Source of the DNA: an uncultured Gemmiger sp.
Lineage (GTDB): Bacteria > Bacillota > Clostridia > Oscillospirales > Ruminococcaceae
DNA: 64,000 nucleotides
Direction of reading: 5' to 3'
Assembly (NCBI GenBank): GCA_944382785.1
Contig: CALWNO010000009.1
Location: forward strand, 1 to 64,000
The stretch's first letter is position 1, and each line of letters begins with the position of its first letter. Of this stretch, positions 1-64,000 are shown piece after piece. A model generated the notes under the pieces. That model was not told the DNA's origin. It searched no databases and saw only the letters and a list, made by a program, of their open reading frames with translations. The position numbers were made by a program, and so were the translations under genes.

Positions 1-35
1 TACTGCTTGCCACCGGTTTTGATAACTGCGTACAT
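1..35 (-). CDS. rplU: 50S ribosomal protein bL21, N-terminal fragment cut by the window edge
   Basis: Only the first 11 codons and part of the twelfth are present. The minus strand reads MYAVIKTGGKQ from an ATG at 33-35, which is the highly conserved N-terminus of ribosomal protein L21. A GAGGT ribosome site lies about 8 bases upstream. In Firmicutes rplU normally leads an operon with ysxB and rpmA (L27), which would lie outside the window. The preceding leader has a promoter and a foldable 5' region, as expected for this gene. Confidence 0.93.
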   Translation of the reverse strand, partial: MYAVIKTGGKQ

Positions 36-114
36 GATGGTAACCTCTTTCAATAAGTCTCGCTGGATGTGGGGCGGTGCCAGAGGCACACTTATAGAGC
101 CCATACCATGCGGC
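36..114 (-). promoter_or_regulatory. Structured 5' leader of rplU, probable L21 autoregulatory leader
   Basis: Between the promoter and the rplU start the minus-strand RNA can fold. An ATAAGU segment (rc of 90-95) pairs with ACUUAU (rc of 53-58), and inside it a perfect GUGCC-UCU-GGCAC hairpin spans 77-89. L21 leaders are a known class of ribosomal-protein autoregulatory RNA in Firmicutes. The assignment is by position and foldability; I could not align it to a covariance model. Confidence 0.5.
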
Positions 115-120
115 TTATAT

Positions 121-149
121 AGCTTACCATAGAATGTGGGACAAGTCAA
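121..149 (-). promoter_or_regulatory. Promoter of rplU
   Basis: Minus strand: -35 TTGACT (144-149), 17-base spacer, -10 TAAGCT (121-126) preceded by TG one base away (extended -10). It points toward rplU and would start RNA near 114. Confidence 0.6.
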
Positions 150-216
150 GCATTTTAGGCTTTCAAACGTGGAAATTTTCCCGTTGCAGTCTTTGCATCC
201 CGCCATCTACCTCCTC

Positions 217-246
217 TTGCTTTCCCTGTCCGCGATATGTTATCAT
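217..246 (+). promoter_or_regulatory. Candidate promoter of the GT-C-like gene
   Basis: TTGCTT (217-222), 18-base spacer, TATCAT (241-246), about 100 bases before the start codon and divergent from the rplU promoter. The -35 is weak. Confidence 0.35.
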
Positions 247-343
247 GAGATAGCATTTCTAATTATCATTCCATGTGAATCACGCGTGTACCTGCTTTTG
301 GTCGGGTGCGCTCCGGGTTCTGCTGTTGTCAGGAGAGTTGTTT

Positions 344-2266
344 ATGCCGCTGTGCTTCAAACGTCTGCCTGTCCTGTTCCTGTCCATGACGGGCTTTATC
401 CTTTTGTGTGCCGGGACCTGGCGCAGCTGGCCGCAGATGGCCCTGTGTGCCGCTTTATCCCTTTTCGCCCTCGGGTGGCTATGTTCCGGCAGAACCGATG
501 CCACGCCATCTTCCCGTTATGCCACCCTGGCCGGCCATGGGATCAGCGTCGTCCTTCTGCTTTTCCTGGCTTACCGTTTTTATGTAGGATTGTGCGCGGG
601 ATATGAGCCTGTATGGTTCGCTCCTTCCTTGCAGGCGCTTCCTTTCCCTGTTCTGCTGCCGCTGCTTGCTGTCGCCTATCCTTTTTTGGACTCCTTATGC
701 GGCGCTTTGATCCGTTCTTTCCGGCATGGTGCAACGATTTGCTCGGACCACGCTTTCCCTAAAGTATATTATGTATATGGGATCATCGGTGCCGTCTTGA
801 TCCTGTGCCTGTGCTCTCAGTCTTCCGTCCTCTATCCGCTGAATTTGTGGACAGACGCCAACTGCTTTTTGTCTGTAGGGCATGCCATGCTGGACGGCCA
901 GGTCCTTTACCGTGATATTTATGAGCAGAAAGGGCCACTTTTGTATGCTCTGCACGCACTGGCCTACTGGCTTACCCCGGGGTCCTTTCTGGCGGTATGG
1001 TTGCTGGAAGTCGTGTGCGGCGCTCTGTCCCTGATGATGATATTCAAAATTGCCGCACGCTTTGTGGCACCAGAAAAGCATCCGTTGTTGCTGCTTTTGC
1101 TTCCCGTTGCCGGAGCCCTGATCTATTCATCGGTGAGCTTTCAATACGGCGACAGCGTGGAGGAACTTTGCCTGCCAATCTTTCTGTATTGTCTGGACCT
1201 GGCGCTTCAGGAGTATCTTTTTGATAAAAAGCTCCGTTTTCTCGATTGGTTTGTTGTGGGACTGCTGTCCGCAGTGGTATTGTGGAGCAAATATACGCTG
1301 CTGGGGCTATTTGTGGGGATTTTTTTCCTTCCGATTCTGTCCCGGCTGACATGTGGTGATCCGAAACAGCCGATTTCCTCACTGCTGGGCATTCTGCTGG
1401 GCGTATCCGTCGTCACCGCACCGGTACTTCTGTATTTTGTATGGCATGGTGCGCTGGGCAGCCTTTTTGAGGTATACTTTTATCAGAATCTGACGAACTA
1501 TGCCGTCACTGACTCATCCGCTTCCTGGTTCAGCCGCCTTGCGGGCATCGGACGAAATGTTTTTCAGGGCGTATCCTGGCTGATTCAGGCCGACACCATC
1601 CTTGCCGTTGTGCTCTTTTTGGGAGGCTGTTTCGCACTGGGGTATCCCAAAAAGAAGCTCGCCCTCCTTTTGGGCGTCAGCCTCGCGTTTTCCTCCCTGT
1701 TTATCTATTTCGGTTCCACCCGGCACCGGTATTATGCCTTTGCGTTCTATGCATTTATGCCGCTGGCGTTGGCCAGCGTGCTGACCTGGCTTCCCCGGCT
1801 GCGACCGCGCAAGGTCGGCCTTGTTCTGTCTCTGGCTGCCAGCTGCCTACTGTGCGTTGTGGCCGCACCGGGAAAGGATTTGCTTTTGGTGTCCAAAGAA
1901 TCCCTTCCCCAATATCAATTGGCAAAAACGATCAAAAGAGTTCCCGACGCCACGCTGCTGACCTACGGCACCATGGATGCAGGCTTTTACACCACCACAG
2001 ACATTACTCCCTCGTTCAAATATTTCTGCCAGACAAACAGTCTTCTTCCGGAAATGGCCAGTGAACAGGCCCGGTACATCGAGATGGGCTATTGCGATTT
2101 CTACCTGACCTGCAACGAGCCTTATCCCGCCGAAGGCTACACCCTGGTAGACGAAAGCGAGATGCCGGGGGTCGCACACTGGTATTTGTACGCCAATAAC
2201 GATATTCTGCCCCTCCCGGACGATGAGAGCTCCGTAAAGTCTGCGCCCCTCGCATCCATTTCATAA
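344..2266 (+). CDS. Multi-spanning membrane glycosyltransferase of GT-C type (PMT/ArnT-like), 640 aa
   Basis: An integral membrane protein with many hydrophobic segments across its whole length. Near residues 168-200, after an early group of transmembrane helices, it has WTDAN (Asp171) and a YEQKGPLL segment. This resembles the first extracytoplasmic loop of GT39/ArnT/PMT enzymes, which has a catalytic acidic residue and a K/PPL motif. Such enzymes move sugars from polyprenyl-phosphate donors to envelope polymers or proteins. The start at 344 is chosen because AGGAGA (331-336) sits correctly in front of it; an in-frame ATG at 275 has no such site. Acceptor and sugar are unknown. It is a single-gene unit with its own terminator. 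Its coding sequence is visibly less G/C-rich at third positions than its neighbours, with many TTT, TTG and TAT codons, which suggests transfer or relaxed expression. Confidence 0.6.
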   Translation: MPLCFKRLPVLFLSMTGFILLCAGTWRSWPQMALCAALSLFALGWLCSGRTDATPSSRYATLAGHGISVVLLLFLAYRFYVGLCAGYEPVWFAPSLQALPFPVLLPLLAVAYPFLDSLCGALIRSFRHGATICSDHAFPKVYYVYGIIGAVLILCLCSQSSVLYPLNLWTDANCFLSVGHAMLDGQVLYRDIYEQKGPLLYALHALAYWLTPGSFLAVWLLEVVCGALSLMMIFKIAARFVAPEKHPLLLLLLPVAGALIYSSVSFQYGDSVEELCLPIFLYCLDLALQEYLFDKKLRFLDWFVVGLLSAVVLWSKYTLLGLFVGIFFLPILSRLTCGDPKQPISSLLGILLGVSVVTAPVLLYFVWHGALGSLFEVYFYQNLTNYAVTDSSASWFSRLAGIGRNVFQGVSWLIQADTILAVVLFLGGCFALGYPKKKLALLLGVSLAFSSLFIYFGSTRHRYYAFAFYAFMPLALASVLTWLPRLRPRKVGLVLSLAASCLLCVVAAPGKDLLLVSKESLPQYQLAKTIKRVPDATLLTYGTMDAGFYTTTDITPSFKYFCQTNSLLPEMASEQARYIEMGYCDFYLTCNEPYPAEGYTLVDESEMPGVAHWYLYANNDILPLPDDESSVKSAPLASIS

Positions 2267-2279
2267 TCGGCCATTCATC

Positions 2280-2318
2280 AAAAAAGCCGCCTGCACAGTG
2301 CATGCAGGCGGCTTTTTT
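2280..2318. terminator. Bidirectional intrinsic terminator between the GT-C gene and folD
   Basis: Perfect 10-bp stem GCCGCCTGCA (2286-2295) / TGCAGGCGGC (2303-2312), with an A-run before it and a T-run after it, so it works for both convergent genes. Confidence 0.92.
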
Positions 2319-2329
2319 ATGGGGGTGTA

Positions 2330-3181
2330 TCAATCAGAATTTTGCTGTGCGGCTTTGACGGTATTCTTCATGAGCATGGCCCGGGTCATCAGGCCCACAC
2401 CGCCGGGCACGGGGGTGATGAAGGCGGCTTTCTCGCTGGCGGCGGCAAAGTCCACGTCCCCGTGCAGTTTGCCGTCCGCCCCCCTGTTGATGCCCACGTC
2501 GATGACCACCGCCCCGGGTTTGACCATATCCCCGGTGATGAAGCCCTGGCGGCCCACCGCGGCCACCAGGATATCCGCTTCCCGGCAGATGTCGGCCAGG
2601 TTCTGGGTGCGGGAATGGCAGATGGTGACGGTGGCATTGGCCGCCAGCAGCAGCAGGGCCGCCGGCTTGCCCACGATGTTGGACCGGCCCACCACCACGG
2701 CGCGCTTGCCGGCGATGTCCATGCCGGTGGACTGGATCATCCGCAGGCAGCCCGCCGGGGTGCAGGGGGCAAAGCAGGGTTCCCCGGTGAGCAGGCGCCC
2801 TGCGTTGACGGGGGTAAAGCCATCCACGTCCTTTTCCGGCGGGATAGCGGCAATCACTGCCGACTCGTCGATATGAGCGGGCAGAGGCAGCTGCACCAGG
2901 ATGCCGTGCACGGCGTCGTCCGCCGCCAGGGCGTCGATCTGCGCCAGCAGTTCCTCCTGGGTGGTGGCGGCGTCCAGCCGGATGACCCGGCTTTCGATGC
3001 CGCACTCGGCGCAGTCGTTGGCCTTGCCCCGCACATACACCTGGCTGGCCGGGTCCTCCCCCACCAGCAACACCGCCAAGCAGGGCACCACGCCCTGCTC
3101 TTTCAGCTGCTGTACTTCGGCGGCGGCTTCTGCCTTGACGGCGGCCGCCAGTTTCTTTCCGTCGATGATGGCTGCACTCAT
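2330..3181 (-). CDS. folD: Bifunctional 5,10-methylenetetrahydrofolate dehydrogenase / methenyl-THF cyclohydrolase
   Basis: Cytosolic one-carbon enzyme that interconverts 5,10-methylene-, 5,10-methenyl- and 10-formyl-THF using NADP. At 283 aa it has normal FolD length. Visible motifs are the active-site Tyr49 and Lys53 (VYVRGK), VQLPLP at 96-101, DVDGF at 118-122, PCTPAG at 139-144, the dinucleotide-binding GRSNIVGKP at 165-173, and a C-terminal PGGVGLMTR. The ATG at 3181 is taken as the start because GGGGAG precedes it and the protein opens as FolD proteins do (MSAAIIDGK); the 24 extra codons upstream are not conserved-looking. It is the last gene of the M16-M16-lgt-folD unit, 73 bases after lgt, and ends at the shared terminator. 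Confidence 0.96.
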
Positions 3182-3254
3182 ATTCAGCGCTCCCCTCTTG
3201 TGTTTTGAAAAGTCCCCGGCCGACAGATGCGGTGCGGGGACGGTATGGAACAAT

Positions 3255-4361
3255 TTATTCAGGCTTGGTTTCCACCGGGGGCTCCGGTTCGGCGGCGGGT
3301 TCTGCCGCGGATGCCTGCTCCGAAGAAGGGGTATCCTCTTCGGGCGCAGCGTTCAGGTCCAGCTCCTTCAGACGCCGGTTCATGGCGACGGTGGCGGTCA
3401 CAAATTCCTTGTGGCCGGCATTGGCGGGCAGAGTATCCACTGTGAAGCGGTCCCCCGCTGCCTGCTGCTTTTTGATGTCGTCCACCGCCAGTGTGACCAG
3501 CGGCGAGCCCTGGCCTTTGGTTTTCTGCAACCCATAAACCAGCAGCACGATAGCGGTGGCCACGGTGACCAGGGCCACCACCTGGCTGAAACGCAGGCTG
3601 GTGTTGCCGATGAGCAGCGAATCGGTACGCAGACCCTCGATCCAGTAGCGGCCCAGACCGTACCAGATCAGGTACATCAGGAACAGCTGCCCATGGAAGC
3701 GGCGGTGACGCATGTACAGAAACAGCACCAGGAATCCGAACAGGCACCACAGGCTCTCATACAGAAAGGTGGGATGCACCGGCTGGCTGGGGTCCACGGT
3801 AACCCCCTGGGCGGCCAGGGTCTGCTGCATGTTGGTCAGATAGCGGCAGGTACCTTCGCTGTACATACCCCAGGGCAGGGTGGTGTTGCAGCCGAAGGCT
3901 TCCTGGTTCATGAAGTTGCCCCACCGGCCGATGCCCTGGCCGATGAGGAAGCCCATGCCCACCACGTCAAAGAGGGGGCGGATGGGAACCTTGCGCCAGC
4001 GGGCGGCCAGCCCGCCGAATACGAAGGCACCGATGATACCGCCGTAGATGGCGATGCCGCCTTCCCGGATGTCAATCATTTCCCAGAGAGATTCGTACTC
4101 AAAGGGTGCCATGGCCACATAGGCGATACGGGCACAGACGATGGCCAGCACAGTGCCGATGGCCACCACATCCACCAGACGGTCGCTGTTGATGCCGAAG
4201 TCGGCGGAATAGTGGAAGGCGAAAGCCATGGCCAGCAAAAGACCGGCGGCAATGAGGATGCCGTACCAGTACACGTTGAAGCCGCCGATGGAAAACGCCA
4301 CGCGATTGAGGGTGAACGCCAGCCCCAGGCCGGGGAATTCTACATGAAACACTGTATCCAT
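3255..4361 (-). CDS. lgt: Prolipoprotein diacylglyceryl transferase with an acidic C-terminal tail
   Basis: Membrane enzyme that moves diacylglycerol from phosphatidylglycerol onto the lipobox cysteine of prolipoproteins, the first step of lipoprotein maturation. The Lgt signature [13 protein letters not shown] is at 145-157, with GGIAIYGG (102-109) before it and a C-terminal GRYWIEGLR. Several transmembrane helices span residues 25-285. Relative to typical Lgt (about 260-300 aa) it has roughly 80 extra residues, rich in Glu, Pro and Ala, after the last helix. This tail has no domain I recognise. The ATG at 4361 has an AGAGGA ribosome site. Substrates in this window include the binding protein at 25171-26196. 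Confidence 0.95.
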
Positions 4362-4379
4362 GGATCTGATCCTCTTATG

Positions 4380-5672
4380 TTATTGATTTTGCGGTTCGAT
4401 CTCCACATAGGTCATGCAGTCCTCGCTGAGCATGGACTGCAAAGCCCCGTTGATATCGTCCACCGTGAGGGAGGCCAGGGCCTCGATTTCGTCGGCCAGG
4501 GTGTTGCCCCGCAGGTGGGCACTGGCCAGGGCTTCGGCGGCGTCCTCCACCCCTTCCAGGTCGGCGAGTATTTCGCCGTACATCTGGTTTTTGACCAGGG
4601 TGAAGAGCTCCGGGTCCACGCCCTCTTGGCGCAGACGGGTGATCTCTTCCCGTACCATCCCGGCCACCGCCCGGGGGGTCTCGCTCTCCCCGGTGAAGGC
4701 GATGACGCAGCAGCCGGAGGTGCTCACCGTGTCGCCGCTGAACTCCGGATTGACCAGGGCCTGGTCATAGAGTTTGCGGTACAGGGAGGTCAGACCGCCG
4801 CAGACAAGATCCGGCAGCATGTCGGCCAGCATCTCGGTGCGCACGTCTCCGCGAGGGATGGGAGCTTCCCGGAAGGCCAGGGCAAAGCAGGGCTTGTTCA
4901 CCGGCATGGAGAATTGCATCTCCGCCTGGGGCGGGTCGTTTTCAGGGGAATTCCGGGCCACCGTGACCGTGTGATCGGGGGCGGGCTTGTCCAGCCCGGC
5001 ACGGCGACAGGCAGCCACCGCCTGGTCCAGGGTGATGTTGCCCGCCACCGACAGCACCATGTTGCCCGGACGGTAGAAGGCGTCGGTGCAGGCATACAGC
5101 AGATCGGGGGTGAGCTCGGCGATGCTGTCCACCGTACCGGCGATGTCGTCCCGGATGGGATGGTCCTTGTACAGGCAGCGGAACAGGCCGGTCATCAGCC
5201 GCCAGTCCGGGCTGTCGTCGTACATCTTGATCTCCTGCCCGATGATCCCCTGCTCCTTGGCGATGGTGGCCTCGGTGAACCAGGGATGCCCCACCATGTT
5301 CAGCAGGATGTCCAGGTTTTCGTCGATCTTGCCGCTGGCAGTGAAGATATAGCAGGTACGGTCGTAGCCGGTGAAGGCGTTGGCCGAGGCGCCGGTCTTG
5401 GCGTAGAGGTCAAAAGCGTCCCCCTGCTCCGATTCGAACATCTTGTGTTCCAGGAAATGGGCGGTACCGGCAGGCAGTTCCACCGGTTTGCCGTCCAGAG
5501 TGAACCGGCGGGTGGTAGACCCGAAGGCGGTGGCATACATGGCGTGCACCGTACTATACCCCGGCATGGTGCGGCAGAGCACCGTGAGTCCGCTGGGCAG
5601 AACGGTACTCTGGCAGCGGATGGCATCGGCCGCTTTGGCCCGGATGCCCTGCATGGTCTGGTCCTGACTCAC
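4380..5672 (-). CDS. M16-family metallopeptidase homologue, YfmH type, with intact zinc motif
   Basis: A 430-residue M16 peptidase-like protein. The inverted zinc motif HFLEH is at 72-76 and the third ligand is probably Glu147 in GQEIKMYDD, so this subunit may be catalytically active. The pair YfmF/YfmH is annotated in Firmicutes as associated with 5-aminopentanol modification of elongation factor P; that role is from family annotation, not from this sequence. Its start codon overlaps the stop of the upstream M16 gene by four bases (5669-5672), so the two are translationally coupled and likely form a heterodimer, as in other two-subunit M16 proteins. No efp gene is in the window. Confidence 0.88.
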   Translation of the reverse strand: MSQDQTMQGIRAKAADAIRCQSTVLPSGLTVLCRTMPGYSTVHAMYATAFGSTTRRFTLDGKPVELPAGTAHFLEHKMFESEQGDAFDLYAKTGASANAFTGYDRTCYIFTASGKIDENLDILLNMVGHPWFTEATIAKEQGIIGQEIKMYDDSPDWRLMTGLFRCLYKDHPIRDDIAGTVDSIAELTPDLLYACTDAFYRPGNMVLSVAGNITLDQAVAACRRAGLDKPAPDHTVTVARNSPENDPPQAEMQFSMPVNKPCFALAFREAPIPRGDVRTEMLADMLPDLVCGGLTSLYRKLYDQALVNPEFSGDTVSTSGCCVIAFTGESETPRAVAGMVREEITRLRQEGVDPELFTLVKNQMYGEILADLEGVEDAAEALASAHLRGNTLADEIEALASLTVDDINGALQSMLSEDCMTYVEIEPQNQ

Positions 5673-6949
5673 TGTGCCACCTCCTTGTTGTCGGCGGTCA
5701 CGGCGTAGCAGACCGAATAGTGATAGCTGTTGAGCAGTTCCCGCACTTCCTCGGCGGTAACGGCCTGAATGAGGACCTTTCCGTATTCCGGCGGCGCCAG
5801 CGCCTCACCCCGGGCGATCTGGCCGTAATACCAGCTTTCCAGCCCGCCCAGGCTGTCCCCCAGGGCTTCCATCCCGGACATAAGGCTGCGGCGGCAGTCG
5901 TCCATCTCCTCCTCGGTGACGGGACCACGGCACAGGTCGTCCAGTTCCTTCAGGATGGCCGCTTCGGCCTTGGCTTCCCCGCCTGGTTCCACCCCGGAAT
6001 CCACCATCATCACGCCGGTGGAGCGCAGGGCGCTGGCCCCGCAGTAGTAGCAAAGACTCTGTTTTTCCCGCACGTTGCGGAACAGGCGGCTGGTAGCAGA
6101 GCCGCCGAACACTCCCATGGCCATGCGCAGCTGGGAAATGCTGGGCAGGTCCTCCGGTGTGCCGGTGGTAAAGAGCATGCACAGCTTGGCCTGGGTCACA
6201 CCGGGGATGTTCTCGGTATAATGGCGGGGCTCGGTGACGGGCATGGCCATGGCCGAGGCAAACCGCTGGGGCGCCCGCTGCACCTTTTCCAGCTTTTGCA
6301 GCAGCAGGTCGGCCACCCGGGCACTGTCCGCCCCCTGGACCATCACATCGATGGAAGAGCTGGACAGGATGCGGTCATATTCCGCCTTCAGGGTGGCGGG
6401 GGTGACCTTGGGCAGATCGGCCCGGTAGCCCCCCAGCTCGATGCCGGCGGGCGAATCCCCGTAAAAGCGGCGGCGGGCCTGGCGTACACAGTACAGGCGC
6501 TTGTTGTTGAACTCGGCCTGCAGGCGGCGATCCAGGGTTTCTTTTTCAATACGGACGGCATCGGGGTCAAAAGCGCCGTCCACCAGATAGGGTTCAAACA
6601 CGATACCGAAAGCAATATCGGCATATTCGGCACTGAGGTTTTCCCCTGTCAGGGCAAACTTGTCCTTGATGCCGCAGATATCCACCGTCAGCACCCGGTC
6701 GGGACCGGCGGTGCCCAGGTCCACCCCCAGGTCGGCACCGTACAGACGGGCCAGCTTGCGGGAAAGGGCGGTCATATCCGGGCACTGGGCGTAGCCGCGT
6801 TCCAGCACCAGGGGCAGCACCGCGGCGTCGGTGGCCGAACGGCGCAGAGCCGGATAGCGCAGATGGATGGTAATGCGGCAGCGGTTGAATTTTTCGGCAT
6901 CCAGCGTGGTCAGATATACGCCGGGCGCCAGCTGCTTGCGTTCAAACAA
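5669..6949 (-). CDS. M16-family peptidase homologue, YfmF type, lacking the zinc motif
   Basis: Partner of the downstream M16 gene, 426 aa from the start chosen here. It has the M16 fold pattern (LYGADLGVDLG near the N-terminus, a second M16 domain in the C-terminal half) but no HxxEH, so it is likely the non-catalytic subunit. The start is a TTG at 6947-6949, eight bases after a strong GGAGG. The longer frame from an ATG at 7027 must be wrong: a near-consensus promoter (-10 at 6995-7000) lies inside it, so RNA begins after that ATG. First gene of the unit M16-M16-lgt-folD. YfmF/YfmH family annotation links it to EF-P modification. Confidence 0.85.
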   Translation of the reverse strand: MFERKQLAPGVYLTTLDAEKFNRCRITIHLRYPALRRSATDAAVLPLVLERGYAQCPDMTALSRKLARLYGADLGVDLGTAGPDRVLTVDICGIKDKFALTGENLSAEYADIAFGIVFEPYLVDGAFDPDAVRIEKETLDRRLQAEFNNKRLYCVRQARRRFYGDSPAGIELGGYRADLPKVTPATLKAEYDRILSSSSIDVMVQGADSARVADLLLQKLEKVQRAPQRFASAMAMPVTEPRHYTENIPGVTQAKLCMLFTTGTPEDLPSISQLRMAMGVFGGSATSRLFRNVREKQSLCYYCGASALRSTGVMMVDSGVEPGGEAKAEAAILKELDDLCRGPVTEEEMDDCRRSLMSGMEALGDSLGGLESWYYGQIARGEALAPPEYGKVLIQAVTAEEVRELLNSYHYSVCYAVTADNKEVAQ

Positions 6950-6994
6950 AGGCGGTTCCTCCGGATTTGGGTATAGTTTGCAAAATCCTGCTTC

Positions 6995-7023
6995 ATTATA
7001 CGCCCTTTGGGGCGGGTTGTAAA
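6995..7023 (-). promoter_or_regulatory. Promoter of the M16-M16-lgt-folD unit, with an inverted repeat in the spacer
   Basis: Minus strand: -35 TTTACA (7018-7023), exactly 17 bases, -10 TATAAT (6995-7000). The -35 overlaps the ribF stop codon. Between the hexamers is a CGCCC-CAAA-GGGCG inverted repeat. Confidence 0.85.
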
Positions 7024-7974
7024 TCAATCCAGCTGGTTGTCCAACCCCTGGAAATAAGCCCGGCTGCGGGCAGCAGCGGTGGTGATCAGGTCGGACAGGG
7101 CCTGCAGAGAGTCAAACTTGCGTACCGGGCACAGGTACCGGTGGAATTCCAGCACCGGGCGCTGGCCGTACACGTTCCCGGAAAAACCGGGCACATAGGT
7201 CTCGCAGCTGACGGCCGCCCCCTTCTCGTCCACGGTGGGCCGGGAACCGATGCCGGTGGCCGCCGGATACCAGGTACCGCCGATGCAGATGCGGGTCAGA
7301 TAGACGCCGCAGCAGGGCTGCAGGGTCCCGGCGGGATAGTTCTGGTTGATGGTGGGGGTGCCCAGCTTGCTGGTGCCCACCCCCTTGCCGTGGGTCACAG
7401 TCCAGTCGATGGCGTAAGGGGCCCCCAACATAGCGTTGGCGTCGGGCAGGCGGCCTTCCTCCAGGGCGGCCCGGATGCGGGTGGAGGAGACCACCTCGCC
7501 CCGGTAGCGGGCCATCTCCACCACCGTGACCCGGATTCCGGCGGCGGCACAGAGTTCCTTGAGCCGGGGCACATTGCCCGCCGCCCGGGCGCCGAAGGTG
7601 AAGTTATCCCCGCAGAAAACTGCTTTGGCGTGGAAGCACCCCACCAGGATATCCTGCACAAAGGCTTCGGGGGTCAGGGAGCAGAAATCTGCAAAGGGAG
7701 GTTCCATGAGCCGCCGTACCCCCAAAGAGGCAATGCGGGCATGTTTCTGGACGGTGGAGAGGATGCGGCCGCCTTTGAGGGTGCTGCCCTCCGGCAGTTC
7801 AAAGGTAAAGACGGCAGGCATCAGGCCGCTGCGCCGGGCTTCGGTCACAGCGGCGGAGATGACGGCACGGTGGCCCAGATGGACCCCGTCAAAAAAGCCC
7901 AGGGCCACGGCGCTGCCCTGGGGGGCATCCACCGGAGCAATGGTCGGGATGATCTGCATATTCAATTGCTGCAT
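7024..7974 (-). CDS. ribF: Bifunctional riboflavin kinase / FAD synthetase
   Basis: Makes FMN from riboflavin and FAD from FMN in the cytosol. The N-terminal adenylyltransferase domain shows GFFDGVHLGH (nucleotide-binding HxGH) and FCGDNFTFG, then the ISSTRIR-like STRIRAAL. The C-terminal flavokinase domain shows VTHGKGVGTSKLGTPTIN and SRPTV. At 316 aa it has normal family length. The ATG at 7974 is preferred over the one at 8019 because AAAGGA precedes it and it starts four bases after the truB stop; the longer form would overlap truB by 41 bases. Last gene of the rimP-to-ribF operon. Confidence 0.95.
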   Translation of the reverse strand: MQQLNMQIIPTIAPVDAPQGSAVALGFFDGVHLGHRAVISAAVTEARRSGLMPAVFTFELPEGSTLKGGRILSTVQKHARIASLGVRRLMEPPFADFCSLTPEAFVQDILVGCFHAKAVFCGDNFTFGARAAGNVPRLKELCAAAGIRVTVVEMARYRGEVVSSTRIRAALEEGRLPDANAMLGAPYAIDWTVTHGKGVGTSKLGTPTINQNYPAGTLQPCCGVYLTRICIGGTWYPAATGIGSRPTVDEKGAAVSCETYVPGFSGNVYGQRPVLEFHRYLCPVRKFDSLQALSDLITTAAARSRAYFQGLDNQLD

Positions 7975-7978
7975 CGTG

Positions 7979-8875
7979 TCAGGTCCTTTCGCAGAACAGT
8001 TTTTCCACCCGCAGAACACCGCCCTCGATCACCGCCAGGCCCAGGAACAGGCCGTCGGTGTCATACACGCGGTAGCGGCCGTCCGCCGCGGGATACCGGC
8101 TGGTGGGACAGCCGTTGAACAGATGGGTCCGGGCCGGCTCCTCCACTGTGAGGGCAGGTAGAGAGGTAAAGGCGGTCTCCACCCCCAGCATCCAGCCGGA
8201 CTGAGCCAGTGTACCGTTTTCGGCCGCCGCCAGGATCTCCGGCAGGGTGTGGCACTGGTCCAGGGTGAAGGCGCCCGCCCGGGTGCGGCGCAAAGCCGAC
8301 AGGGTGGCGGGCAGCCCCAGGGCTGCGCCGATGTCCTCGGCCAGGACCCGGATGTAGGTGCCTTTGGAGCAGGAGACCCGCAGGGTATATTCCCCGGGGG
8401 CCGGACTGCCCAGATAATCGATGGCATAGATGGTGATGGGCCGGGGGGTACGCTCCACCGTATGGCCCTTGCGAGCCGCCTTGTACAGCGGCTGACCGTT
8501 CACCTTGACGGCGGAGTACATGGGTGGCAGCTGCTGCTGCGCCCCCAGGAACCGGGGCAGCACCGCCCGCAGTTCCGCTTCCCCCACCGTGACGGGCGCG
8601 GTCTCCAGCACGGTGCCGGTGATATCCCCCGTGTCGGTGCGCACCCCCAGACGCAGGGTGGCTTCGTAGGTTTTGTCGTGATCAGGCTGGCGGTCGGCGG
8701 CTGCGGTAGCTCCGCCCGCAAACACCACCAGCACCCCGGTGGCCATAGGGTCCAGGGTGCCGGAATGGCCCAGACGCCGGGTACCCAGCGCCCCCCGCAG
8801 TTTGGCCAGCACGTCAAAGCTGGTCCAGCCGGCAGGCTTGTCCACCGGCAGGATGCCGTTGGTCAGGTTGGTCAT
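7979..8875 (-). CDS. truB: tRNA pseudouridine(55) synthase
   Basis: Converts U55 in the T-loop of tRNAs to pseudouridine. The TruB signature is clear: GILPVDKPAGWTS at the start and GHSGTLDPMATGVL with the catalytic Asp, followed by KTYEATLRLG and CSKGTYIRVLAEDIG. At 298 aa it has normal length. The start at 8875 follows GGAGG by six bases; 35 in-frame codons upstream (from 8980) are Arg-rich and not TruB-like. Downstream of nrnA and just upstream of ribF, the usual Firmicute order. Confidence 0.96.
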   Translation of the reverse strand: MTNLTNGILPVDKPAGWTSFDVLAKLRGALGTRRLGHSGTLDPMATGVLVVFAGGATAAADRQPDHDKTYEATLRLGVRTDTGDITGTVLETAPVTVGEAELRAVLPRFLGAQQQLPPMYSAVKVNGQPLYKAARKGHTVERTPRPITIYAIDYLGSPAPGEYTLRVSCSKGTYIRVLAEDIGAALGLPATLSALRRTRAGAFTLDQCHTLPEILAAAENGTLAQSGWMLGVETAFTSLPALTVEEPARTHLFNGCPTSRYPAADGRYRVYDTDGLFLGLAVIEGGVLRVEKLFCERT

Positions 8876-8957
8876 AGGTTTCCTCCATACAGCAAAAACC
8901 GGCTTCAGGCAACGGGCCCTGCGGCGCCGCTGCCTGTCACCGGTTCCTTGACTGTCT

Positions 8958-9956
8958 TTATCCTTGCGCACGGTCGGCATGGTCGATCATGCCCCAGCGC
9001 TCCAGCTCCTTGCGCACCTCATCCAGAATGGCATAGCGCGCATTATCCAGGTTGCCGCTGATCTCGCACCCGGCAGCGCGGGAATGTCCCCCGCCGCCCA
9101 GGTGCCGGGCAATGGCGCAGGCATCCACCCGCCCGGCGGTGCGTATGCTGATCTTGAAGCTGCCGTCCTTCTGCTGGCGCAGGGTCAGGCCCACTTCCAC
9201 TCCCTCAATGGAGCGAGGCAGGCTGGTCAGATCCTCCAGTTCGGCCCCCGGCACGCCAGAGGTGACGATCTGGTCCCAGGTCAGGTAGATCATGGCGCAC
9301 AGCCCGTCGAAGAAATACTCCAGGCTTTCCAGCGCCATCTTCTCGATCTCCAGCCGGGCCCTGGAGCGGGACTCGAACAGACGGGCATTGAGGTTTTCGA
9401 TGTCGGCGCCCGCCTCAATGACCCTGGCCGCCGCCATGTGGGTCTTGGCCGTGGTGTTGGAGAAGCGGAAGCAGCCGGTGTCGGTAGCGATGCCGGTGTA
9501 CAGGCAGGCCGCGATCTCGGGGGTGAGCTCCACCCCCATATCGGTGACCACATCGATCATGATCTCGCTGGCCGCGGCCGCGCCGGGGTCCAGCAGGGTC
9601 TCGTAGGCATAGCCGCTGTTGCTGGGATGATGGTCAATGCACAGATCCACATGCTCGGCATACTTCTGCACATTGTTCCGGTCGCCGAAAAGCTGGATGC
9701 CGGCCACATCCACCGCCACCACGAACGCCGGGGTGAAGCTGGCGTCAAACCAGCCGATGCCCATGAAATCGTACATGGAAGGGATGGGATCGCTGCAAAG
9801 AACCGCGACGTTCTTGCCCAGCTTTTTCAGGGCCAGGTACAACGCTCCGGCGCAGCCGATGGTGTCGCCGTCGGGGTTCTTATGGCATAGGATCAGGATG
9901 TCCTGTGCGGCGCGCAGCCGCAGTACAGCGGTTTGCCTGTCCACAGATTCCGTCAT
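8958..9956 (-). CDS. nrnA: DHH-family oligoribonuclease / pAp phosphatase
   Basis: DHH-DHHA1 phosphoesterase of 332 aa, related to B. subtilis NrnA, which degrades nanoRNA and dephosphorylates 3'-phosphoadenosine 5'-phosphate. Metal-binding motifs are HKNPDGD (near 25), VDVAG (near 97) and DHHPSN (near 122). The DHHA1 substrate motif GGGGHSRAAG lies near the C-terminus. The ATG has GAGGT upstream. It sits between rbfA and truB, the canonical position in Firmicutes, and so is co-expressed with translation factors. Confidence 0.92.
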   Translation of the reverse strand: MTESVDRQTAVLRLRAAQDILILCHKNPDGDTIGCAGALYLALKKLGKNVAVLCSDPIPSMYDFMGIGWFDASFTPAFVVAVDVAGIQLFGDRNNVQKYAEHVDLCIDHHPSNSGYAYETLLDPGAAAASEIMIDVVTDMGVELTPEIAACLYTGIATDTGCFRFSNTTAKTHMAAARVIEAGADIENLNARLFESRSRARLEIEKMALESLEYFFDGLCAMIYLTWDQIVTSGVPGAELEDLTSLPRSIEGVEVGLTLRQQKDGSFKISIRTAGRVDACAIARHLGGGGHSRAAGCEISGNLDNARYAILDEVRKELERWGMIDHADRAQG

Positions 9957-10025
9957 AACTTACCTCTTTTCCAGCGACCCCGAAACAACCTCGGCTTCGC
10001 TCCAAAAGTGGCCGAAAGCAGGGGC

Positions 10026-10403
10026 TCAGTCCTCCTGCGGTTCGGCTTGTGCAGGCTGGTCATTTTCCAGCCCGCGCAGCATTTCGTTGATGTGCGCCGC
10101 ATAGGCAGCGCCGTCATCGGTAACAAACACAAAGCGGGGTGCTTTGCGGATGTGCATGCGGCGGCTGACCTCGGTGCGGACATGGCCGGACGCCTTGTTC
10201 AGGGCGGCGACCACCGGTTTGCTGCCCCCTTCGCGGCCCATGACGCTGATGTACACCTTGGCCACATCCAGGTCGGGGGTCACGTCCAGCCGGGTGACGG
10301 TCAGCAGACCGCCCGTGACGCGGGGGTCCTTCATCTCGCCGATGATGGCAATGAGTTCCCGCTTCATATCCTGGGCCATGCGGCCCTGGTTTTTGGTAGG
10401 CAT
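10026..10403 (-). CDS. rbfA: 30S ribosome-binding factor A
   Basis: Small KH-like protein (125 aa) that binds the 30S subunit during late assembly and 16S rRNA 5' end processing. It shows the family pattern RMAQDMKREL at the N-terminus, ITRLDVTPDL-like VTRLDVTPDLDVAKVYISV in the middle, and LNKASGHVRTEVSRRM followed by APRFVFVTDD. It follows infB by 20 bases in the same operon. An unusual point is a short run of charged residues at the C-terminus (QAEPQED). Confidence 0.95.
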   Translation of the reverse strand: MPTKNQGRMAQDMKRELIAIIGEMKDPRVTGGLLTVTRLDVTPDLDVAKVYISVMGREGGSKPVVAALNKASGHVRTEVSRRMHIRKAPRFVFVTDDGAAYAAHINEMLRGLENDQPAQAEPQED

Positions 10404-10423
10404 TTGTTATAAACCTCGTTCAA

Positions 10424-12841
10424 TCAATCGCGGTATTCTTCCAGCTTGAAGCACTCGAAGATGTCGCCTTCCTTGATGTCGGAGAACTTCTCCAGGGTAA
10501 TGCCGCATTCAAAGCCTTCAGCCACTTCCTTGGCGTCGTCCTTGAAGCGCTTCAGGGAGGCGATGGCGTCCTCGGTGATGACGATGCCGTCACGCACCAG
10601 GCGCAGCTTGGCGTCCCGGGTGATCTTGCCGCTGGTGACACGGCAGCCGGCCACAGTGCCCACAGAGGAGATCTTGTAGACCTGACGGACCTGGGCTTCG
10701 CCCAGAGCCACCTCGCGGATCTTGGGGGCCAGCATGCCCTTCATAGCGTCGGAGACATCGTTGATGGCGTCGTAGATAACACGGTACATCCGCATTTCCA
10801 CGCCGGTCTGCTCGGCTTCCGCCTTGGCGATGGGGTCGGGACGGACGTTGAAGCCGATGATGATGGCGTTGGAGGCGTCGGCCAGGCTGACGTCGGACTT
10901 GTTGATGGCACCGACGGCAGCGTGGATGACCCGCACCCGGACTTCGTCGTTGGAGATCTTCTCCAGGCTCTGCTTCACAGCCTCGGCAGAACCCTGGACG
11001 TCGGCCTTGACGATGATGGGCAGTTCCTTCATGTCGTTGGCGGCCATCTGGTCAAACAGGTTATCCAGGGTGACCTTGGTGTAGGAGGCAAACTGCTTTT
11101 CCTTGGCCTCGGTCAGACGCTTGTCAGCCAGCTCACGGGCCAGACGCTCGTCCTCCACGGCTTCGAACAGATCGCCGGCCTGGGGCACTTCGGTCAGACC
11201 GGTGATCTCCACAGGCATGGAGGGGCCGGCTTCGGTGATTTCCTGGCCCTTGTCGTTGCGCATGGTACGCACACGGCCCACGGAGGTACCGGCAATGAGG
11301 CAGTCACCCTTGTGCAGGGTACCGTTCTGCACCAGCAGGGTGGCAACGGTGCCCTGGCCCTTGTCCAGGCGGGCTTCCACCACGGCGCCCTTGGCGCGGC
11401 GGTTGGGGTTGGCCTTCAGTTCCATGACCTCGGCTTCCAGCACGATGCGTTCCAGCAGATCCTGGATGCCCATGCCGGTCACGGCGGACACCGGGATGCA
11501 GGCCACGTCGCCGCCCCAGTCTTCGGGGACGATCTCGTACTTGGTCAGCTGTTCCTTGACCCGCTCGGGGTTGGCGGTGGGCTTATCCATCTTGTTGATG
11601 GCCACGATCAGCTTGACCTTGGCAGCCTTGGCGTGGTTGATGGATTCGATGGTCTGGGGCATGATGCCGTCGTCAGCAGCCACCACCAGAACGGCGATAT
11701 CGGTCATGTTGGCGCCGCGGGCACGCATGGAGGTGAAGGCTTCGTGGCCCGGGGTATCCAGGAAGGTAATGACATTGTCACCGCTCTTGACCTGGTAGGC
11801 GCCGATGGCCTGGGTAATGCCGCCGGCCTCACCGGCGGTCACGTTGGTCTTGCGGATGGCGTCCAGGATGGAGGTCTTGCCGTGGTCGACGTGGCCCATG
11901 ACCACCACGACCGGCGGACGGGTGACCAGATCTTCGGCGGCATCCTCCTCCTGCTCAAACAGGCGTTCCTCGATGGAGACATGGACTTCATGCTCCACCT
12001 TGGCGTGGAATTCCTCGGCCACCAGGGCGGCGGAGTCGAAATCCACCACGTCGGAGGCGGCGTGCATCTCGCCCATCTGCATGAACTTGGCCACAACCTT
12101 GGCCACGTTCTGCTTCAGGCGGGTAGCCAGCTCGCTGACGGTGATCTCATCGGGGATCTGGATCTTCAGCTGGGCGTTGCGGGCCTTTTCCAGCTGGATG
12201 CGCTGCAGGCGCTCGGCCTCGGTTTCCCGGCGGCGCTGGTACTGGTTGCGGCCCTTGTTCCGGTTCTGGAACTTCTGCTTGGTGGCCACAGGCTGCTTCT
12301 TGCGCTTGGAAGGCATGTTGCGGCTGTCGGCCAGATCATCATAGCGGGCACTGAACTTATCCACGTTCACGTCCACGGTGCGGGTGTCCACCTGCACCTG
12401 GGCACGGTTGACCTGCACCTGCTCGGTGGCCACCGGCTTCTTGATGCCGCTGTCCGCGGCCAGCTCCTGCATGGTCACGATCTTTTCCTTGCGGCGCTCC
12501 GCAGGACGGTTTTCACTCTTTTTGGCAGGGGCGGGCCGCTGGGGCTTGGCAGCCTCCTTGGCAGCGGGCTGGGCCTTGGCAGGTTCCGCCTTGGGCTCGG
12601 GAGCCTGGGCGGGTTCCGCCTTCTTGGGTTCGGGCTTCTTGCCGGAGGCCAGGTATTCTTCCAGGCTGGTCACGGCGGTTTCCCGGGTCAGGGATTCCAG
12701 CAGGCCGTTGACCTCGCTTTCCTCAAACGTACCGCCGGGCTTGCGGTTCTGCCCCGTCAGGGCGGCCACCGTATCGATGGCCTTCTTGGGGGTGATGCCG
12801 AAATCCTTGGCCACGTCGGCGATCTTATACTTAAAATCCAT
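10424..12841 (-). CDS. infB: Translation initiation factor IF-2
   Basis: GTPase that places initiator tRNA on the 30S subunit and promotes subunit joining. In order: an IF2 N-domain (about residues 1-55), a low-complexity Ala/Pro/Lys/Glu linker, a second N-domain before the G domain, the GTPase motifs GHVDHGKT, DTPGHEAF and NKMD, then the two beta-barrel domains and the initiator-tRNA-binding C-domain. At 805 aa it has typical clostridial length. GGAGG lies nine bases before the ATG. It follows ylxQ by 13 bases. Confidence 0.98.
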   Translation of the reverse strand: MDFKYKIADVAKDFGITPKKAIDTVAALTGQNRKPGGTFEESEVNGLLESLTRETAVTSLEEYLASGKKPEPKKAEPAQAPEPKAEPAKAQPAAKEAAKPQRPAPAKKSENRPAERRKEKIVTMQELAADSGIKKPVATEQVQVNRAQVQVDTRTVDVNVDKFSARYDDLADSRNMPSKRKKQPVATKQKFQNRNKGRNQYQRRRETEAERLQRIQLEKARNAQLKIQIPDEITVSELATRLKQNVAKVVAKFMQMGEMHAASDVVDFDSAALVAEEFHAKVEHEVHVSIEERLFEQEEDAAEDLVTRPPVVVVMGHVDHGKTSILDAIRKTNVTAGEAGGITQAIGAYQVKSGDNVITFLDTPGHEAFTSMRARGANMTDIAVLVVAADDGIMPQTIESINHAKAAKVKLIVAINKMDKPTANPERVKEQLTKYEIVPEDWGGDVACIPVSAVTGMGIQDLLERIVLEAEVMELKANPNRRAKGAVVEARLDKGQGTVATLLVQNGTLHKGDCLIAGTSVGRVRTMRNDKGQEITEAGPSMPVEITGLTEVPQAGDLFEAVEDERLARELADKRLTEAKEKQFASYTKVTLDNLFDQMAANDMKELPIIVKADVQGSAEAVKQSLEKISNDEVRVRVIHAAVGAINKSDVSLADASNAIIIGFNVRPDPIAKAEAEQTGVEMRMYRVIYDAINDVSDAMKGMLAPKIREVALGEAQVRQVYKISSVGTVAGCRVTSGKITRDAKLRLVRDGIVITEDAIASLKRFKDDAKEVAEGFECGITLEKFSDIKEGDIFECFKLEEYRD

Positions 12842-12854
12842 GGGCAGGTCCTCC

Positions 12855-13163
12855 TTATCGGGTCAGTTGGTTTGCGCACAGCCGCGCAAGGTTATCATCC
12901 GTTACCGCAAACACCGCTGCGGGCCGCGGGGTGAGCGCGGCCAGGCTGGCGGTTTCCAGCGGCATGACTTCGCAGGCAACAAGGCCTTCGCAGGTATCTT
13001 GCATATGTTGTTTGGTGCGGGGGCTGGCGTCGCAGGCCAGCAGCACCAGGCTGACCTTGCCGCGGAGCACGGCTTCCTCAACACGGTCGTATCCGTGCAG
13101 CAGTTTACCCGCCTTGCGGCACAGACCCAGCGCACCCAGCAATCCTTTTGCATCATGTGGCAC
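12855..13163 (-). CDS. L7Ae/YlxQ-family RNA-binding protein, GTG start
   Basis: A 102-residue protein of the L7Ae/L30e/YlxQ family, which binds kink-turn RNAs. Visible features are the N-terminal LLGLCRKAGKL-like ALGLCRKAGKLLHGYD and LVLLACDASPRTK. It starts with GTG (13161-13163) seven bases after GGAGGGG and overlaps the end of ylxR by 11 bases. The ylxR-ylxQ-infB order is universal in Firmicutes; the exact function of YlxQ in this setting remains unclear. Confidence 0.9.
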   Translation of the reverse strand: MPHDAKGLLGALGLCRKAGKLLHGYDRVEEAVLRGKVSLVLLACDASPRTKQHMQDTCEGLVACEVMPLETASLAALTPRPAAVFAVTDDNLARLCANQLTR

Positions 13164-13464
13164 GCTCGGTCCCCTCCTTTGCCATTTGTTCGGCGCAGGC
13201 GATCTCCTCAGTCAGGCGGTCGTACACGCTGTCCGGCACCGGAACGCCGAAGGCATGTTCCAGCCGTTTGGCCTTGCGGGCCTTGGCCAGGCAGGCCGCC
13301 GAAGGACACAGGTAGGCACCCCGGCCGGACTTTTTGCCGGTCAGGTCCACGCCCACCTCCCCTTCCGGGCTGCGAACGATGCGCACAAGTTCACGCTTCG
13401 GCTTTTGGGCGTTGCAGCCCACACACCGGCGCACCGGGACTTTCTTTTGACGTTGCTGCTGCAA
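13153..13464 (-). CDS. YlxR-family nucleic-acid-binding protein, TTG start
   Basis: A 103-residue YlxR (DUF448) protein. It has the conserved RRCVGC (12-17) and GRGAYLCP motif (48-55). YlxR of B. subtilis is described as nucleoid-associated and regulatory, and structural work suggests RNA binding. The start is a TTG at 13462-13464 with AAAGAGGT upstream; no in-frame ATG exists. Basic N-terminus (QQQRQKKVPVRR). Located between nusA and ylxQ. Confidence 0.93.
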   Translation of the reverse strand: MQQQRQKKVPVRRCVGCNAQKPKRELVRIVRSPEGEVGVDLTGKKSGRGAYLCPSAACLAKARKAKRLEHAFGVPVPDSVYDRLTEEIACAEQMAKEGTERAT

Positions 13465-13503
13465 GGTGAAACCTCTTTTCGGATAAAGTGGGCAGGCGGA
13501 GGA

Positions 13504-14580
13504 TTACTCCTCGTCCTCGCCGTAGTAGCCGGATTCCGGACGGATATCGATATTATAGCCGGTCAGGTGAGCGCACAGGCGCACATTCTGGCCCTTATTG
13601 CCGATGGCCAGACTGAGCTGGTGATCGGGCACGGTGACACGGCAGCTCTTGTTCTCGCCGGGGAGCAGTTCCACCTTGACCACCTTGGCCGGGGACAGCG
13701 CCGCCGAGATGAAGGCGGAGATGTCGTCGCTCCAGCGGATGATGTCGATCTTTTCGCCGTTCAGCTCAGAGACGATCTTTTCCACACGGGAGCCATGGGC
13801 ACCGATGCAGGCGCCGACGGGGTCCACGTTGGGGTCCTTGCTGTACACGGCCATCTTGGTGCGGGCACCGGCCTCGCGGGCGATGGCCTTGACTTCCACC
13901 ACGCCCTCATAGATTTCGGGAACTTCCAGCTCAAACATCCGCTTGACCAGGCCCGGATGGGTACGGCTGATGGTCACGCGGGGGCCGCGCTCGGTGGCGA
14001 TGACATCCACCACATAAACCTGAACCACCTGGTTCTCGGTGAAGGTCTCACCGGGGACCTGCTCGTTGCGGGGCAGAACGGCGCTGCCGCCCTTGCCCAG
14101 GTCCACCACCACATTGCCGCGCTCGTGGTCCACCGAGACGACGGTGGCGGCGATGATCTCATGGGCGCGGGACTGCATCTCGCTGCACTGCAGGCTGCGC
14201 TCTCCTTCCCGCAGACCCTGCCGGATGACGTGCTTGGCGGTCTGGGCGGCGATACGGCCGAATTCCTTGGTTTTCAGCTGGGTGACAAAGCGCTGGCCGA
14301 TCTTGTAGGACTTGCGCACCCGCTGGGCGTCCTCCAGGCTGATCTGGGTGTGGGGGTTTTCCACCACTTCCACAATGTCCCGCATCAGGCTGGCACGGAA
14401 GGTGCCCAGTTCGGGGTCGATGTCCACGATGACATTCTCGTCCTCCACCTCGTAGTCCTTCTTGACCGCAATGACGATGGCGGCCTTGATCTTTTCGATC
14501 AGGTAATCGGCGGGCAGGCCGCGCTCCTTTTCCAGAGCGGCGAGAGCGTCAAAGAATTCGTTGTTGGATGCAGTAGCCAT
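13504..14580 (-). CDS. nusA: Transcription termination/antitermination protein NusA
   Basis: Binds RNA polymerase and nascent RNA to modulate pausing, termination and antitermination. Domains in order: N-terminal RNAP-binding domain (1-125), S1 domain (about 130-200, with VDLGKGGSAVLPRNEQVPGE-type sequence), and two KH domains (IGAHGSRV... and LAIGNKGQNVRLCAHLTGY). At 358 aa it is the short Firmicute form without C-terminal acidic repeats. RBS GGGAGG precedes the ATG. Second gene of the operon behind a terminator-containing leader, so NusA could influence its own expression. Confidence 0.97.
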   Translation of the reverse strand: MATASNNEFFDALAALEKERGLPADYLIEKIKAAIVIAVKKDYEVEDENVIVDIDPELGTFRASLMRDIVEVVENPHTQISLEDAQRVRKSYKIGQRFVTQLKTKEFGRIAAQTAKHVIRQGLREGERSLQCSEMQSRAHEIIAATVVSVDHERGNVVVDLGKGGSAVLPRNEQVPGETFTENQVVQVYVVDVIATERGPRVTISRTHPGLVKRMFELEVPEIYEGVVEVKAIAREAGARTKMAVYSKDPNVDPVGACIGAHGSRVEKIVSELNGEKIDIIRWSDDISAFISAALSPAKVVKVELLPGENKSCRVTVPDHQLSLAIGNKGQNVRLCAHLTGYNIDIRPESGYYGEDEE

Positions 14581-14640
14581 TTTTCCGGTTTCCTCCCAAA
14601 GTGATATATATGTCAGCCTTACTGGCGGATGTTGGTTTTC

Positions 14641-15135
14641 TCAGCCGAAGAGGTTGTCGTCGTCGCACAGCTTGACAAAGCCGGCGCTCTTGAGGGGGAA
14701 GGAAGCATCGCCCTGCTCGGTATGCAGGGTGACGATGCCGTCCTGCAGCCCCACCAGGGTGCCTTCCAGTTCCCGGCGGCCTTCCTCGTCGGGGCGGATG
14801 AGGCGGGCGGCGCATTTCTGCCCCACCAGAGCCTCATAGTGTTCGGGGCGGGTCAGGCGGCGGCCCAGGCCGGGGCTGCCCACCTCCAGGTAGTAGCTCT
14901 GGTCGATGGGGTCAGCCTGGTCCAGCAGCGGGTCGATGGCGCGGGACACGGCCTCACAGGTATCGGTGTCCAGCGGTTCGTCCCGGTCGATGAGGACCCG
15001 CAGGAACCAGTCCGGTCCTTCTTTTTCGAACCGGACATCCCACAGACGCAGGCCCATCCCTTCCACCACCGGGCGGACGATGGATTCCACCGCAGCGGCG
15101 GCACCGCCGGGCTGCTGATGCTTGGCTTTTGCCAT
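14641..15135 (-). CDS. rimP: Ribosome maturation factor RimP
   Basis: 164 aa; assists 30S subunit assembly. Recognised by VEGMGLRLWDVRFEKEG-type N-domain sequence and the core LEVGSPGLGRRLTRPEHY (YLEVSSPGLDRPL motif in the family), then an SH3-like C-domain. GGGGG lies before the ATG. First gene of the large operon that runs to ribF; the leader between its promoter and start contains an intrinsic terminator hairpin. Confidence 0.95.
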   Translation of the reverse strand: MAKAKHQQPGGAAAAVESIVRPVVEGMGLRLWDVRFEKEGPDWFLRVLIDRDEPLDTDTCEAVSRAIDPLLDQADPIDQSYYLEVGSPGLGRRLTRPEHYEALVGQKCAARLIRPDEEGRRELEGTLVGLQDGIVTLHTEQGDASFPLKSAGFVKLCDDDNLFG

Positions 15136-15151
15136 GTTTACCCCCTATCAC

Positions 15152-15182
15152 AAAAAGAAAGCGGACCAAACGGCCCACTTTC
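15152..15182 (-). terminator. Intrinsic terminator inside the rimP leader (attenuator candidate)
   Basis: On the minus strand an 11-bp stem (15172-15182 with 15157-15167, loop of four) is followed by CTTTTTG. It lies between the promoter (-10 at 15209-15214) and the rimP start (15135), so transcripts of the rimP-nusA-infB operon must read through it. It could also stop RNA from the upstream AlgJ-like gene. Confidence 0.75.
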
Positions 15183-15208
15183 AGTAAAAATCATCATCGA
15201 ACAGTAAG

Positions 15209-15237
15209 AATATACCACACCTGTGGGCAAAATGCAA
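15209..15237 (-). promoter_or_regulatory. Promoter of the rimP-nusA-ylxR-ylxQ-infB-rbfA-nrnA-truB-ribF operon
   Basis: Minus strand: TTGCAT (15232-15237), 17 bases, TATATT (15209-15214). RNA would begin near 15202, giving a 67-nt leader. Confidence 0.8.
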
Positions 15238-15302
15238 GCCTTTTGTGCCGTTTTGCCGCCAAATTGTTCTCTTTTCCCGCGATTTATGGTGCGAAAACAG
15301 GT

Positions 15303-16364
15303 TCAAAACTGTCCCAGAATGGTCAGGAGCTTGTCCAAATTGCGCTCGGTAACCGAAAGGATCAGGATATCGCATCCCGGCGCGGCGGCCAGGTCGGGGG
15401 GCATGGTCTCGGGGGCCTGGTACCAGCACCCGGCAAACCGCTGCTCCAGATACTGCACATAGTACCCGCTGAAGCTGTCCCCCACCACCCCCACGGTGCG
15501 GGGGTCGGCCGCGTACAGATCCATGTAGTTCACGGCGGCCAGGTCGTGCTCTTCGGGCAGGACGGTGTACAGCGCCGCCACATTGGCCAGGTCCCCGGTC
15601 TGGATGCCGTTGTCCTCCAGTTCATACCGGTCAAAGGGCACTGCCTCCAGCCCGGCGGCGGCAAGAGCCCCGTCCAGGCCGAAAAGGGCTCCCGCGTGAT
15701 TCCAGTGGGTGTCGGTCTTGAAATACAGGGGGCTCTCCCCCGCTTCCATCCGGCGTACTGCCTCGGCCCGGAGCGGTTCATAGGGCCAGCTGACGGCCAC
15801 CGAGGTGTTCCCGGTCATGTAGGCGGCAAAGCGGTCGGTGCGGTTTTCCTCATGGACGATGGGATAGGCGTCGGACATGTATTCCCGGTAGACCCGGTCC
15901 TTGGAGGGGGCCAGGTCCAGAACCAGGGTGCAGCCGCTTTGGGCCAGGGTATCCGACAGGCGCTGCAGAGAGACAGCCGCGGCAGCCAGGGTTTCTTCGC
16001 TGTCGAAGGTTTCAGGCAGGCCCTGGTAGTTGGCCACCGGGCGGGCGGCGTCGGGACCGTCCTTATAAAAAAGCCAGCCTTCCTTGCCGGGCAGGACCTG
16101 ATCGGACTGGCTGGAGCCAAAGAGGGTGTAGTCGATGGCGGCGTCCAGGGCGGTGAGCTGGTACCGGAAAGGCGAGTTGTCCGCGATGAACTGATCCAGC
16201 CGCCCGGGCAGACCGGACAAGGAACCCTGGAACACCTGGGGGAAGGTGGTCAGCAGGCGGTTTTCGTGGTTATCCCCCGAGAGCTGCCGGCTGAAGATGT
16301 TGAACACCAGAAAGCTGCCGCCCAGAACCAGGCAGAACAGCCCGATCACAATTTTTTTGACCAT
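15303..16364 (-). CDS. AlgJ/AlgX-like SGNH-fold protein (DHHW family), polysaccharide O-acetylation partner
   Basis: A 353-residue membrane-anchored extracytoplasmic protein with an N-terminal hydrophobic segment (about 4-24). Family motifs are LAPSKDRVYREYM (151-163), KTDTHWN (216-222) and GDSF (295-298); these supply the Asp-His and Ser of AlgJ/AlgX-type acetyltransferases. Seventeen bases downstream of an AlgI-like MBOAT gene in the same direction, it forms the standard two-protein module. MBOAT passes acetyl groups across the membrane and the SGNH protein places them on a secreted glycan. The target here is unknown. Start 16364 follows GGAGG by seven bases. Confidence 0.85.
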   Translation of the reverse strand: MVKKIVIGLFCLVLGGSFLVFNIFSRQLSGDNHENRLLTTFPQVFQGSLSGLPGRLDQFIADNSPFRYQLTALDAAIDYTLFGSSQSDQVLPGKEGWLFYKDGPDAARPVANYQGLPETFDSEETLAAAAVSLQRLSDTLAQSGCTLVLDLAPSKDRVYREYMSDAYPIVHEENRTDRFAAYMTGNTSVAVSWPYEPLRAEAVRRMEAGESPLYFKTDTHWNHAGALFGLDGALAAAGLEAVPFDRYELEDNGIQTGDLANVAALYTVLPEEHDLAAVNYMDLYAADPRTVGVVGDSFSGYYVQYLEQRFAGCWYQAPETMPPDLAAAPGCDILILSVTERNLDKLLTILGQF

Positions 16365-16380
16365 GGTCCGTCCTCCTTTG

Positions 16381-17787
16381 TCAGAACTGGGCGTAGATGA
16401 AGGCGGTGTAGTTGCCCGCCGTGGTGCGCATGATGGATGCAAACAGCAGCAGCGCCACCAGGGCCACATCCGCGGCGCCGGGCTTGCTTTGCCCCTGCAG
16501 CCAGGCTTTCAGCCGGGGGAAAGCCGCCTGCATCGGGCCGCAGAGCAGCAGGCCCGCTGCCAGAAGCAGCAGGGTCTTGGGATCGGCAAAGGCGGCAAGA
16601 GTCATGCCCTGTGCCCCCGCCTGCCAGGTAAGGATCCCCCCCAGGGCAGCCAGAGCCTGGCCCAGGCTGGGGGCGCCGAAGAAGGTGAAGCCCACGAACA
16701 CCGCCACCGCCATGTACAGATGAGATACCCAGGCAGGGGCCCGGTCCAGGGCCTTGCGCAGACCCAGGCGCTCGGCACAGCTGAGCAGCCCGTGCCACAG
16801 CCCGAAAGCCAGGTACTGCCAGGCAGCCCCGTGCCAGAAGCCGGTGCATCCAAAGACGATGAGCAGGTTCAGGCAGGTGCGGGCGGTACCCCGGCGGCTG
16901 CCGCCCAGGGGAATGTACAGATAATCCCGGAACCAGGCGCCCAGGGTCATGTGCCAGCGGCGCCAGAACTCGCCCACCGTGCGGGAGAGGTAGGGGTAAT
17001 CAAAGTTTTCGGGCAGGGGCAGGCCGAACATCTCCCCCAGACCGATGGCCATATCGCTGTAACCGGAAAAGTCATAGTAGAGTTCCAGCGCAAAGGCAGC
17101 ATATCCCAGCAGCAGCACCGGGCCGGGCAGCCGGGCGGCGTCGGTGCCGCTGACCGCCGTATAGACAAAGGCCAGCTGGTCGGCGATCAGGGTCTTTTTG
17201 CCCAGGCCCAGCACAAACCTACGGATGCCTTTGTACATCCGGTCCAGGGTGACCCGGCGTTCGGGTGCCCGGGGGTCCAGGGCGGCGGACTGGAAACCGT
17301 ACCGCACAATGGGCCCGGAGCTCACATGGGCGAAGCAGGCAAAATAGAGGTACAGCCGCAGCGGGTTGCGCTCCGGTTGTACGGTTCCCCGGAGGATATC
17401 CACACAGTAGCTGATGCCTTGAAAAGTGTAAAAGCTGATGCCCAAAGGCAGGGCCAGACTCAGCACCGGCAGGTGTACCCCGGGCAGAGCGTTGATGGTT
17501 TCGGCCAGAAAGCCCGCATACTTGAAAAAGCCCAACAGCAGCAAATCTGCCGTGACCATGGCCGCCAGCAGGCCCCGCTTGGGATGGCGGCCCAGCAGCA
17601 GCCCGAACCCCCAGTGCACCAGGGCAAAGGCCACCAGCAGCAGGCTGTACCGGATGCCCGCCCAGGCACAGAAGGCCAGACTGAACACCCCCATGACCAG
17701 GTTCCGGGTCCGGGCAGGCAGCACAAAGTACACCGCCAGCGCCAGAGGCAGAAACACAAACAAGAACTGAACCGATGAAAAGCCCAT
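16381..17787 (-). CDS. MBOAT-family membrane O-acyltransferase, AlgI/DltB type
   Basis: 468-residue multi-spanning membrane protein. It shows the MBOAT hallmarks FWRRWHMTLGAWFRDYLYIPLGG (catalytic-region His and basic loop) and FWHGAAWQYLAFGLWHG (the second conserved His). AlgI-type proteins move acetyl groups from a cytoplasmic donor to the outside, where an AlgJ-like partner (here the next gene) acetylates an exopolysaccharide or wall polymer. The ATG at 17787 is used; a GTG two codons earlier is also possible. The ribosome site is weak (GCGGAAAGCGG). DltB is less likely because no dltA, dltC or dltD genes are nearby. Confidence 0.88.
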   Translation of the reverse strand: MGFSSVQFLFVFLPLALAVYFVLPARTRNLVMGVFSLAFCAWAGIRYSLLLVAFALVHWGFGLLLGRHPKRGLLAAMVTADLLLLGFFKYAGFLAETINALPGVHLPVLSLALPLGISFYTFQGISYCVDILRGTVQPERNPLRLYLYFACFAHVSSGPIVRYGFQSAALDPRAPERRVTLDRMYKGIRRFVLGLGKKTLIADQLAFVYTAVSGTDAARLPGPVLLLGYAAFALELYYDFSGYSDMAIGLGEMFGLPLPENFDYPYLSRTVGEFWRRWHMTLGAWFRDYLYIPLGGSRRGTARTCLNLLIVFGCTGFWHGAAWQYLAFGLWHGLLSCAERLGLRKALDRAPAWVSHLYMAVAVFVGFTFFGAPSLGQALAALGGILTWQAGAQGMTLAAFADPKTLLLLAAGLLLCGPMQAAFPRLKAWLQGQSKPGAADVALVALLLFASIMRTTAGNYTAFIYAQF

Positions 17788-17829
17788 CCGCACACCGCTT
17801 TCCGCTGATTTTTATGGGAATTTGTGTTG

Positions 17830-17858
17830 ATTATACCAGAAGTTTGACCCCCGGGCAA
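17830..17858 (-). promoter_or_regulatory. Promoter of the MBOAT-AlgJ pair
   Basis: Minus strand: TTGCCC (17853-17858), 17 bases, TATAAT (17830-17835) with an extended TGG element in front. Confidence 0.78.
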
Positions 17859-17863
17859 GGCAA

Positions 17864-17896
17864 CGGCGGGGCACGGTCCCATACCATGCCCCGCCG
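17864..17896 (-). terminator. Hairpin after the M29 aminopeptidase gene, weak terminator
   Basis: 10-bp G/C stem (17887-17896 with 17864-17873). The following sequence is poor in T (TTGCCTTG), so termination is uncertain; it also abuts the MBOAT promoter. Confidence 0.4.
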
Positions 17897-17919
17897 GGTG
17901 ATTGCTTATAAAAGGGATA

Positions 17920-19155
17920 TCAGAAGGCCCATTCGCCGTTCTCGAAGATGACCACTTCGGTGCCGTCCTTGCAGACGCCGGTGATGCGGGTGTCGGGGGC
18001 GCCGATCATGACGTCCTCATGGATGGCGGAATCGTTCAGGCCCTTTTCCATGAGCTGGGCCCGGGTCAGCTTGGAGCCGCCCTTGATGTTGGTGGGATAG
18101 CCGGCGCCGAAGGCGATGTGGCAGGCAGCATTCTCATCGAACAGGGTGTTGTAGAAGAGTACACCGCTCTGGTTGATGGGGCTGGACACCGGCACAAAGG
18201 CGATCTCGCCGATGCGGTTGGCGTTCTCGTCGGTGGTGAGCAGCTTGCCCAGCAGGTCGCCGTTCTTCTCGGCGCCGTGCTCGATGACTTTGCCGTCCTG
18301 GAAGGTGACATGCCAGCCAACGATGAGCTGGCCGTTGTAGACATAAGGCTTGGTACCGTAGACGGTGCCGTTCACCCGGTCACGATGAGGCGCGCAGAAA
18401 ACTTCCTCGGTGGGAACGTTGGCGATGAACTCCACCCCGTTTTCGGCCACGCTGGAAGCGCCTTCCCAGGTGCAGTCGTCGGCCAGGCCGATGGTCAGGT
18501 CGGTGCCGTTGGAGCTCTGCAGACGGACCCGGTCCAGGTTCCAGGCGTTGAGCCGGTCCCGGTGGACCTTGGTCTTGGCCACATGTTCCTTCCAGGCGGA
18601 GACGGGGTCCCCGGTGGTGACGCGGCAGACCTCAAAGATCACCTGCCACAGTTTTTCCATGGCTTCCTCCACCGGCAGTTCCGGAAAGACCTTGGCCGCC
18701 CAACCGGGAGCGGGCGCCGCCACCACGCACCACTGCACCCGGTCATTCATGGTGTATTCCTGCCAGGACTTCATGAAGGTGCGGCGGGCCAGGCTGACCC
18801 GGTTCAGCTTGCCAGCATCCAGGCCTGCGAAAGCCTCGGGGTCGGACGCATGAATAGCCAGCAGGCAGCAGCCGTCCGGGTCCTCGGCATAGTCCAGGTA
18901 ACTGCGCAGCTCAAAGGGCTTGATGTCGCACAGGTCAGCCTCGGCGCCGTATTCCATCTGGATGCGGGACAGGCGTTCATCCTCCCAACGGACCACCACG
19001 TTCTTGGCCCCCGCCTCATAGCCCGCCTTGGCGCAGGCATAGGCGAACTCCGGCATAGTCACCGGGCAGCGGATGATGAAGTTCTGGCGCGGGCGCACGT
19101 TCACGCCCACCTTGACGATGAAATCCGCGTACAGCTGCAGATAGTTCTTATCCAT
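17920..19155 (-). CDS. M29-family metallo-aminopeptidase (AmpS/AmpT type)
   Basis: Cytosolic metal-dependent aminopeptidase of 411 aa that releases N-terminal residues from peptides. Family features are the N-terminal YADFIVKVGVNVRPRQNFIIRCPV, EFAYACAKAGYEAGAKNVVV, a middle EEVFCAPHRDRVNGTV, and the C-terminal His-Glu-Asp cluster AIHEDVMIG, which supplies metal ligands. The start at 19155 follows AAGGAGA; a frame opening at 19284 adds 43 residues without family similarity. It stands alone between two convergent/divergent units. Substrate range cannot be read from the sequence. Confidence 0.9.
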   Translation of the reverse strand: MDKNYLQLYADFIVKVGVNVRPRQNFIIRCPVTMPEFAYACAKAGYEAGAKNVVVRWEDERLSRIQMEYGAEADLCDIKPFELRSYLDYAEDPDGCCLLAIHASDPEAFAGLDAGKLNRVSLARRTFMKSWQEYTMNDRVQWCVVAAPAPGWAAKVFPELPVEEAMEKLWQVIFEVCRVTTGDPVSAWKEHVAKTKVHRDRLNAWNLDRVRLQSSNGTDLTIGLADDCTWEGASSVAENGVEFIANVPTEEVFCAPHRDRVNGTVYGTKPYVYNGQLIVGWHVTFQDGKVIEHGAEKNGDLLGKLLTTDENANRIGEIAFVPVSSPINQSGVLFYNTLFDENAACHIAFGAGYPTNIKGGSKLTRAQLMEKGLNDSAIHEDVMIGAPDTRITGVCKDGTEVVIFENGEWAF

Positions 19156-19297
19156 CTTGTTGTATCTCCTTTTCTCTGCACCAATAAAGGCACAGCATAT
19201 GAACTCACTGTCTTTCAGTATACACGATGCCCCGCAAAAAGAAAAGACATCCCTGCCAAAAGCTGGCCCGGGCCCTATGCGCAAAGACAGTTCTTAC

Positions 19298-19326
19298 TTG
19301 CAGTATTCCCCCCTATCCTCTATACT
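19298..19326 (+). promoter_or_regulatory. Promoter of the 168-aa membrane protein gene
   Basis: TTGCAG (19298-19303), 17 bases, TATACT (19321-19326), 28 bases before the start codon. Confidence 0.5.
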
Positions 19327-19354
19327 GAAAGAAAAAATAGGAGTGGATGCCCTT

Positions 19355-19861
19355 ATGAAAACCGTCAACCGCAACCTGCTGCTCTTTGTGATTCCGGCCG
19401 CCCTGGGGCTGATTCTGGGCATTGTGCTGCTGGTCCAGGGGGATGCCATTGTGGGGGCCGCCAAAGAGATGGTGCCACAAGCCCCCCAGGGCGAAGTGGG
19501 CGACGTGGAGGGCTATGCCATGATCGGCAGCGCCCTGGGGGCCGGGCTGGGCGGTCTGGCCGGGTTTGCCATCCAGCTGTTCGGCATGATGGCGATCCTG
19601 TACACCGCTGCCTTGCTGATCCTCAGTGGGGTGACCCGGCTGGTGTACGGCCCAACACCGGGGCGTATCCTGGCCTACCGCATCCTCATGGGGGTGACCG
19701 TGGTGGTGCTGCTCTCCCCTGTCCCCGATATCCTGCGCACCTTTGTGCGGGCACTGGCCGACGGGTCCTTCCTGCCGCTCTGGCTGGTGTATCTGGTGGT
19801 GGTGTTTATCCTGGCAGTGAAGGTCTGCCACAATACCTACACCGACAAAATTTATCACTGA
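19355..19861 (+). CDS. Small integral membrane protein of unknown function
   Basis: 168 aa with about four hydrophobic segments: near residues 8-25, 55-90, 107-125 and 137-155. Between the first two is a short polar loop rich in Glu and Gln (residues 28-50). I recognise no motif. The ATG at 19355 has TAGGAG about 11 bases upstream and a promoter before it. Its pattern of repeated Gly/Ala in the second helix (GSALGAGLGGLAGFA) suggests close helix packing. It is a single-gene unit ended by a strong terminator, convergent with glyS. Confidence 0.6.
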   Translation: MKTVNRNLLLFVIPAALGLILGIVLLVQGDAIVGAAKEMVPQAPQGEVGDVEGYAMIGSALGAGLGGLAGFAIQLFGMMAILYTAALLILSGVTRLVYGPTPGRILAYRILMGVTVVVLLSPVPDILRTFVRALADGSFLPLWLVYLVVVFILAVKVCHNTYTDKIYH

Positions 19862-19868
19862 CAAGCAG

Positions 19869-19900
19869 AAAAGGCTCCCGCCGGAAAGCGGGAGCCTTTT
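19869..19900. terminator. Bidirectional terminator between the membrane protein gene and glyS
   Basis: GGCTCCCGC (19873-19881) / GCGGGAGCC (19888-19896) with AAAA before and TTTT after. Confidence 0.92.
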
Positions 19901-19927
19901 GTTGTGTAAAAATCAAACCGGGCTGGA

Positions 19928-21349
19928 TCAGAAAGCCACCTTGGCGGCGATATAGTTCTTCAGTTCACTGATGGGCATACGGACCTGCTCCATGGTGTCA
20001 CGGTCACGGACGGTGACGCAGTTGTCGGCCTCGGTCTTGTCGTCGCCCACGGTCTGGAAGTCCACGGTGATGCACAGCGGGGTGCCGATCTCGTCCTGAC
20101 GGCGGTACCGCTTACCGATGGAACCGGCGTCGTCGAAGTCCACCATGAAGTCCTTGGCCAGCTCGTTGCGGATCTCCATGGCCTTGCCGGACAGCTTCTT
20201 GGACAGGGGCAGCACGGCGCACTTGAAGGGTGCCAGGAAGGGATGCAGGTGCAGCACGGTGCGCACATCCTCCTTGCCCTTGGAGTCGGTCAGGTGCTCC
20301 TCGTCGTAGGCTTCGCACAGGAAGGCCAGAGCCACACGGTCGCAGCCCAGAGAAGGCTCGATGACGTAGGGGATGTAGTGCTCGTTGGTCTCGGAATCGA
20401 AGTACTCCAGGCTCTTGCCGGAAGCTTCCTGGTGGCGGCGCAGGTCGTAGTCGGTACGGTCGGCGATGCCCCACAGTTCGCCCCAGTCGGTGAAGGGGAA
20501 GGCGTACTCGATGTCGGTGGTGGCGCGGGAGTAGAAGGCCAGCTCGGCGGCTTCATGGTCGCGCAGACGCAGGTTCTCCTCCTTGATGCCCAGGCTCAGC
20601 AGCCAGTCATGGCAGAATTTCTTCCAGTAGGCGAACCATTCCAGGTCGGTGCCGGGCTTGCAGAAGAACTCGCACTCCATCTGCTCGAACTCGCGGGTAC
20701 GGAAGGTGAAGTTGCCGGGGGTGATCTCATTCCGGAAGGCCTTGCCCACCTGGCAGACGCCGAAAGGCAGCTTGCGGCGGGTGGTGCGCTGGATGTTGGC
20801 AAAGTTGACAAAGATGCCCTGGGCGGTTTCGGGACGCAGGTAGCAGGTGCTGCTGGAGTCCTCGGTGACGCCGATGGCGGTCTTGAACATCAGGTTGAAC
20901 TTGCGGATGGGGGTGAAGTCATGCTTGCCGCATACCGGGCAGACCACCTCGTCGTGGGAGGCGATGAAGGCATCCATCTCGTCAAAGGTCATGGCGTCCA
21001 CGTCCACGCCCTTGCCCTGTTCACAGTCGGCAATGAGCTTGTCCGCGCGGTGGCGGCTCTTGCAGGAACGGCAGTCCAGCAGAGGGTCGGAGAAGCTGGC
21101 CACGTGGCCGGTGGTGACCCAGGTCTGGGGGTTCATGAGGATGGCGGCGTCCAGGCCCACGTTGTACTGGCTTTCCTGCACGAATTTCTTCATCCAGGCT
21201 TTCTTGACGTTGTTTTTGAACTCAACGCCCAGAGGACCGTAGTCCCAGCTGTTGGCCAGGCCGCCGTAGATCTCGCTGCCCGGGTAGATGAAACCGCGGT
21301 TCTTGCAAAGGTTGACGATCATGTCCAGAGTCTTTTCACTGTTTTTCAC
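19928..21349 (-). CDS. glyS: Glycyl-tRNA synthetase, homodimeric (alpha2) class II type, GTG start
   Basis: Charges tRNA-Gly. 473 aa. A CxxC...C/CxxC zinc-binding insertion is visible ([15 protein letters not shown]). Class II motif 2 is FRNEITPG...[11 protein letters not shown] and motif 3 is [13 protein letters not shown]. The C-terminal anticodon-binding domain has the pattern [17 protein letters not shown] and [19 protein letters not shown]. This is the single-chain form, not the bacterial GlyQ/GlyS alpha2beta2 form. The start is taken as the GTG at 21347-21349 behind GGGAGGGAGAG. The ATG at 21436 cannot be used because the -10 box of the promoter lies within the first codons after it. 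Confidence 0.95.
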
Positions 21350-21424
21350 TGTTACTCTCCCTCCCGCGTGGCTGGCTGCCACACAAGCGATGTATTCCCA
21401 TGCCGATTCCGGCACAATAGGGCT

Positions 21425-21453
21425 ATTATAGCACATTGCCCCGCTGCGGGCAA
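21425..21453 (-). promoter_or_regulatory. Promoter of glyS
   Basis: Minus strand: TTGCCC (21448-21453), 17 bases, TATAAT (21425-21430). No T-box fits in the roughly 70 bases before the GTG start. Confidence 0.75.
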
Positions 21454-21471
21454 TAATATAAAACGGGCACC

Positions 21472-21705
21472 TTACAGCAGCTGAGCGGCAATCTGCAGGG
21501 CCAGGCCCAGCAAAACCGAGGGCTCATCCAGAGTAGGGTCCGCCTGTACCAGGCGGGACAGTTCCTGCATGACCCGCTCCACCTTGCGGGCAGGCACCCC
21601 GACGCGCCCCAGTTCCCTGGGCGTGATGCAAACCGGCACAAAATCCTGCCCCACACTGCACAAAGCATGAGGGTTGAAACCGTAAATCAGGCTGCTGCGT
21701 TTCAT
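21472..21705 (-). CDS. Small hypothetical protein, 77 aa
   Basis: A short open frame starting [20 protein letters not shown]. Its amino-acid composition is protein-like (alternating basic and hydrophobic residues, a helix-like C-terminal half) and its third positions are G/C-rich as in neighbours. I recognise no family. The ribosome site is weak (AAGGGGACC, about 10 bases upstream). It lies upstream of the glyS promoter in the same direction and is divergent from murC. It could be a leader ORF or a small independent gene; the absence of a clear promoter or RBS keeps confidence moderate. Confidence 0.5.
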
Positions 21706-21798
21706 GTGGGGGGTCCCCTTTCGGTGGCTTCCGGAGCGTCCGGCGGGCCGTTTCCTTGCGTTTTTTCGGCCGGATTCATCCTTTTTTCAAAAAAAGTG

Positions 21799-21827
21799 TT
21801 TATTTTGCAGCCAAAAAATACTATAAT
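21799..21827 (+). promoter_or_regulatory. Candidate promoter of murC
   Basis: TATAAT (21822-21827) in an A/T-rich stretch, with TTTATT (21799-21804) 17 bases upstream. The -35 is poor. Confidence 0.5.
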
Positions 21828-21901
21828 CATTATATCATGCATACAAGCAGAATCAACCTGTCCCCGCTGCAGGCGGGCAGGCATTTTTGAGGTGAGGACC
21901 G

Positions 21902-23275
21902 ATGCCTTTTTTCAACACCTATGATCCCAAACTGCTGGATAACGTCCAGCACGTGCACCTGATCGGCTGCGGCGGGTCGGGGATGTATCCCCTGATCCAG
22001 ATCCTGCACACCCGCGGACTGACCCTGTCCGGCTCCGATGTGGAGGAGACCAAGATCACCCAGTCCGAGCGCGCCATGGGCATGACCGTGACCCTGGGTC
22101 ACAACGCGGAAAACGTGAAGGGTGCCGATCTGGTGGTGTACAGTGCCGCCATCCATGACGACAACCCCGAACTGGCTGCCGCCCGTGCCCACGGCATCCC
22201 GGCGGTGGAGCGCAGTGTGCTGCTGGGCTATGTGAGCCGGATGTATCCCATGACGGTAGGCGTATCCGGTACCCACGGCAAGACCACCACCTCCGGTATG
22301 ATCACCACCATGCTGGAACTGGCCGGGCGGGACCCCGCAGCGGTCATCGGCGGCAAACTGCCTCTGATCAACGGGTACGGCAAGGCCGGCAGCGGTCAGA
22401 CCGCCGTCATTGAGTCCTGTGAGTATCACGAGACCTTCCTGCATCTGACCCCCTACATCGGCGTCATTCTGAACATCGACAACGATCATCTGGAATATTA
22501 CCACACCATGGGCAAGCTGAAGCTGGCTTTCCAGAAATTTGCCCTGCTGTCCCGCACAGTGGTCTTCAACATGGACGATCACAACACGGTGGACGTGGTC
22601 AACTCCATCGACCGCCCGGTGCTCTCCTTCGGCATTGAGGAGGAAACCCGCTTCCGCGCCGTGAACATTCAGGAGTACCGGCCAGGCTTCTATGAGTTCG
22701 ACGTGAACGAGTTGGACGATCATTTTGCCCACCTGCGCCTGGGGGTTCCGGGGTACCACAACATCTACAACGCCCTGGCCATGTGCTGCTGCGTGCGGCC
22801 TCTGGGCCTGGACCCCGCCGACGCCGAGCGGGCCGCCGAGAGCTTCAAGGGCACCGGCCGCCGCTTTGAGGTCAAGGGCGAGACGCCTTCCGGCGCCGTG
22901 GTGGTGGATGATTACGCCCACCATCCCGCCGAGCTGGCCGCCACCCTGGCCACTGCCCACAAGATGGGCTACGACCGCATCATCGCGGTGCATCAGCCCT
23001 TCACCTACAGCCGCACCAAGGCCCTGATGGACGACTTTGCCAAGGTGCTGAACACCGCCGACGTCTGCGTGCTGCTGCCCATCATGGGCAGCCGTGAGGT
23101 GGATGACGGCAGCGTACACACCGAGGACCTGGCTGCCAAGATTCCCGGCAGTGTGGTGGTCGACGGGCTGGAAAGCGCCGCCGCCTGGGTGCGGGAAAAC
23201 GCCAAAAAGGGCGACCTGGTGGTCTGCATGAGCTGCGGCGACCTGTACAAGGCCGCCGACCTGATGGTCCGCTGA
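21902..23275 (+). CDS. murC: UDP-N-acetylmuramate--L-alanine ligase
   Basis: Adds L-Ala to UDP-MurNAc, the first amino-acid step of peptidoglycan precursor synthesis, in the cytosol. 457 aa with the Mur ligase layout: an N-terminal UDP-binding domain (HLIGCGGSGMYPLIQIL), a central ATP-binding domain (GVSGTHGKTTTSGM; HLEYYHTMGKLKLAF), and a C-terminal domain with VVDDYAHHPAEL. RBS GAGGTGAGG lies before the ATG. It is a single-gene unit, away from other mur/fts genes, with its own promoter and terminator. Confidence 0.96.
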   Translation: MPFFNTYDPKLLDNVQHVHLIGCGGSGMYPLIQILHTRGLTLSGSDVEETKITQSERAMGMTVTLGHNAENVKGADLVVYSAAIHDDNPELAAARAHGIPAVERSVLLGYVSRMYPMTVGVSGTHGKTTTSGMITTMLELAGRDPAAVIGGKLPLINGYGKAGSGQTAVIESCEYHETFLHLTPYIGVILNIDNDHLEYYHTMGKLKLAFQKFALLSRTVVFNMDDHNTVDVVNSIDRPVLSFGIEEETRFRAVNIQEYRPGFYEFDVNELDDHFAHLRLGVPGYHNIYNALAMCCCVRPLGLDPADAERAAESFKGTGRRFEVKGETPSGAVVVDDYAHHPAELAATLATAHKMGYDRIIAVHQPFTYSRTKALMDDFAKVLNTADVCVLLPIMGSREVDDGSVHTEDLAAKIPGSVVVDGLESAAAWVRENAKKGDLVVCMSCGDLYKAADLMVR

Positions 23276-23305
23276 GTTTTCCACCAAATTCTCATAAACA
23301 GTGAA

Positions 23306-23348
23306 AATCCCCCGCGCCGGGTCTGGCTTCCGGCACGGGGGATTTTTG
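23306..23348. terminator. Bidirectional terminator between murC and the ABC transporter operon
   Basis: Stem AATCCCCC (23306-23313) / GGGGGATT (23337-23344) with an inner GCCGG/CCGGC part, A-rich before and TTTTT after. Confidence 0.88.
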
Positions 23349-23357
23349 CATTGCATT

Positions 23358-24167
23358 TTATTCTTCGGTCTTGCTCAGCAGCACCCGGTCATCAGACAGG
23401 GCGTGCCCGGCATTCTTGGCAAACCGCTGGAGCAGGTCGTCCACGGTCAGGCCTTCCCGTTCCGGCCCGGCGATGTCCAGCACGATGCGGCCACTGTCCA
23501 TCATCAGGGTGCGGTTGCCCAGGGTCAGGGCGTCGTGCATGTTGTGGGTGATCATCAGGCAGGTGATGTGATTTTCCGCCACAATACTCTTGGTCAGCTC
23601 CAGCACCTTGTCGGCGGTGGCGGGGTCCAGGGCAGCGGTGTGTTCATCCAGCAGCAGCAGCTTGGGGGTGACCAGGGTGGCCATAAGCAGGGTCAGGGCC
23701 TGGCGCTGTCCGCCCGAAAGCAGCCCCACCGGCTGTTTCATCCGGTCTTCCAGGCCCAGGCCCAACTGAGACAGCCGCTGGGCGAACTGTTCCCGGTCCG
23801 CCCGGGTGATGCGGGAAAAAGGCGAGGTCTTTTTGGAGGCCCGCAGGTAGGCCAGGGCCAGGTTTTCCTCAATGGTCATGTTGGGCGCAGTGCCCCGCAG
23901 GGGGTCCTGGAACATCCGGCCGATGGTCTTGGACCGGCGGTAATCCGGCTGGAAGGTGATGTCCTCCCCGTCCAGAACGATGCTGCCGGTGTCCGGCACA
24001 AAGGAACCGGCGATGGCGTTGAACAGGGTGGATTTGCCCGCCCCGTTGGAGCCCACGATGGTGGCAAAATCGCCGGGGTTCAGGTGAAGGTTGACCCCGC
24101 TGAGAGCCACCTTTTCATTGACGGTGCCGGGGTTGAAGGTCTTGCCCACATTTTTCAGTTCAAGCAC
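23358..24167 (-). CDS. ABC transporter ATPase, TrpZ-like, GTG start
   Basis: 269-residue ATPase subunit. Walker A is GSNGAGKST, the signature is LLSGGQRQALTLLMA, Walker B is KLLLLDEHTAAL, and the H-loop is MITHNM. It belongs to the ATPase group found with COG2984 binding proteins and COG4120 permeases, known in streptococci as TrpXYZ (tryptophan import). The start is the GTG at 24165-24167, behind GGGAGG and overlapping the permease stop by eight bases, so translation is coupled. A frame opening at 24245 has no ribosome site and a non-conserved N-terminus. Confidence 0.88.
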   Translation of the reverse strand: MLELKNVGKTFNPGTVNEKVALSGVNLHLNPGDFATIVGSNGAGKSTLFNAIAGSFVPDTGSIVLDGEDITFQPDYRRSKTIGRMFQDPLRGTAPNMTIEENLALAYLRASKKTSPFSRITRADREQFAQRLSQLGLGLEDRMKQPVGLLSGGQRQALTLLMATLVTPKLLLLDEHTAALDPATADKVLELTKSIVAENHITCLMITHNMHDALTLGNRTLMMDSGRIVLDIAGPEREGLTVDDLLQRFAKNAGHALSDDRVLLSKTEE

Positions 24168-25080
24168 GGCTGCCACCTCCCTGCTTCCGGGCTGCCCGGC
24201 GGCGCTGGGCAAAGGCCACATTCTTTTTGATGGTGGGAGCGGCAATGGCCAGACCCACGATGACGGCGGAGAGCAGCTTCATGCACTCGGAAGGCACATT
24301 GATGCGCAGGGCCAGGGCGATAATGAACCGGTAGATCACACTGCCGCCGATGGCCGCCACCGCCTTGACCCACAGCCCGCCGTGGGCAAAGAGGGTCTCG
24401 CCGATGATGAGGGAGGCCAGACCGATGACCACCATGCCGGTGCCCAGGTTGATATCGGCGGAGCGCTGGTACTGGGCCAGCACCGCCCCGGACAGGCAGG
24501 TCATGGCGTTGGCCACGCACAGCCCCACCGTGACGGTGAAGGCAGTGTTGATGGAACTGGCCCGGACCATATCCGGGTTATCGCCGGTGGCCCGGATGGA
24601 CAGGCCCAGCCGGGTGCCCAGGAAGAGGATGAGCAGCACACAGACCACCAGGGTAATGGCCGCAGACACGATGAGCTTGTAGGGGGCGTTCTCCCCCATC
24701 AGGTCCTGGGCAATGGTGAAGATGGTGGTGGTTTTGAGCATGGGCACATTGGAGGAGAAGCCCATGATGGCCAGGTTCACAGTGTAAAGCCCGGTGTTGG
24801 TGACGATGCCGGCCAGGATGGAGGGCACCCCCAAGCGCGTCTGGAGCAAGGCGGTGATAAAGCCTGCGCAGGCACCGGCCAGGATGGCCAGGACCAGCCC
24901 CAGGAAGGGGTGGCCGGCCACGGCGGCGGTGGCGGAGACCGCGCACCCCATGGTGAATGCGCCGTCGGTGGTCATATCCGCGATGTTGAGCACGCGGAAG
25001 CTGAGGAACAGGGCCATGGCTACCAGGGAATAGATGCAGCCCAGCTCCAGCGCACTTTGGATGATGGCAAGGGATAACAT
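24160..25080 (-). CDS. ABC transporter permease, TrpY-like
   Basis: 306-residue inner-membrane permease with about eight to nine hydrophobic helices. It resembles the branched-chain/ribose-type permease superfamily, with FRVLNIADMTTDGAF near residue 28 (typical of the COG4120 group) and RATGDNPDMVRASSIN in the cytoplasmic coupling region. The ATG at 25080 lies behind AAGGAAGG. It follows the binding-protein gene after a 90-base gap that contains a hairpin, and precedes the ATPase with overlap. The substrate is inferred to be tryptophan from the T-box leader and family. Confidence 0.88.
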   Translation of the reverse strand: MLSLAIIQSALELGCIYSLVAMALFLSFRVLNIADMTTDGAFTMGCAVSATAAVAGHPFLGLVLAILAGACAGFITALLQTRLGVPSILAGIVTNTGLYTVNLAIMGFSSNVPMLKTTTIFTIAQDLMGENAPYKLIVSAAITLVVCVLLILFLGTRLGLSIRATGDNPDMVRASSINTAFTVTVGLCVANAMTCLSGAVLAQYQRSADINLGTGMVVIGLASLIIGETLFAHGGLWVKAVAAIGGSVIYRFIIALALRINVPSECMKLLSAVIVGLAIAAPTIKKNVAFAQRRRAARKQGGGSRA

Positions 25081-25126
25081 GGTCGGCAGGACCTTCCTTT
25101 CCGGGAAAATTGTTTCTGACAAAGGC

Positions 25127-25153
25127 AAAAGCAGCGCACCTGCGGGGCGCTGC
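25127..25153 (-). terminator. Hairpin between binding-protein and permease genes, likely partial terminator
   Basis: Minus strand: GCAGCGC (25147-25153) pairs with GCGCTGC (25131-25137), then TTTTGCCTTTG. A leaky terminator here would keep the binding protein in excess over the membrane complex. Confidence 0.5.
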
Positions 25154-25170
25154 CGTTGGCTATAGGGTTG

Positions 25171-26196
25171 TTATTCGGCCGCGGTGACGACTTCCTTCAG
25201 GGTGCCGCCCAGGTCCGCAAAGACGGAGGGGTCGATGCCCAGAGCCGCAGCGGTCTCGGTGTTGACGGTGATGATGCCGCCTTCCATCACGTGGTATTCG
25301 GGCACGGTGCCGGTCTGCAGCACATCCAGGGCCATGTCGGCGGTGGTGGTGCCCAGGTCGGTGTAGTTGACACCGCAGGTGGCCAGGGCGCCGGCGGTGA
25401 CAAAGCTGTCTGCACCGGTGTAGTAGGGCACGCCCGCCTTGGTCAGGGTCTCGCTGACCGCAGCGGCAGCCGCCATGACCACGTTATCGGTGGGGGTAAA
25501 GACGGCATCGGCCTGGTCGGCCAGGTTGGCGGCGGCGCTCAGGACTTCATCGTTGGTGTTGCCGGTGGCTTCCACATAGGCAATCCCCTTTTCGTCCAGG
25601 TATGCCTTGGCTTCCTCAATGGGCTTTTCGGAGTTGGTTTCGGAGTTGGAGTAGAGCAGACCCACGGTCTGGATGTCGGGGTCGGCGGCAAACATCATAT
25701 CCATGATGAACTTGGTATCCAGCGCATCGGAGGTGCCGGTGACGTAATCAATGTCGGTGAGCTGGGCGGCTTCCGGGTCGGAGATGGCCGCGTAGATCAC
25801 CGGGGTCTCGGTCTCGGCTGCGGCGGTGGTCATGCACTGGGCCGCCAGAGAGGCGATGGGGATGATGGCGTCATATCCGTCAGAGATGACCTGGGTGCCG
25901 ATCTGGTTCAGGGTGGTGGCATCGTTCTGGCCGTTGAAGTCCTTGTACTCAATGGTGATGCCCAGCTCGGCGGCCTTGGCGTCCAGCTCCGCCTCAATGG
26001 CGGTGCGGATCTCGTCCAGGCTGGCATGGTCCAGCTGCTGCACAATGGCAATGCGGTAGCCGTCGGCGGAGGCATTGTCCGCGGTGGCGGCGGAAGTGGT
26101 GGAAGAGGTGGTGCCGGAAGAAGCACCGGTGCCGCCGCAGGCGGCCAGGGAAACAGCGAGAGTAGCGGCTGTCAGCATAGCAATGGTCTTTTTCAT
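25171..26196 (-). CDS. ABC transporter substrate-binding lipoprotein, TrpX-like
   Basis: 341-residue lipoprotein: signal MKKTIAMLTAATLAVSLAAC with lipobox LAAC (Cys20), then a Ser/Thr/Ala-rich linker and a type-I periplasmic-binding fold. Family pieces are IAIVQQLDHASLDEIR, YKDFNGQNDATTLNQIG, and PVIYAAISDPEAAQL. This is the COG2984 group (TrpX in streptococci). Lgt at 3255-4361 would lipidate it. The start at 26196 lies behind AAAGGA. It is the first gene of the operon, directly after a T-box leader whose likely specifier is UGG (Trp). Another small amino acid cannot be excluded from the protein alone. Confidence 0.9.
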   Translation of the reverse strand: MKKTIAMLTAATLAVSLAACGGTGASSGTTSSTTSAATADNASADGYRIAIVQQLDHASLDEIRTAIEAELDAKAAELGITIEYKDFNGQNDATTLNQIGTQVISDGYDAIIPIASLAAQCMTTAAAETETPVIYAAISDPEAAQLTDIDYVTGTSDALDTKFIMDMMFAADPDIQTVGLLYSNSETNSEKPIEEAKAYLDEKGIAYVEATGNTNDEVLSAAANLADQADAVFTPTDNVVMAAAAAVSETLTKAGVPYYTGADSFVTAGALATCGVNYTDLGTTTADMALDVLQTGTVPEYHVMEGGIITVNTETAAALGIDPSVFADLGGTLKEVVTAAE

Positions 26197-26333
26197 GGTA
26201 AGCATCCTTTCTTGCAGTGAGCGTACAGTGATTTTTGTCAATGGGCGGACGGAATGCTCAACCCCGCCATCGCTCTGCCAATCGGATGTGTTTCATAGGA
26301 AAGCCCCCTTGTGTGTCAGTCTGTATCGGGGAT

Positions 26334-26606
26334 AAAAAAACTGCCCCTGCACAGACGTATTGCCTGTGCAAGGGCAGGAATGAAATTCCTGTGGTGCCAC
26401 CTTGCTTGCCGTGCCCTGCACGGCCGCTCTGCGGGAAGCCAACACTTCCCTGCCCTGTAACGGGGGCTGCCGTCAACGGATACTCAAGGGTTGCCTTTTT
26501 CCCCGTGCCCTCAGCGAACCATTGTTCTGCGCCGCTCTCCGCCCCGTTCCCAGCATCGGGGGCTCTCTGTAGGTGCGCCTGCAGTTTTACCTTCGCTTCA
26601 TCGGTT
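26334..26606 (-). promoter_or_regulatory. T-box riboswitch controlling the TrpXYZ-like ABC transporter operon
   Basis: The minus-strand leader has the conserved T-box AGGTGGCACCAC (rc of 26391-26402) in an antiterminator. It is followed by a strong terminator of paired CTGCCC-TTGCACAG and CTGTGCAG-GGGCAG arms (26341-26377) and a run of seven T (26334-26340). Upstream is a long Stem I region containing CAGAGAG and, before CTGAG, the sequence AACAATGGTTC. A UGG specifier at 26519-26521 is the likely reading and fits tryptophan. T-boxes sense uncharged tRNA, so the importer should be made when tRNA-Trp is uncharged. The codon choice is inferred. Confidence 0.92.
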
Positions 26607-26612
26607 TAGCTA

Positions 26613-26641
26613 ATTAAAGCACAGTTCTTCCGGTTTGTCAA
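26613..26641 (-). promoter_or_regulatory. Promoter of the T-box leader
   Basis: Minus strand: perfect TTGACA (26636-26641), 17 bases, TTTAAT (26613-26618). Strong constitutive-type promoter, as usual for T-box control. Confidence 0.9.
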
Positions 26642-26668
26642 CACCTTCGGCAAAAATGATTGGATATT

Positions 26669-29548
26669 TTACCGGTTGGCGGTGTCGGTGGACTGGCCGT
26701 CACTTCCTACCGGGGTGGTACCGGAAGCCGACGGAACCAGCAGGATCTTCTGGAAATACTCGGCGGCAGGCTGCGCAGCGTCCCCGGTCAGGATCCCGTT
26801 TTCCTCAGCGTAGGGGCTGTCCTGGCCATCCAGGGCCAGGAAGTAGCATTCCCCATCATCCGCCGGCTCTTCTGCCGCTTCTCCGGCATCGGTGGGCTGG
26901 GGCGAAGCCTCCGGGGTCTCGGTGGTTTCCGGTTCCAGCTGGGCCAGCAGGGCGTCGGCGTCGGCCAGGGTGTTGTACAGGGTACCGGCGTCGATGCCCT
27001 GGGGCTGAGTGCCCTCCCCGTCCACATCCAGGCAGGCCCCCAGAATGGCACATACCTTGCCGGCGGCAGGGGTGGAGCCCGTATTGATGGACATGGCCAG
27101 GGTGGTTTCGGGCATCTGCCCGTCTCCATCCAGATCGGCGGGGATCAGCAGAACGTCCTCAGGGGCAAACATGCCGAAGAAATTCTGGTCGCTGTACTGC
27201 TGCCATGCCGAGGTGAAATTGTCGGCCAGGGAAGTCTCCTGCCCGCTGCCGGACAGCACGCTGTCCAGAATGGACAGGGCCCGGTCGGTGTTTTCCCCGA
27301 ACAGCAGCTGCAGGTCATTCTGATCCGTCTCACTGCTCTGGGCCAGACGCTGCAACTGATAGAGCAGCCGGTAGGAGGAGTTGGTGCGCACCGCATTGCC
27401 CTGCCGCATATTGATCAGCAGATGCCGGGCCGTGGCGCCGGACAGCTCCTCCCCGGTCAGTTCCGTGTCCAGAAGGGTGCTCAGGCCGGTGAGGACCAGG
27501 TCAGCGTCATTGTCGTTGCCCAGGCCCACCACGGTGAACTTGCCGCTGTCCAGCTGGCTGTCGTTGTAGGTATACAGCCAGGACCAGAAGTCGGCTTCCT
27601 CCTGGCTGGAAAAGGTGCAACCGGTGCCGGTCTCGATATACTGCTGGTAGCTCAGGGCGGCAGCGGGGCCGCAGTCTTCCAGCAGCACGTTCACGCCCTG
27701 GCTCTCGTGCAGGTACTGCAACAGAGCCTGCTTCATCTGCCAGTAGGCGTTGGTACCCTGAGGCGCGCCGGCCAGAAAGACCCGGTAGTTGCCGTTGCTG
27801 AAATCCTCCCCGTTGATTCCTGTTTCCAGGTCCACAGGACTGCTGTTTTCAGTGAGATAACTCTCCATGGGAGTCAGCTCCCGGGTCGGTTCTTCCTCGG
27901 CGGTCTCCTCCGTGGCGCTCTCATCCACCACATGGGCGGCAATGGCCTCATCCGCCGTCTTGTCCTCATACAGGAAATCCTGCAGGATATCGCTGTTCAG
28001 CTGCCAGTCCGGGTCATACATGGTACGGTCGTCCATACCGGTACGCACGCCGTAGGTGCCTTCCACCGGCAGAGACATCTGCTCGGTCTGTACTCCCAGG
28101 AAACCGGGCAGCTGTACCAGCAGTGCCGCGATCTCGCTCTTGGTGAAGTTGGTCTGCACCAGGGGCAGCACGGTGTTGAGCAGGTCATCCAGCTCGGTCA
28201 CCGAGGCATGCTGGATCTGGTCCAGCACCGCCTGGATGACGGTGCGCTGGCGCACGATACGGTGCCAGTCATTGTCAATAGCGCGCAGACGGGCGTACTG
28301 CAGAGCGGTGTAACCGTCCAGGTGGTTGAGCCCCGCATGGACCTTGCCGATGATCAGCATGGAGTTGGAAGGAATCTCCCAGTTCAGGGCGGCGGCCTCG
28401 GTCTCGGTCAGTTCAATATCCACACCGCCCACGGCATCCACGATCTGAACGAAGGAGTTGAAGTTGAATCGCACATACCGGTCCACATCCAGGTTCAGGC
28501 ATTCGGACACTGTGTCCATGGTCAGGCGGGCACCGCCGTAACGGAAGGTATGGGTGATCCAGTCGTACTGGCCCTCGTACCCGTCCAGCAGGATGGGCAC
28601 ACCGGTGGCCCGCTCGATGGACACCAGCTTGATGGTGTCCTTCTCAATGTTCAGGGAGGCCAGGATCAGGCTGTCCGCCCGGGCATCCTCACTGAACTCG
28701 GTGGTATCGTCGGTGCCGTCCAGCTCATTCAGGTGGGTGAAAGCATCTGCATCGTTGACGGCTTCGGTGCGCTCGTCGGTGCTGATGAGCAGCACATTGA
28801 GCACATCCTCATCCTGGAAAGGACTGCCCTCCGGCATGACCATCTCCCCGGTGTTGTGTTCCAGGCCGCTGCTGTCCAGGTCCTGGTCCTCCCCGGCATC
28901 AATGGAGCCCACGCTGTCCACTGTGCCGTCATTATACCGGATCAGATCCAGCTTGCCGTTGACATATGCCACCGCCAGACCTGCAAACACCACCACCACG
29001 CAAAGCACTCCCAGCAGGACGCGGGTCCACATGGGCAGACGGCGCTTGGGGGAAGCTGCAGGCTCTGCAGGCTTTTCCGGTTCCTGGACAGCAGGGACCT
29101 TTTCCTCGTCGGCAGAAGACTTTTCCTCATGGGCCTTTTCGGCATCCGACGGGGCCGGCTCTGCCCCAGCCGCCGGTTCCGGTGCGGGGGCCGGTTCTTC
29201 GGGCGCGGCCGTTGTCTCGGAGGCTGCCTCTTTCTGGTCCTCCGTCGGTTTTTCCTGGTCAGAGAGAGCTGGGACGCTTTCCGGCGCAACCTCAGCTGCC
29301 GGGGCCTCCGGTTCTTCCGCCGGGATTTCCCCTTTCCGGGGAGTGGCGTCAGAGGGCGCTTCCTCCTGCTCTTTTTCCGGTCGGGAATCCTTTTCCGCCG
29401 CCTCCTCCGGTTGCTGTCCGGCAACGGCCGGTTCCGGCTGGTCCTGTGCCCCGGCATTTTTTTCCACCGCGGCAGGCTGTACGGCCTCCGCCGACGGCTG
29501 TTCCTGTTCAGGCTCGGTATGTAGGGCCTTTTTTTCTTCTTCCATCAT
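26669..29548 (-). CDS. LytR-CpsA-Psr (LCP) family envelope protein with a large C-terminal extension, 959 aa
   Basis: Layout: acidic Pro/Glu/Ala-rich cytoplasmic N-terminus (1-170), one transmembrane helix (about 175-196), LCP domain (about 250-480), then an unusual extension (about 580-870) and a disordered Thr/Pro/Glu-rich end. LCP enzymes transfer wall teichoic acids or capsular glycans from undecaprenyl carriers to peptidoglycan. Core LCP features are present: STDER (256-260), RADS (290-293), and YARLR...DWHRIVRQR (419-435). The usual IPRD reads IERA (311-314), so activity may differ. The extension resembles erythromycin-esterase-like proteins without their catalytic His and Glu (see findings). 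It follows a membrane protein gene by 12 bases; GAGGA lies before the start. ATG codons at 29548 and 29545 are both possible. Confidence 0.82.
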   Translation of the reverse strand: MMEEEKKALHTEPEQEQPSAEAVQPAAVEKNAGAQDQPEPAVAGQQPEEAAEKDSRPEKEQEEAPSDATPRKGEIPAEEPEAPAAEVAPESVPALSDQEKPTEDQKEAASETTAAPEEPAPAPEPAAGAEPAPSDAEKAHEEKSSADEEKVPAVQEPEKPAEPAASPKRRLPMWTRVLLGVLCVVVVFAGLAVAYVNGKLDLIRYNDGTVDSVGSIDAGEDQDLDSSGLEHNTGEMVMPEGSPFQDEDVLNVLLISTDERTEAVNDADAFTHLNELDGTDDTTEFSEDARADSLILASLNIEKDTIKLVSIERATGVPILLDGYEGQYDWITHTFRYGGARLTMDTVSECLNLDVDRYVRFNFNSFVQIVDAVGGVDIELTETEAAALNWEIPSNSMLIIGKVHAGLNHLDGYTALQYARLRAIDNDWHRIVRQRTVIQAVLDQIQHASVTELDDLLNTVLPLVQTNFTKSEIAALLVQLPGFLGVQTEQMSLPVEGTYGVRTGMDDRTMYDPDWQLNSDILQDFLYEDKTADEAIAAHVVDESATEETAEEEPTRELTPMESYLTENSSPVDLETGINGEDFSNGNYRVFLAGAPQGTNAYWQMKQALLQYLHESQGVNVLLEDCGPAAALSYQQYIETGTGCTFSSQEEADFWSWLYTYNDSQLDSGKFTVVGLGNDNDADLVLTGLSTLLDTELTGEELSGATARHLLINMRQGNAVRTNSSYRLLYQLQRLAQSSETDQNDLQLLFGENTDRALSILDSVLSGSGQETSLADNFTSAWQQYSDQNFFGMFAPEDVLLIPADLDGDGQMPETTLAMSINTGSTPAAGKVCAILGACLDVDGEGTQPQGIDAGTLYNTLADADALLAQLEPETTETPEASPQPTDAGEAAEEPADDGECYFLALDGQDSPYAEENGILTGDAAQPAAEYFQKILLVPSASGTTPVGSDGQSTDTANR

Positions 29549-29560
29549 GGTATTATATCC

Positions 29561-30880
29561 TCATTGTTTGTGCCGCAGGCGACTGACGCCCGCTTTCAGG
29601 CTGCAGGAGTAGTACACGAACGCCAGACCCGCAAGCACCGTGGGAGCCAGCGCCCGCCAGGTGAACCAGCCGTGCTGGATGGAATGGGCCCGCAAGGCGG
29701 CCAGCCAGACCGGCGCCATCAGGGCAGTCAGTCCCAGGGGCAGGGCGCGCAGCAGGGCGTCCCGGCTGCGCAGGCAAAGAACAAACGCCGCCACGCACAG
29801 CACCGCCAGCAAAACCAGCGGCCAGAAAAGCCCCCTGGATTGCAGGGTCTGATACACAAAAGCAAAAATGTTGCCCCAGGTCAGTTCCATCCCGTGCCAG
29901 GTGTCGGCGGCGGTGCGCACCCCCATCTGGTGGATGGCGTCCCCGATAACATCCTGGCCGGTGATCAGCCCGGCCAGCACCCATTTCAGGGCCCAGCACA
30001 CACCATAGCCCACACCCCAGCACAGGGACCCGGCAATGACGGCGGCACACTGGCGAGCTCCGGAGCACAGACGTTGGGGCACACAGACCAGCCAGACCGC
30101 CATAGGCAGGCCCAGGGTCAGAATGGGGGTGACCAGCAGATCACAGAATGCCGTGGCGGTGCCCAGCACCACCAGGCCCACCGCCAGATGCCACGGAGCC
30201 TTGGGGCCGAAGCGTTTGTCCAGCACCCAGGCGCAGCCCGCATAGGCCACCAGGAAGGCGGTGAAGAACTGCACCTGCCGGGGTACGAAAAACACACTGA
30301 CGGCCAGCTGGCTGAGGGCGAACCAGAGGGCCGGGCGCCAGCCCGCCTGCTTCCACAGCCGGGCCAGTACCAGGGTCAGCAGAACAAAGAGCACCCCATA
30401 CTGGACCAGCCGTACCTGCCCGTAGGTCAGAAAAGCCAGCAGCGGACGCAGCCAGATCAGATACCCGTGCCAGTAGCGAGCATAGGAGAAGGGCTCCAGA
30501 TCCTCCGGCAGGTCGGTCCCGGTTTCCCGGGCGTCCAGATACCGGGCCAGGTCGTCCTGCATGGATTCAAAGTTATCCACATTGTAAGTGGTGGCGCGCA
30601 TCATGGCGGTCAAAGGGTCGGCCTCGTCCATGGCGGCAGCTTCAAAAAGCATGATGGTGTCGGTATAATTATCCATCTGGAAGAGTTTGAAGCCCCCATA
30701 TTCGGGGTACAGGCCTTCCTGCTGCAAAAGCGGGACCGACCGGGCAATATTGCGCCGCACCGGGGCGCCGGGCACGCAGCAGGCCGCCAGAAGCAGCACA
30801 AAAAGCAGTGCGAAGGTGACGGCAAAGGCCGCCGCAGCCCGCCCCAGAAACGCAGGGCCCGAAAGTGATTTTTGCTGCAC
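29561..30880 (-). CDS. Multi-spanning membrane protein, unknown, co-transcribed with the LCP gene; GTG start
   Basis: 439 aa with roughly ten hydrophobic segments. After the first helix (about 15-38) comes a long extracytoplasmic loop (about 40-130) with MDNYTDTIMLFEAAA and a YARYWHGYLIWLRPLL segment before the second helix. This layout resembles envelope glycosyltransferases or polymer-handling proteins, but I see no diagnostic motif, so no function is assigned. The GTG at 30878-30880 is chosen because GGAG lies ten bases upstream; a frame opening at 30919 begins within the presumed transcript start region. Its stop codon overlaps the ribosome-site region of the LCP gene, so the two proteins probably work together. 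Confidence 0.65.
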   Translation of the reverse strand: MQQKSLSGPAFLGRAAAAFAVTFALLFVLLLAACCVPGAPVRRNIARSVPLLQQEGLYPEYGGFKLFQMDNYTDTIMLFEAAAMDEADPLTAMMRATTYNVDNFESMQDDLARYLDARETGTDLPEDLEPFSYARYWHGYLIWLRPLLAFLTYGQVRLVQYGVLFVLLTLVLARLWKQAGWRPALWFALSQLAVSVFFVPRQVQFFTAFLVAYAGCAWVLDKRFGPKAPWHLAVGLVVLGTATAFCDLLVTPILTLGLPMAVWLVCVPQRLCSGARQCAAVIAGSLCWGVGYGVCWALKWVLAGLITGQDVIGDAIHQMGVRTAADTWHGMELTWGNIFAFVYQTLQSRGLFWPLVLLAVLCVAAFVLCLRSRDALLRALPLGLTALMAPVWLAALRAHSIQHGWFTWRALAPTVLAGLAFVYYSCSLKAGVSRLRHKQ

Positions 30881-30927
30881 GGATGGGGGTCTCCTTTCCT
30901 GTGGCACACAAAGATACATTATGAATC

Positions 30928-30956
30928 AGTATACCACATGCACACCCGCCAAACAA
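30928..30956 (-). promoter_or_regulatory. Promoter of the membrane protein-LCP unit
   Basis: Minus strand: TTGTTT (30951-30956), 17 bases, TATACT (30928-30933) with an extended TGG element. Confidence 0.65.
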
Positions 30957-30983
30957 GTGAAAAGGATGTGTACAAAGGAGCCC

Positions 30984-32126
30984 TCAGCGGGCGTCCGCCT
31001 GGCGGGAGACCGAAAGCACAATGCCCATTTCCCCCAACAGCATGAGCAGACTGGTGCCGCCGGAAGAGAAAAAGGGCAGGCTGATGCCGGTATTGGGGAT
31101 GCTGTTGGTGACCACCGCAATGTTGAGCACTGCCTGCAGAATCACCTGGGTGACAAAGCCCACCACCAGCAGGGCGCCGAATTTATCCCGGGCCCGCAGG
31201 GCAATCTGCATGCCTCGCAAAAACAGGGCCAGAAACAGCAAGATCACCAGGGCGGCCCCCACAAAACCCAGCTCCTCGCACAAAATGGAGAAGATAAAGT
31301 CGTTCTGTGGTTCGGGGACATAGAGGTATTTCTGGCGGCTGTTGCCCAGTCCCAGCCCCACGATGCCCCCCGAGGCGATGGCATACAGGCTCTGGATGGT
31401 CTGATGTCCGGCACCAAGGGGGTCGGCAAAAGGGTCCAGCCAGGAGGACAGGCGGCTGGTGGCATAGGGAACCAGATCAGGCAGCAGCACCACCGCCGCC
31501 GCGATGGCCCCCACCCCCAGAGCCCCCGCCATGCCGAACCACTGCAGCCCGGTACCGCCCACAAACATGAGTACCGCTCCAATGCCCAGGATCAGCACGG
31601 TGCCGGACAGATGGGGTTCCAGCAGCATAAGCACTGCCACCACCCCCAGCACCAGGGCAAAGGGCAGCACCCCGGTGGAAAAGCGCTTCATCCGATCATG
31701 GTTCAGGGAGATGATGTGGGAAAATACCAGTACCACCGAAAATTTGGCGATCTCGCTGGGCTGCAGGGTGCCCAGGCCGGGAATGACGATCCAGCGTTTG
31801 CAGCCGTTGTATTCCGGCATGAAAAGCACCACCACCAGCAATACCAGCGAGATGCCCAGCAGCCACCAGGCCAGTTTGTGCCAGACATGGTAGTCGATGA
31901 GGGAAGCGGCATACATGGCAATGACCCCCAGCACCGCAAAAAGCAGCTGGGGGCGGATGTAGGTGTAGGCGTCGCCCCGGCGGTACAATGCCACCGCATA
32001 CCCCGCCGAAAAGAGCATGATCAGCCCGTAGGACAAAAGCAGCAGCAGAATGGCGGCAAAGGGCAGATCGAACCCGGGCAGAGCCGCTGTGCGCCGGGCC
32101 AGTTTTTTGGCAACGGACATGGACAT
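30984..32126 (-). CDS. FtsW/RodA/SpoVE-family peptidoglycan glycosyltransferase
   Basis: SEDS-family polymerase that links lipid II units into glycan strands with a partner class B PBP. 380 aa with about ten helices. Family motifs are FSAGYAVALYRRGDAYTYIRPQL near the N-terminus, CKRWIVIPGLGTLQPSEIAKF (FtsW/RodA signature), EPQNDFIFSILCEELGFVGA (with the conserved Asp) and NTGISLPFFSSGGTSLLM at the end. FtsW or SpoVE is favoured over RodA by the last motif, but I leave the symbol blank. The ribosome site GGGGG lies inside the 3' arm of a terminator hairpin, and the ATG follows its T-run directly. A second ATG two codons later is also possible. No class B PBP gene is adjacent. Confidence 0.92.
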   Translation of the reverse strand: MSMSVAKKLARRTAALPGFDLPFAAILLLLLSYGLIMLFSAGYAVALYRRGDAYTYIRPQLLFAVLGVIAMYAASLIDYHVWHKLAWWLLGISLVLLVVVLFMPEYNGCKRWIVIPGLGTLQPSEIAKFSVVLVFSHIISLNHDRMKRFSTGVLPFALVLGVVAVLMLLEPHLSGTVLILGIGAVLMFVGGTGLQWFGMAGALGVGAIAAAVVLLPDLVPYATSRLSSWLDPFADPLGAGHQTIQSLYAIASGGIVGLGLGNSRQKYLYVPEPQNDFIFSILCEELGFVGAALVILLFLALFLRGMQIALRARDKFGALLVVGFVTQVILQAVLNIAVVTNSIPNTGISLPFFSSGGTSLLMLLGEMGIVLSVSRQADAR

Positions 32127-32170
32127 AAAAAAGCCCCCTTCCCCGCTTATTGTACGCGGAAAAGGGAGCT
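32127..32170 (-). terminator. Terminator of the SpoIID-like gene that also contains the ftsW ribosome site
   Basis: Minus strand: a 15-bp stem (32156-32170 with 32132-32146), 9-base loop, then TTTTTT (32127-32132) and at once the ftsW ATG (32124-32126). The G-run used as Shine-Dalgarno sequence is in the 3' arm. Confidence 0.85.
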
Positions 32171-32199
32171 GTTAGTCAGGTATCCGGGATTTTTTCGGC

Positions 32200-35100
32200 T
32201 CAGCCGATGGTGGTCAGGGTGGTGCCGGGGTAGTAATGCTGCAGAATCTGCTGGTAGCTCCAGCCGTTGTTGGCGTATCCGATGGCGCCCCACTGGCTCA
32301 TGCCGCAGCCGTGGCCGTACCCATACACATCAAAGATGAAGCAGTCCAGCCCCGCATCGTAGGTAACGGTAAAGCACTGGCTGCGCAGACTGCGGCCGTC
32401 CACGCTGCAGCCCGCGGTGAGTACTTCCCGGAACCAGCGGCCGGAACAGGTATCGTTGCCGCTGGCGTTGGGGCCGATCTGCATCTGGGTGACCCAGCCG
32501 TATTCGTTCTTGGACAGGATGGTGAACCAGCTGTTGGGGTCCACGTTGGACAGATCCACCCCCATCTTTTCCTTGATACGATCCTGGAGCGTCTGACGGG
32601 AGAAGCGGGCGCAGCCGGTGCTATATCCGTTGGTGTTCCAGTTGGTGGCTGTGCTCTGGTCGTAGGGGCTGTCCACCGCCACCAGCCAGGGACGGGCATT
32701 GCCCCACACATCGGCGGCAGAAGCCGTGCCGGTGGAGGCAGAAGCAAAGTACGGGGTGAAGCAGACCTGGCCGTTGTAGGTCACCAGGATGTTGGCCACC
32801 TCCTGGGCGGCGGACAGGGCGGCGCTGCCGGGGGTGGTCCCCGCCACCGAAGGATAGCCGCTCTGGCTGAGGATCCAGCTGTGGGTGGCCACACACTGGG
32901 CCTTGTAGGCCTCCGCCGGGGCATTGGAGCCCAGCTCATTCTGGGCCACCATGGCCAGGCAGGTGACCAGGTCCATGGTCTGGGCGGTGCCGTTCATGGT
33001 CACGTTGATGGTACCCGAAGCGGTGGAACCGGAGGGCCCTTCCGCCCCGGAGGAGGAGGAGGAAGAATCCGAGGAGGCACCATCACCGCCTTCCCCACCG
33101 TCGGTGGAGGAAGAAGAACCGGAGGTAATGCTGTCGATGGTGACGGTCTGCTCCGGCAGGGTGCCTTCAGCACCCTGATTGATGTCGGTCTCCGCCGCGC
33201 CGGCCTGCCCGGCAATGTCGGTCAGACCCGCCAGCAGGTCATCCGCCGAAGCGATCAGGTCCTGGGTCTGTTGGGCCAGGCTGGCCAGAGAGTCATCCAG
33301 AGCGGTATTGGAAGAATCCGCCGTGCTGCTGTTCTGGGTGCCGCTGTTGCCGGTACCGGCCCGCAAACCGGTCAGATTGGTATAACGTTCCATCTGGCTG
33401 CTCATCAGAGTGGTGCGGTCGGGGGCGGATTTTCCTTCCGCCTCATACTGGATTCCGGTGAGCAGGGCGTCCTCATTCTCCGAGATGGTGGCCGTCAGAG
33501 CGGGGTCCTCATCGTCGCGCACCAGCCGTCCGGTCACGCACAGGCGCACCCCGTCGGTACTGCTGTCCCCCACCAGGGTCAGATAGCTTTCCCCGTCCGC
33601 CGAAGCAGCGGTGCTGTCGTACAGGCTGCGGGTGCCGATATTCAGGGAGAAGTTCAGATAATCATAGTAATTGGAAAGGTCGGTGTAATCGGCAGGATTG
33701 AAACCGCCTTCCTCGTTGGGGTCCTGGTAATAGACCGCCACCACCTTGCAGCGGTAGGCCGTACCAGGCACATAAAGGGTGAATCCGCCGTTTTTCTGGA
33801 TGGAATCCAGGTTTTCCAGTTCGGCCAGGCTGCCGCCCCACTCGATGACCGTGTTGGAGGGCGTCGCGCTGCCCAGCCAGTCATCGGTCACGAAGATGGA
33901 GGCATCATTTTCCGCCTGGCTGTGGGCATCCTGCCGGTCCTTGGCATACACAAACTGACCGTTCATGCCGGGCAGCGCCAGATAGGCACTGACGCCGTCC
34001 AGCTGGCGCATGCCGTTGGCCAGATATTTTTCGGCGGTGTTGTCAAAGGTGGCGGTGCCGTAGCCCTTGGGGGCCGGGCGCACTCCCAGGTCGTTGCGGA
34101 AGAAATACCACAGCCCCCCTGCCCCCAGGCAGAGCACCAGAACCACACACAGCAAAGTCAGAATGGCTCCCCGGCGGCGACGGCGCTGGCTCTTTTCGAT
34201 CATGGCCAGGCTGCGGTTCTTGAGAGCGGAAGCATCCGGCCGGCTGCGCTTTTGGGCAGTATCCGCTTCTGGCGCGGAGGTCTCGACCTTATCGAACATC
34301 CGGCTGGCTGCCTGCTGCAGCTCCTCGGTGGAACGGGGCGGCTGCTGTTCGTCGGCGGCCATGGCTTCCGCAATGGCCTTGGGGTCCAGACCGGCCGAGA
34401 AATCCGGGATATCGTCGTCCAGAATGGAAGGCGCGGGCTGCCTTTCCGGCTGTGCGGATGCCTGTTCCCGAGCCGATTCCGGTATATGGATGGTGCGGGT
34501 TGCCCCCTTCTGGCTGCGCAGATGGCGGGAAGCCGCAGCGGCTTCCGGGCCGGCAGTGGTGAAATCCAGGGGATTCTGTTCCTTATCGGTGTTGAACCCC
34601 AGATTCTGCAGCACCGCTTCCGGTACGGGGGTATCCCCCACCGTAGGCTGGGCAGGCTGGGCTGTCTTGGCCGGATCCGCAGCCGGCTGTGAAACCGGTG
34701 CAGCCGCCTTGCGGGGCGCCTCAAAGGTAATGGTGCCGGTGGGAGCCGATTCCGAAGTCGGGGCCGGAGCCGCCGTTTTGGCGCGGCGGGGGGTGAAGCG
34801 GCCGGTGGTTGGTACAGTGCGGGGCTGGCCTTCGGGAGAGACGATCAGCAGCGGCCGGTCATGCCCGGGCCGGAAGGTGATGGCCGAAGGCAGGGGCTTG
34901 AGGCCCAGAGCGCGGCGGCGTACCATATCCAGCAGACTGTTGGCAATGGCGGCATCGCTGTGGTCCGGGCTGACGGCGGTGGCCACCGCTCCCTTTTTAT
35001 CACACAATAGGGCGAAGGGCGCCTGGCCCACGGTAGCCGGCATGTATACCACGGCGTAGTCCGCGCCGCCGTAAGCCAGGGCCAGCTGGGCCCGGCCGGC

Positions 35101-35574
35101 GGCCGCCTGGACCACGTCCCCGGGGAATTTTTCCAGCAGGGCGGCAGGGGTGACCAGCTTGCGGGCTGTCTCCCGGTCGGCCCAGGTCTGGGTGCCGAAG
35201 TCATAGGCAGCCTCGCTGTGTTCCAGAGGCTGCAGCCGGGCACCAATCAGCCGCCCGGTGGTTTCATCCGCTGCCACCAGCAGGCGGCGCTTTTGCAACA
35301 GCACATCCAGGGTGGCCTGGGCCAGACCGGTCTCACCGTCGGCATATACCGTATCACCGAGGCGGGCACGCAGTTTCTGGACCCATTTTTCACAGTAGGC
35401 GTCGGCCATGGCCTGGTTGGGCGCGTTGACCGTGACGCAGACCGCAAATTCACCGTCACGCTCCAGCAGGCGCAAGCCGGAGCAGCCTTCCGCCTCCACG
35501 GCGCGCAGGGCGGCGCGGAGATCGGCCGCCGGCAGGCCGAACACCCGCAGGATGCGCATTTGGGTCGATAGCAT
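32200..35574 (-). CDS. Membrane-anchored SpoIID-like protein with CinA-like N-domain and sortase B-like middle domain, 1124 aa
   Basis: Layout: residues 1-225 resemble the middle and C-terminal domains of CinA, with the active-site motif changed; 226-465 are low-complexity; one transmembrane helix is at about 469-491. Residues 525-690 show a sortase class B pattern lacking the catalytic His and Cys; 740-850 are a Ser/Gly-rich linker; 855-1124 are a SpoIID/LytB amidase-enhancer domain. The last domain has QNEL (Glu880, position of the SpoIID lytic transglycosylase Glu), ALKAQ-like AYKAQCVATHSW, WGNARPWLVAVDSPYD and GYGHGCGMSQWGA, with YYPGT at the end. SpoIID cleaves denuded glycan strands, so a role in wall remodelling outside the membrane is likely. 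Typical SpoIID proteins have 300-500 aa. Start 35574 lies behind AGGAGG. Located between cinA and ftsW. Confidence 0.85.
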   Translation of the reverse strand: MLSTQMRILRVFGLPAADLRAALRAVEAEGCSGLRLLERDGEFAVCVTVNAPNQAMADAYCEKWVQKLRARLGDTVYADGETGLAQATLDVLLQKRRLLVAADETTGRLIGARLQPLEHSEAAYDFGTQTWADRETARKLVTPAALLEKFPGDVVQAAAGRAQLALAYGGADYAVVYMPATVGQAPFALLCDKKGAVATAVSPDHSDAAIANSLLDMVRRRALGLKPLPSAITFRPGHDRPLLIVSPEGQPRTVPTTGRFTPRRAKTAAPAPTSESAPTGTITFEAPRKAAAPVSQPAADPAKTAQPAQPTVGDTPVPEAVLQNLGFNTDKEQNPLDFTTAGPEAAAASRHLRSQKGATRTIHIPESAREQASAQPERQPAPSILDDDIPDFSAGLDPKAIAEAMAADEQQPPRSTEELQQAASRMFDKVETSAPEADTAQKRSRPDASALKNRSLAMIEKSQRRRRRGAILTLLCVVLVLCLGAGGLWYFFRNDLGVRPAPKGYGTATFDNTAEKYLANGMRQLDGVSAYLALPGMNGQFVYAKDRQDAHSQAENDASIFVTDDWLGSATPSNTVIEWGGSLAELENLDSIQKNGGFTLYVPGTAYRCKVVAVYYQDPNEEGGFNPADYTDLSNYYDYLNFSLNIGTRSLYDSTAASADGESYLTLVGDSSTDGVRLCVTGRLVRDDEDPALTATISENEDALLTGIQYEAEGKSAPDRTTLMSSQMERYTNLTGLRAGTGNSGTQNSSTADSSNTALDDSLASLAQQTQDLIASADDLLAGLTDIAGQAGAAETDINQGAEGTLPEQTVTIDSITSGSSSSTDGGEGGDGASSDSSSSSSGAEGPSGSTASGTINVTMNGTAQTMDLVTCLAMVAQNELGSNAPAEAYKAQCVATHSWILSQSGYPSVAGTTPGSAALSAAQEVANILVTYNGQVCFTPYFASASTGTASAADVWGNARPWLVAVDSPYDQSTATNWNTNGYSTGCARFSRQTLQDRIKEKMGVDLSNVDPNSWFTILSKNEYGWVTQMQIGPNASGNDTCSGRWFREVLTAGCSVDGRSLRSQCFTVTYDAGLDCFIFDVYGYGHGCGMSQWGAIGYANNGWSYQQILQHYYPGTTLTTIG

Positions 35575-35637
35575 AGGGGGTTCCTCCTGTTGTGATCTGT
35601 AAAATAAAGGAGAACGGGTTTTTGCCCCGCTCAAAAA

Positions 35638-36933
35638 TCAGAGGTCAGGAACGGGGTCACCGGGTTCCAGGGTCACCCCGCCGTCCGGCGGCAGACCCAG
35701 CGCCATGCGGCGCAGCAGGTCCAACGCATACAAAGCGGCCCGGGTCCGGATGATGGACCGCTCCTGGTAGCCGCCCAGCTCCAGCCGCATAAGGTAGGCG
35801 CGTTGGTTGCGGGCGTCCGCACCGCCCAGATAGACCGTTCCCACCGGCTTGCCGGGCAGCGCCCCGCCGGGGCCTGCCAGGCCGGTGATGCCCACGGCCA
35901 GATCGGCACCGGAGGCCTGCAAGGCCCCCCGGGCCATGGCCACGGCCACCGGGCCGGAGACCACGTTGTATCGCTGGATCATGGCCGGGTCCACCCCCAG
36001 CAGGCAGCTTTTGGCCTGCTCGGCATAGGTGACGAAACCGAAGCCGAATACCTCGCTGGCGCCGGGGACGCTGGTGATCTTTTCGGCCACCAGACCGCCG
36101 GTACAGCTTTCGGCGGTGGCAGCGTGCAGGCCGCGCTCCCGCAGAATGCGTACCACCGTATATTCCAGACCAGGCACGTCGGTATCGTAGGCGTTATCCC
36201 CCAGAACTTTCCGGAATTCCTCGATCCGCGCGCGGCATGCCTTTTCGGCCTCTTGGGCGGTGGCAGCCCGGGCAGTGACCCGGATCTCGCTCTCCCCTGT
36301 CTTGCAGTAGATGGCGGCTGTGGGGTTTTCGCTTTCAAACAGAGCCGCCGCCTTGCTGGCAATGCGGCTTTCGCCCCCCAGCACCCGCAGAGTCACCGAA
36401 TGAATGGTGCAGTTCTGTCTGGCCTGCAGAGCCGGGCGGACCTGCTCGGCCCACATGGCCTTCATCTCCCGAGGGACCCCGGGCATGAGCACGGCCGCGT
36501 GGCCCTGTTCATCCTCAAACCAGGCGCCGGGGGCGGTGCCGTGGTCGTTGGGAATCTTGTGGCCGCGGGTGGGTACCATGGCCTGCTTGCGGTTGTTCTC
36601 GCTGGGGACGCGGTCGGTACGGGCAAAAAAGGCCAGAATCTTGTTCCATTCGTCCTCATCGAAATGCAGGGTATCTCCGAAAGCTTCGGCCACCGTCTCC
36701 TTGGTCAGATCGTCGGCGGTGGGGCCCAGCCCGCCGGAAAACACCAGCAGGTCGCTGCGCTGCCGGGCCTGGGTCACCAGTTCCCGCAGGCGGGCGGTGT
36801 TGTCCCCGATCACATGCTCATGCAGCACCGAGATGCCCAGCTCCGCCAGTTCCCGGCTCAGGAACTGGGCGTTGGTGTTGACGATATCTCCCAGAAGAAG
36901 TTCGGTTCCCACACAGATGATTTCTGCGGTCAT
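35638..36933 (-). CDS. cinA: CinA-family protein: MoCF-like domain plus nicotinamide mononucleotide amidase domain
   Basis: 431 aa. N-terminal MoaB/MogA-like domain (1-170; GTELLLGDIVNTNAQFL, FSGGLGPTADDLT, MPGVPREM), a middle domain (about 178-255), and the C-terminal PncC-type domain with ATAESCTGGLVAEKI (272-286), the catalytic Ser in ESCTGG, and GLAGPGG. The family recycles NMN (deamidation) and in some members hydrolyses ADP-ribose. The start at 36933 lies behind CGGAGG. It follows thiI by 27 bases, and a degenerate copy of its residues 180-415 forms the N-terminus of the next gene. Confidence 0.93.
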   Translation of the reverse strand: MTAEIICVGTELLLGDIVNTNAQFLSRELAELGISVLHEHVIGDNTARLRELVTQARQRSDLLVFSGGLGPTADDLTKETVAEAFGDTLHFDEDEWNKILAFFARTDRVPSENNRKQAMVPTRGHKIPNDHGTAPGAWFEDEQGHAAVLMPGVPREMKAMWAEQVRPALQARQNCTIHSVTLRVLGGESRIASKAAALFESENPTAAIYCKTGESEIRVTARAATAQEAEKACRARIEEFRKVLGDNAYDTDVPGLEYTVVRILRERGLHAATAESCTGGLVAEKITSVPGASEVFGFGFVTYAEQAKSCLLGVDPAMIQRYNVVSGPVAVAMARGALQASGADLAVGITGLAGPGGALPGKPVGTVYLGGADARNQRAYLMRLELGGYQERSIIRTRAALYALDLLRRMALGLPPDGGVTLEPGDPVPDL

Positions 36934-36960
36934 GGCCAATGCCTCCGTACAAGTAGTCAA

Positions 36961-38154
36961 TCAGAATTCGGGCTGGTCCCCGATGCGCACATAGATCTTT
37001 TCCACCGTGTCTGCCGCCACCTGTTCCAGCTCGGCCAGGCCGGGCATCTCGGCCTCGGCGGCGTTGATCTCGGCCAGGGTGGGCTTGGTTTTGGGATGAG
37101 GCGGGGTGAAGATGGTGCAGCAGTCCTCATAGGGTTCGATGGACGTTTCAAAGGTGCCGATCTTGCGGGAAATGGCCACAATATCGGTCTTGTCCATGCC
37201 GATGAGGGGACGCAGCACCGGCAGGTCCTGGGCGGCGTCGGTGCAGGCCAGGGCCGCCATGGTCTGGCTGGCCACCTGGGCCAGGCTCTCGCCGGTGATC
37301 AGGGCTTCCATCCCCGTCTTGGAGGCCACCTTTTCCGCAATGCGCAGCATGCTGCGGCGCATGAGCACGGTGAACAGCGGAGCGGGGGCATGGTCCCGGA
37401 TATACTCCTGGGGCTTGGTATACGGCACCACAAAGAGCACGCAGTCGCCGATATACTCGGACAGTTCACAGGCCAGGGCCTGGACTTTCAGCTTGGCGCG
37501 CAGGCTGGTGTAGGGCGGGCTGGCAAAGTGGATATGGTGCAAAGCCAGGCCACGGCGGGCCATGCAGTAGGCGGCCACCGGGCTGTCGATGCCGCCGGAC
37601 AGCAGGTTCAGCGCCCGGCCGCTGGTGCCCACCGGCAGGCCGCCGGCGGCTTCCTCCTTGGGTCCGTGGACGTAGGCGCCCTTATCCCGGATCTCCACCA
37701 TGATCTCCAGCTGGGGATTGTGCACATCCACCCGCAGATAGTTGTGGTGGGACAGGATGTAGGCCCCCAGCTCCCGGCAGATCTCCGGGCTCTTCATGGG
37801 ATACTTCTTGTCGGCACGCTTGGCCTCCACCTTGAAGGTACGCACGCCACGCAGCCGGTGGCCCAGGTAAGCTTCGGCGGTGCGGCAGATGTCCTCAAAG
37901 TCCTTGGAGCAGCAGACGGCCCGGCTGATCTTGACAATGCCGAAAACCTTGGAGATGCGGCGGTAGGCCTCGTCCACGTCCAGGTCCTCCTCCTGAGGCT
38001 CGATGAAGACGGTGCTCTGGGCAGAATAGACCTTGAAGGGGCCCAGGTCCTCCAGGCGGTGGCGGATGCTCTTGGCAAGGCCGGCTTCGAACTTGCCGCG
38101 GTTCAGGCCTTTCAGGGTCATTTCGCCCTGGTAGGCAAGGATGATCTCTTTCAT
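36961..38154 (-). CDS. thiI: tRNA 4-thiouridine synthase ThiI, form without rhodanese domain
   Basis: 397 aa. N-terminal ferredoxin-like and THUMP domains (1-165; FKVEAKRADKKYPMKS typical), then the PP-loop ATPase with LLSGGIDSPVAAY. It adenylates U8 of tRNA and transfers sulfur from a cysteine desulfurase persulfide. The C-terminal rhodanese domain of enterobacterial ThiI is absent, as in most Firmicutes. The upstream gene encodes a cysteine desulfurase, the sulfur donor in B. subtilis-type (NifZ-ThiI) pairs. GAGAGGA precedes the ATG. ThiI may also serve thiazole synthesis, but no thi biosynthesis genes are nearby. Confidence 0.95.
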   Translation of the reverse strand: MKEIILAYQGEMTLKGLNRGKFEAGLAKSIRHRLEDLGPFKVYSAQSTVFIEPQEEDLDVDEAYRRISKVFGIVKISRAVCCSKDFEDICRTAEAYLGHRLRGVRTFKVEAKRADKKYPMKSPEICRELGAYILSHHNYLRVDVHNPQLEIMVEIRDKGAYVHGPKEEAAGGLPVGTSGRALNLLSGGIDSPVAAYCMARRGLALHHIHFASPPYTSLRAKLKVQALACELSEYIGDCVLFVVPYTKPQEYIRDHAPAPLFTVLMRRSMLRIAEKVASKTGMEALITGESLAQVASQTMAALACTDAAQDLPVLRPLIGMDKTDIVAISRKIGTFETSIEPYEDCCTIFTPPHPKTKPTLAEINAAEAEMPGLAELEQVAADTVEKIYVRIGDQPEF

Positions 38155-38171
38155 GCGATTCCTCTCAGTTA

Positions 38172-39314
38172 TCAGATATGCTGCAGTTCCTGCAGGCCGC
38201 TTTTCAGCCCTTCCAGCAGGGCGTCCACGTCCTCGGGGGTATTGTCGGCGCAGAAGCTGACCCGCAGCGCGGTGTCGATGGTGTTGTCGTCACAGCCCAT
38301 GGCGGTCAGGGTATGGCTGGGCTCGCCCTTCTCACAGGCGCTGCCGCTGGACACGTACACATGCCGGTCGGACAGATAGTTGAGCATGGTCTGGCTCTTG
38401 ACGCAGTGCTGGCTGAAATTGAGCACCTCCGGCACCGCGTTGTCCGGGGAGTTGATGGTCACTTCCGGGATTTGGGCCAGGCCGGCGCGCAGGCGCTCAT
38501 TCAGCGCCTGGATGGCGGCGGTGCGGGCGGCCATGGTGCGGGCGCCCTGCTCGGCCGCCACACCCAGGCCCACAGCGTAGGGCAGGTTTTCGGTACCGGG
38601 GCGCACCCCGCTTTCCTGTCCCCCGCCCAGAATGGGCGCGGTCCAGTGGTAGCCGCTGCGCAGGTACAGGGCGCCGATGCCTTTGGGGGCGTGGACCTTG
38701 TGGCCGGACACCGCCAGGCTGTCCACATTCTTCAGAGGCACCCGCACCCGCAGCCAGGCCTGCACCGCGTCCACATGGACGGCACAGCGGGAGTTGCGTT
38801 CCTTGACCCCGGCGGCAAACCGGGCAATGTCCTGCCGGGCGCCGGTCTCATTGTTGACGGCCATGCAGCAGGCCAGGACGGTGTTCTTGTCCACAGCCTC
38901 GATCATGGCATCCATATCCAGGGTGCCGTCGGCCCGGGGCATGATCTCCACCACCGTGAAGTCCTGGTCTTTCAGCGCCCGGATGGGCAGCTGCACGCTG
39001 GGATGCTCAAACCCCGAGACCACGATCTTGTTGCCCCAGCTGCGGCGGGATGCCACGGCACCCAGGATGGCCAGGTTGTTGCTCTCGGTGCCGGTGGCAG
39101 TGAAGTAGAGTTCCTTGGACTGACAGCCCAGCGTTTTGGCCACCTTGGCCCGGGCCGTGCTCAGCGCTCCGTGGGCCAGCACCGCCGGGTCGTACAGGCT
39201 GGAGGGATTGGCCCAGTGGTGCAGCATGGCCGTATGGATGGCATCGGCCACGGCAGGGTCCACCATGGTGGTGGCGGCATTGTCAAGATAATGCAGGTCA
39301 GCGTCAAAACGCAT
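38172..39314 (-). CDS. Cysteine desulfurase, NifS/IscS family, dedicated to ThiI
   Basis: 380-residue PLP enzyme that removes sulfur from cysteine as a protein persulfide. PLP-binding features are HVDAVQAW and SGHKVHAPKG, with the Schiff-base Lys. The active-site loop is SGSACEKGEPSHTL, with Cys in a short loop. It lies 17 bases upstream of thiI in the same direction, matching the NifZ (YrvO-like) desulfurase that serves tRNA thiolation. No iscU/sufU is adjacent, so a role in general Fe-S assembly is less likely. The ribosome site GAGGT lies 12 bases before the ATG, rather far. Confidence 0.93.
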   Translation of the reverse strand: MRFDADLHYLDNAATTMVDPAVADAIHTAMLHHWANPSSLYDPAVLAHGALSTARAKVAKTLGCQSKELYFTATGTESNNLAILGAVASRRSWGNKIVVSGFEHPSVQLPIRALKDQDFTVVEIMPRADGTLDMDAMIEAVDKNTVLACCMAVNNETGARQDIARFAAGVKERNSRCAVHVDAVQAWLRVRVPLKNVDSLAVSGHKVHAPKGIGALYLRSGYHWTAPILGGGQESGVRPGTENLPYAVGLGVAAEQGARTMAARTAAIQALNERLRAGLAQIPEVTINSPDNAVPEVLNFSQHCVKSQTMLNYLSDRHVYVSSGSACEKGEPSHTLTAMGCDDNTIDTALRVSFCADNTPEDVDALLEGLKSGLQELQHI

Positions 39315-39398
39315 GGATGTTCAGAACCTCTTTTCCGGAATTTATGGTCTGCGCGGGACAAAAAGACGTCTAAAAATGCGCAAACCGATACAGAATAG

Positions 39399-39404
39399 AT
39401 TATA
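39399..39404 (-). promoter_or_regulatory. -10 box of the desulfurase-thiI-cinA operon
   Basis: Perfect TATAAT on the minus strand, 85 bases before the start. The best -35 is TTGTGT 18 bases upstream, which is weak. Confidence 0.5.
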
Positions 39405-39459
39405 GCATGGTCCCATAGTCAAACACAAGCTTGCCTGCCAAAAAATCACAGGTTGCGTG

Positions 39460-39499
39460 AAAAAAGGGCCGGGAAAGGCAGAATCCTGTCTTTCCCGGC
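39460..39499 (-). terminator. Terminator after the first Fe-S aldo/keto reductase
   Basis: Minus strand: GCCGGGAAAG (39490-39499) pairs with CTTTCCCGGC (39468-39477), then CC and a run of six T. Confidence 0.88.
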
Positions 39500-39516
39500 G
39501 GGAAGATCTGATCAAA

Positions 39517-40530
39517 TTATTCTCCGAAATGCTCCACGACCTTCTTGAGCATCTGGCGGATGGGCAGCTGATAGGGGCAGCGTGTCTCGCAGGCGCCGCA
39601 CTCCACGCAGGCGCTGGCCTTCACCTTCAGGGTGGCGTACCGCTGGCGGGCCCAGTCCTCCAGACCGTAGCGGGAGATATACCCGTCAAACAGGAAGGCG
39701 CTGGGAATCTGGATGCCCACGGTGCAAGGGGCGCAGTAGTTGCACCGGCGGCAGAACTGGGTGCCCAGGGCGTCCCGGACCTTCTGGCAGGCGGCCTGCT
39801 CCTCCGTGGTGAGGGGGGCGATGTTGGCGGCCCCCTCCAGGTTGGCGGTGAGCTCCGCCGGGTCGGCCATGCCCGGGATGGCCACGGTCACATTGGGGTT
39901 GGACAGCACGTACCGCATGGCCAGGCGGCCGTCCTCGATGGCACCGCCGGCCAGGGGTTTCATGGCAATGAAGCCCTTGCCCTTGGCGGCACACCCGGCG
40001 ATGAGCTCGGCGCCCTGCTGTTCCACAATATTATAAGGGAACATGATGGTCTCGATCTCGTCCACTTCCAGGGCACGCTCAAAGACGGCGGCCAGATGGG
40101 CGGTCAGGCCGATGTGGCCCACCTTGCCCTCCTTCCTGGCTTCGATCAGCGCTTCCAGAGAACCGCCGGGCGCCAGAATGGTCTCCAGATCCTTCAGGCT
40201 GGGGTTGTGGAACTGATACAGCTCGATGTGGTCGGTGCGCAGGTTTTTAAGGCTTTCGGCCAGTTCCGCGCGCATATCCCCAGCGGTGAGGGCCCGGCAT
40301 TTGGTGGCCAGCACGAACTCGTCCCGCAGGCCCAGCTCCTCCAGAGACTGTCCGATCCAGCTTTCGCTGACGGTGTAGGCACGGGCGGTGTCGATGTAAT
40401 TGATGCCCGCCTCATGCACGGCTTTGAGCAGGGCGCGGGTACCAGGCTGGTCGATGCGCTGGATGGGAATGCCGCCGAATCCCAGGCGGGAGATGGTCAG
40501 GCCGGTCTGGCCAAGAGGTACATACTGCAT
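39517..40530 (-). CDS. Aldo/keto reductase with C-terminal ferredoxin-like 4Fe-4S domain (first copy)
   Basis: 337 aa. The N-terminal AKR barrel has GFGGIPIQR, YIDTARAY (catalytic Asp and Tyr), and the Lys/His region ATKCRA and LYQFHNP. The C-terminal 80 residues hold two cysteine clusters, CRRCNYCAPC and CVECGACETRC, consistent with iron-sulfur binding. Such fused proteins are common in anaerobic Firmicutes and their substrates are mostly unknown. Strong RBS CGGAGG. Single-gene unit with its own promoter and terminator. A related protein of this type lies at 62477-63622. Confidence 0.9.
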   Translation of the reverse strand: MQYVPLGQTGLTISRLGFGGIPIQRIDQPGTRALLKAVHEAGINYIDTARAYTVSESWIGQSLEELGLRDEFVLATKCRALTAGDMRAELAESLKNLRTDHIELYQFHNPSLKDLETILAPGGSLEALIEARKEGKVGHIGLTAHLAAVFERALEVDEIETIMFPYNIVEQQGAELIAGCAAKGKGFIAMKPLAGGAIEDGRLAMRYVLSNPNVTVAIPGMADPAELTANLEGAANIAPLTTEEQAACQKVRDALGTQFCRRCNYCAPCTVGIQIPSAFLFDGYISRYGLEDWARQRYATLKVKASACVECGACETRCPYQLPIRQMLKKVVEHFGE

Positions 40531-40577
40531 AGGTCACTGCCTCCGAATCATAGGGAAAATCAGGTATTTTCTTTGTT

Positions 40578-40606
40578 ATTATACCAGTTTTGCCGATGGT
40601 TGTCAG
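40578..40606 (-). promoter_or_regulatory. Promoter of the aldo/keto reductase gene
   Basis: Minus strand: CTGACA (40601-40606), 17 bases, TATAAT (40578-40583) with an extended TGG element. Confidence 0.85.
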
Positions 40607-40615
40607 CCATTTTTG

Positions 40616-40644
40616 TTGACATCGGCTTTTTGGTGCGCTAGGAT
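40616..40644 (+). promoter_or_regulatory. Promoter of proC-proB-proA
   Basis: TTGACA (40616-40621), 17 bases, TAGGAT (40639-40644). Divergent from and only 10 bases away from the reductase promoter, so the two may compete. Confidence 0.75.
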
Positions 40645-40688
40645 AAATCAAAAGACTTTTGTGGCAAAACGCCAGGGGGGTATCTGGG

Positions 40689-41495
40689 ATGACCTATGGA
40701 TTTATCGGATGCGGCAATATGGGCGGCGCCGTGGCGCGGGCTGTGTGCCGTGCCACCGACCCGCAGAATGTGGTGCTGGCCAACCGCACCCCGGCCAAGG
40801 CGGAAGCCCTGGCCAAGGAACTGGGTTGCCGTACGGCGGACAACGCCGGTGCAGCCGGATGTGATTATGTGTTTCTGGCGGTCAAACCCCAGATGATGCC
40901 CGGCGTGCTGGGCGATCTGGTGCCGGTGCTGGACGCCCGGCGCCAGAAGGGTGAGCGGTTCATTCTGGTGACCATGGCCGCCGGGCTGCCCATGCAGCGC
41001 ATTCTGGAACTGGCTGGCGGGCAGGGGCCCATCATCCGGATGATGCCCAATACCCCGGTGGCCCTGGGCGCCGGCATGATCCAGTATTGCAGCGAGCACG
41101 TCACCGAGGGGGAACTGGCCCAGTGGCTGGAGGTCATGGCCCCCGCCGGGCGGCTGGACGAAGTGTCGGAATCCCTCATCGACGCCGCCAGCTGCGTGTC
41201 CGGCTGCGGCCCGGCCTGGGTGTACCAGTTCATTGAAGCCCTGGCCGACGGCGGTGTGGCCGCCGGACTGCCCCGGGCCAAGGCCCAGGAATATGCCGCC
41301 CAGATGGTGCTGGGCAGCGCCCGCATGGTGTTGGAAAGCGGGCAGCATCCCGGCGCTTTGAAGGATGCCGTGTGCAGCCCTGGCGGTTCCACCATCCAGG
41401 GGGTACGCCTGCTGGAGGAACGGGCCTTCCGGGGAGCGGTGACCGACGCGGTGCTGGCCGCCTACAACAAGACCAAAGAAATGGCCAAGGGTTGA
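40689..41495 (+). CDS. proC: Pyrroline-5-carboxylate reductase
   Basis: Last step of proline synthesis (NADPH-dependent reduction of P5C). 268 aa. N-terminal Rossmann motif GFIGCGNMGGAV (4-15), IRMMPNTP in the middle, and the C-terminal signature with LPRAKAQEYAAQMVLGSARM and DAVCSPGGSTIQGVRLLEE. The ATG at 40689 is chosen because GGGGGG precedes it and the protein begins at the conserved MTYGFIG; ten in-frame codons upstream are not conserved. First gene of the proC-proB-proA operon, which gives the full route from glutamate to proline. Confidence 0.95.
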   Translation: MTYGFIGCGNMGGAVARAVCRATDPQNVVLANRTPAKAEALAKELGCRTADNAGAAGCDYVFLAVKPQMMPGVLGDLVPVLDARRQKGERFILVTMAAGLPMQRILELAGGQGPIIRMMPNTPVALGAGMIQYCSEHVTEGELAQWLEVMAPAGRLDEVSESLIDAASCVSGCGPAWVYQFIEALADGGVAAGLPRAKAQEYAAQMVLGSARMVLESGQHPGALKDAVCSPGGSTIQGVRLLEERAFRGAVTDAVLAAYNKTKEMAKG

Positions 41496-41517
41496 TGCCC
41501 TGTGAAAGAGGATTGAC

Positions 41518-42288
41518 ATGCGTATCGTAATCAAGATCGGCACCAGTACCCTGGCCTATGCGGGCGGACGGCTGAACATCCGCCACACCGAGGAACTGGT
41601 CAAGACCTTCAGCGACCTGAAAAATGCCGGGCACGAGATCATCCTGGTGTCCTCCGGTGCCATCGGCATGGGGGCGGGCAAGCTGCAGATCGACCGCCCC
41701 ACCGACATGGCCACCAAGCAGGCGGCCGCCTCGGTGGGTCAGTGTGAGTTGATGTACACCTACGACCGATTGTTTACCGAATACAACCACACGGTGGCCC
41801 AGATCCTGGTCACCCGGGAGGACTTCAACAGCCCCACCCGGCTGATGAATCTGGAAAACACCATCTACCGCCTGCTGCAGCTGGGAGCTATCCCCATCAT
41901 CAACGAAAACGACAGCGTTGCCACCGAGGAGATCTCGGTGGGCGACAACGACACCATGGGCGCGTTGGTGGCCAAGTACATGCAGGCGGACCTGCTGGTC
42001 CTGCTCAGCGACATCGACGGGCTGTACACCGCCGACCCTCACACCCATCCGGAAGCGGAGCTCATCCGCAATGTGCCGGAGATCACCCCCCAGGTAGAGG
42101 CTCTGGCCGGAGGGGCCGGCAGCAAACTGGGCACCGGCGGCATGGCCACCAAGATCATGGCAGCCAAGCTGGCCACCTCTGCCGGGGTGGATATGGTGAT
42201 CGCCAACGGCGCCAACGCCCTGGTTTTGTATGATATTGTGGCAGGCCGTCCGGTGGGCACCCGCTTTGCGGGACGCGCCCGCCGCTGA
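41518..42288 (+). CDS. proB: Glutamate 5-kinase, short form without PUA domain
   Basis: Phosphorylates glutamate to glutamyl-5-phosphate. 256 aa, only the amino-acid-kinase domain: VIKIGTSTLA (4-13), LVSSGAIGMGAGKLQ (near 42-56), INENDSVATEEI and GDNDTMGALVA. The C-terminal PUA domain of the E. coli enzyme (367 aa) is absent, as in a number of Firmicutes. GAGGA lies before the ATG. It sits 22 bases after proC and 24 before proA, in one operon. Feedback inhibition by proline is usual for the kinase domain. Confidence 0.95.
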   Translation: MRIVIKIGTSTLAYAGGRLNIRHTEELVKTFSDLKNAGHEIILVSSGAIGMGAGKLQIDRPTDMATKQAAASVGQCELMYTYDRLFTEYNHTVAQILVTREDFNSPTRLMNLENTIYRLLQLGAIPIINENDSVATEEISVGDNDTMGALVAKYMQADLLVLLSDIDGLYTADPHTHPEAELIRNVPEITPQVEALAGGAGSKLGTGGMATKIMAAKLATSAGVDMVIANGANALVLYDIVAGRPVGTRFAGRARR

Positions 42289-42312
42289 CCGTCCGAAAAG
42301 GAGGAGTGACCC

Positions 42313-43602
42313 ATGACCACCCATGAAATTCTGCTCAATGCCCAATCCGCCCGCCTGCCTCTGGCCATGGCGGACAGCGACACCAAAGACGCCGCCCTGG
42401 AAGCCATGGCGGTAGCCCTGGTGGCCGCCCAGGAGGAAATTCTGGAAGCCAACCGCCGGGACCTGGACGCTGCCCGGGGCCGGGTGAGCGAGGTGATGCT
42501 GGACCGCCTGGCCCTGACCCCCACCCGCCTGGCCGACATGGCCAAGGGGATGCGGGAGGTGGCCGCCCTGCCCGACCCGGTGGGTGCCGTACTGCGCAAG
42601 ATCGTGCGGCCCAACGGCATTTTGATCGAAAAGACCGCGGTGCCCATGGGCGTCATTGCCATCATTTATGAAAGCCGCCCCAACGTCACCTCCGATGCCG
42701 CCGCCCTGGCCATCAAGGCGGGCAGTGCCTGCGTGCTGCGCTGCGGCAAGGACGCCTGGGCTTCCTGCCATGCCATTGTGGAGGCGCTGCGCCAGGGTCT
42801 TGCCAAAGCGGGCCTGCCCGAGACATCGGTGAGCCTGATTGAGGACACCACCCATGCTTCGGCCAACGAGCTGATGACCGCCGACGGCCTGGTGGACCTG
42901 CTGATTCCCCGGGGCGGTGCCGGGCTCATCCGGGCCTGTGTGGAAAACGCCACCGTTCCCTGCATCCAGACCGGCACCGGCATCTGCCACATCTATGTGG
43001 ACAAGGCCGCCGACCAGGAGATGGCCCTGAACATCATCGAAAACGCCAAAACCAGCCGTCCCAGCGTCTGCAACGCGGCGGAGGTCTGCCTGGTGCACCA
43101 GGACATTGCGGCAGAGTTCCTGCCCAAGCTGAAACAGCGACTGTGCACTGACCGGGCGGCCGCCGGGCTGACCCCGGTGGAACTGCACCTGGATGCGCGG
43201 GCCGCCGCAGTGATCGACGGGGTTCCCGCCGGGCCGAAGGACTTTGACACCGAGTACCTGGACTACAAGATGGCCGTGGGCGTGGTGGACAGTTTGCAGG
43301 CGGCTATCGACCACATTGCCGCCCATTCCACCCACCACAGTGATGCCATTGTCACTGCCGACACCGAGGCGGCCGCCCGCTTCACCACCTGTGTGGACAG
43401 CGCCGCGGTGTACGTGAATGCTTCCACCCGGTTCACCGACGGCGGAGAGTTCGGCCTGGGCTGCGAGATGGGCATTTCCACCCAGAAGCTCCACGCCCGC
43501 GGTCCCATGGGCCTGGCGGAACTGTGCACCTACAAATACATTGTACACGGCAACGGCCAGATTCGGGGCGGTTCCTCCGCCAAGCTGGTGCAGGGGTGCT
43601 GA
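42313..43602 (+). CDS. proA: Glutamate-5-semialdehyde dehydrogenase (gamma-glutamyl phosphate reductase)
   Basis: 429 aa; reduces glutamyl-5-phosphate to glutamate semialdehyde with NADPH. Family pieces are [48 protein letters not shown], the catalytic-Cys region [12 protein letters not shown], and the C-terminal [28 protein letters not shown], which I list here as family landmarks split over residues 270-415. RBS AAGGAGG. End of the proline operon; a strong terminator follows 37 bases later. Confidence 0.96.
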
Positions 43603-43639
43603 GCCTCTCCGCGTTACTTTCACAGCCAAACCTTTCAAA

Positions 43640-43675
43640 GGGGCATCCGGTATTTTGCCGGATGCCCCTTTTTTT
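43640..43675 (+). terminator. Terminator of the proline operon
   Basis: Perfect 11-bp stem GGGGCATCCGG (43640-43650) / CCGGATGCCCC (43658-43668) followed by seven T. Confidence 0.95.
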
Positions 43676-43813
43676 GCCGGCTTTTCCACAAATTATGCTA
43701 TACTTTTCTCAAACAGGTGTAACCTCTCGGTTCCCAATGACGCTTACAGGGGTGAAAGTCCCTGTCTCCCGAAAAATTGCCCCCGAAAACCGAAAAGAAA
43801 GGAGAGGTTCTCC

Positions 43814-44374
43814 TTGGATGACACCTTCATTGTGGACCTGTATCTGTCCCGGGATGAATCCGCCATCCGCCAGACCAGCGACAAGTTCGGCCCCCGCCTG
43901 CGCGCCCTGGCCTATGACATCGTGCAGGATTGTCAGACCGCCGAAGAGTGTGAAAACGACACCTACTGGGCAGCCTGGAAAACCATCCCGCCCCATGAGC
44001 CCCGAACCTATCTATACAACTTTCTGGCCCGCATCACCCGGCATCTTTCCCTGGATGTCTGCCGTCGGCGGGACCGTCTCAAGCGCAAAGCTTACCTATG
44101 CGAACTCAGCGCCGAGATGGAACAGTGCATCCCCGCCCCCGATGATGTGGAATGCCGTGTGGACGATATCACCCTGGGCCGGGTCATCAATGCCTTTCTG
44201 GCCGAGCTTTCCCCGGAAAAGCGGAATATCTTTGTGCGCCGGTACTGGTATCTTGACCCGGTGTCTGCCATTGCCCGGCGGTATTCCCTGTCCGAAAGCA
44301 AGGTCAAGACCACCCTGTTCCGCTGCCGCAAGCTGCTGCGGGAACGTCTGGAAAAGGAGGGATTCCAACTGTGA
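43814..44374 (+). CDS. Sigma-70 family (ECF-like) RNA polymerase sigma factor, TTG start
   Basis: 186 aa. Region 2-like sequence lies at about 15-95, ending in FLARITRHLSLDVCRRRDRLKRK. A region 4 helix-turn-helix at about 125-186 reads LSPEKRNIFVRRYWY...AIARRYSLSESKVKTTLFRCRKLLRERL, typical of ECF sigmas. The frame has no ATG near the start; the TTG at 43814 follows GGAGAGG and the protein begins MDDTFIVDLYLSR, matching sigma region 2. The next gene starts inside its stop codon and encodes a one-pass membrane protein, the usual layout of a sigma and its membrane regulator. Signal and targets unknown. Confidence 0.87.
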   Translation: MDDTFIVDLYLSRDESAIRQTSDKFGPRLRALAYDIVQDCQTAEECENDTYWAAWKTIPPHEPRTYLYNFLARITRHLSLDVCRRRDRLKRKAYLCELSAEMEQCIPAPDDVECRVDDITLGRVINAFLAELSPEKRNIFVRRYWYLDPVSAIARRYSLSESKVKTTLFRCRKLLRERLEKEGFQL

Positions 44375-45636
44375 GAGGCTTTGATCTGCTGGACAAGATG
44401 GGGCTGATGGCCCCCGACTATGTGGAAGCGGCACAGGCACCGCCACGGCGCCGTTCTCTCCTCTGGCTGCGATGGGGCGCTGCCGCAGCCTGCCTGGCGT
44501 TGCTGGGATCTATGGGCTTCCGGCTTTTGGCCCGGGATCTGCCCGAACCGGTTCCCGGTGCCACTTCCGCCCCCACCCGGGACCCGGATCTGCCCCTGCT
44601 GACCCTGCCGGAAAGCCTGAGCGGGGGTATGGGGTTCGAGGGTCTGATGGCCTATGACATCTCGGAACTGGTAAACAACAATCCCTGGGCCGAGGAGATG
44701 AACCTGACCACCCTGCCGGTGTACCGCAACCCCATCACCTACGAAACGCCCTTCCACATGCCCGTGGGCACCGACCAGGATGCCATGCGAACCATGCTGC
44801 TGGATGTAGCCGGATGTTTTGGGGTGAAGGAATCCGATCTGACCATCACCGACAATGCCTACGACGAACAACACAAAGCCGCCATTCTGGAACAGATGGA
44901 ACAGGCCGGGATCACCGACGTGCCGGAGGAATACTTTGCCCCCACCCGCCTCATGGCCGAAGGGGACGGGGTGTCCATTGACGTGGACCTGAACCTGGTT
45001 GCCGCCATCTGGTTCGACCCGGCCCTGGCCCTGCCGGAGGAATATTCCCTCTCCCGTCAGGCATCCTGTGAGGAACTGACCCGGACCGCCCAATACCTGA
45101 TGGGCACGTATGCGGAGGTACTGGGCATGGAACAGCCGGAGATCGACATTGACGGAGGCGACCGGCATTTTGATGGGCAGTCCAGCGGCTATACCCTCTC
45201 CTTCTTTGAGGGGGCGGGCAGTGATACCGACCGTATTCTGCAATATAACTTCCGTAAGGTGAGCTTCTACGGTAGTGACAGCGGAGAGCTGGACACGATC
45301 CGCTTCCGCCAGCCGGACCTGAGCGAAAAGCTGGGTGATTACCCCCTCATCACCGCCGACCGGGCCCGGGAGCTGCTGACCGAAGGGCACTACCTGACCA
45401 CCGTTCCCTGTGAGATGCCGGGAGAGAAGTACATCCGCAAGGTGGAACTGATCTACCGCACCGGCACCGAGGATGCGTACTGGATGCCCTACTACCGCTT
45501 CTGGGTAGAGGTGGAGGATGTGCCGGAAGCGACGGACCAGGACCCCGCCCTGAAAACCTACGGCGCCTACTATGTGCCCGCCGTGGCGGAGGAATACCTG
45601 ACGGATCTGCCCCTCTGGGACGGAAGTTTCAACTGA
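44371..45636 (+). CDS. One-pass membrane protein coupled to the sigma factor, putative anti-sigma or signal sensor; GTG start
   Basis: 421 aa. Cytoplasmic N-terminus (1-30, with PPRRR), a transmembrane helix at about 32-54, then a large extracytoplasmic domain (about 60-421) rich in acidic and aromatic residues. I recognise no enzyme motif in it. The GTG start at 44371 overlaps the sigma stop (GTGA) and lies behind AAGGAGGG, so translation is coupled. The short cytoplasmic part is smaller than usual anti-sigma domains and shows no zinc-binding HxxxCxxC, so anti-sigma action is inferred only from context. A strong bidirectional terminator follows. Confidence 0.7.
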   Translation: MRGFDLLDKMGLMAPDYVEAAQAPPRRRSLLWLRWGAAAACLALLGSMGFRLLARDLPEPVPGATSAPTRDPDLPLLTLPESLSGGMGFEGLMAYDISELVNNNPWAEEMNLTTLPVYRNPITYETPFHMPVGTDQDAMRTMLLDVAGCFGVKESDLTITDNAYDEQHKAAILEQMEQAGITDVPEEYFAPTRLMAEGDGVSIDVDLNLVAAIWFDPALALPEEYSLSRQASCEELTRTAQYLMGTYAEVLGMEQPEIDIDGGDRHFDGQSSGYTLSFFEGAGSDTDRILQYNFRKVSFYGSDSGELDTIRFRQPDLSEKLGDYPLITADRARELLTEGHYLTTVPCEMPGEKYIRKVELIYRTGTEDAYWMPYYRFWVEVEDVPEATDQDPALKTYGAYYVPAVAEEYLTDLPLWDGSFN

Positions 45637-45660
45637 AACCGCCTTTTTGGTGGAAAAGAA

Positions 45661-45694
45661 AACCACCCAGACGAATCCGTCCGGGTGGCTTTTT
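45661..45694. terminator. Bidirectional terminator between the sigma unit and the GH25 gene
   Basis: Stem CCACCCAGACG (45663-45673) / CGTCCGGGTGG (45678-45688) with one A-C mismatch, flanked by AAAA and TTTTT. Confidence 0.88.
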
Positions 45695-45727
45695 GCAGTG
45701 TATAGCGGGATACCGCCTTCCGGCTTA

Positions 45728-47746
45728 TCAGCCCAGGTTCATATCCACGTTGGCGTTGATGCCCTTGACCTTGCCGGTGCTGGTGTACTGCCAGATGTTG
45801 TAGCTGTAGGCAAAGTCCAGCGTATCCCGGTACTGGGCAATCCAGATGCGGTACTTGCTGATGTTGGCAAAGTTCAGGGAGTTGTAGAACCAGCTGGCGT
45901 AGGAGTACACACCCGCGCTGTAACCGGCGTTGCGGATGGTCTCGCAGAAGGCCACGGCGCAGGCGGTACGCTGGGCAGCGCTGATGCCGTCGGCACGGCC
46001 GGTATCACCGGCCACCTTTTCGGTGTCATAGTAGACGCCGCAGGGCAGGCCGTAGCCCTGGACCAGGCTCAGCACCATGCTGGCTTCCTCCACGGCTTCG
46101 GCCTCATTCACGGCCTGGCTGTAGAAGTACACACCCACCTTGATGCCGGCCGCCGTGGCGCCCTGGATGTTGCGGCGGAAGGTGGAGTCCTCCACCAGAG
46201 CGCCGCTACCGTATCCGCGGTAGCCCACGCGGATGATGGCAAAGGTGATGCCGTCGGACTTGACGGCGTTCCAGTCGATGGTGCCCTGGAACTTGGAAAC
46301 GTCGATGCCGCGCTCCTTCTGGCCCAGCACGCCGGAGGCACTGAAGGTATACACGTTGCCGTTGATGACCTGGGTGCCGGTGACCGGCTGATGGGTAGCC
46401 GGATCATAATAATAATGCTTACCGTCAATGTTCTGCCAGCCGGTGTACTCGTAAATGGTTTCAGTCTTGGACTGCACCGCAAAGCCGTAATCCTTCAGCT
46501 TGCCGGCCTCGATCTGATCCGGCCAGTTGGCATCTGCGGGCGCCTGGGAAGGCTTGGGGGTGGGGGTCGGCGTCGCAGTGGGTGCCGGGGTCGGCGTCGC
46601 AGTGGGTGCCGGGGTCGGCGTCGGGGTAGGCGTCGGCGTGGGAGTCGGGGTCGGCGTCGGGGTCATGGTCGGCGTCGGGGTCGGGGTGACCACAGGCGTG
46701 GGGGTCGGTGTCTCGGTCACATCCGGCTGCTGGGTCGCATCGGGGTCAGGGGTTGCGGTCTCCTCATTCAGGAGTGCGGTCTCCCCCTGCTCCCCTTCGG
46801 TCAGAGGCAGGATATCAGTGGTGCCGGTCACCCCCAGCGGCAGGATGGATACACTGCCCGGAACCACCGAGGCAGTGCGGGTGCCGCTGTCACGGATAGC
46901 GCCGGTCAGTTCCTGGGTGCCGTCCTTGTAGGTGGGCTTGTACCGGCTCACCGAGCCGTCGCTCATCATCAGGTGGCCGTCGCTGCTCAGGGTGGCGGTG
47001 TAGGTGGTCTTGGTGCCGATCTCCTTGGCGGAGCTTTCGGCATAGGCCACGGTATCGGTCAGTTCCTCCGCAATGGGAGCACCGCCGCCTTCGCCGTAGG
47101 CGGAATCTTCCTGGCTTTCGTTGACCTGGCTGGACTGCACGATCTTATCCTTGACCGCGTTGATGTCCGCCTTGTAAACCACCTTTTCCTCGACCTTCAC
47201 GGTCTGGGCTTCGGGCAGGATATACCCTTCGGTCTCAGGCAGAGAGACGGTGTATTCACCGGGCTCCACATTCTCCGCCAGGGCAGTGCCGGTGGCGGTG
47301 TCCAGTTCATATGTAGTCTCGTTGCCGTCTTTGTCCTTGACCAGGACATTCATGGGCACACCGGTCAGCGGGACGCGGTCGGTCTCTTCATTTTTTTCTT
47401 CCTCAGACTCCCCGGAGGTTTCCTCCGCGGAGGTCGGCTGCGCCGTTACCGCATACAGCTGCACACCGATGTCCTGCTGCACCACCGTGACTTCCATCTC
47501 GATCCGGGTCTCGGGTGCCGGGGTCGGGGTGGGGGCAGTCTCGGGGGTGGCAGTGGCCATCACCGGCGTGGGGGTGGGTTGTGCGGAGCTGGCCGCCATC
47601 TCAACGCCGTTCAGGCCCGCCGCCATGGCGCCGATGCCCAGGCTGGCACACAGCAGGACCGCCGTACCGCCGGCGATCAGCTTGTACAGGGGCAAGCGCG
47701 CCACTGTGCTGCCGGAAAAATACTTCATAGGGTTCTTTTTTGCCAT
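45728..47746 (-). CDS. Secreted GH25 lysozyme with Thr-Pro stalk and cell-wall-binding repeats, 672 aa
   Basis: Layout: hydrophobic signal/anchor at about 21-45, a Thr/Pro linker, a Cna-B/prealbumin-like beta domain (about 125-195, ending [15 protein letters not shown]), and an unassigned region. Then comes a long Pro-Thr repeat stalk (about 346-398), cell-wall-binding repeats (about 434-475; [13 protein letters not shown]) and a GH25 muramidase domain (about 479-672). GH25 residues visible are GIDVSKFQG (Asp482) and YYDTEK (Glu576). The enzyme hydrolyses the MurNAc-GlcNAc bond, so it probably works in cell separation or turnover. GAGGA precedes the ATG. Typical bacterial GH25 proteins are 200-400 aa. 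Confidence 0.9.
46553..46711 (-). repeat. Low-complexity Pro-Thr codon repeat within the GH25 gene
   Basis: Tandem variations of a six-base PT unit encode about 53 residues made almost wholly of Pro, Thr and Ala. Such tracts vary in length by slippage. They form extended, often glycosylated stalks in secreted proteins. Confidence 0.9.
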
Positions 47747-47811
47747 GTTGATTCCTCTTCGCTTTGGATATATTCATGCAGACGCCTGCACTTTATCAGG
47801 ATACAGCTCTA

Positions 47812-47840
47812 ATCATACACGAAAAGTCTGTGTTATGCAA
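47812..47840 (-). promoter_or_regulatory. Promoter of the GH25 gene
   Basis: Minus strand: TTGCAT (47835-47840), 17 bases, TATGAT (47812-47817). Confidence 0.8.
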
Positions 47841-47967
47841 GTGCATATCATAACAGAGTTGTAAAAATTTCATCGTATTTGCGTCACTATTTTTGTGCCT
47901 TCTTCCACATTTTGGGTATTTTTGTCGTTTGTGCGGGCATTTTGGGCCACGGATTGTGGGTGGACGG

Positions 47968-47997
47968 TTGCCTTTGTGCGGGCGTGCATGCTACAAT
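47968..47997 (+). promoter_or_regulatory. Promoter of the branching-enzyme gene
   Basis: TTGCCT (47968-47973), 18 bases, TACAAT (47992-47997), 49 bases before the start codon. Confidence 0.65.
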
Positions 47998-48045
47998 AAA
48001 TCCGCCCCCGTACGGACAAAAAAGTTCAGGAAAGGAAGTGCCGTG

Positions 48046-49755
48046 ATGCGGCCGGATGTGGCGGATTTTTACAACGGCATCAGCTTTGATGCCTATCGTC
48101 TGCTGGGTGCGCAGCCCGCTGCCCACGGCTGGCGGTTCACCGTCTGGGCTCCCCATGCCCGCCGGGTACAGGTCCTGGGCGACTGGAACGGCTGGGATCT
48201 GTGGAATGCCGCGGAGCTGTCCGCCTGTGAGGACGGCCTGTGGCGGGGGCTTGTTCCCGATGCACGGGAAGGTCAGCTGTACAAATATAATATACAGGGG
48301 CCGGACGGCAGCTGGCAGCTGAAGCCGGACCCCTTTGCTTTCGGGTACGAAGCCCTGCCCGGCACTGCCGGGCGGCTGCTGCGTCCGGCATACCCTTTTA
48401 CCGACGGCCACTGGATGTGCCGGCGCCACTGGCTGCCCCAGGTACCTTTGAACATCTACGAACTGCATGCTGCCAGCTGGCGGCGTCACTGGGACGGACG
48501 GTACTATTCCGGCGGGGAGCTGGCCCGGGTGCTGGTTCCCTACCTGCAGGCCCACAATTTCACCTGTGTGGAACTGATGCCCCTGGCAGAGTATCCCTTT
48601 GACGGAAGCTGGGGGTACCAGGGCTGCGGCTACTTTGCCCCCACCGCCCGACTGGGCGGATTTGCGGGGGTGGCTGAGCTCATTGACCGGCTGCATGAAG
48701 CGGGCATTGCGGTGCTGGCGGATTTTGTACCGGTACACTTTGCCCCCGACCCGGAGCGTCTGGCCAACTGGGACGGCGCCCCCTTGTTTGAAGCGGGCCC
48801 CAGCGACTGGGGCAGCCTGCGGTTTGATCTGTCCAGCGGACCGGTGCGCAGCTTTCTGCTCAGCGCCGCGGCTTTCTGGCTGTATGAGCTGCACTGTGAC
48901 GGCCTGCGGGTGGACGCGGTGGGGCATGCCCTGTACCGTCCCCAGGAGGCCGGGGAGGCACTGGCGGCGGCGGAATTTTTCAAAACCCTGACTGGCGGAC
49001 TGCACGCCCGGTTCGGGCCGGTGTTTCTGGCCGCAGAGGACACCGCCGGGGCACTGAACGCCGCCGTTCCCACCGAGGAAGGCGGCCTGGGCTTTGATGC
49101 AGTGTGGGACAGCGCCTGGGCCCGGGACGCACTGACCTTCTTTGCGCATCCGGCGGAACGCTGCCGCCGCTTTCCCACCCTGCTGCGGGACCCGGGCCCC
49201 GGCACCGCCGTCAATGCCCTGAGCCATGACGACAACACCTGGGATACCGGTTCTGTCTGGTGGCAGCTGCCCGGCAGCGGCCAGGAAAAGTTCCGGCAGA
49301 TGCAGGTGCTGTATCTGCTGCAGTTCACCCGGCCGGGACGGCCCCTGACTTTTATGGGCGGCGAGTTCGGTCAGCCGCTGGCCTTTGACCCGTACAAAGA
49401 GATGGACTGGGCCTGTCTGGGCCATCCCCTGCATCAAGATCTGGACCGCTACACCGCAACACTGGGAAGTCTGTACATCGCCCACCCAGCCCTGCACCGG
49501 GGCGGCTTCCGGCCGGTGCTGCGGGAGGAGGACCGTCTGGCACTGGGATACCTGCGGGAAACGGAAGGGGAACGTCTGCTCTGCCTTTTCAACCTGGGTG
49601 AGTATCCACTTACCACCTGCCTGCAATTGGGTACGGGCAAGGCGGACCTTCTGTTTGCCGCAGGGCCTGTGACGGAGGATGCCCTGCATCCGGCAGAAAA
49701 CCGGATTGCCCTGCACCTGCCTCCCATGAGCGGGGCGGTTTTCGCCTTATCTTGA
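48046..49755 (+). CDS. glgB: GH13 1,4-alpha-glucan branching enzyme, compact form
   Basis: 569 aa, shorter than usual GlgB (about 630-730). CBM48 domain (about 25-115; FTVWAPHARRVQVLGDWNGW), then the GH13 barrel: ELMPLAEYPFDGSWGYQ, DFVPVHF, DGLRVDAVGH (nucleophile Asp), FLAAEDTAG (acid/base Glu), and ALSHDDNTW (third acidic residue). MGGEFGQ follows. These fit a branching enzyme that makes alpha-1,6 links in glycogen. The usual SHDE reads SHDD. No glgA, glgC, glgD or glgP lies in the window. The ATG at 48046 follows AAGGAAG; the frame open upstream to 47893 lacks an RBS and crosses the promoter. Confidence 0.88.
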   Translation: MRPDVADFYNGISFDAYRLLGAQPAAHGWRFTVWAPHARRVQVLGDWNGWDLWNAAELSACEDGLWRGLVPDAREGQLYKYNIQGPDGSWQLKPDPFAFGYEALPGTAGRLLRPAYPFTDGHWMCRRHWLPQVPLNIYELHAASWRRHWDGRYYSGGELARVLVPYLQAHNFTCVELMPLAEYPFDGSWGYQGCGYFAPTARLGGFAGVAELIDRLHEAGIAVLADFVPVHFAPDPERLANWDGAPLFEAGPSDWGSLRFDLSSGPVRSFLLSAAAFWLYELHCDGLRVDAVGHALYRPQEAGEALAAAEFFKTLTGGLHARFGPVFLAAEDTAGALNAAVPTEEGGLGFDAVWDSAWARDALTFFAHPAERCRRFPTLLRDPGPGTAVNALSHDDNTWDTGSVWWQLPGSGQEKFRQMQVLYLLQFTRPGRPLTFMGGEFGQPLAFDPYKEMDWACLGHPLHQDLDRYTATLGSLYIAHPALHRGGFRPVLREEDRLALGYLRETEGERLLCLFNLGEYPLTTCLQLGTGKADLLFAAGPVTEDALHPAENRIALHLPPMSGAVFALS

Positions 49756-49779
49756 CATTTTCACCAAAATGTGTATACT
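49752..49779 (+). promoter_or_regulatory. Promoter of the TPP-riboswitch-thiT transcript
   Basis: Perfect TTGACA (49752-49757), 16 bases, TATACT (49774-49779). The -35 overlaps the glgB stop codon. Confidence 0.85.
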
Positions 49780-49796
49780 GATTTTGGACATAGAAA

Positions 49797-49890
49797 CAGG
49801 GGCGCCGAAAGGCTGAGATCCGCAAGGAGTACCCTTTAACCTGATCCGGGTAATGCCGGCGTAGGGAGTGGACGGGATAACATCCCATCA
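49797..49890 (+). promoter_or_regulatory. TPP (THI-box) riboswitch aptamer
   Basis: Contains the conserved THI-box pieces in order: GGGGCGCC, GGCTGAGAT, ACCCTTTAACCTGATCCGG, GTAATGCCGGCGTAGGGAG. These are the hallmark of thiamine pyrophosphate-binding leaders. With TPP bound, the downstream terminator forms and thiT is switched off. Confidence 0.97.
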
Positions 49891-49901
49891 TACGGAAGCT
49901 C

Positions 49902-49947
49902 ACGCGCCCGCACGCAGGTTTGCCTGCCGGGCGCGTTTCTTGTTTTT
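49902..49947 (+). terminator. Expression-platform terminator of the TPP riboswitch
   Basis: Stem ACGCGCCCG (49902-49910) / CGGGCGCGT (49928-49936) extended by a CGCAGG/CCTGC inner part, then TTCTTGTTTTT. Confidence 0.9.
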
Positions 49948-49978
49948 ATGGACTATTATCGTTTGAGGAGTGTTTTCC

Positions 49979-50539
49979 ATGTCTACGACCACTTCCAAGA
50001 CCCGCACCCTGGTCGAGTGCGCCCTGATGATCGCCCTGGGTACGGTGCTGGCCAACATCAAGATTTTTGAACTGGCCAACGGCGGTTCCATCACCCTGTT
50101 CAGCATGGTTCCCTTCATCCTGGTGTCCTACCGCCATGGTGTCAAGTGGGGCCTGTTCACCGGTTTTGTGAACAGCCTGCTGCAGATGCTGCTGGGCTTT
50201 TACGCCCCGCCGGCCCCCGGCCTGCTGCCCCTGTTCGGCATGATCATGCTGGACTATGTGCTGGCTTTCAGTCTGCTGGGTCTGGCCTGCGTCTTTTCCG
50301 CCCCCTTCTCCAACCATCTGGTGGGGGTTGGTGTGGGCGCTGCCGCCGTCTGCATCATCCGCTTTCTGTGCAGTTTCCTGTCCGGCGTGCTCATCTGGGG
50401 CAACCTGTCCGAAGGTCTGCCCGCCTGGACCTACAGCCTGGGATATAACGCCAGCTACATGCTGCCCGAAACTGTCCTGACCGTGGTGGCTGTTGTTCTG
50501 CTGTACAAGGCCGCCCCGAAGCTTTTCACCATGGCCTGA
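49979..50539 (+). CDS. thiT: Thiamine ECF-transporter specificity subunit ThiT
   Basis: 186-residue S-component with six membrane helices. It captures thiamine and is powered by a shared EcfA/EcfA'/EcfT module encoded elsewhere. The ThiT N-terminal pattern is ALMIALGTVL, and the loop GGSITLFSMVPFILVSYRHG is a family hallmark (seen at residues about 34-53). The TPP riboswitch in front confirms the substrate by regulation. The ATG at 49979 has GAGGAG nine bases upstream; a GTG nine bases earlier is too close to that site. Single-gene unit with its own terminator. Confidence 0.96.
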   Translation: MSTTTSKTRTLVECALMIALGTVLANIKIFELANGGSITLFSMVPFILVSYRHGVKWGLFTGFVNSLLQMLLGFYAPPAPGLLPLFGMIMLDYVLAFSLLGLACVFSAPFSNHLVGVGVGAAAVCIIRFLCSFLSGVLIWGNLSEGLPAWTYSLGYNASYMLPETVLTVVAVVLLYKAAPKLFTMA

Positions 50540-50574
50540 GCTTCCTATTTATATAAGTATCCTTGAAAAGCTGC

Positions 50575-50616
50575 CCGCCGATGCGCCTTCCCCGCGCACC
50601 GGCGGTTTTGTTTTGG
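50575..50616 (+). terminator. Terminator of thiT
   Basis: Stem CCGCCG-A-TGCGC (50575-50586) / GCGCA-C-CGGCGG (50594-50605) then TTTTGTTTTG. Confidence 0.85.
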
Positions 50617-50622
50617 GTGGGC

Positions 50623-50651
50623 TTGCAGGGGTCTGCCACAGATGGTAGGAT
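50623..50651 (+). promoter_or_regulatory. Promoter of the AlkD-like gene
   Basis: TTGCAG (50623-50628), 17 bases, TAGGAT (50646-50651) preceded by TGG. Confidence 0.5.
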
Positions 50652-50677
50652 AAAACAAAGGAAAGGAGCTGTGCCGT

Positions 50678-51400
50678 ATGCCCTACACCCGGCAGGAGAT
50701 TCTGGCCCGCCTGCAAACCATGGCGGAACCGGACTACGCCCGTTTTTCCGCCTCTCTCATTCCGGACCCGCCGCCGATTCTGGGCGTTCGACTGCCCAGA
50801 CTGCGGACTCTGGCCAAAGAGCTGGCCAGGGCCCTGCCCCGGTCTGCCGAACTGTGGCAGGCCCTGGAAGGACCGTACCTGGAACAGGCCATGCTCCACG
50901 GCATGCTCATCGGGGCGGCAGCGTTACCGGAAGAAGAACGCCGGAAACGACTGGAAGCCTTTCTGCCCCGGGTGACCAACTGGAGCATCTGTGATTCCAC
51001 CGCCGCTTCCTGCAAATGGATGGCCAAAGCCCCCGACTTCTGGCTGCCCTGGCTGGAGGCGCTGGCCCGACGGGAGGAAGAATTTTACGCCCGGTTCGGC
51101 ATCGTCTGTCTGCTGGACCATTTTACCGGAACTCCGGAAGGCAGACGTCTGACCCTGACCGCCTGCAGCGCTGCATGCTGCCCCGCCCTGTACACGCGGC
51201 TGGGCGTGGCCTGGGCGGTGAGCATAGCGGCGGTAAAGGAGCCGGAGCTGGGGCTGGCGTATCTGCGCAGCGATTCCCTGGATGATTTCACCCACAACAA
51301 GGCCATCCGAAAAATCTGCGAAAGCCTGCGAAGCACCCCGGCTTACCGTGCACAGGTGAAGACCCTGCTGCGCCCCGGTTCCAGCGGAAAGAGTCGTTAA
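50678..51400 (+). CDS. AlkD-like HEAT-repeat DNA alkylation repair protein
   Basis: 240 aa. Homologue of the AlkD family, which excises positively charged alkylated purines using a superhelical HEAT-like fold. Family landmarks are PPPILGVRLPRLRTLAKEL near residue 30, TNWSICDSTAAS near 107-118 (the AlkD Trp-Asp region), ARFGIVCLLDHF, and the C-terminal NKAIRKICESLR. RBS AAAGGAGC. Single-gene unit with promoter and terminator. Whether it retains glycosylase activity depends on the Trp/Asp/Arg active-site set; WSICD gives the Trp and Asp positions. Confidence 0.85.
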   Translation: MPYTRQEILARLQTMAEPDYARFSASLIPDPPPILGVRLPRLRTLAKELARALPRSAELWQALEGPYLEQAMLHGMLIGAAALPEEERRKRLEAFLPRVTNWSICDSTAASCKWMAKAPDFWLPWLEALARREEEFYARFGIVCLLDHFTGTPEGRRLTLTACSAACCPALYTRLGVAWAVSIAAVKEPELGLAYLRSDSLDDFTHNKAIRKICESLRSTPAYRAQVKTLLRPGSSGKSR

Positions 51401-51414
51401 ACTTCTGACGTTCC

Positions 51415-51457
51415 AAAAATCCCCGGTTGGGCAATATGCCCAAACCGGGATTTTTTT
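51415..51457 (+). terminator. Terminator after the AlkD-like gene
   Basis: AAAAATCCCCGGTTGGGC / GCCCAAACCGGGATTTTTTT arms with a five-base loop; two short mismatches, long T-run. Confidence 0.92.
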
Positions 51458-51751
51458 GCATTTTTCCACCGCTTCCGCAATGGAAACCGAGGAAAGAAAA
51501 AGTTGATTTTCTTATGAAAAAGGTTGAAAAAAAGTTTCGATTTTTCCTTTTTCTGGAATTGCATCTGATTTTGTCGGAAATTTTATTTCCACCAAAAACC
51601 TTTTTTTCGTCATTCCGCCAATTTCGAGGCAAACATCTTTCATTTTTGTGACCATTATGTTAATATATATTTAACAAGCTGTTCAGTGGTCAGGAACCAG
51701 TGTCCATTGAACGGGATTGAAACGCTTCCATATTTTAGGAGGAATGCTTTT
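51458..51751 (+). promoter_or_regulatory. A/T-rich leader and control region of the GlcNAc PTS gene
   Basis: About 290 bases with no convincing gene. It has many A and T runs, unlike the rest of the window. An extended -10-like TGTTAATAT (51658-51666) lacks a good -35. Near the gene a 9-bp stem GTTCAGTGG (51681-51689) / CCATTGAAC (51704-51712) can form in the leader. The strong RBS AGGAGG is at 51738-51743. A 46-codon A/T-rich frame starting ATGAAAAAGG lies within but has no ribosome site. Confidence 0.45.
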
Positions 51752-53245
51752 ATGATGAAGTTTCTGCAGAAGCTCGGCAAGGCATTGATGCTGCCTGTCG
51801 CCGCGCTGCCCGTCTGCGGCATTCTCATGGGCCTGGGCTACGCGTTGGCTCCGGCCGCCATGGGTGTTGCTGATGCCGCCACTTCCGGCTTGGCTTACCA
51901 GGCCGGCTTTATCCTGATCAAGGCCGGCGGCGCCCTGATCGACAACATGGCCTGGCTGTTCGCCGTCGGCGCTGCCGTGGGCCTGTCCGATGACCATGAC
52001 GGCACCGCTGGTCTGGCCGGTCTGGTCAGCTACCTGATGATGACCCAGCTGCTCTCCCCCGCTGTGGTCAGCGCCGTCATCACCCTGGAAGAAAACTCCA
52101 CCCAGTACATCGCGTTCCAGAAGACCGCCGGCAATGCCTTCATCGGCATCCTGGCTGCCATCATCGGCGCGACCTGCTACAACAAGTTCAAGAGCACCCA
52201 GCTGCCTGACTGGCTGGCTTTCTTCAGCGGCAAGCGCTGCGTGGCCATCGTCACCGGCCTGGTTTCCATCGTGGTCTCCGTCATCCTGCTGTTCCTGTGG
52301 CCGTTGATCTTCGGCGCCCTGGTCTGGGTTGGCGACGCCATCGTCGGCCTGGGCGGCATCGGTGCCGGCCTGTACGCCTTCTTCAACCGTCTGCTCATCC
52401 CCACCGGCCTGCATCACGCCCTGAACAACGTGTTCTGGTTTGATACCATCGGCATCGGTGACCTGACCAACTACTGGGCCGGCATGGTTACCGGCGATGT
52501 GGGCACCACCGGTGAAGTCATCGACTGGAGCCTCGGCATGTACATGTCCGGCTTCTTCCCCTGCATGATGTTCGGTATCCCCGGCGCCGCCCTGGCTATG
52601 GTCCACACCGCCAAGAACAAGAAGGCTGCCATCGGCCTGGTTACCTCCGCCGCTATCTGCGCTTTCGTCTGCGGCGTTACCGAGCCCTTCGAATTCGGCT
52701 TCATGTTCCTGTGCTTCCCCCTGTACGTTGTGTACGCTCTGCTGTACGGCATCTTCAGCGTCATCACCTACTACGTTGGTTTCCGCGCCGGCTTCCTGTT
52801 CTCTGCCGGTGCCACTGACCTGGTCTTCTCCGCTTCTCTGCCGGCTCATGCCAACACCTGGATGATCATTCCTCTGGGCATCGCCGCTTTCATCGTCTTC
52901 TACGTTGTGTTCCGCTTCGCCATCACCAAGTTCAACCTGGTCACCCCGGGCCGTGAGGATGAGGATGCCGAAGCTGCTGAATCCAACATCCAGCTGGCAA
53001 ACAACGACTTCACCGCCATCGCTTCCGGCGTTCTGGCCGCCATCGGCGGCAAGGGCAACGTGGCCAACGTTGACTACTGCGCCACTCGCCTGCGCTTTGA
53101 AGTGAAGGACAGCACTGCTGTTGATGAAAAGGCCGTCAAGGCTGCCGGTGCTGCCGGTGTCATCCGTCCCAGCAAGACTGCCTGCCAGGTCGTCATCGGC
53201 CCGAAGGTCCAGTTCGTTTACGATGAGCTGAAGAAGATGCTGTAA
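51752..53245 (+). CDS. PTS transporter EIIC-EIIB, N-acetylglucosamine type (NagE-like), lacking EIIA
   Basis: 497 aa. EIIC membrane domain (about 1-405) with ten or so helices; glucose-family landmarks are LIPTGLHHALNNVFWF and VTEPFEFGFMFL. The EIIB domain (about 420-497) has the phosphorylated Cys443 in DYCATRLRF. There is no EIIA domain, so a separate EIIA must supply the phosphate. Glucose and maltose types are possible from the protein alone; the nagB and nagA genes directly downstream favour GlcNAc. AGGAGG lies before the ATG. Its codons use more GCT, GTT and GGT than neighbours, a pattern typical of highly expressed genes. Confidence 0.9.
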   Translation: MMKFLQKLGKALMLPVAALPVCGILMGLGYALAPAAMGVADAATSGLAYQAGFILIKAGGALIDNMAWLFAVGAAVGLSDDHDGTAGLAGLVSYLMMTQLLSPAVVSAVITLEENSTQYIAFQKTAGNAFIGILAAIIGATCYNKFKSTQLPDWLAFFSGKRCVAIVTGLVSIVVSVILLFLWPLIFGALVWVGDAIVGLGGIGAGLYAFFNRLLIPTGLHHALNNVFWFDTIGIGDLTNYWAGMVTGDVGTTGEVIDWSLGMYMSGFFPCMMFGIPGAALAMVHTAKNKKAAIGLVTSAAICAFVCGVTEPFEFGFMFLCFPLYVVYALLYGIFSVITYYVGFRAGFLFSAGATDLVFSASLPAHANTWMIIPLGIAAFIVFYVVFRFAITKFNLVTPGREDEDAEAAESNIQLANNDFTAIASGVLAAIGGKGNVANVDYCATRLRFEVKDSTAVDEKAVKAAGAAGVIRPSKTACQVVIGPKVQFVYDELKKML

Positions 53246-53306
53246 GGCACTTTTCCACAGCCGTTTTCCGGGGCGGAGCCGCTGGTTCTCTCCGCTGCAT
53301 TCACCG

Positions 53307-53343
53307 CCACGGGCGGGCGTTATGCCCGCCCGTGGTATTTTTT
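53307..53343 (+). terminator. Terminator of the PTS gene
   Basis: Perfect 12-bp stem CCACGGGCGGGC (53307-53318) / GCCCGCCCGTGG (53324-53335) followed by TATTTTTT. The rest of the 304-base gap (53246-53549) holds only the nagB promoter. Confidence 0.93.
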
Positions 53344-53469
53344 ACGCCTGACCGTCCTGTATTTTTTCTTTCTTCCCGCCCTGCATGTCAGGATGTCGGA
53401 TTTTCAGGAAAAGTTACGTTTTCTTGACGGTTTTTTCATCTGCTTCGCACAAAAAAGCGGAATTTCGCA

Positions 53470-53498
53470 TTGCCTTTTTTGTCTTGAATTGCTATACT
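53470..53498 (+). promoter_or_regulatory. Promoter of nagB
   Basis: TTGCCT (53470-53475), 17 bases, TATACT (53493-53498). Confidence 0.75.
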
Positions 53499-53549
53499 AG
53501 AAGCAGTGAACCAATCTTCCCGATTTCAATGTTTCGGAGGTTTATCAGT

Positions 53550-54275
53550 ATGAAAATCATTCGTGCAAAAGACTACAAGGACATGTCCCGCAAGGCTGCC
53601 AACATTATCTCCGCCCAGGTCATCATGAAGCCCAACTGTGTGCTGGGCCTGGCCACCGGCGGCACCCCTGTGGGCACCTACAAGCAGCTGATCGACTGGT
53701 ACAACAAGGGCGATCTGGACTTTTCCGAAGTGACCACTGTCAACCTGGATGAATACCGCGGCCTGCCCCGGGAGAATCCCCAGAGCTACTGGTACTTCAT
53801 GCATGACAATCTGTTCAACCATGTGAACATCGACCCCAGCCGCATCAACCTGCCCGACGGAACCAACCTGGATGCCGCCGCCGAGTGTGCCCGCTATGAT
53901 GAGGTGATCCACAATGTGGGCGGCATCGACCTGCAGCTGTTGGGCATCGGCCATGACGGCCACATCGGCTTTAACGAGCCGGGCGCGGCTTTTGAGCTGG
54001 GCACCCACTGCGTGAGCCTGACCCAGGAAACCATCGAGGCCAACAAGCGCTTCTTTGAAAGCATCGACGATGTGCCCCGTCAGGCCTACACCATGGGCAT
54101 CAAGACCATCATGCAGGCCCGCAAGGTGCTGCTGGTGGCCAGCGGTAAGGACAAGGCAGCCATTGTGAAGAAGGCTTTCTTCGGCCCGGTCACCCCCGAA
54201 GTGCCCGCCTCCATCCTGCAGATGCACCCCGACTTCATCCTGGTGGGGGATGAGGATGCCCTGAGCGAGATCTGA
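53550..54275 (+). CDS. nagB: Glucosamine-6-phosphate deaminase
   Basis: Converts glucosamine-6-phosphate to fructose-6-phosphate and ammonia. 241 aa, the short Firmicute form without the C-terminal allosteric segment of the E. coli enzyme. Motifs are GLATGGTPVGTY (phosphate binding), VNLDEYRGL (catalytic Asp), and LGIGHDGHIGFNEPG (Asp, His and Glu of the active site). The ATG at 53550 follows CGGAGG; the frame open back to 53385 crosses the promoter and cannot be translated. Followed by a terminator and then nagA. Confidence 0.96.
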   Translation: MKIIRAKDYKDMSRKAANIISAQVIMKPNCVLGLATGGTPVGTYKQLIDWYNKGDLDFSEVTTVNLDEYRGLPRENPQSYWYFMHDNLFNHVNIDPSRINLPDGTNLDAAAECARYDEVIHNVGGIDLQLLGIGHDGHIGFNEPGAAFELGTHCVSLTQETIEANKRFFESIDDVPRQAYTMGIKTIMQARKVLLVASGKDKAAIVKKAFFGPVTPEVPASILQMHPDFILVGDEDALSEI

Positions 54276-54292
54276 TTGAATATCACACCACT

Positions 54293-54320
54293 CCCCTGCC
54301 CCGCCGGGGCGGGGGTTTTT
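54293..54320 (+). terminator. Intrinsic terminator between nagB and nagA
   Basis: 10-bp stem CCCCTGCCCC (54293-54302) / GGGGCGGGGG (54306-54315) with a three-base loop, then TTTTT. nagA starts 24 bases later with no clear promoter of its own. Confidence 0.8.
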
Positions 54321-54343
54321 AGTAAACAAGCGAGGAGCAAACT

Positions 54344-55474
54344 ATGATTATCCGCAACGCCAAAGTCTATACTCCGCAGCATACCTTCGCCGTGCAGGAT
54401 CTGGTGATCCGCAACGGACGTATTGTGCCCCACGCCATGGCGGAACCCGGGGAACCGGTGATCGATGCCGACGGACTGTACGCTCTGCCCGGCCTGGTGG
54501 ACATCCACTTCCACGGTGCCGTGGGCCATGATTTCTGCGACGCCGACCCCGAAGGGCTGCAGGCCATCGCCGACTTCGAGGCCAGCAAGGGTGTACTGGC
54601 CATCTGCCCCGCCACCATGACCTTCAGCGAAGAGATCCTCAACGGCATCATGGACGTGGCTGCCGCCCACAAGAATGAGCGGGGCGCCGATCTGGTGGGC
54701 ATCAACATGGAAGGCCCTTACATCAGCCCCAAAAAGGTGGGTGCCCAGAACCCCAAGTACGTCATGGGCGCCGACGTGGGGATGTTCCGCCGCCTGAATG
54801 AGCGGTCCGGCGGGCTGATCAAGCTGGTGGACGTGGCACCCGAGGAGCCCGGCAACCTGGACTTCATCAAGGAATGCAGCAAGGAAGTGTGCATCTCCAT
54901 TGCCCACACCTGCACCGACTATGACACCGCCAAGGCCGCCTTTGCCGCCGGAGCCAACCACATGACCCATCTGTACAACGCCATGCCCGGCATCAATCAC
55001 CGGGAGCCCGGCCCCATCATCGCTGCCCTGGAGGACGGTGCCATGGTGGAGCTGATCACCGACGGCGTGCACATTCATCCGGCCATGGTACGGTTTACCT
55101 TCAACACCTTCGGGGATGACCACGTGGTGCTGATTGCCGACAGCATGATGGCCTGCGGCCTGCCCGACGGCGCCTACAGCCTTGGCGGCCAGGCCGTGAC
55201 CGTGCGCGGCCCCCGCGCCACCCTGACCGAGCATCCCGACACCATTGCCGGCAGTGCCACCTGCCTGTATGACTGTATGCGTCATGCGGTGCGGGAGATG
55301 GGCGTACCGCTGGAAAGTGCCGTGCGCGCCGCCTCCGAGAATCCGGCCCGGTGCATCGGCATTGAAGCCGATTACGGCAGCCTGGCGGAAGGACGTATCG
55401 GTAACGTGATCCTGGCGGATGCGGATCTGAACATCAAGACCGTCATCCGGCACGGCGAGGTGCTGGAAGGCTGA
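54344..55474 (+). CDS. nagA: N-acetylglucosamine-6-phosphate deacetylase
   Basis: Removes acetate from GlcNAc-6-P to feed NagB. 376 aa amidohydrolase. Metal and substrate motifs are DIHFHGAVGHDF, NMEGPYISPKKVGAQ (Glu ligand), SIAHTCTDY and THLYNAMPG (His ligands), DGVHIHP, and ADSMMACGLPDG (catalytic Asp). RBS CGAGGAG. With the upstream PTS and nagB it completes uptake and breakdown of GlcNAc to fructose-6-P, useful for host mucin glycans or recycled wall sugar. Confidence 0.96.
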   Translation: MIIRNAKVYTPQHTFAVQDLVIRNGRIVPHAMAEPGEPVIDADGLYALPGLVDIHFHGAVGHDFCDADPEGLQAIADFEASKGVLAICPATMTFSEEILNGIMDVAAAHKNERGADLVGINMEGPYISPKKVGAQNPKYVMGADVGMFRRLNERSGGLIKLVDVAPEEPGNLDFIKECSKEVCISIAHTCTDYDTAKAAFAAGANHMTHLYNAMPGINHREPGPIIAALEDGAMVELITDGVHIHPAMVRFTFNTFGDDHVVLIADSMMACGLPDGAYSLGGQAVTVRGPRATLTEHPDTIAGSATCLYDCMRHAVREMGVPLESAVRAASENPARCIGIEADYGSLAEGRIGNVILADADLNIKTVIRHGEVLEG

Positions 55475-55542
55475 TTTTCCTTCTTTGGCAAAATTTTCCG
55501 ACTGATATGCGAGTTTTTTGTAGGTTTCGCCGCCGGTGCCCC

Positions 55543-55571
55543 TTGCGAAACCTGAACAAATCGTATATAAT
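55543..55571 (+). promoter_or_regulatory. Promoter of ireB
   Basis: TTGCGA (55543-55548), 17 bases, TATAAT (55566-55571). Confidence 0.8.
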
Positions 55572-55617
55572 GGAAAGCAGAATTCTTGAATAAGAGTTGA
55601 TAAAGGGGGTTGTTGCC

Positions 55618-55872
55618 ATGGCGATTTCGGAACCGACTGCTGTTTTTTCGATCCACGACGATAAAGACCAGGAGATCAAACAGGTCATGATGCTGGTGTA
55701 CAGCGCGCTGGAGGAAAAGGGCTATAACCCCGTCAACCAGCTTGTGGGGTACATTCTTTCGGAAGATCCCACCTACATCACCACCTATAAAAACGCCCGC
55801 GCTTTGATCCGCCGTATTGATCGTGACGATCTGCTGCAGGCGCTGGTGCGCGACTACGTCAAGCGCGGCTGA
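55618..55872 (+). CDS. ireB: IreB-family regulatory phosphoprotein (UPF0297/YrzL)
   Basis: 84 aa. Matches the UPF0297 family: VFSIHDDKDQEIKQVM, YSALEEKGYNPVNQLVGYILSEDPTYIT and KNARALIRRIDRDDLL are its conserved blocks. In Enterococcus IreB is a substrate of the Ser/Thr kinase IreK and tunes cephalosporin resistance. The ATG at 55618 follows AAGGGGG; a TTG seven codons earlier is unlikely because the G-run would lie inside the gene. In many Firmicutes it sits with alaS and ruvX (yrrK); here it stands alone with its own promoter and terminator. Confidence 0.93.
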   Translation: MAISEPTAVFSIHDDKDQEIKQVMMLVYSALEEKGYNPVNQLVGYILSEDPTYITTYKNARALIRRIDRDDLLQALVRDYVKRG

Positions 55873-55895
55873 GTGAAGCCGTACCCATAACAGAC

Positions 55896-55935
55896 AAAAC
55901 CGGACCGGGAAATTCCCGGTCCGGTTTTTGTTTTG
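55896..55935. terminator. Bidirectional terminator between ireB and the D,D-carboxypeptidase gene
   Basis: Near-perfect AAAACCGGACCGGGA / TCCCGGTCCGGTTTT palindrome with T-rich flank on both strands. Confidence 0.93.
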
Positions 55936-55953
55936 CAAGGAAGAGCTGTGTTT

Positions 55954-57291
55954 TCAGCGGGAACGCCGCTTCCCCATCTTCTTGCCTTCCTCATTGAGGG
56001 CCATCAGCATGGCCAGCACCCAGACGAAGGCGTAAATTGCCACCGTGATCATGGTGATGATGACCACAACCTTGAAGTAGGTGGAGCTGAAAAACTCACC
56101 CACCCGCGACATGGTGTACAGCACCTGGTTGCGGGAAACATTGCTGCCGGCGATCAGGTCCACGGTGCCCACCTCTTCCCCCTGGATGGAGACGGTGACC
56201 GTGCCCACCACATCCCCCTGGGTGATGGGGGCTGCCAGGCTGTCCGGCAGGTGGAAGGTCTGCTGGGTCAGGGAGGCACCGCCATCAGAGGGAAGCAGGG
56301 TCAGCATGTTATCCACCGGGTAGAGCATAACGGTGTCTGCCTCAGTGGAATAACGCACCGGCAGTTCCGAGATGGGCTGCGTGGTATCCAGCGCCGCACT
56401 CACGGAAAAAGTGTCAAATGCCCAGTCCATGAGCTGCGCGGTCTCATACAAAGCCGGCCTGTCATCCAACGAAAGGGGACTGTGAAGCACCACACAGATG
56501 TAGCTGATGCCGTCTTGTGTATGCCAGCTGGCGAAGTTCTGCCAGTCGGACAGACTGCCGGTCTTGCCGCCCTGGGTGTATTCCCGGTAATAGGGGCTGC
56601 CGGATACGATCATCCTGTCGGTCGTCAGAATGTTGTAAGGCGCATCGTGGGCAGTGGAAGCCGGCATCTGGTAGGTAGAGGCCCCCGCCACTTCCACGAA
56701 GGCATCATAGCTCATGGCCGCCCGCAGAAGCAGATAGGCATCCCGGGCGGTGGTCACATTGCCGGGGTCCAGGCCGCAGGGATCGGTGAATGTGGTACCG
56801 GTACAGCCGATGGCCTTGGCCTCATCGTTCATCATGGCCACAAAGTTGTCGATGCTGCCGCCGCCCATGTAGTCGGCCACCATATAGGCCGCCTCATTGG
56901 CGCTGGGCAGAAGCATGGCATACAGCAGGCTGCGCAGGGTATGGGTCTCACCCCGCCAGATATCGGCGGTGGAAGGGTTTTTCCCGTACAGGATGTCGTA
57001 GATATAGCCGGGAGCAGTCACAGTGATCGTGTCCAGCTGATCCTGATAGGTCTTGAGCATCAGGATCACGGTCATCAGCTTGGTCAGGCTGGCCGCTTCC
57101 ATGGAAGTTTCGCTGTTCTTCTCATAAACCACCAGGTTGGTGTCCAGGTTGACCACATAGGCTGCCTCGGCGGCGACCTCAAAGTCCGGGTCATAGCCGG
57201 ACATGGCCGAAGCCGGCACCGCCAGCAGACAGGCCAGCAACAACACAGTCAGACCGGCGGCCAGACATTGTTTCAGACGATGTAAATCCAT
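55954..57291 (-). CDS. D-alanyl-D-alanine carboxypeptidase (PBP5/DacF type)
   Basis: 445 aa. Signal peptide at 1-29 (ending PASA), then a peptidase S11 domain with SLTK (Ser68-Lys71), SAN (130-132) and KTGS (near 245). It trims the terminal D-Ala from stem pentapeptides and so limits cross-linking. A C-terminal beta domain (about 320-405) follows, and then a transmembrane helix (about 410-432) with a basic end (KKMGKRRSR) that anchors the enzyme. Typical S11 enzymes anchor by an amphipathic helix, so a true helix is less usual. AAGGAA lies before the ATG. Confidence 0.93.
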   Translation of the reverse strand: MDLHRLKQCLAAGLTVLLLACLLAVPASAMSGYDPDFEVAAEAAYVVNLDTNLVVYEKNSETSMEAASLTKLMTVILMLKTYQDQLDTITVTAPGYIYDILYGKNPSTADIWRGETHTLRSLLYAMLLPSANEAAYMVADYMGGGSIDNFVAMMNDEAKAIGCTGTTFTDPCGLDPGNVTTARDAYLLLRAAMSYDAFVEVAGASTYQMPASTAHDAPYNILTTDRMIVSGSPYYREYTQGGKTGSLSDWQNFASWHTQDGISYICVVLHSPLSLDDRPALYETAQLMDWAFDTFSVSAALDTTQPISELPVRYSTEADTVMLYPVDNMLTLLPSDGGASLTQQTFHLPDSLAAPITQGDVVGTVTVSIQGEEVGTVDLIAGSNVSRNQVLYTMSRVGEFFSSTYFKVVVIITMITVAIYAFVWVLAMLMALNEEGKKMGKRRSR

Positions 57292-57345
57292 ATGACGTTC
57301 CTTGGTTCACAGGTCATGCGGGCCGCAGCCCGCGGATACAGATAT

Positions 57346-57374
57346 AGTATACCAAAAAGCAGCCCGGGGCACAA
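57346..57374 (-). promoter_or_regulatory. Promoter of the D,D-carboxypeptidase gene
   Basis: Minus strand: TTGTGC (57369-57374), 17 bases, TATACT (57346-57351) with an extended TGG element. Confidence 0.65.
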
Positions 57375-57405
57375 ACTTTTCCTGGATTGAAGAGGCAATC
57401 CCGGC

Positions 57406-59448
57406 TCAATTCATGGTGCCGGCACTGGCAAACAGCCGTTCCACCTCGTCCGAAAGTTCCCGGTGTTCGGGCATCACCAGGTTTGGGTCTCGGGTCAGCA
57501 GGTCTTTTGCCTCCTGCTGGGCCACCTTCAGGGTGCGGGTGTCCTGCACCAGATCGGCCACATGCAGGGTGGGCAGGCCGTGCTGGGCCTCCCCGAAGAA
57601 GTCGCCCGGGCCGCGGTGTTCCAGATCGTACCGGGCCACGGCGAAGCCATCGGCGGTGTGGCAGAGGAAATGCAGCCGCGCCTTCACCGATTCGTTCTCA
57701 TTGTCCGAGATCAGGATGCAGCAGGAATCCGCCGCGCCCCGCCCCACACGGCCCCGCAGCTGATGCAGGGCGGACAGGCCGAAGCGTTCCGCATTCTCGA
57801 TGACCATGACGGTGGCGTTGGGCACGTCTACCCCCACCTCAATGACGGTGGTGCTGACCAGCACGTCCAGCTTGCCCTCCTTGAACTGCTGCATGATCTC
57901 GTCCTTCTCCTTGGGCTTGAGCTTGCCGTGGAGCAGACCGATGCGGCGGTGGGGCAGCAGGGCGCAGGCGGTGTCCTCGTAATACTGCTTGACCGCCTTC
58001 ATGCCGACATCCAGCTCGTTTTCCTCAATGGCCGGGCAGACGATGTACACCTGGTGTCCGGCCTCGATCTGTTTGTCCAGATACCCGTACATATCCCGCC
58101 GCTTGCGCCCGGTGATGAACCAGGTCTTGATGGGCTTGCGGCCGGGAGGCAGCTCGTCCAGCACCGAGATATCCAGGTCTCCGTACAGCAGCAGTCCCAG
58201 GGTACGGGGAATGGGGGTGGCACTCATGACCAGCAGATGGGGGCTGCGGGCCTTGCCCACCAGAACGCCCCGTTGGCGCACGCCGAACCGGTGCTGTTCG
58301 TCCACGATGGCCAGGCCCAGATTCTTGAACATTACCTTGTCGGTGAGCACCGCGTGGGTGCCCACCACCAGCCCGGCCCGGCCGTCCTCGATGGCGGCCA
58401 GGGCCACCCGGCGCTCGGCGGCCTTCATTCCCCCTACCAGCAGGGTCACATTGACCCCGAAGGGCTCCAGCCTGTCGGCCAGGGTGGCGGCGTGCTGCCG
58501 GGCCAGGATCTCGGTGGGGACCAACAGGGCGCTCTGCCACCCGTTCTGGGCCGCGTACCAGATGGCCGCAGCAGCCACCAGGGTCTTGCCGCTGCCCACA
58601 TCCCCCTGCAGCAGCCGGTTCATGGGAGTGCTGCGGCAGAGATCAGCAGTGATCTCCTGAGTGGCTCGGCGCTGGGCTCCGGTGGGCTCATAGGGCAGGC
58701 TGCGCCAGAAAGGTTCCAGGTCCAGGGGGCGCATAGGCGCCCCGGCAGCCCGGCGGCCGTGGCTGCGCAGCAGAAAGATCCCCAGCTGCAGAATATACAG
58801 TTCCTCAAAGATCAGACGGCGGCGGGCAGCGGCGGCCTCCTCGGTGTTGTGGGGCGCGTGGATGGCCCGCACGGCCTCGGACTTGGGCGGCATACGGTAA
58901 CGGGTCAGCAGTTCCGGCGGCAGAGGGTCGGGCAGGTCCGCCGCGGCGGGCAGGGCGGCCTCCACGCACCGGGCAATGCGCCCGGAGGGCAGGCCCTCGG
59001 TAGCGCCGTAGACCGGCAGCAGCGGCGAGGCTGCCACCTGAGCCTGGGAGCGCACCAACGGGTGCAGAATTTCCCGCCGGGTCAGGGTACCGCCCACCCT
59101 GCCTTCAAAGTAGTAGGTCTGTCCTATTTCCAGGTTCTGGGCCGCATAAGGGGCGTTGAACCAGGAGAGGTTCAGGGTGCCGCTGTCGTCCGCCGCCAGC
59201 ACCCGGGTGAGGATTCGCCCGCCCCGGACCCGGCGGTCCGGTTCCTTTTGCAGCACGGTGGCCCGCACGCAGCAGTCCACATCATAGGGCGCGGACACCA
59301 CGGTATAGGGCTGGGAGTAGTCAATATACCGGCGGGGATAGTGGAGCAGCAGGTCCCGCACAGTGGTGATACCCAGCTTTTCAAACTTTTTGGCAAAGCT
59401 GGGGCCGACTCCCTTGAGATATTGGATGGAACCGTCCAACGGCGGCAT
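57406..59448 (-). CDS. recG: ATP-dependent DNA helicase RecG
   Basis: 680 aa. Branch-migrating helicase that regresses stalled replication forks and processes Holliday junctions. N-terminal wedge/OB domain (about 1-240; QYLKGVGPSFAKKFEKLGI at the start), Walker A GDVGSGKT, DEQH box (IVDEQHRFGVRQR), helicase C-domain (GLLHGKLKPKEKD, VGVDVPNATVMVIE) and the end pattern QLRGRVGRG. AAGGAGG precedes the ATG. Third in line after asp23 and the DAK kinase, but separated from them by a terminator. Confidence 0.97.
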   Translation of the reverse strand: MPPLDGSIQYLKGVGPSFAKKFEKLGITTVRDLLLHYPRRYIDYSQPYTVVSAPYDVDCCVRATVLQKEPDRRVRGGRILTRVLAADDSGTLNLSWFNAPYAAQNLEIGQTYYFEGRVGGTLTRREILHPLVRSQAQVAASPLLPVYGATEGLPSGRIARCVEAALPAAADLPDPLPPELLTRYRMPPKSEAVRAIHAPHNTEEAAAARRRLIFEELYILQLGIFLLRSHGRRAAGAPMRPLDLEPFWRSLPYEPTGAQRRATQEITADLCRSTPMNRLLQGDVGSGKTLVAAAAIWYAAQNGWQSALLVPTEILARQHAATLADRLEPFGVNVTLLVGGMKAAERRVALAAIEDGRAGLVVGTHAVLTDKVMFKNLGLAIVDEQHRFGVRQRGVLVGKARSPHLLVMSATPIPRTLGLLLYGDLDISVLDELPPGRKPIKTWFITGRKRRDMYGYLDKQIEAGHQVYIVCPAIEENELDVGMKAVKQYYEDTACALLPHRRIGLLHGKLKPKEKDEIMQQFKEGKLDVLVSTTVIEVGVDVPNATVMVIENAERFGLSALHQLRGRVGRGAADSCCILISDNENESVKARLHFLCHTADGFAVARYDLEHRGPGDFFGEAQHGLPTLHVADLVQDTRTLKVAQQEAKDLLTRDPNLVMPEHRELSDEVERLFASAGTMN

Positions 59449-59483
59449 AGGCGGGACCTCCTTTCCTTGTTCTTTCCGATGTT

Positions 59484-59525
59484 AAAAAAGGACGAACCTG
59501 GCTTTTGGCACAAATTCGTCCTTTT
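59484..59525 (-). terminator. Terminator between the DAK-kinase gene and recG
   Basis: Minus strand: GGACGAA (59515-59521) pairs with TTCGTCC (59490-59496), extended by A/T pairs, then a run of six T. recG RNA must come from read-through or an unseen promoter. Confidence 0.8.
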
Positions 59526-59545
59526 GTGTGTTTGAGTCCCCTGGT

Positions 59546-61234
59546 TTATTCCACCGAGATCATGTAGTAATAGACCGGCTGGCCGCCATTGATATGGCTG
59601 ACCTCAATGTTGCCGCCGCACTTGGACTGCACCAGCTCGGTGGTGCGCTCGGCGTCGGCCTCATCCACATCGCAGCCGGAGATGACCGTGATGAACTGGG
59701 TGTCCTTCTTGCGCATGGACCGGGCCAGACGGTAGGTCATCTTGGTGATGTCGGAGCCGGTGGCCACGATCTTGCCGTTTTCCAGCGCCATGATCTCGCC
59801 CTTCTTGATGGGCTTGCCGTCGAACTCACTGTCGCGGGCAGCGTAGGTCACCAGACCGGTAGCCACTTTATCCGCCGCAGCCATCATGTTGACGGCGTTC
59901 TCATCCGGAGTTGCCTCCGGGTCAAAGTTCAGCATGGCGGTCATGCCCTGGGGCACCGTGCGGGTGGGCAGGACCAGGACCTTGCGGTCGGCCAGCTTCT
60001 GGGCCTGTTCCGCAGCCATGATGATGTTCTTGTTGTTGGGCAACACCAGGACGGTCTGGGCCGGCACGCTCTGGATGGCGGCCAGGATATCCTCGGTGGC
60101 AGGGTTCATGGTCTGGCCGCCGGAGACAACCGCATCCACACCCAGGTCACCGAACACCGCCCGCAGGCCCTCACCGGCAGCCACGGCCACAAAACCGTAG
60201 GTGCGCTCCGGGTCCACAGCGGCATAGACGAACTCTTCACCGGCAGCCTTGCCTTCGGCCTCCGCCTGGCGCTCCAGTCCCTTGCCCTGTTTCTGGCGGG
60301 CCAGGAACTGCTCGTGCATGTTCTCGATCTTGAAGTTGGTCAGGTAGCCGTACTTGATGGCTTCGCTGAGCATCATGCCGGGGTCGGCAGTGTGCACATG
60401 GCAATTGGCCACGTCGTCATCCTCAATGACCACCACGGAATCACCGTTGGATTCCAGGAAAGCACGCAGCTTGGCCACGCTGGCATCTGCATTCTTGTGC
60501 AGCAGGAACTGGGTGCAGTAGCCGTTCTTGATGTCCTCCACCTTCATCAGATCGTCCGCAAAGACGCCCTTGCCGGCGGATTCACTGTTCAGTTTGGGCT
60601 TGGGGGCCACTTCCTCGCTGGCCACCATGCCGCGGCCCTCAAAGACCTGCTGCATACCGGCAAAAACCAGCATGATGCCCTGGCCGCCTGCATCCACCAC
60701 GCCGGCCTTCTTCAGCACAGGCAGCTGGTTGGGGGTATCTTCCAGGGCAGCCTGACCGGCAGCCATGACCTCGGCCCACAGGGCGGGCACTTCGGTGGCG
60801 TTGGAGGCGGCAGCGGCCTCGGAGGCCAGGCGGGTGACGGTGAGGATGGTGCCTTCGGTGGGCTTCATGACCGCCTTGTAAGCGGCCTCCACGCCCATCT
60901 GCAGCGCCTTGGCCAGATCGGCGGCCTCGGCATTGGTCTTGCCCTGCAGCGCCTTGGAGAAGCCGCGGAACAGCAGGCTGGTGATGACCCCGGAGTTGCC
61001 CCGGGCCCCCCGCAGCATGGCAGAAGCGGCAGCCTTGCTGGCTTCCGCTACGGTACAGGTGTCGGGCATGGCCTGCAGTTCCTGGGTAGCAGCACCGATG
61101 GTCATGCTCATGTTGGTGCCGGTATCACCGTCCGGCACGGGGAAGACGTTCAGCTCGTCCACGCGGACACGCTGGTTGGCAATGTTGTTGGCGCCGGAAA
61201 GGATGGCGTCACGCAGTGTTTTACCGTTGATCAT
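59546..61234 (-). CDS. DAK2-domain protein, FakA/YloV-like kinase
   Basis: 562 aa. N-terminal DhaL/DAK2 domain (about 5-200) with the Mg-ATP site VPDGDTGTNMSM and GARGNSGVI; a middle domain and a C-terminal FakA-type domain follow. FakA phosphorylates fatty acids bound by FakB in S. aureus; family members next to asp23 are annotated YloV. No fakB gene is visible here. The ATG at 61234 follows GAGG by 11 bases; a GTG four codons earlier would be too close to it. It starts 47 bases after asp23, in the order asp23-DAK-recG common in Firmicutes. Confidence 0.9.
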   Translation of the reverse strand: MINGKTLRDAILSGANNIANQRVRVDELNVFPVPDGDTGTNMSMTIGAATQELQAMPDTCTVAEASKAAASAMLRGARGNSGVITSLLFRGFSKALQGKTNAEAADLAKALQMGVEAAYKAVMKPTEGTILTVTRLASEAAAASNATEVPALWAEVMAAGQAALEDTPNQLPVLKKAGVVDAGGQGIMLVFAGMQQVFEGRGMVASEEVAPKPKLNSESAGKGVFADDLMKVEDIKNGYCTQFLLHKNADASVAKLRAFLESNGDSVVVIEDDDVANCHVHTADPGMMLSEAIKYGYLTNFKIENMHEQFLARQKQGKGLERQAEAEGKAAGEEFVYAAVDPERTYGFVAVAAGEGLRAVFGDLGVDAVVSGGQTMNPATEDILAAIQSVPAQTVLVLPNNKNIIMAAEQAQKLADRKVLVLPTRTVPQGMTAMLNFDPEATPDENAVNMMAAADKVATGLVTYAARDSEFDGKPIKKGEIMALENGKIVATGSDITKMTYRLARSMRKKDTQFITVISGCDVDEADAERTTELVQSKCGGNIEVSHINGGQPVYYYMISVE

Positions 61235-61281
61235 GTATTCTTGCACCTCATTGTCTTACACTCTGTTCTTCTGGCGGGGGT

Positions 61282-61635
61282 TCAGTCGGAGATGATGTCG
61301 TCCACATACACATCGATACGGGCCACCTTGAGCCCGGTGGCGCGCTCCACCTCATCCTGCACGCGGTGGGTGATGCTCTGGGTAATGGACGCAATGTTGA
61401 GCCCGTACCCCACCTTGATATGCAGCGCAATGACGAGCTTGCCGTCCTGCTGGGACACGCTGACGCCCTTTTCCGGCAGGCTGCCGTTGCGCAGAGTCTG
61501 GCGTACCGTGTTGGCTGCCGGGTTCTGCCCCATAGCGGCGATGCCGTAGCAATGCCGGGCCGCCTGGGCCACCAGGCCGGAGAAGTATTCGTTGGTCAGC
61601 GAAATATGCCCATAGGGATTGACTTTTGTGATCAC
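61282..61635 (-). CDS. Asp23/Gls24-family envelope stress response protein, GTG start
   Basis: 117 aa. Family pattern NPYGHISLTNEYFSGLVAQAA near the N-terminus and LVIALHIKVGYGLNI, ending with VDDIISD. Asp23 in S. aureus is abundant, membrane-associated and linked to cell-wall stress. The GTG at 61633-61635 follows AAAGGAGG; the ATG at 61671 adds 12 residues without an RBS. First gene before the DAK kinase. Two -10-like TATAAT boxes (61714-61719 and 61724-61729) lie upstream. Confidence 0.9.
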   Translation of the reverse strand: MITKVNPYGHISLTNEYFSGLVAQAARHCYGIAAMGQNPAANTVRQTLRNGSLPEKGVSVSQQDGKLVIALHIKVGYGLNIASITQSITHRVQDEVERATGLKVARIDVYVDDIISD

Positions 61636-61713
61636 AAGCCGAACCTCCTTTATTTGCGAGATCAGCGGCAAAGCGCCTTGCGGATCAATGCCGCCGGTGT
61701 TTTGCGCCGTATA

Positions 61714-61729
61714 ATTATAGTTTATTATA
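61714..61729 (-). promoter_or_regulatory. Promoter region of asp23 (two overlapping -10 boxes)
   Basis: Minus strand has TATAAT twice, at 61724-61729 and 61714-61719. No clear -35 is seen for either, so start use is uncertain. Confidence 0.45.
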
Positions 61730-61940
61730 CACTATTTGGCGCCGTTTGAACAGGGGCATTTTTGACAAACAAGGGGGAAATGCCAGGAAAAGATGCCCAA
61801 AAACCCCCGGCATTTTTGTGTGCCGGATTTTACATTCCATTCACAAAATTTCCATGCCGGCCGCGTATACTTGGTGTAAGGGAAGTGGCGGCTTCCCTGC
61901 CGTATCAGTCCCCCAACAATCCCCATAAGGAGACCCCGTT

Positions 61941-62399
61941 ATGAACCTGCTCTTTTTCCTCACGCCCAAGCAGGATGTCCTGTTCGTGTACGAGGATTTC
62001 ACCCTGCGTCAAACCCTAGAAAAATGGGCCAACCAGCGTTTTGCCACCATCCCGGTACTGCGCCGCAACGGTGAGTACGTAGGGACCATCACCGAAGGCG
62101 ACATTCTGTGGGGCATCAAAAACATCCACGGGCTGGACCTGGACGCCAGCGAGGATGTCCCCATCTCCAGCTTTCCCCGGCGGCGGGATTACAAGGCCGT
62201 TCCCGTCACCACCGACATGCGGGCTTTGCTCCACGCAGCCATCGACCAGAACTTTGTGCCGGTGGTGGATGACCGCAACGTCTTTATCGGTATGGTGCGC
62301 CGTACCGTGATCCTGCGTCATTTCACCGACCAGTACGAACAAAACTGCAGCAAACTTCCCCCGCCCAAAAACCGCCATGCGGCTGCACAGCGGGCCTGA
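61941..62399 (+). CDS. CBS-domain-pair protein, possible nucleotide sensor
   Basis: 152 aa consisting of two CBS motifs and little else: ATIPVLRRNGEYVGTITEGDIL (about 35-56) and NFVPVVDDRNVFIGMVRRTVIL (about 104-125). Stand-alone CBS pairs bind adenine nucleotides or cyclic di-AMP (CbpB-like) and regulate partners. Which ligand binds here cannot be told. AAGGAG lies before the ATG. Single gene, with a TATACT -10-like box at 61865-61870 and a strong terminator after it. Confidence 0.85.
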   Translation: MNLLFFLTPKQDVLFVYEDFTLRQTLEKWANQRFATIPVLRRNGEYVGTITEGDILWGIKNIHGLDLDASEDVPISSFPRRRDYKAVPVTTDMRALLHAAIDQNFVPVVDDRNVFIGMVRRTVILRHFTDQYEQNCSKLPPPKNRHAAAQRA

Positions 62400-62415
62400 C
62401 AACTGACCCGGATAC

Positions 62416-62445
62416 GGGCGTGCCCATGACGGCACGCCCTTTTTT
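62416..62445 (+). terminator. Terminator of the CBS gene
   Basis: GGGCGTGCC (62416-62424) / GGCACGCCC (62431-62439) then six T. The next gene starts 32 bases later, so it depends on read-through or an unseen promoter. Confidence 0.92.
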
Positions 62446-62476
62446 GCGGATATTCAACAACCAACGGAGGATTACC

Positions 62477-63622
62477 ATGGAAAACAAATACGCTTCCCTT
62501 TTCGGCGCCAAAAAGCTGGGATTCGGTATGATGCGCCTGCCCATGATCAAACAGGCAGACGGTTCCGAAATCGTGGACACCGAACAGGTCTGCCAGATGG
62601 TGGACGAGTTCCTGGAACGAGGATTTTGCTACTTTGACACCGCCCACGGGTATTTGGACGGCAAGAGCGAACTGGCGGTGCGGGACTGTCTGACCAGCCG
62701 GTATCCCCGGGACCGGTATATTCTGACCGACAAGCTGACTTCTTCCTTCTTCAAGAGCGAAGCCGACATCCGGCCTTTGTGTGAGAGCCAGCTGAAAGCC
62801 TGCGGCGTAGACTATTTTGACTTTTATCTTCTCCACTCGGTCACCGCCGACAACTACGACCACTACCTCAACTGTCGCGCCTTTGAGGTCGCCCAGCAGC
62901 TGAAAGCGGAGGGCCTGGTGCGGCATGTGGGTTTTTCCTTCCATGACAAGCCGGACCTGCTGCGGCGCATCCTGACCGAGCATCCGGAGATCGAGGTGGT
63001 ACAGCTGCAGTTCAACTACGCCGACTATGAGGACCCCGGCGTGCAGAGCCGTGCCAACTATGAGGTCTGCCAGGAATTCGGCAAGCCGGTCATTGTTATG
63101 GAACCGGTAAAGGGCGGACGCCTGGCCAGCCTGATTCCCGAAGCCGCCCGGATCTTTGCCGACCTGCACGGCGGCAGCGCCGCCAGCTATGCGGTGCGGT
63201 TTGCGGCCAGCTATGAGGACACCGGCATGATCCTCAGCGGCATGAGTACCCTGGAGCAGATGCGGGACAACCTGAGCTACATGCAGTCCTTCACCCCGCT
63301 GACCGGTGCCGAGAGGGCAGCGGTCTCTCAGGTATGCACCCTGCTGCACCGGCAGGACACCATCCCCTGCACCAACTGCCGGTACTGTGTGGCGGGCTGC
63401 CCCAAAGAGATCCTGATCCCCGACCTGTTTGCCTGCCTGAATGCCAAAAAGCAGTACAAGGACTGGAACAGTGATTTTTACTACGAAGTGAACACCAACG
63501 GCCACGGCAAGGCTTCCGACTGCATCAAGTGCGGCCAGTGCGAGCATGTGTGTCCGCAGCACCTGCCTATCCGGGAACTGCTGGTTCAGGCCGCGGCCAC
63601 CTTTGAGAAGGCGGAAACCTGA
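62477..63622 (+). CDS. Aldo/keto reductase with C-terminal 4Fe-4S domain (second copy)
   Basis: 381 aa. AKR barrel with GFGMMRLPM, YFDTAHGYLDGKSE (catalytic Asp and Tyr), TDKL (Lys) and YLLHSV (His). The C-terminal 100 residues carry CTNCRYCVAGC and CIKCGQCEHVC, two four-cysteine clusters for 4Fe-4S centres. This is the larger type (COG1453) widespread in gut Firmicutes; natural substrates are unknown. CGGAGG lies before the ATG at 62477; the frame open back to 62420 runs through the upstream terminator. It differs clearly in sequence from the protein at 39517-40530. Confidence 0.92.
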   Translation: MENKYASLFGAKKLGFGMMRLPMIKQADGSEIVDTEQVCQMVDEFLERGFCYFDTAHGYLDGKSELAVRDCLTSRYPRDRYILTDKLTSSFFKSEADIRPLCESQLKACGVDYFDFYLLHSVTADNYDHYLNCRAFEVAQQLKAEGLVRHVGFSFHDKPDLLRRILTEHPEIEVVQLQFNYADYEDPGVQSRANYEVCQEFGKPVIVMEPVKGGRLASLIPEAARIFADLHGGSAASYAVRFAASYEDTGMILSGMSTLEQMRDNLSYMQSFTPLTGAERAAVSQVCTLLHRQDTIPCTNCRYCVAGCPKEILIPDLFACLNAKKQYKDWNSDFYYEVNTNGHGKASDCIKCGQCEHVCPQHLPIRELLVQAAATFEKAET

Positions 63623-63686
63623 TTTTCCGTTTTTCTGCTGCGCACCGGTTCCCTGCTTTTCCTCTGCCGGGTCCATACATAAACAA

Positions 63687-63720
63687 AAGGCCGCTGCCCT
63701 TTGCGGGGCAGCGGCCTTCT
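63687..63720. terminator. Bidirectional terminator between the aldo/keto reductase gene and rplL
   Basis: 13-bp stem AAGGCCGCTGCCC (63687-63699) / GGGCAGCGGCCTT (63706-63718), A-rich on the left and TTCTT on the right. Confidence 0.9.
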
Positions 63721-63741
63721 TAACTGTATGAGGAAAAAAGC

Positions 63742-64000
63742 TTACTTCAGTTCGACCTTGGCGCCGACTTCTTCCAGCTTCTTCTGCATCTCTTCGGCCT
63801 CAGCCTTCGGAGCCTGCTCCTTCAGCTTGGCTTCGGGAGTCTCAACCAGCTTCTTGGCTTCCATCAGGGAAGCGCCGGTCAGTTCCTTAACAGCCTTGAT
63901 GACCTGCATCTTGTTGGCGCCAACTTCCTTCAGGATGACGTCGAATTCGGTCTTCTCTTCTTCAGCGGGAGCAGCAGCAGCGCCGGCAGCAGGAGCAGCG
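63742..64000 (-). CDS. rplL: 50S ribosomal protein bL7/L12, 5' part cut by the window edge
   Basis: The minus strand encodes about 86 C-terminal codons ending VGAKVELK and TAA (63742-63744). The Ala/Pro-rich hinge ([10 protein letters not shown]) and the C-terminal factor-binding domain ([26 protein letters not shown], listed here only as the family block, then EAKKLVE and [11 protein letters not shown]) identify L7/L12. It forms the ribosomal stalk that recruits translation GTPases. In Firmicutes it follows rplJ, which would lie outside the window. Confidence 0.96.

Follow-up and report, generated by a model that had tools for sequence, protein, structure and literature searches.

A catalytically degenerate CinA domain joined to a class B pseudo-sortase and a SpoIID-type domain at the iscS–thiI–cinA locus of Gemmiger

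Gene and domain organisation of the locus

The window analysed here (64,000 nucleotides of contig CALWNO010000009.1 from an uncultured Gemmiger sp.) carries genes of iscS and thiI type, an intact cinA and, directly behind it, a gene for a fusion protein with several domains (Table 1). CinA is a cytosolic enzyme that was named for competence and has been linked by assay to NAD recycling. Residues 1–225 of the fusion protein consist of the CinA KH and CinA-C domains without the MoCF domain, and the middle domain has a class B sortase fold without the catalytic His and Cys. The initial annotation, made from the letters alone, had placed a CinA-derived part at the N-terminal end of a transmembrane SpoIID protein whose gene lies beside the real cinA. 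This position, in front of a single membrane helix, is correct, and the CinA part, helix and SpoIID part all stand; the class B pseudo-sortase had been overlooked. Five Arg residues precede the transmembrane helix, and the N-terminus, thus also the pseudo-CinA part, would lie inside the cell. The aminotransferase gene is called iscS here on the supposition that its product is of the cysteine desulfurase type. The FtsW/RodA gene was considered as a part of the system and rejected, since it lies downstream of the fusion gene in part of the genus only.

Table 1. Positions of the fusion gene, its domains and the neighbouring genes in the window
Feature	Position	Strand	Basis
Whole gene, 1124-aa pseudo-CinA / TM / pseudo-sortase / SpoIID protein	32200..35574	-	ORF and translation
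AGGAGG ribosome-binding site, 8 nt ahead of ATG at 35574	35583..35588	-	Read directly in sequence
CinA KH domain, residues 7-78	35341..35556	-	PF18146 E=1.1e-6, 29.0 bits; structure
CinA-C (NMN deamidase) domain, degenerate and without its catalytic residues, residues 84-225	34900..35325	-	
Linker, fast-evolving, residues 246-455	34210..34839	-	dN/dS 0.11-0.68, 15 pairs
Single transmembrane helix, residues 469-491	34102..34170	-	Hydropathy of window protein and relatives
Pseudo-sortase of class B without catalytic His and Cys, residues about 494-691	33502..34095	-	
SpoIID/LytB domain, residues 851-1124, catalytic Glu E880 kept	32203..33024	-	
Intact cinA, upstream neighbour, MoCF-KH-CinA-C with AESCTGG and GLAGPGG	35638..36933	-	
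thiI, conserved upstream neighbour	36961..38154	-	PF02568 E=5e-67; synteny
iscS-like class-V aminotransferase, conserved upstream neighbour	38172..39314	-	PF00266 E=3.4e-66; synteny
FtsW/RodA gene, directly downstream	30984..32126	-	PF01098 E=2e-90

The CinA origin of the N-terminal part, first proposed from an alignment by eye, is borne out by profiles and by structure comparison, which together rule out chance similarity. The CinA profile matches the fusion protein from profile position 179 onward (E=9e-14). The KH model PF18146 exceeds its cut-off of 27 bits when the N-terminal 251 aa are scored and lies slightly below it on the whole 1124 aa (26.1 bits). The CinA-C model PF02464 misses its cut-off in the window protein (15.9 vs 23.5 bits) and reaches it in the window-type copies of G137, G025, G220, G151, G058, G221 and G110. 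The predicted structure of this part is confident (pLDDT 94), and the best ten PDB rows for the model were all CinA/PncC (VIA-align), hence a KH and deamidase fold. The claimed loss of MoCF (COG1058) was also confirmed, with no PF00994 match in the fusion protein up to E=10. The protein thus resembles CinA (MoCF-KH-PncC; NMN deamidase / ADP-ribose pyrophosphatase) in its KH and CinA-C folds, profile and place behind thiI, but differs in lacking MoCF, in its changed catalytic residues, in its membrane anchor and in its fusion to wall-type domains.

The middle domain shares the fold of a class B sortase, C. perfringens SrtB (5b23), over about 165 residues. In the alignment the window reads EWGG vs YGHN in relatives and LVGD vs LSTC; we take these columns to be the catalytic His and Cys of class B sortase. 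Unlike that enzyme, the window type has neither residue. Both are also lost in L048, L070, L071 and L073 and are present in many other relatives; in L048, L071 and L073 the CinA motif is intact despite this loss.

The C-terminal part reaches the SpoIID/LytB model TIGR02669 (116.8 bits vs cut-off 83.3), and with PF08486 it scores 20 bits, below the cut-off of 23. It is like C. difficile SpoIID (5i1t/5txu) in fold, in the catalytic Glu and in a C-terminal GYGHGCGMSQWGA stretch. The catalytic Glu (E101 of C. difficile), whose role is taken from PMC6221140, is aligned in the fusion protein and present in 58/58 SpoIID rows. By its residues this end looks intact, as a putative wall-cutting domain that would act on denuded glycan strands. 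In contrast to SpoIID/LytB proteins, the fusion protein also carries a pseudo-CinA and a pseudo-sortase, and another gene elsewhere in the genome is closer to SpoIID. The sporulation SpoIID equivalog TIGR02870 is not reached by the fusion protein (103.2 vs 234.75 bits); the other gene, G000:C3, scores 219.2 bits, also below 234.75. An identity as the sporulation SpoIID was rejected, since the genome has SpoIIP and this better SpoIID candidate elsewhere. Moreover, SpoIIP matches are absent from G041 and G017 (2 of 27 without), both with intact fused CinA; the fused protein is the only SpoIID-type match of G017, and G041 has one other, weak match of 104 bits. Hence a sporulation role for the fused form as such is unlikely.

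Loss of the active site and conservation of the pseudo-CinA domain

Residue roles of NMN deamidase, including the Ser31/Lys63 dyad, were taken from PMC5384747, which reports the A. tumefaciens mutants S31A, K63A and R145A without detectable activity. The set of Ser31/Lys63 dyad, Tyr58, Thr105 and Arg145 is not found in the degenerate copies, of which 46 non-identical ones were read from alignments. Ser31, Arg145 and Gly106 are each kept in 0/46, so the deamidase site is lost as initially claimed; Thr105 and Ser48 are each kept in 4/46, and Lys63 is still Lys in 14. Tyr58, the sole checked contact that is mostly retained, is Tyr in 33 copies and Trp in 13. The KH Glu, which in T. thermophilus CinA extends into the ADP-ribose site of the other subunit (PMC4246079), is missing from 44/46. 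Free cinA genes of the same loci have Ser31, Lys63, Tyr58, Thr105 and Arg145 in 52/52. Nine further stand-alone or cut copies show Ser in the Ser31 column once and Arg145 never. The pseudo-CinA domain has gained near-invariant residues of its own, namely Gly30-Cys31-x-Gly33-Leu34, Asp125, Pro151, Gln156 and Pro179.

Selection was estimated roughly, several dS values being >1, from 15 chosen and partly overlapping pairs of Gemmiger/Fournierella relatives. The dN/dS of pseudo-CinA was 0.01–0.10 at 87–97% identity, compared with 0.03–0.09 at 86–97% for active cinA, 0.01–0.13 for SpoIID and 0.03–0.33 for pseudo-sortase; the range in Table 1 holds for both linkers. In Gemmiger and its kin, pseudo-CinA is thus as conserved as active cinA and is a retained non-enzymatic part. 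Such constraint on a dead enzyme fold suggests that it is most likely a binding or scaffold domain.

Locus states in relatives and probable order of events

The initial annotation had proposed to look for the same fusion in related genera. Our scan found the degenerate domain in 42 loci of named genomes: 37 in Gemmiger or Fournierella, one each in Faecalibacterium, Subdoligranulum and Oscillospiraceae, and two in Clostridia without genus. Directly upstream, 39 of the 42 have an intact CinA and the other three a short PncC that lacks KH (L106, L109, which is L045, and L110, which is L044), with thiI before that. In at least 45 of 148 family genomes (32 of 94 genera), one ORF is unbroken by profile from the CinA part to the sortase end, as counted by hand among the matches listed, with G116 borderline. 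This fusion census is limited to the family. In a class-wide sample of 292 genomes, CinA frames among the matches listed were mostly 410–460 aa and few were longer; the longer ones in G611, G582, G586 and G803 were left out.

The iscS–thiI neighbours fix the orthology of the locus, and neighbour labels were assigned by similarity to the window's own genes. States at this locus include plain cinA, cinA with sortase, the three genes cinA, sortase and spoIID (L123), and short pncC with sortase(s) and spoIID (L135, L136). CinA–sortase fusions with separate spoIID occur in L058, L069 and L072. One-protein CinA–sortase–SpoIID forms occur with AESCTGG (L048, L063, L071, L073) and without it (L059–L062, L065–L067), and L064 is a one-protein fusion without a sortase match. 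At seven loci of two genera (L050–L054, L057, L068), free cinA is followed by pseudo-CinA with a helix, with no sortase or SpoIID match. Further states are the window type, a protein in which just a hardly recognisable CinA vestige is left (L130), an inner part without any CinA match (L131, L133) and an inner part that is gone (L132). Two genomes of family f23, G514 and G400, carry CinA or PncC elsewhere and, at the locus, a sortase protein with an inner part that no CinA model matches; the place at the locus suggests that this inner part is of CinA origin.

The state of the fused CinA was compared with the rest of the genome in genomes that were chosen for a visible fusion and are related to each other. 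Where fused CinA is intact, no other CinA was found in 22/22 genomes (18/18 if at least 90% complete); where it is decayed, a separate CinA or PncC is present in 28/29 (Fisher p=1.5e-13, uncorrected for kinship). A copy was called decayed when at least one checked residue was changed or when there was no CinA-C match (L130, L170, L171, L188). The first set contains ten full-length fusions in which all eight checked residues are present, and a PncC–sortase fusion, L125, with AESCTGG; PF02464 found no other CinA in these eleven genomes, four of which (G039, G001, G059, G023) are only 64–87% complete. Eleven fusions of the second set keep Ser31, Ser48, Tyr58, Lys63, Thr105 and Gly106, with Val or Ile in the Arg145 column of L172 and L180, and their genomes, all at least 90% complete, have no other CinA match. 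Decayed fusions are accompanied by a separate CinA or PncC in 10/11 genomes of the first set and 18/18 of the second; in G032 the copy is decayed and no other CinA was found. Long ORFs without a CinA match, for example in G004, G091, G114, G119 and G098, were left out. These genome counts overstate independence, because the decayed fusions of the first set belong to one clade and the window-type copies to a different one; the tree was built without the second set.

In the CinA tree (97 KH+CinA-C rows), window-type copies of several genera form one clade (18 rows, 99/92), and together with the stand-alone forms they make up a clade of 26 rows (99/99). Ten decayed fusions of the first set are another clade (100/91), and six free cinA genes of their genomes group with the CinA of another family (98/97). 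Constraining the degenerate clade together with free cinA of the same genomes and L048 was not rejected (p-AU 0.69), nor was constraining it together with the other decayed fusions (p-AU 0.68); seven rows of five loci were omitted from these tests as long or uncertain. The SpoIID tree (38 rows) places L048 as the sister of the window type (98/93). L048 is a full-length fusion that combines an intact CinA with a pseudo-sortase; its branch is long and its letter composition unusual.

The initial annotation had supposed that cinA was duplicated and then joined to a SpoIID protein. A recent local duplication of the neighbouring cinA does not agree with degenerate copies that are one clade over several genera. 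The CinA tree alone fits more than one attachment. Full-length CinA–sortase–SpoIID fusions with intact CinA sites exist, and genomes with intact fused CinA have no other CinA where those with decayed copies have a separate one; hence the fusion probably preceded the duplication. The sister position of L048 in the SpoIID tree, together with synteny, favours the order of operon, fusion and tandem cinA copy, with MoCF and the two catalytic sites lost last.

Possible roles of the fused domain

We lean towards the view that an ancestral four-part fusion arose at iscS–thiI–cinA and that pseudo-CinA has since been kept as a cytoplasmic binding and dimerisation domain that would control or place SpoIID. 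In this reconstruction, which orders events around observed residues, folds and neighbours, a fusion of CinA, transmembrane helix, class B sortase and SpoIID would have arisen at this locus in the family. In Gemmiger/Fournierella, with a separate active cinA, the fused copy would then have shed MoCF and the deamidase and sortase sites and retained the SpoIID Glu. Selection may retain pseudo-CinA as a non-catalytic domain which binds a cytoplasmic partner and so holds the SpoIID domain in pairs or at a membrane site. In the T. thermophilus CinA dimer, the two-fold axis is common to KH and deamidase, the two domains that are retained here (PMC4246079), so that self-pairing or pairing with the adjacent active CinA are the first candidates. 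The seven loci of two genera in which pseudo-CinA persists with its helix and without sortase or SpoIID count for a binding domain. The state of other lineages counts against it, since the nearly unrecognisable L130 and the absence of a CinA match in L131 and L133 fit passive decay there. The exception G032, Lys63 in 14/46 copies and Tyr58 in 33/46 are also observations on that side.

In a wider and rather doubtful reading, the NAD-salvage enzyme CinA was recruited by the wall machinery in this family, and CinA, sortase B and SpoIID would form a transmembrane complex, their genes being arranged in an operon or fused into one, with CinA as its cytoplasmic module; in Gemmiger the active CinA would dock on the dead membrane-anchored copy. 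If this is true, pyridine-nucleotide salvage and peptidoglycan cutting would be held at one site. It is possible, if rather doubtful, that pseudo-CinA forms a hetero-assembly with the separate active CinA and so keeps the NAD-salvage enzyme at the membrane beside the SpoIID protein, where the intact fusions hold it by a covalent bond. Intact CinA or PncC lies directly upstream not only in the named loci but in the 14 window-type loci L034–L047, a membrane-tethered CinA is the only CinA found in fused-intact genomes, and the shared dimer axis agrees with such pairing. However, the adjacency may reflect a shared operon only, and in three genomes the neighbour is the short PncC, which has no KH domain.

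It is improbable that the domain serves as a metabolite sensor, with wall cutting switched by cell state through remaining binding of NMN, ADP-ribose or a different nucleotide. The predicted fold is kept, and the phosphate contact Tyr58 and, less often, Lys63 persist, but the other checked deamidase residues and the KH Glu are lost in nearly all copies, and the A. tumefaciens substitutions described above abolished detectable activity. Judged by these residues, the NMN binding suggested in the initial annotation is unlikely. That the domain is a relic which just supplies the SpoIID protein with an N-terminus before the helix is very improbable: decay or loss at the same locus elsewhere (L130–L133) agrees with it, but constraint like that on active cinA, beside drifting linkers, a confident predicted fold and persistence with the helix without SpoIID argue against it.

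We found no paper joining CinA (or competence-damage inducible) with SpoIID, in accordance with the initial annotation, and none on CinA with peptidoglycan or fusion or on CinA in Gemmiger; these searches covered literature apart from subscription journals, most preprints and domain-architecture databases. Judged by title and the opening of the abstract, papers on CinA with sortase or on sortase with SpoIID concern other subjects, among them PMC4877998. According to PMC3855486, fusions of the CinA domain to further domains occur now and then, and the paper leaves it at that. The domains are thus known, their recurrent joining was found described nowhere in the literature covered, and a double pseudoenzyme stands at the end of the series. 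A reuse of a metabolic enzyme fold as a scaffold tied to a membrane protein and to wall growth resembles Glp/GlpR of Corynebacteriales and gephyrin (PMC10522489). Glp is molybdotransferase-like and not CinA, however, and the receptor with which it pairs is a protein of its own; the two cases are parallel in kind and not related by descent.

In this family, covalent fusions thus connect CinA, or what decay has left of it, with sortase- and SpoIID-type domains on the other side of the membrane. The form found in Gemmiger is a pseudoenzyme twice over, and its wall-cutting end looks intact. The relatives, whose CinA parts range from intact through half-decayed to dead, amount to a natural experiment. 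The graded relatives, together with cultured strains that have the window type, make a non-enzymatic role of the CinA fold testable, and so becomes a connection of metabolism with the cell wall. These strains are Gemmiger formicilis ATCC 27749, G. gallinarum DSM 109015 and Fournierella massiliensis DSM 100451.

A membrane-anchored pseudo-CinA on its own

At the relatives' loci L050–L054, L057 and L068, the gene directly 3′ of cinA encodes a short protein of 287–362 aa, which consists of a pseudo-CinA and a transmembrane helix, and from which sortase and SpoIID are both absent. These proteins are stand-alone membrane pseudoenzymes. In the genomes G142, G266, G171 and G287, which carry this stand-alone form, a second SpoIID-type match was found elsewhere in the genome.

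Variation at loci of relatives

At L135, iscS–thiI is followed by a short pncC, three consecutive sortase genes and a spoIID gene, and at both L065 and L067 a separate second sortase gene lies directly 3′ of the gene for the CinA–sortase–SpoIID fusion. At L132, in a 1.3-Mb genome (G184), sortase and SpoIID follow iscS–thiI, and no match to the CinA-C profile PF02464 was found in this genome. The genome G145 has a cinA and sortase gene pair (L189) away from its decayed CinA–sortase fusion. At L049, the gene 3′ of cinA resembles, as read by eye, a class A penicillin-binding protein.

Other features of the window

An FtsW/RodA gene is directly downstream of the fusion gene, an arrangement present in only part of the genus. 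A TPP riboswitch was the sole Rfam match above the gathering score within the 64,000 nt.

Coordinates of features in the window and at compared loci
Feature	Sequence	Position	Strand	Evidence
TPP riboswitch	window	49788–49884	+	Rfam, 59.6 bits
FtsW/RodA gene	window	30984–32126		
Penicillin-binding protein-like gene	L049	2276–4702		by eye
pncC, sortase and spoIID genes	L135	2885–8341		
Second sortase gene	L065	10701–11753		
Second sortase gene	L067	3075–4223
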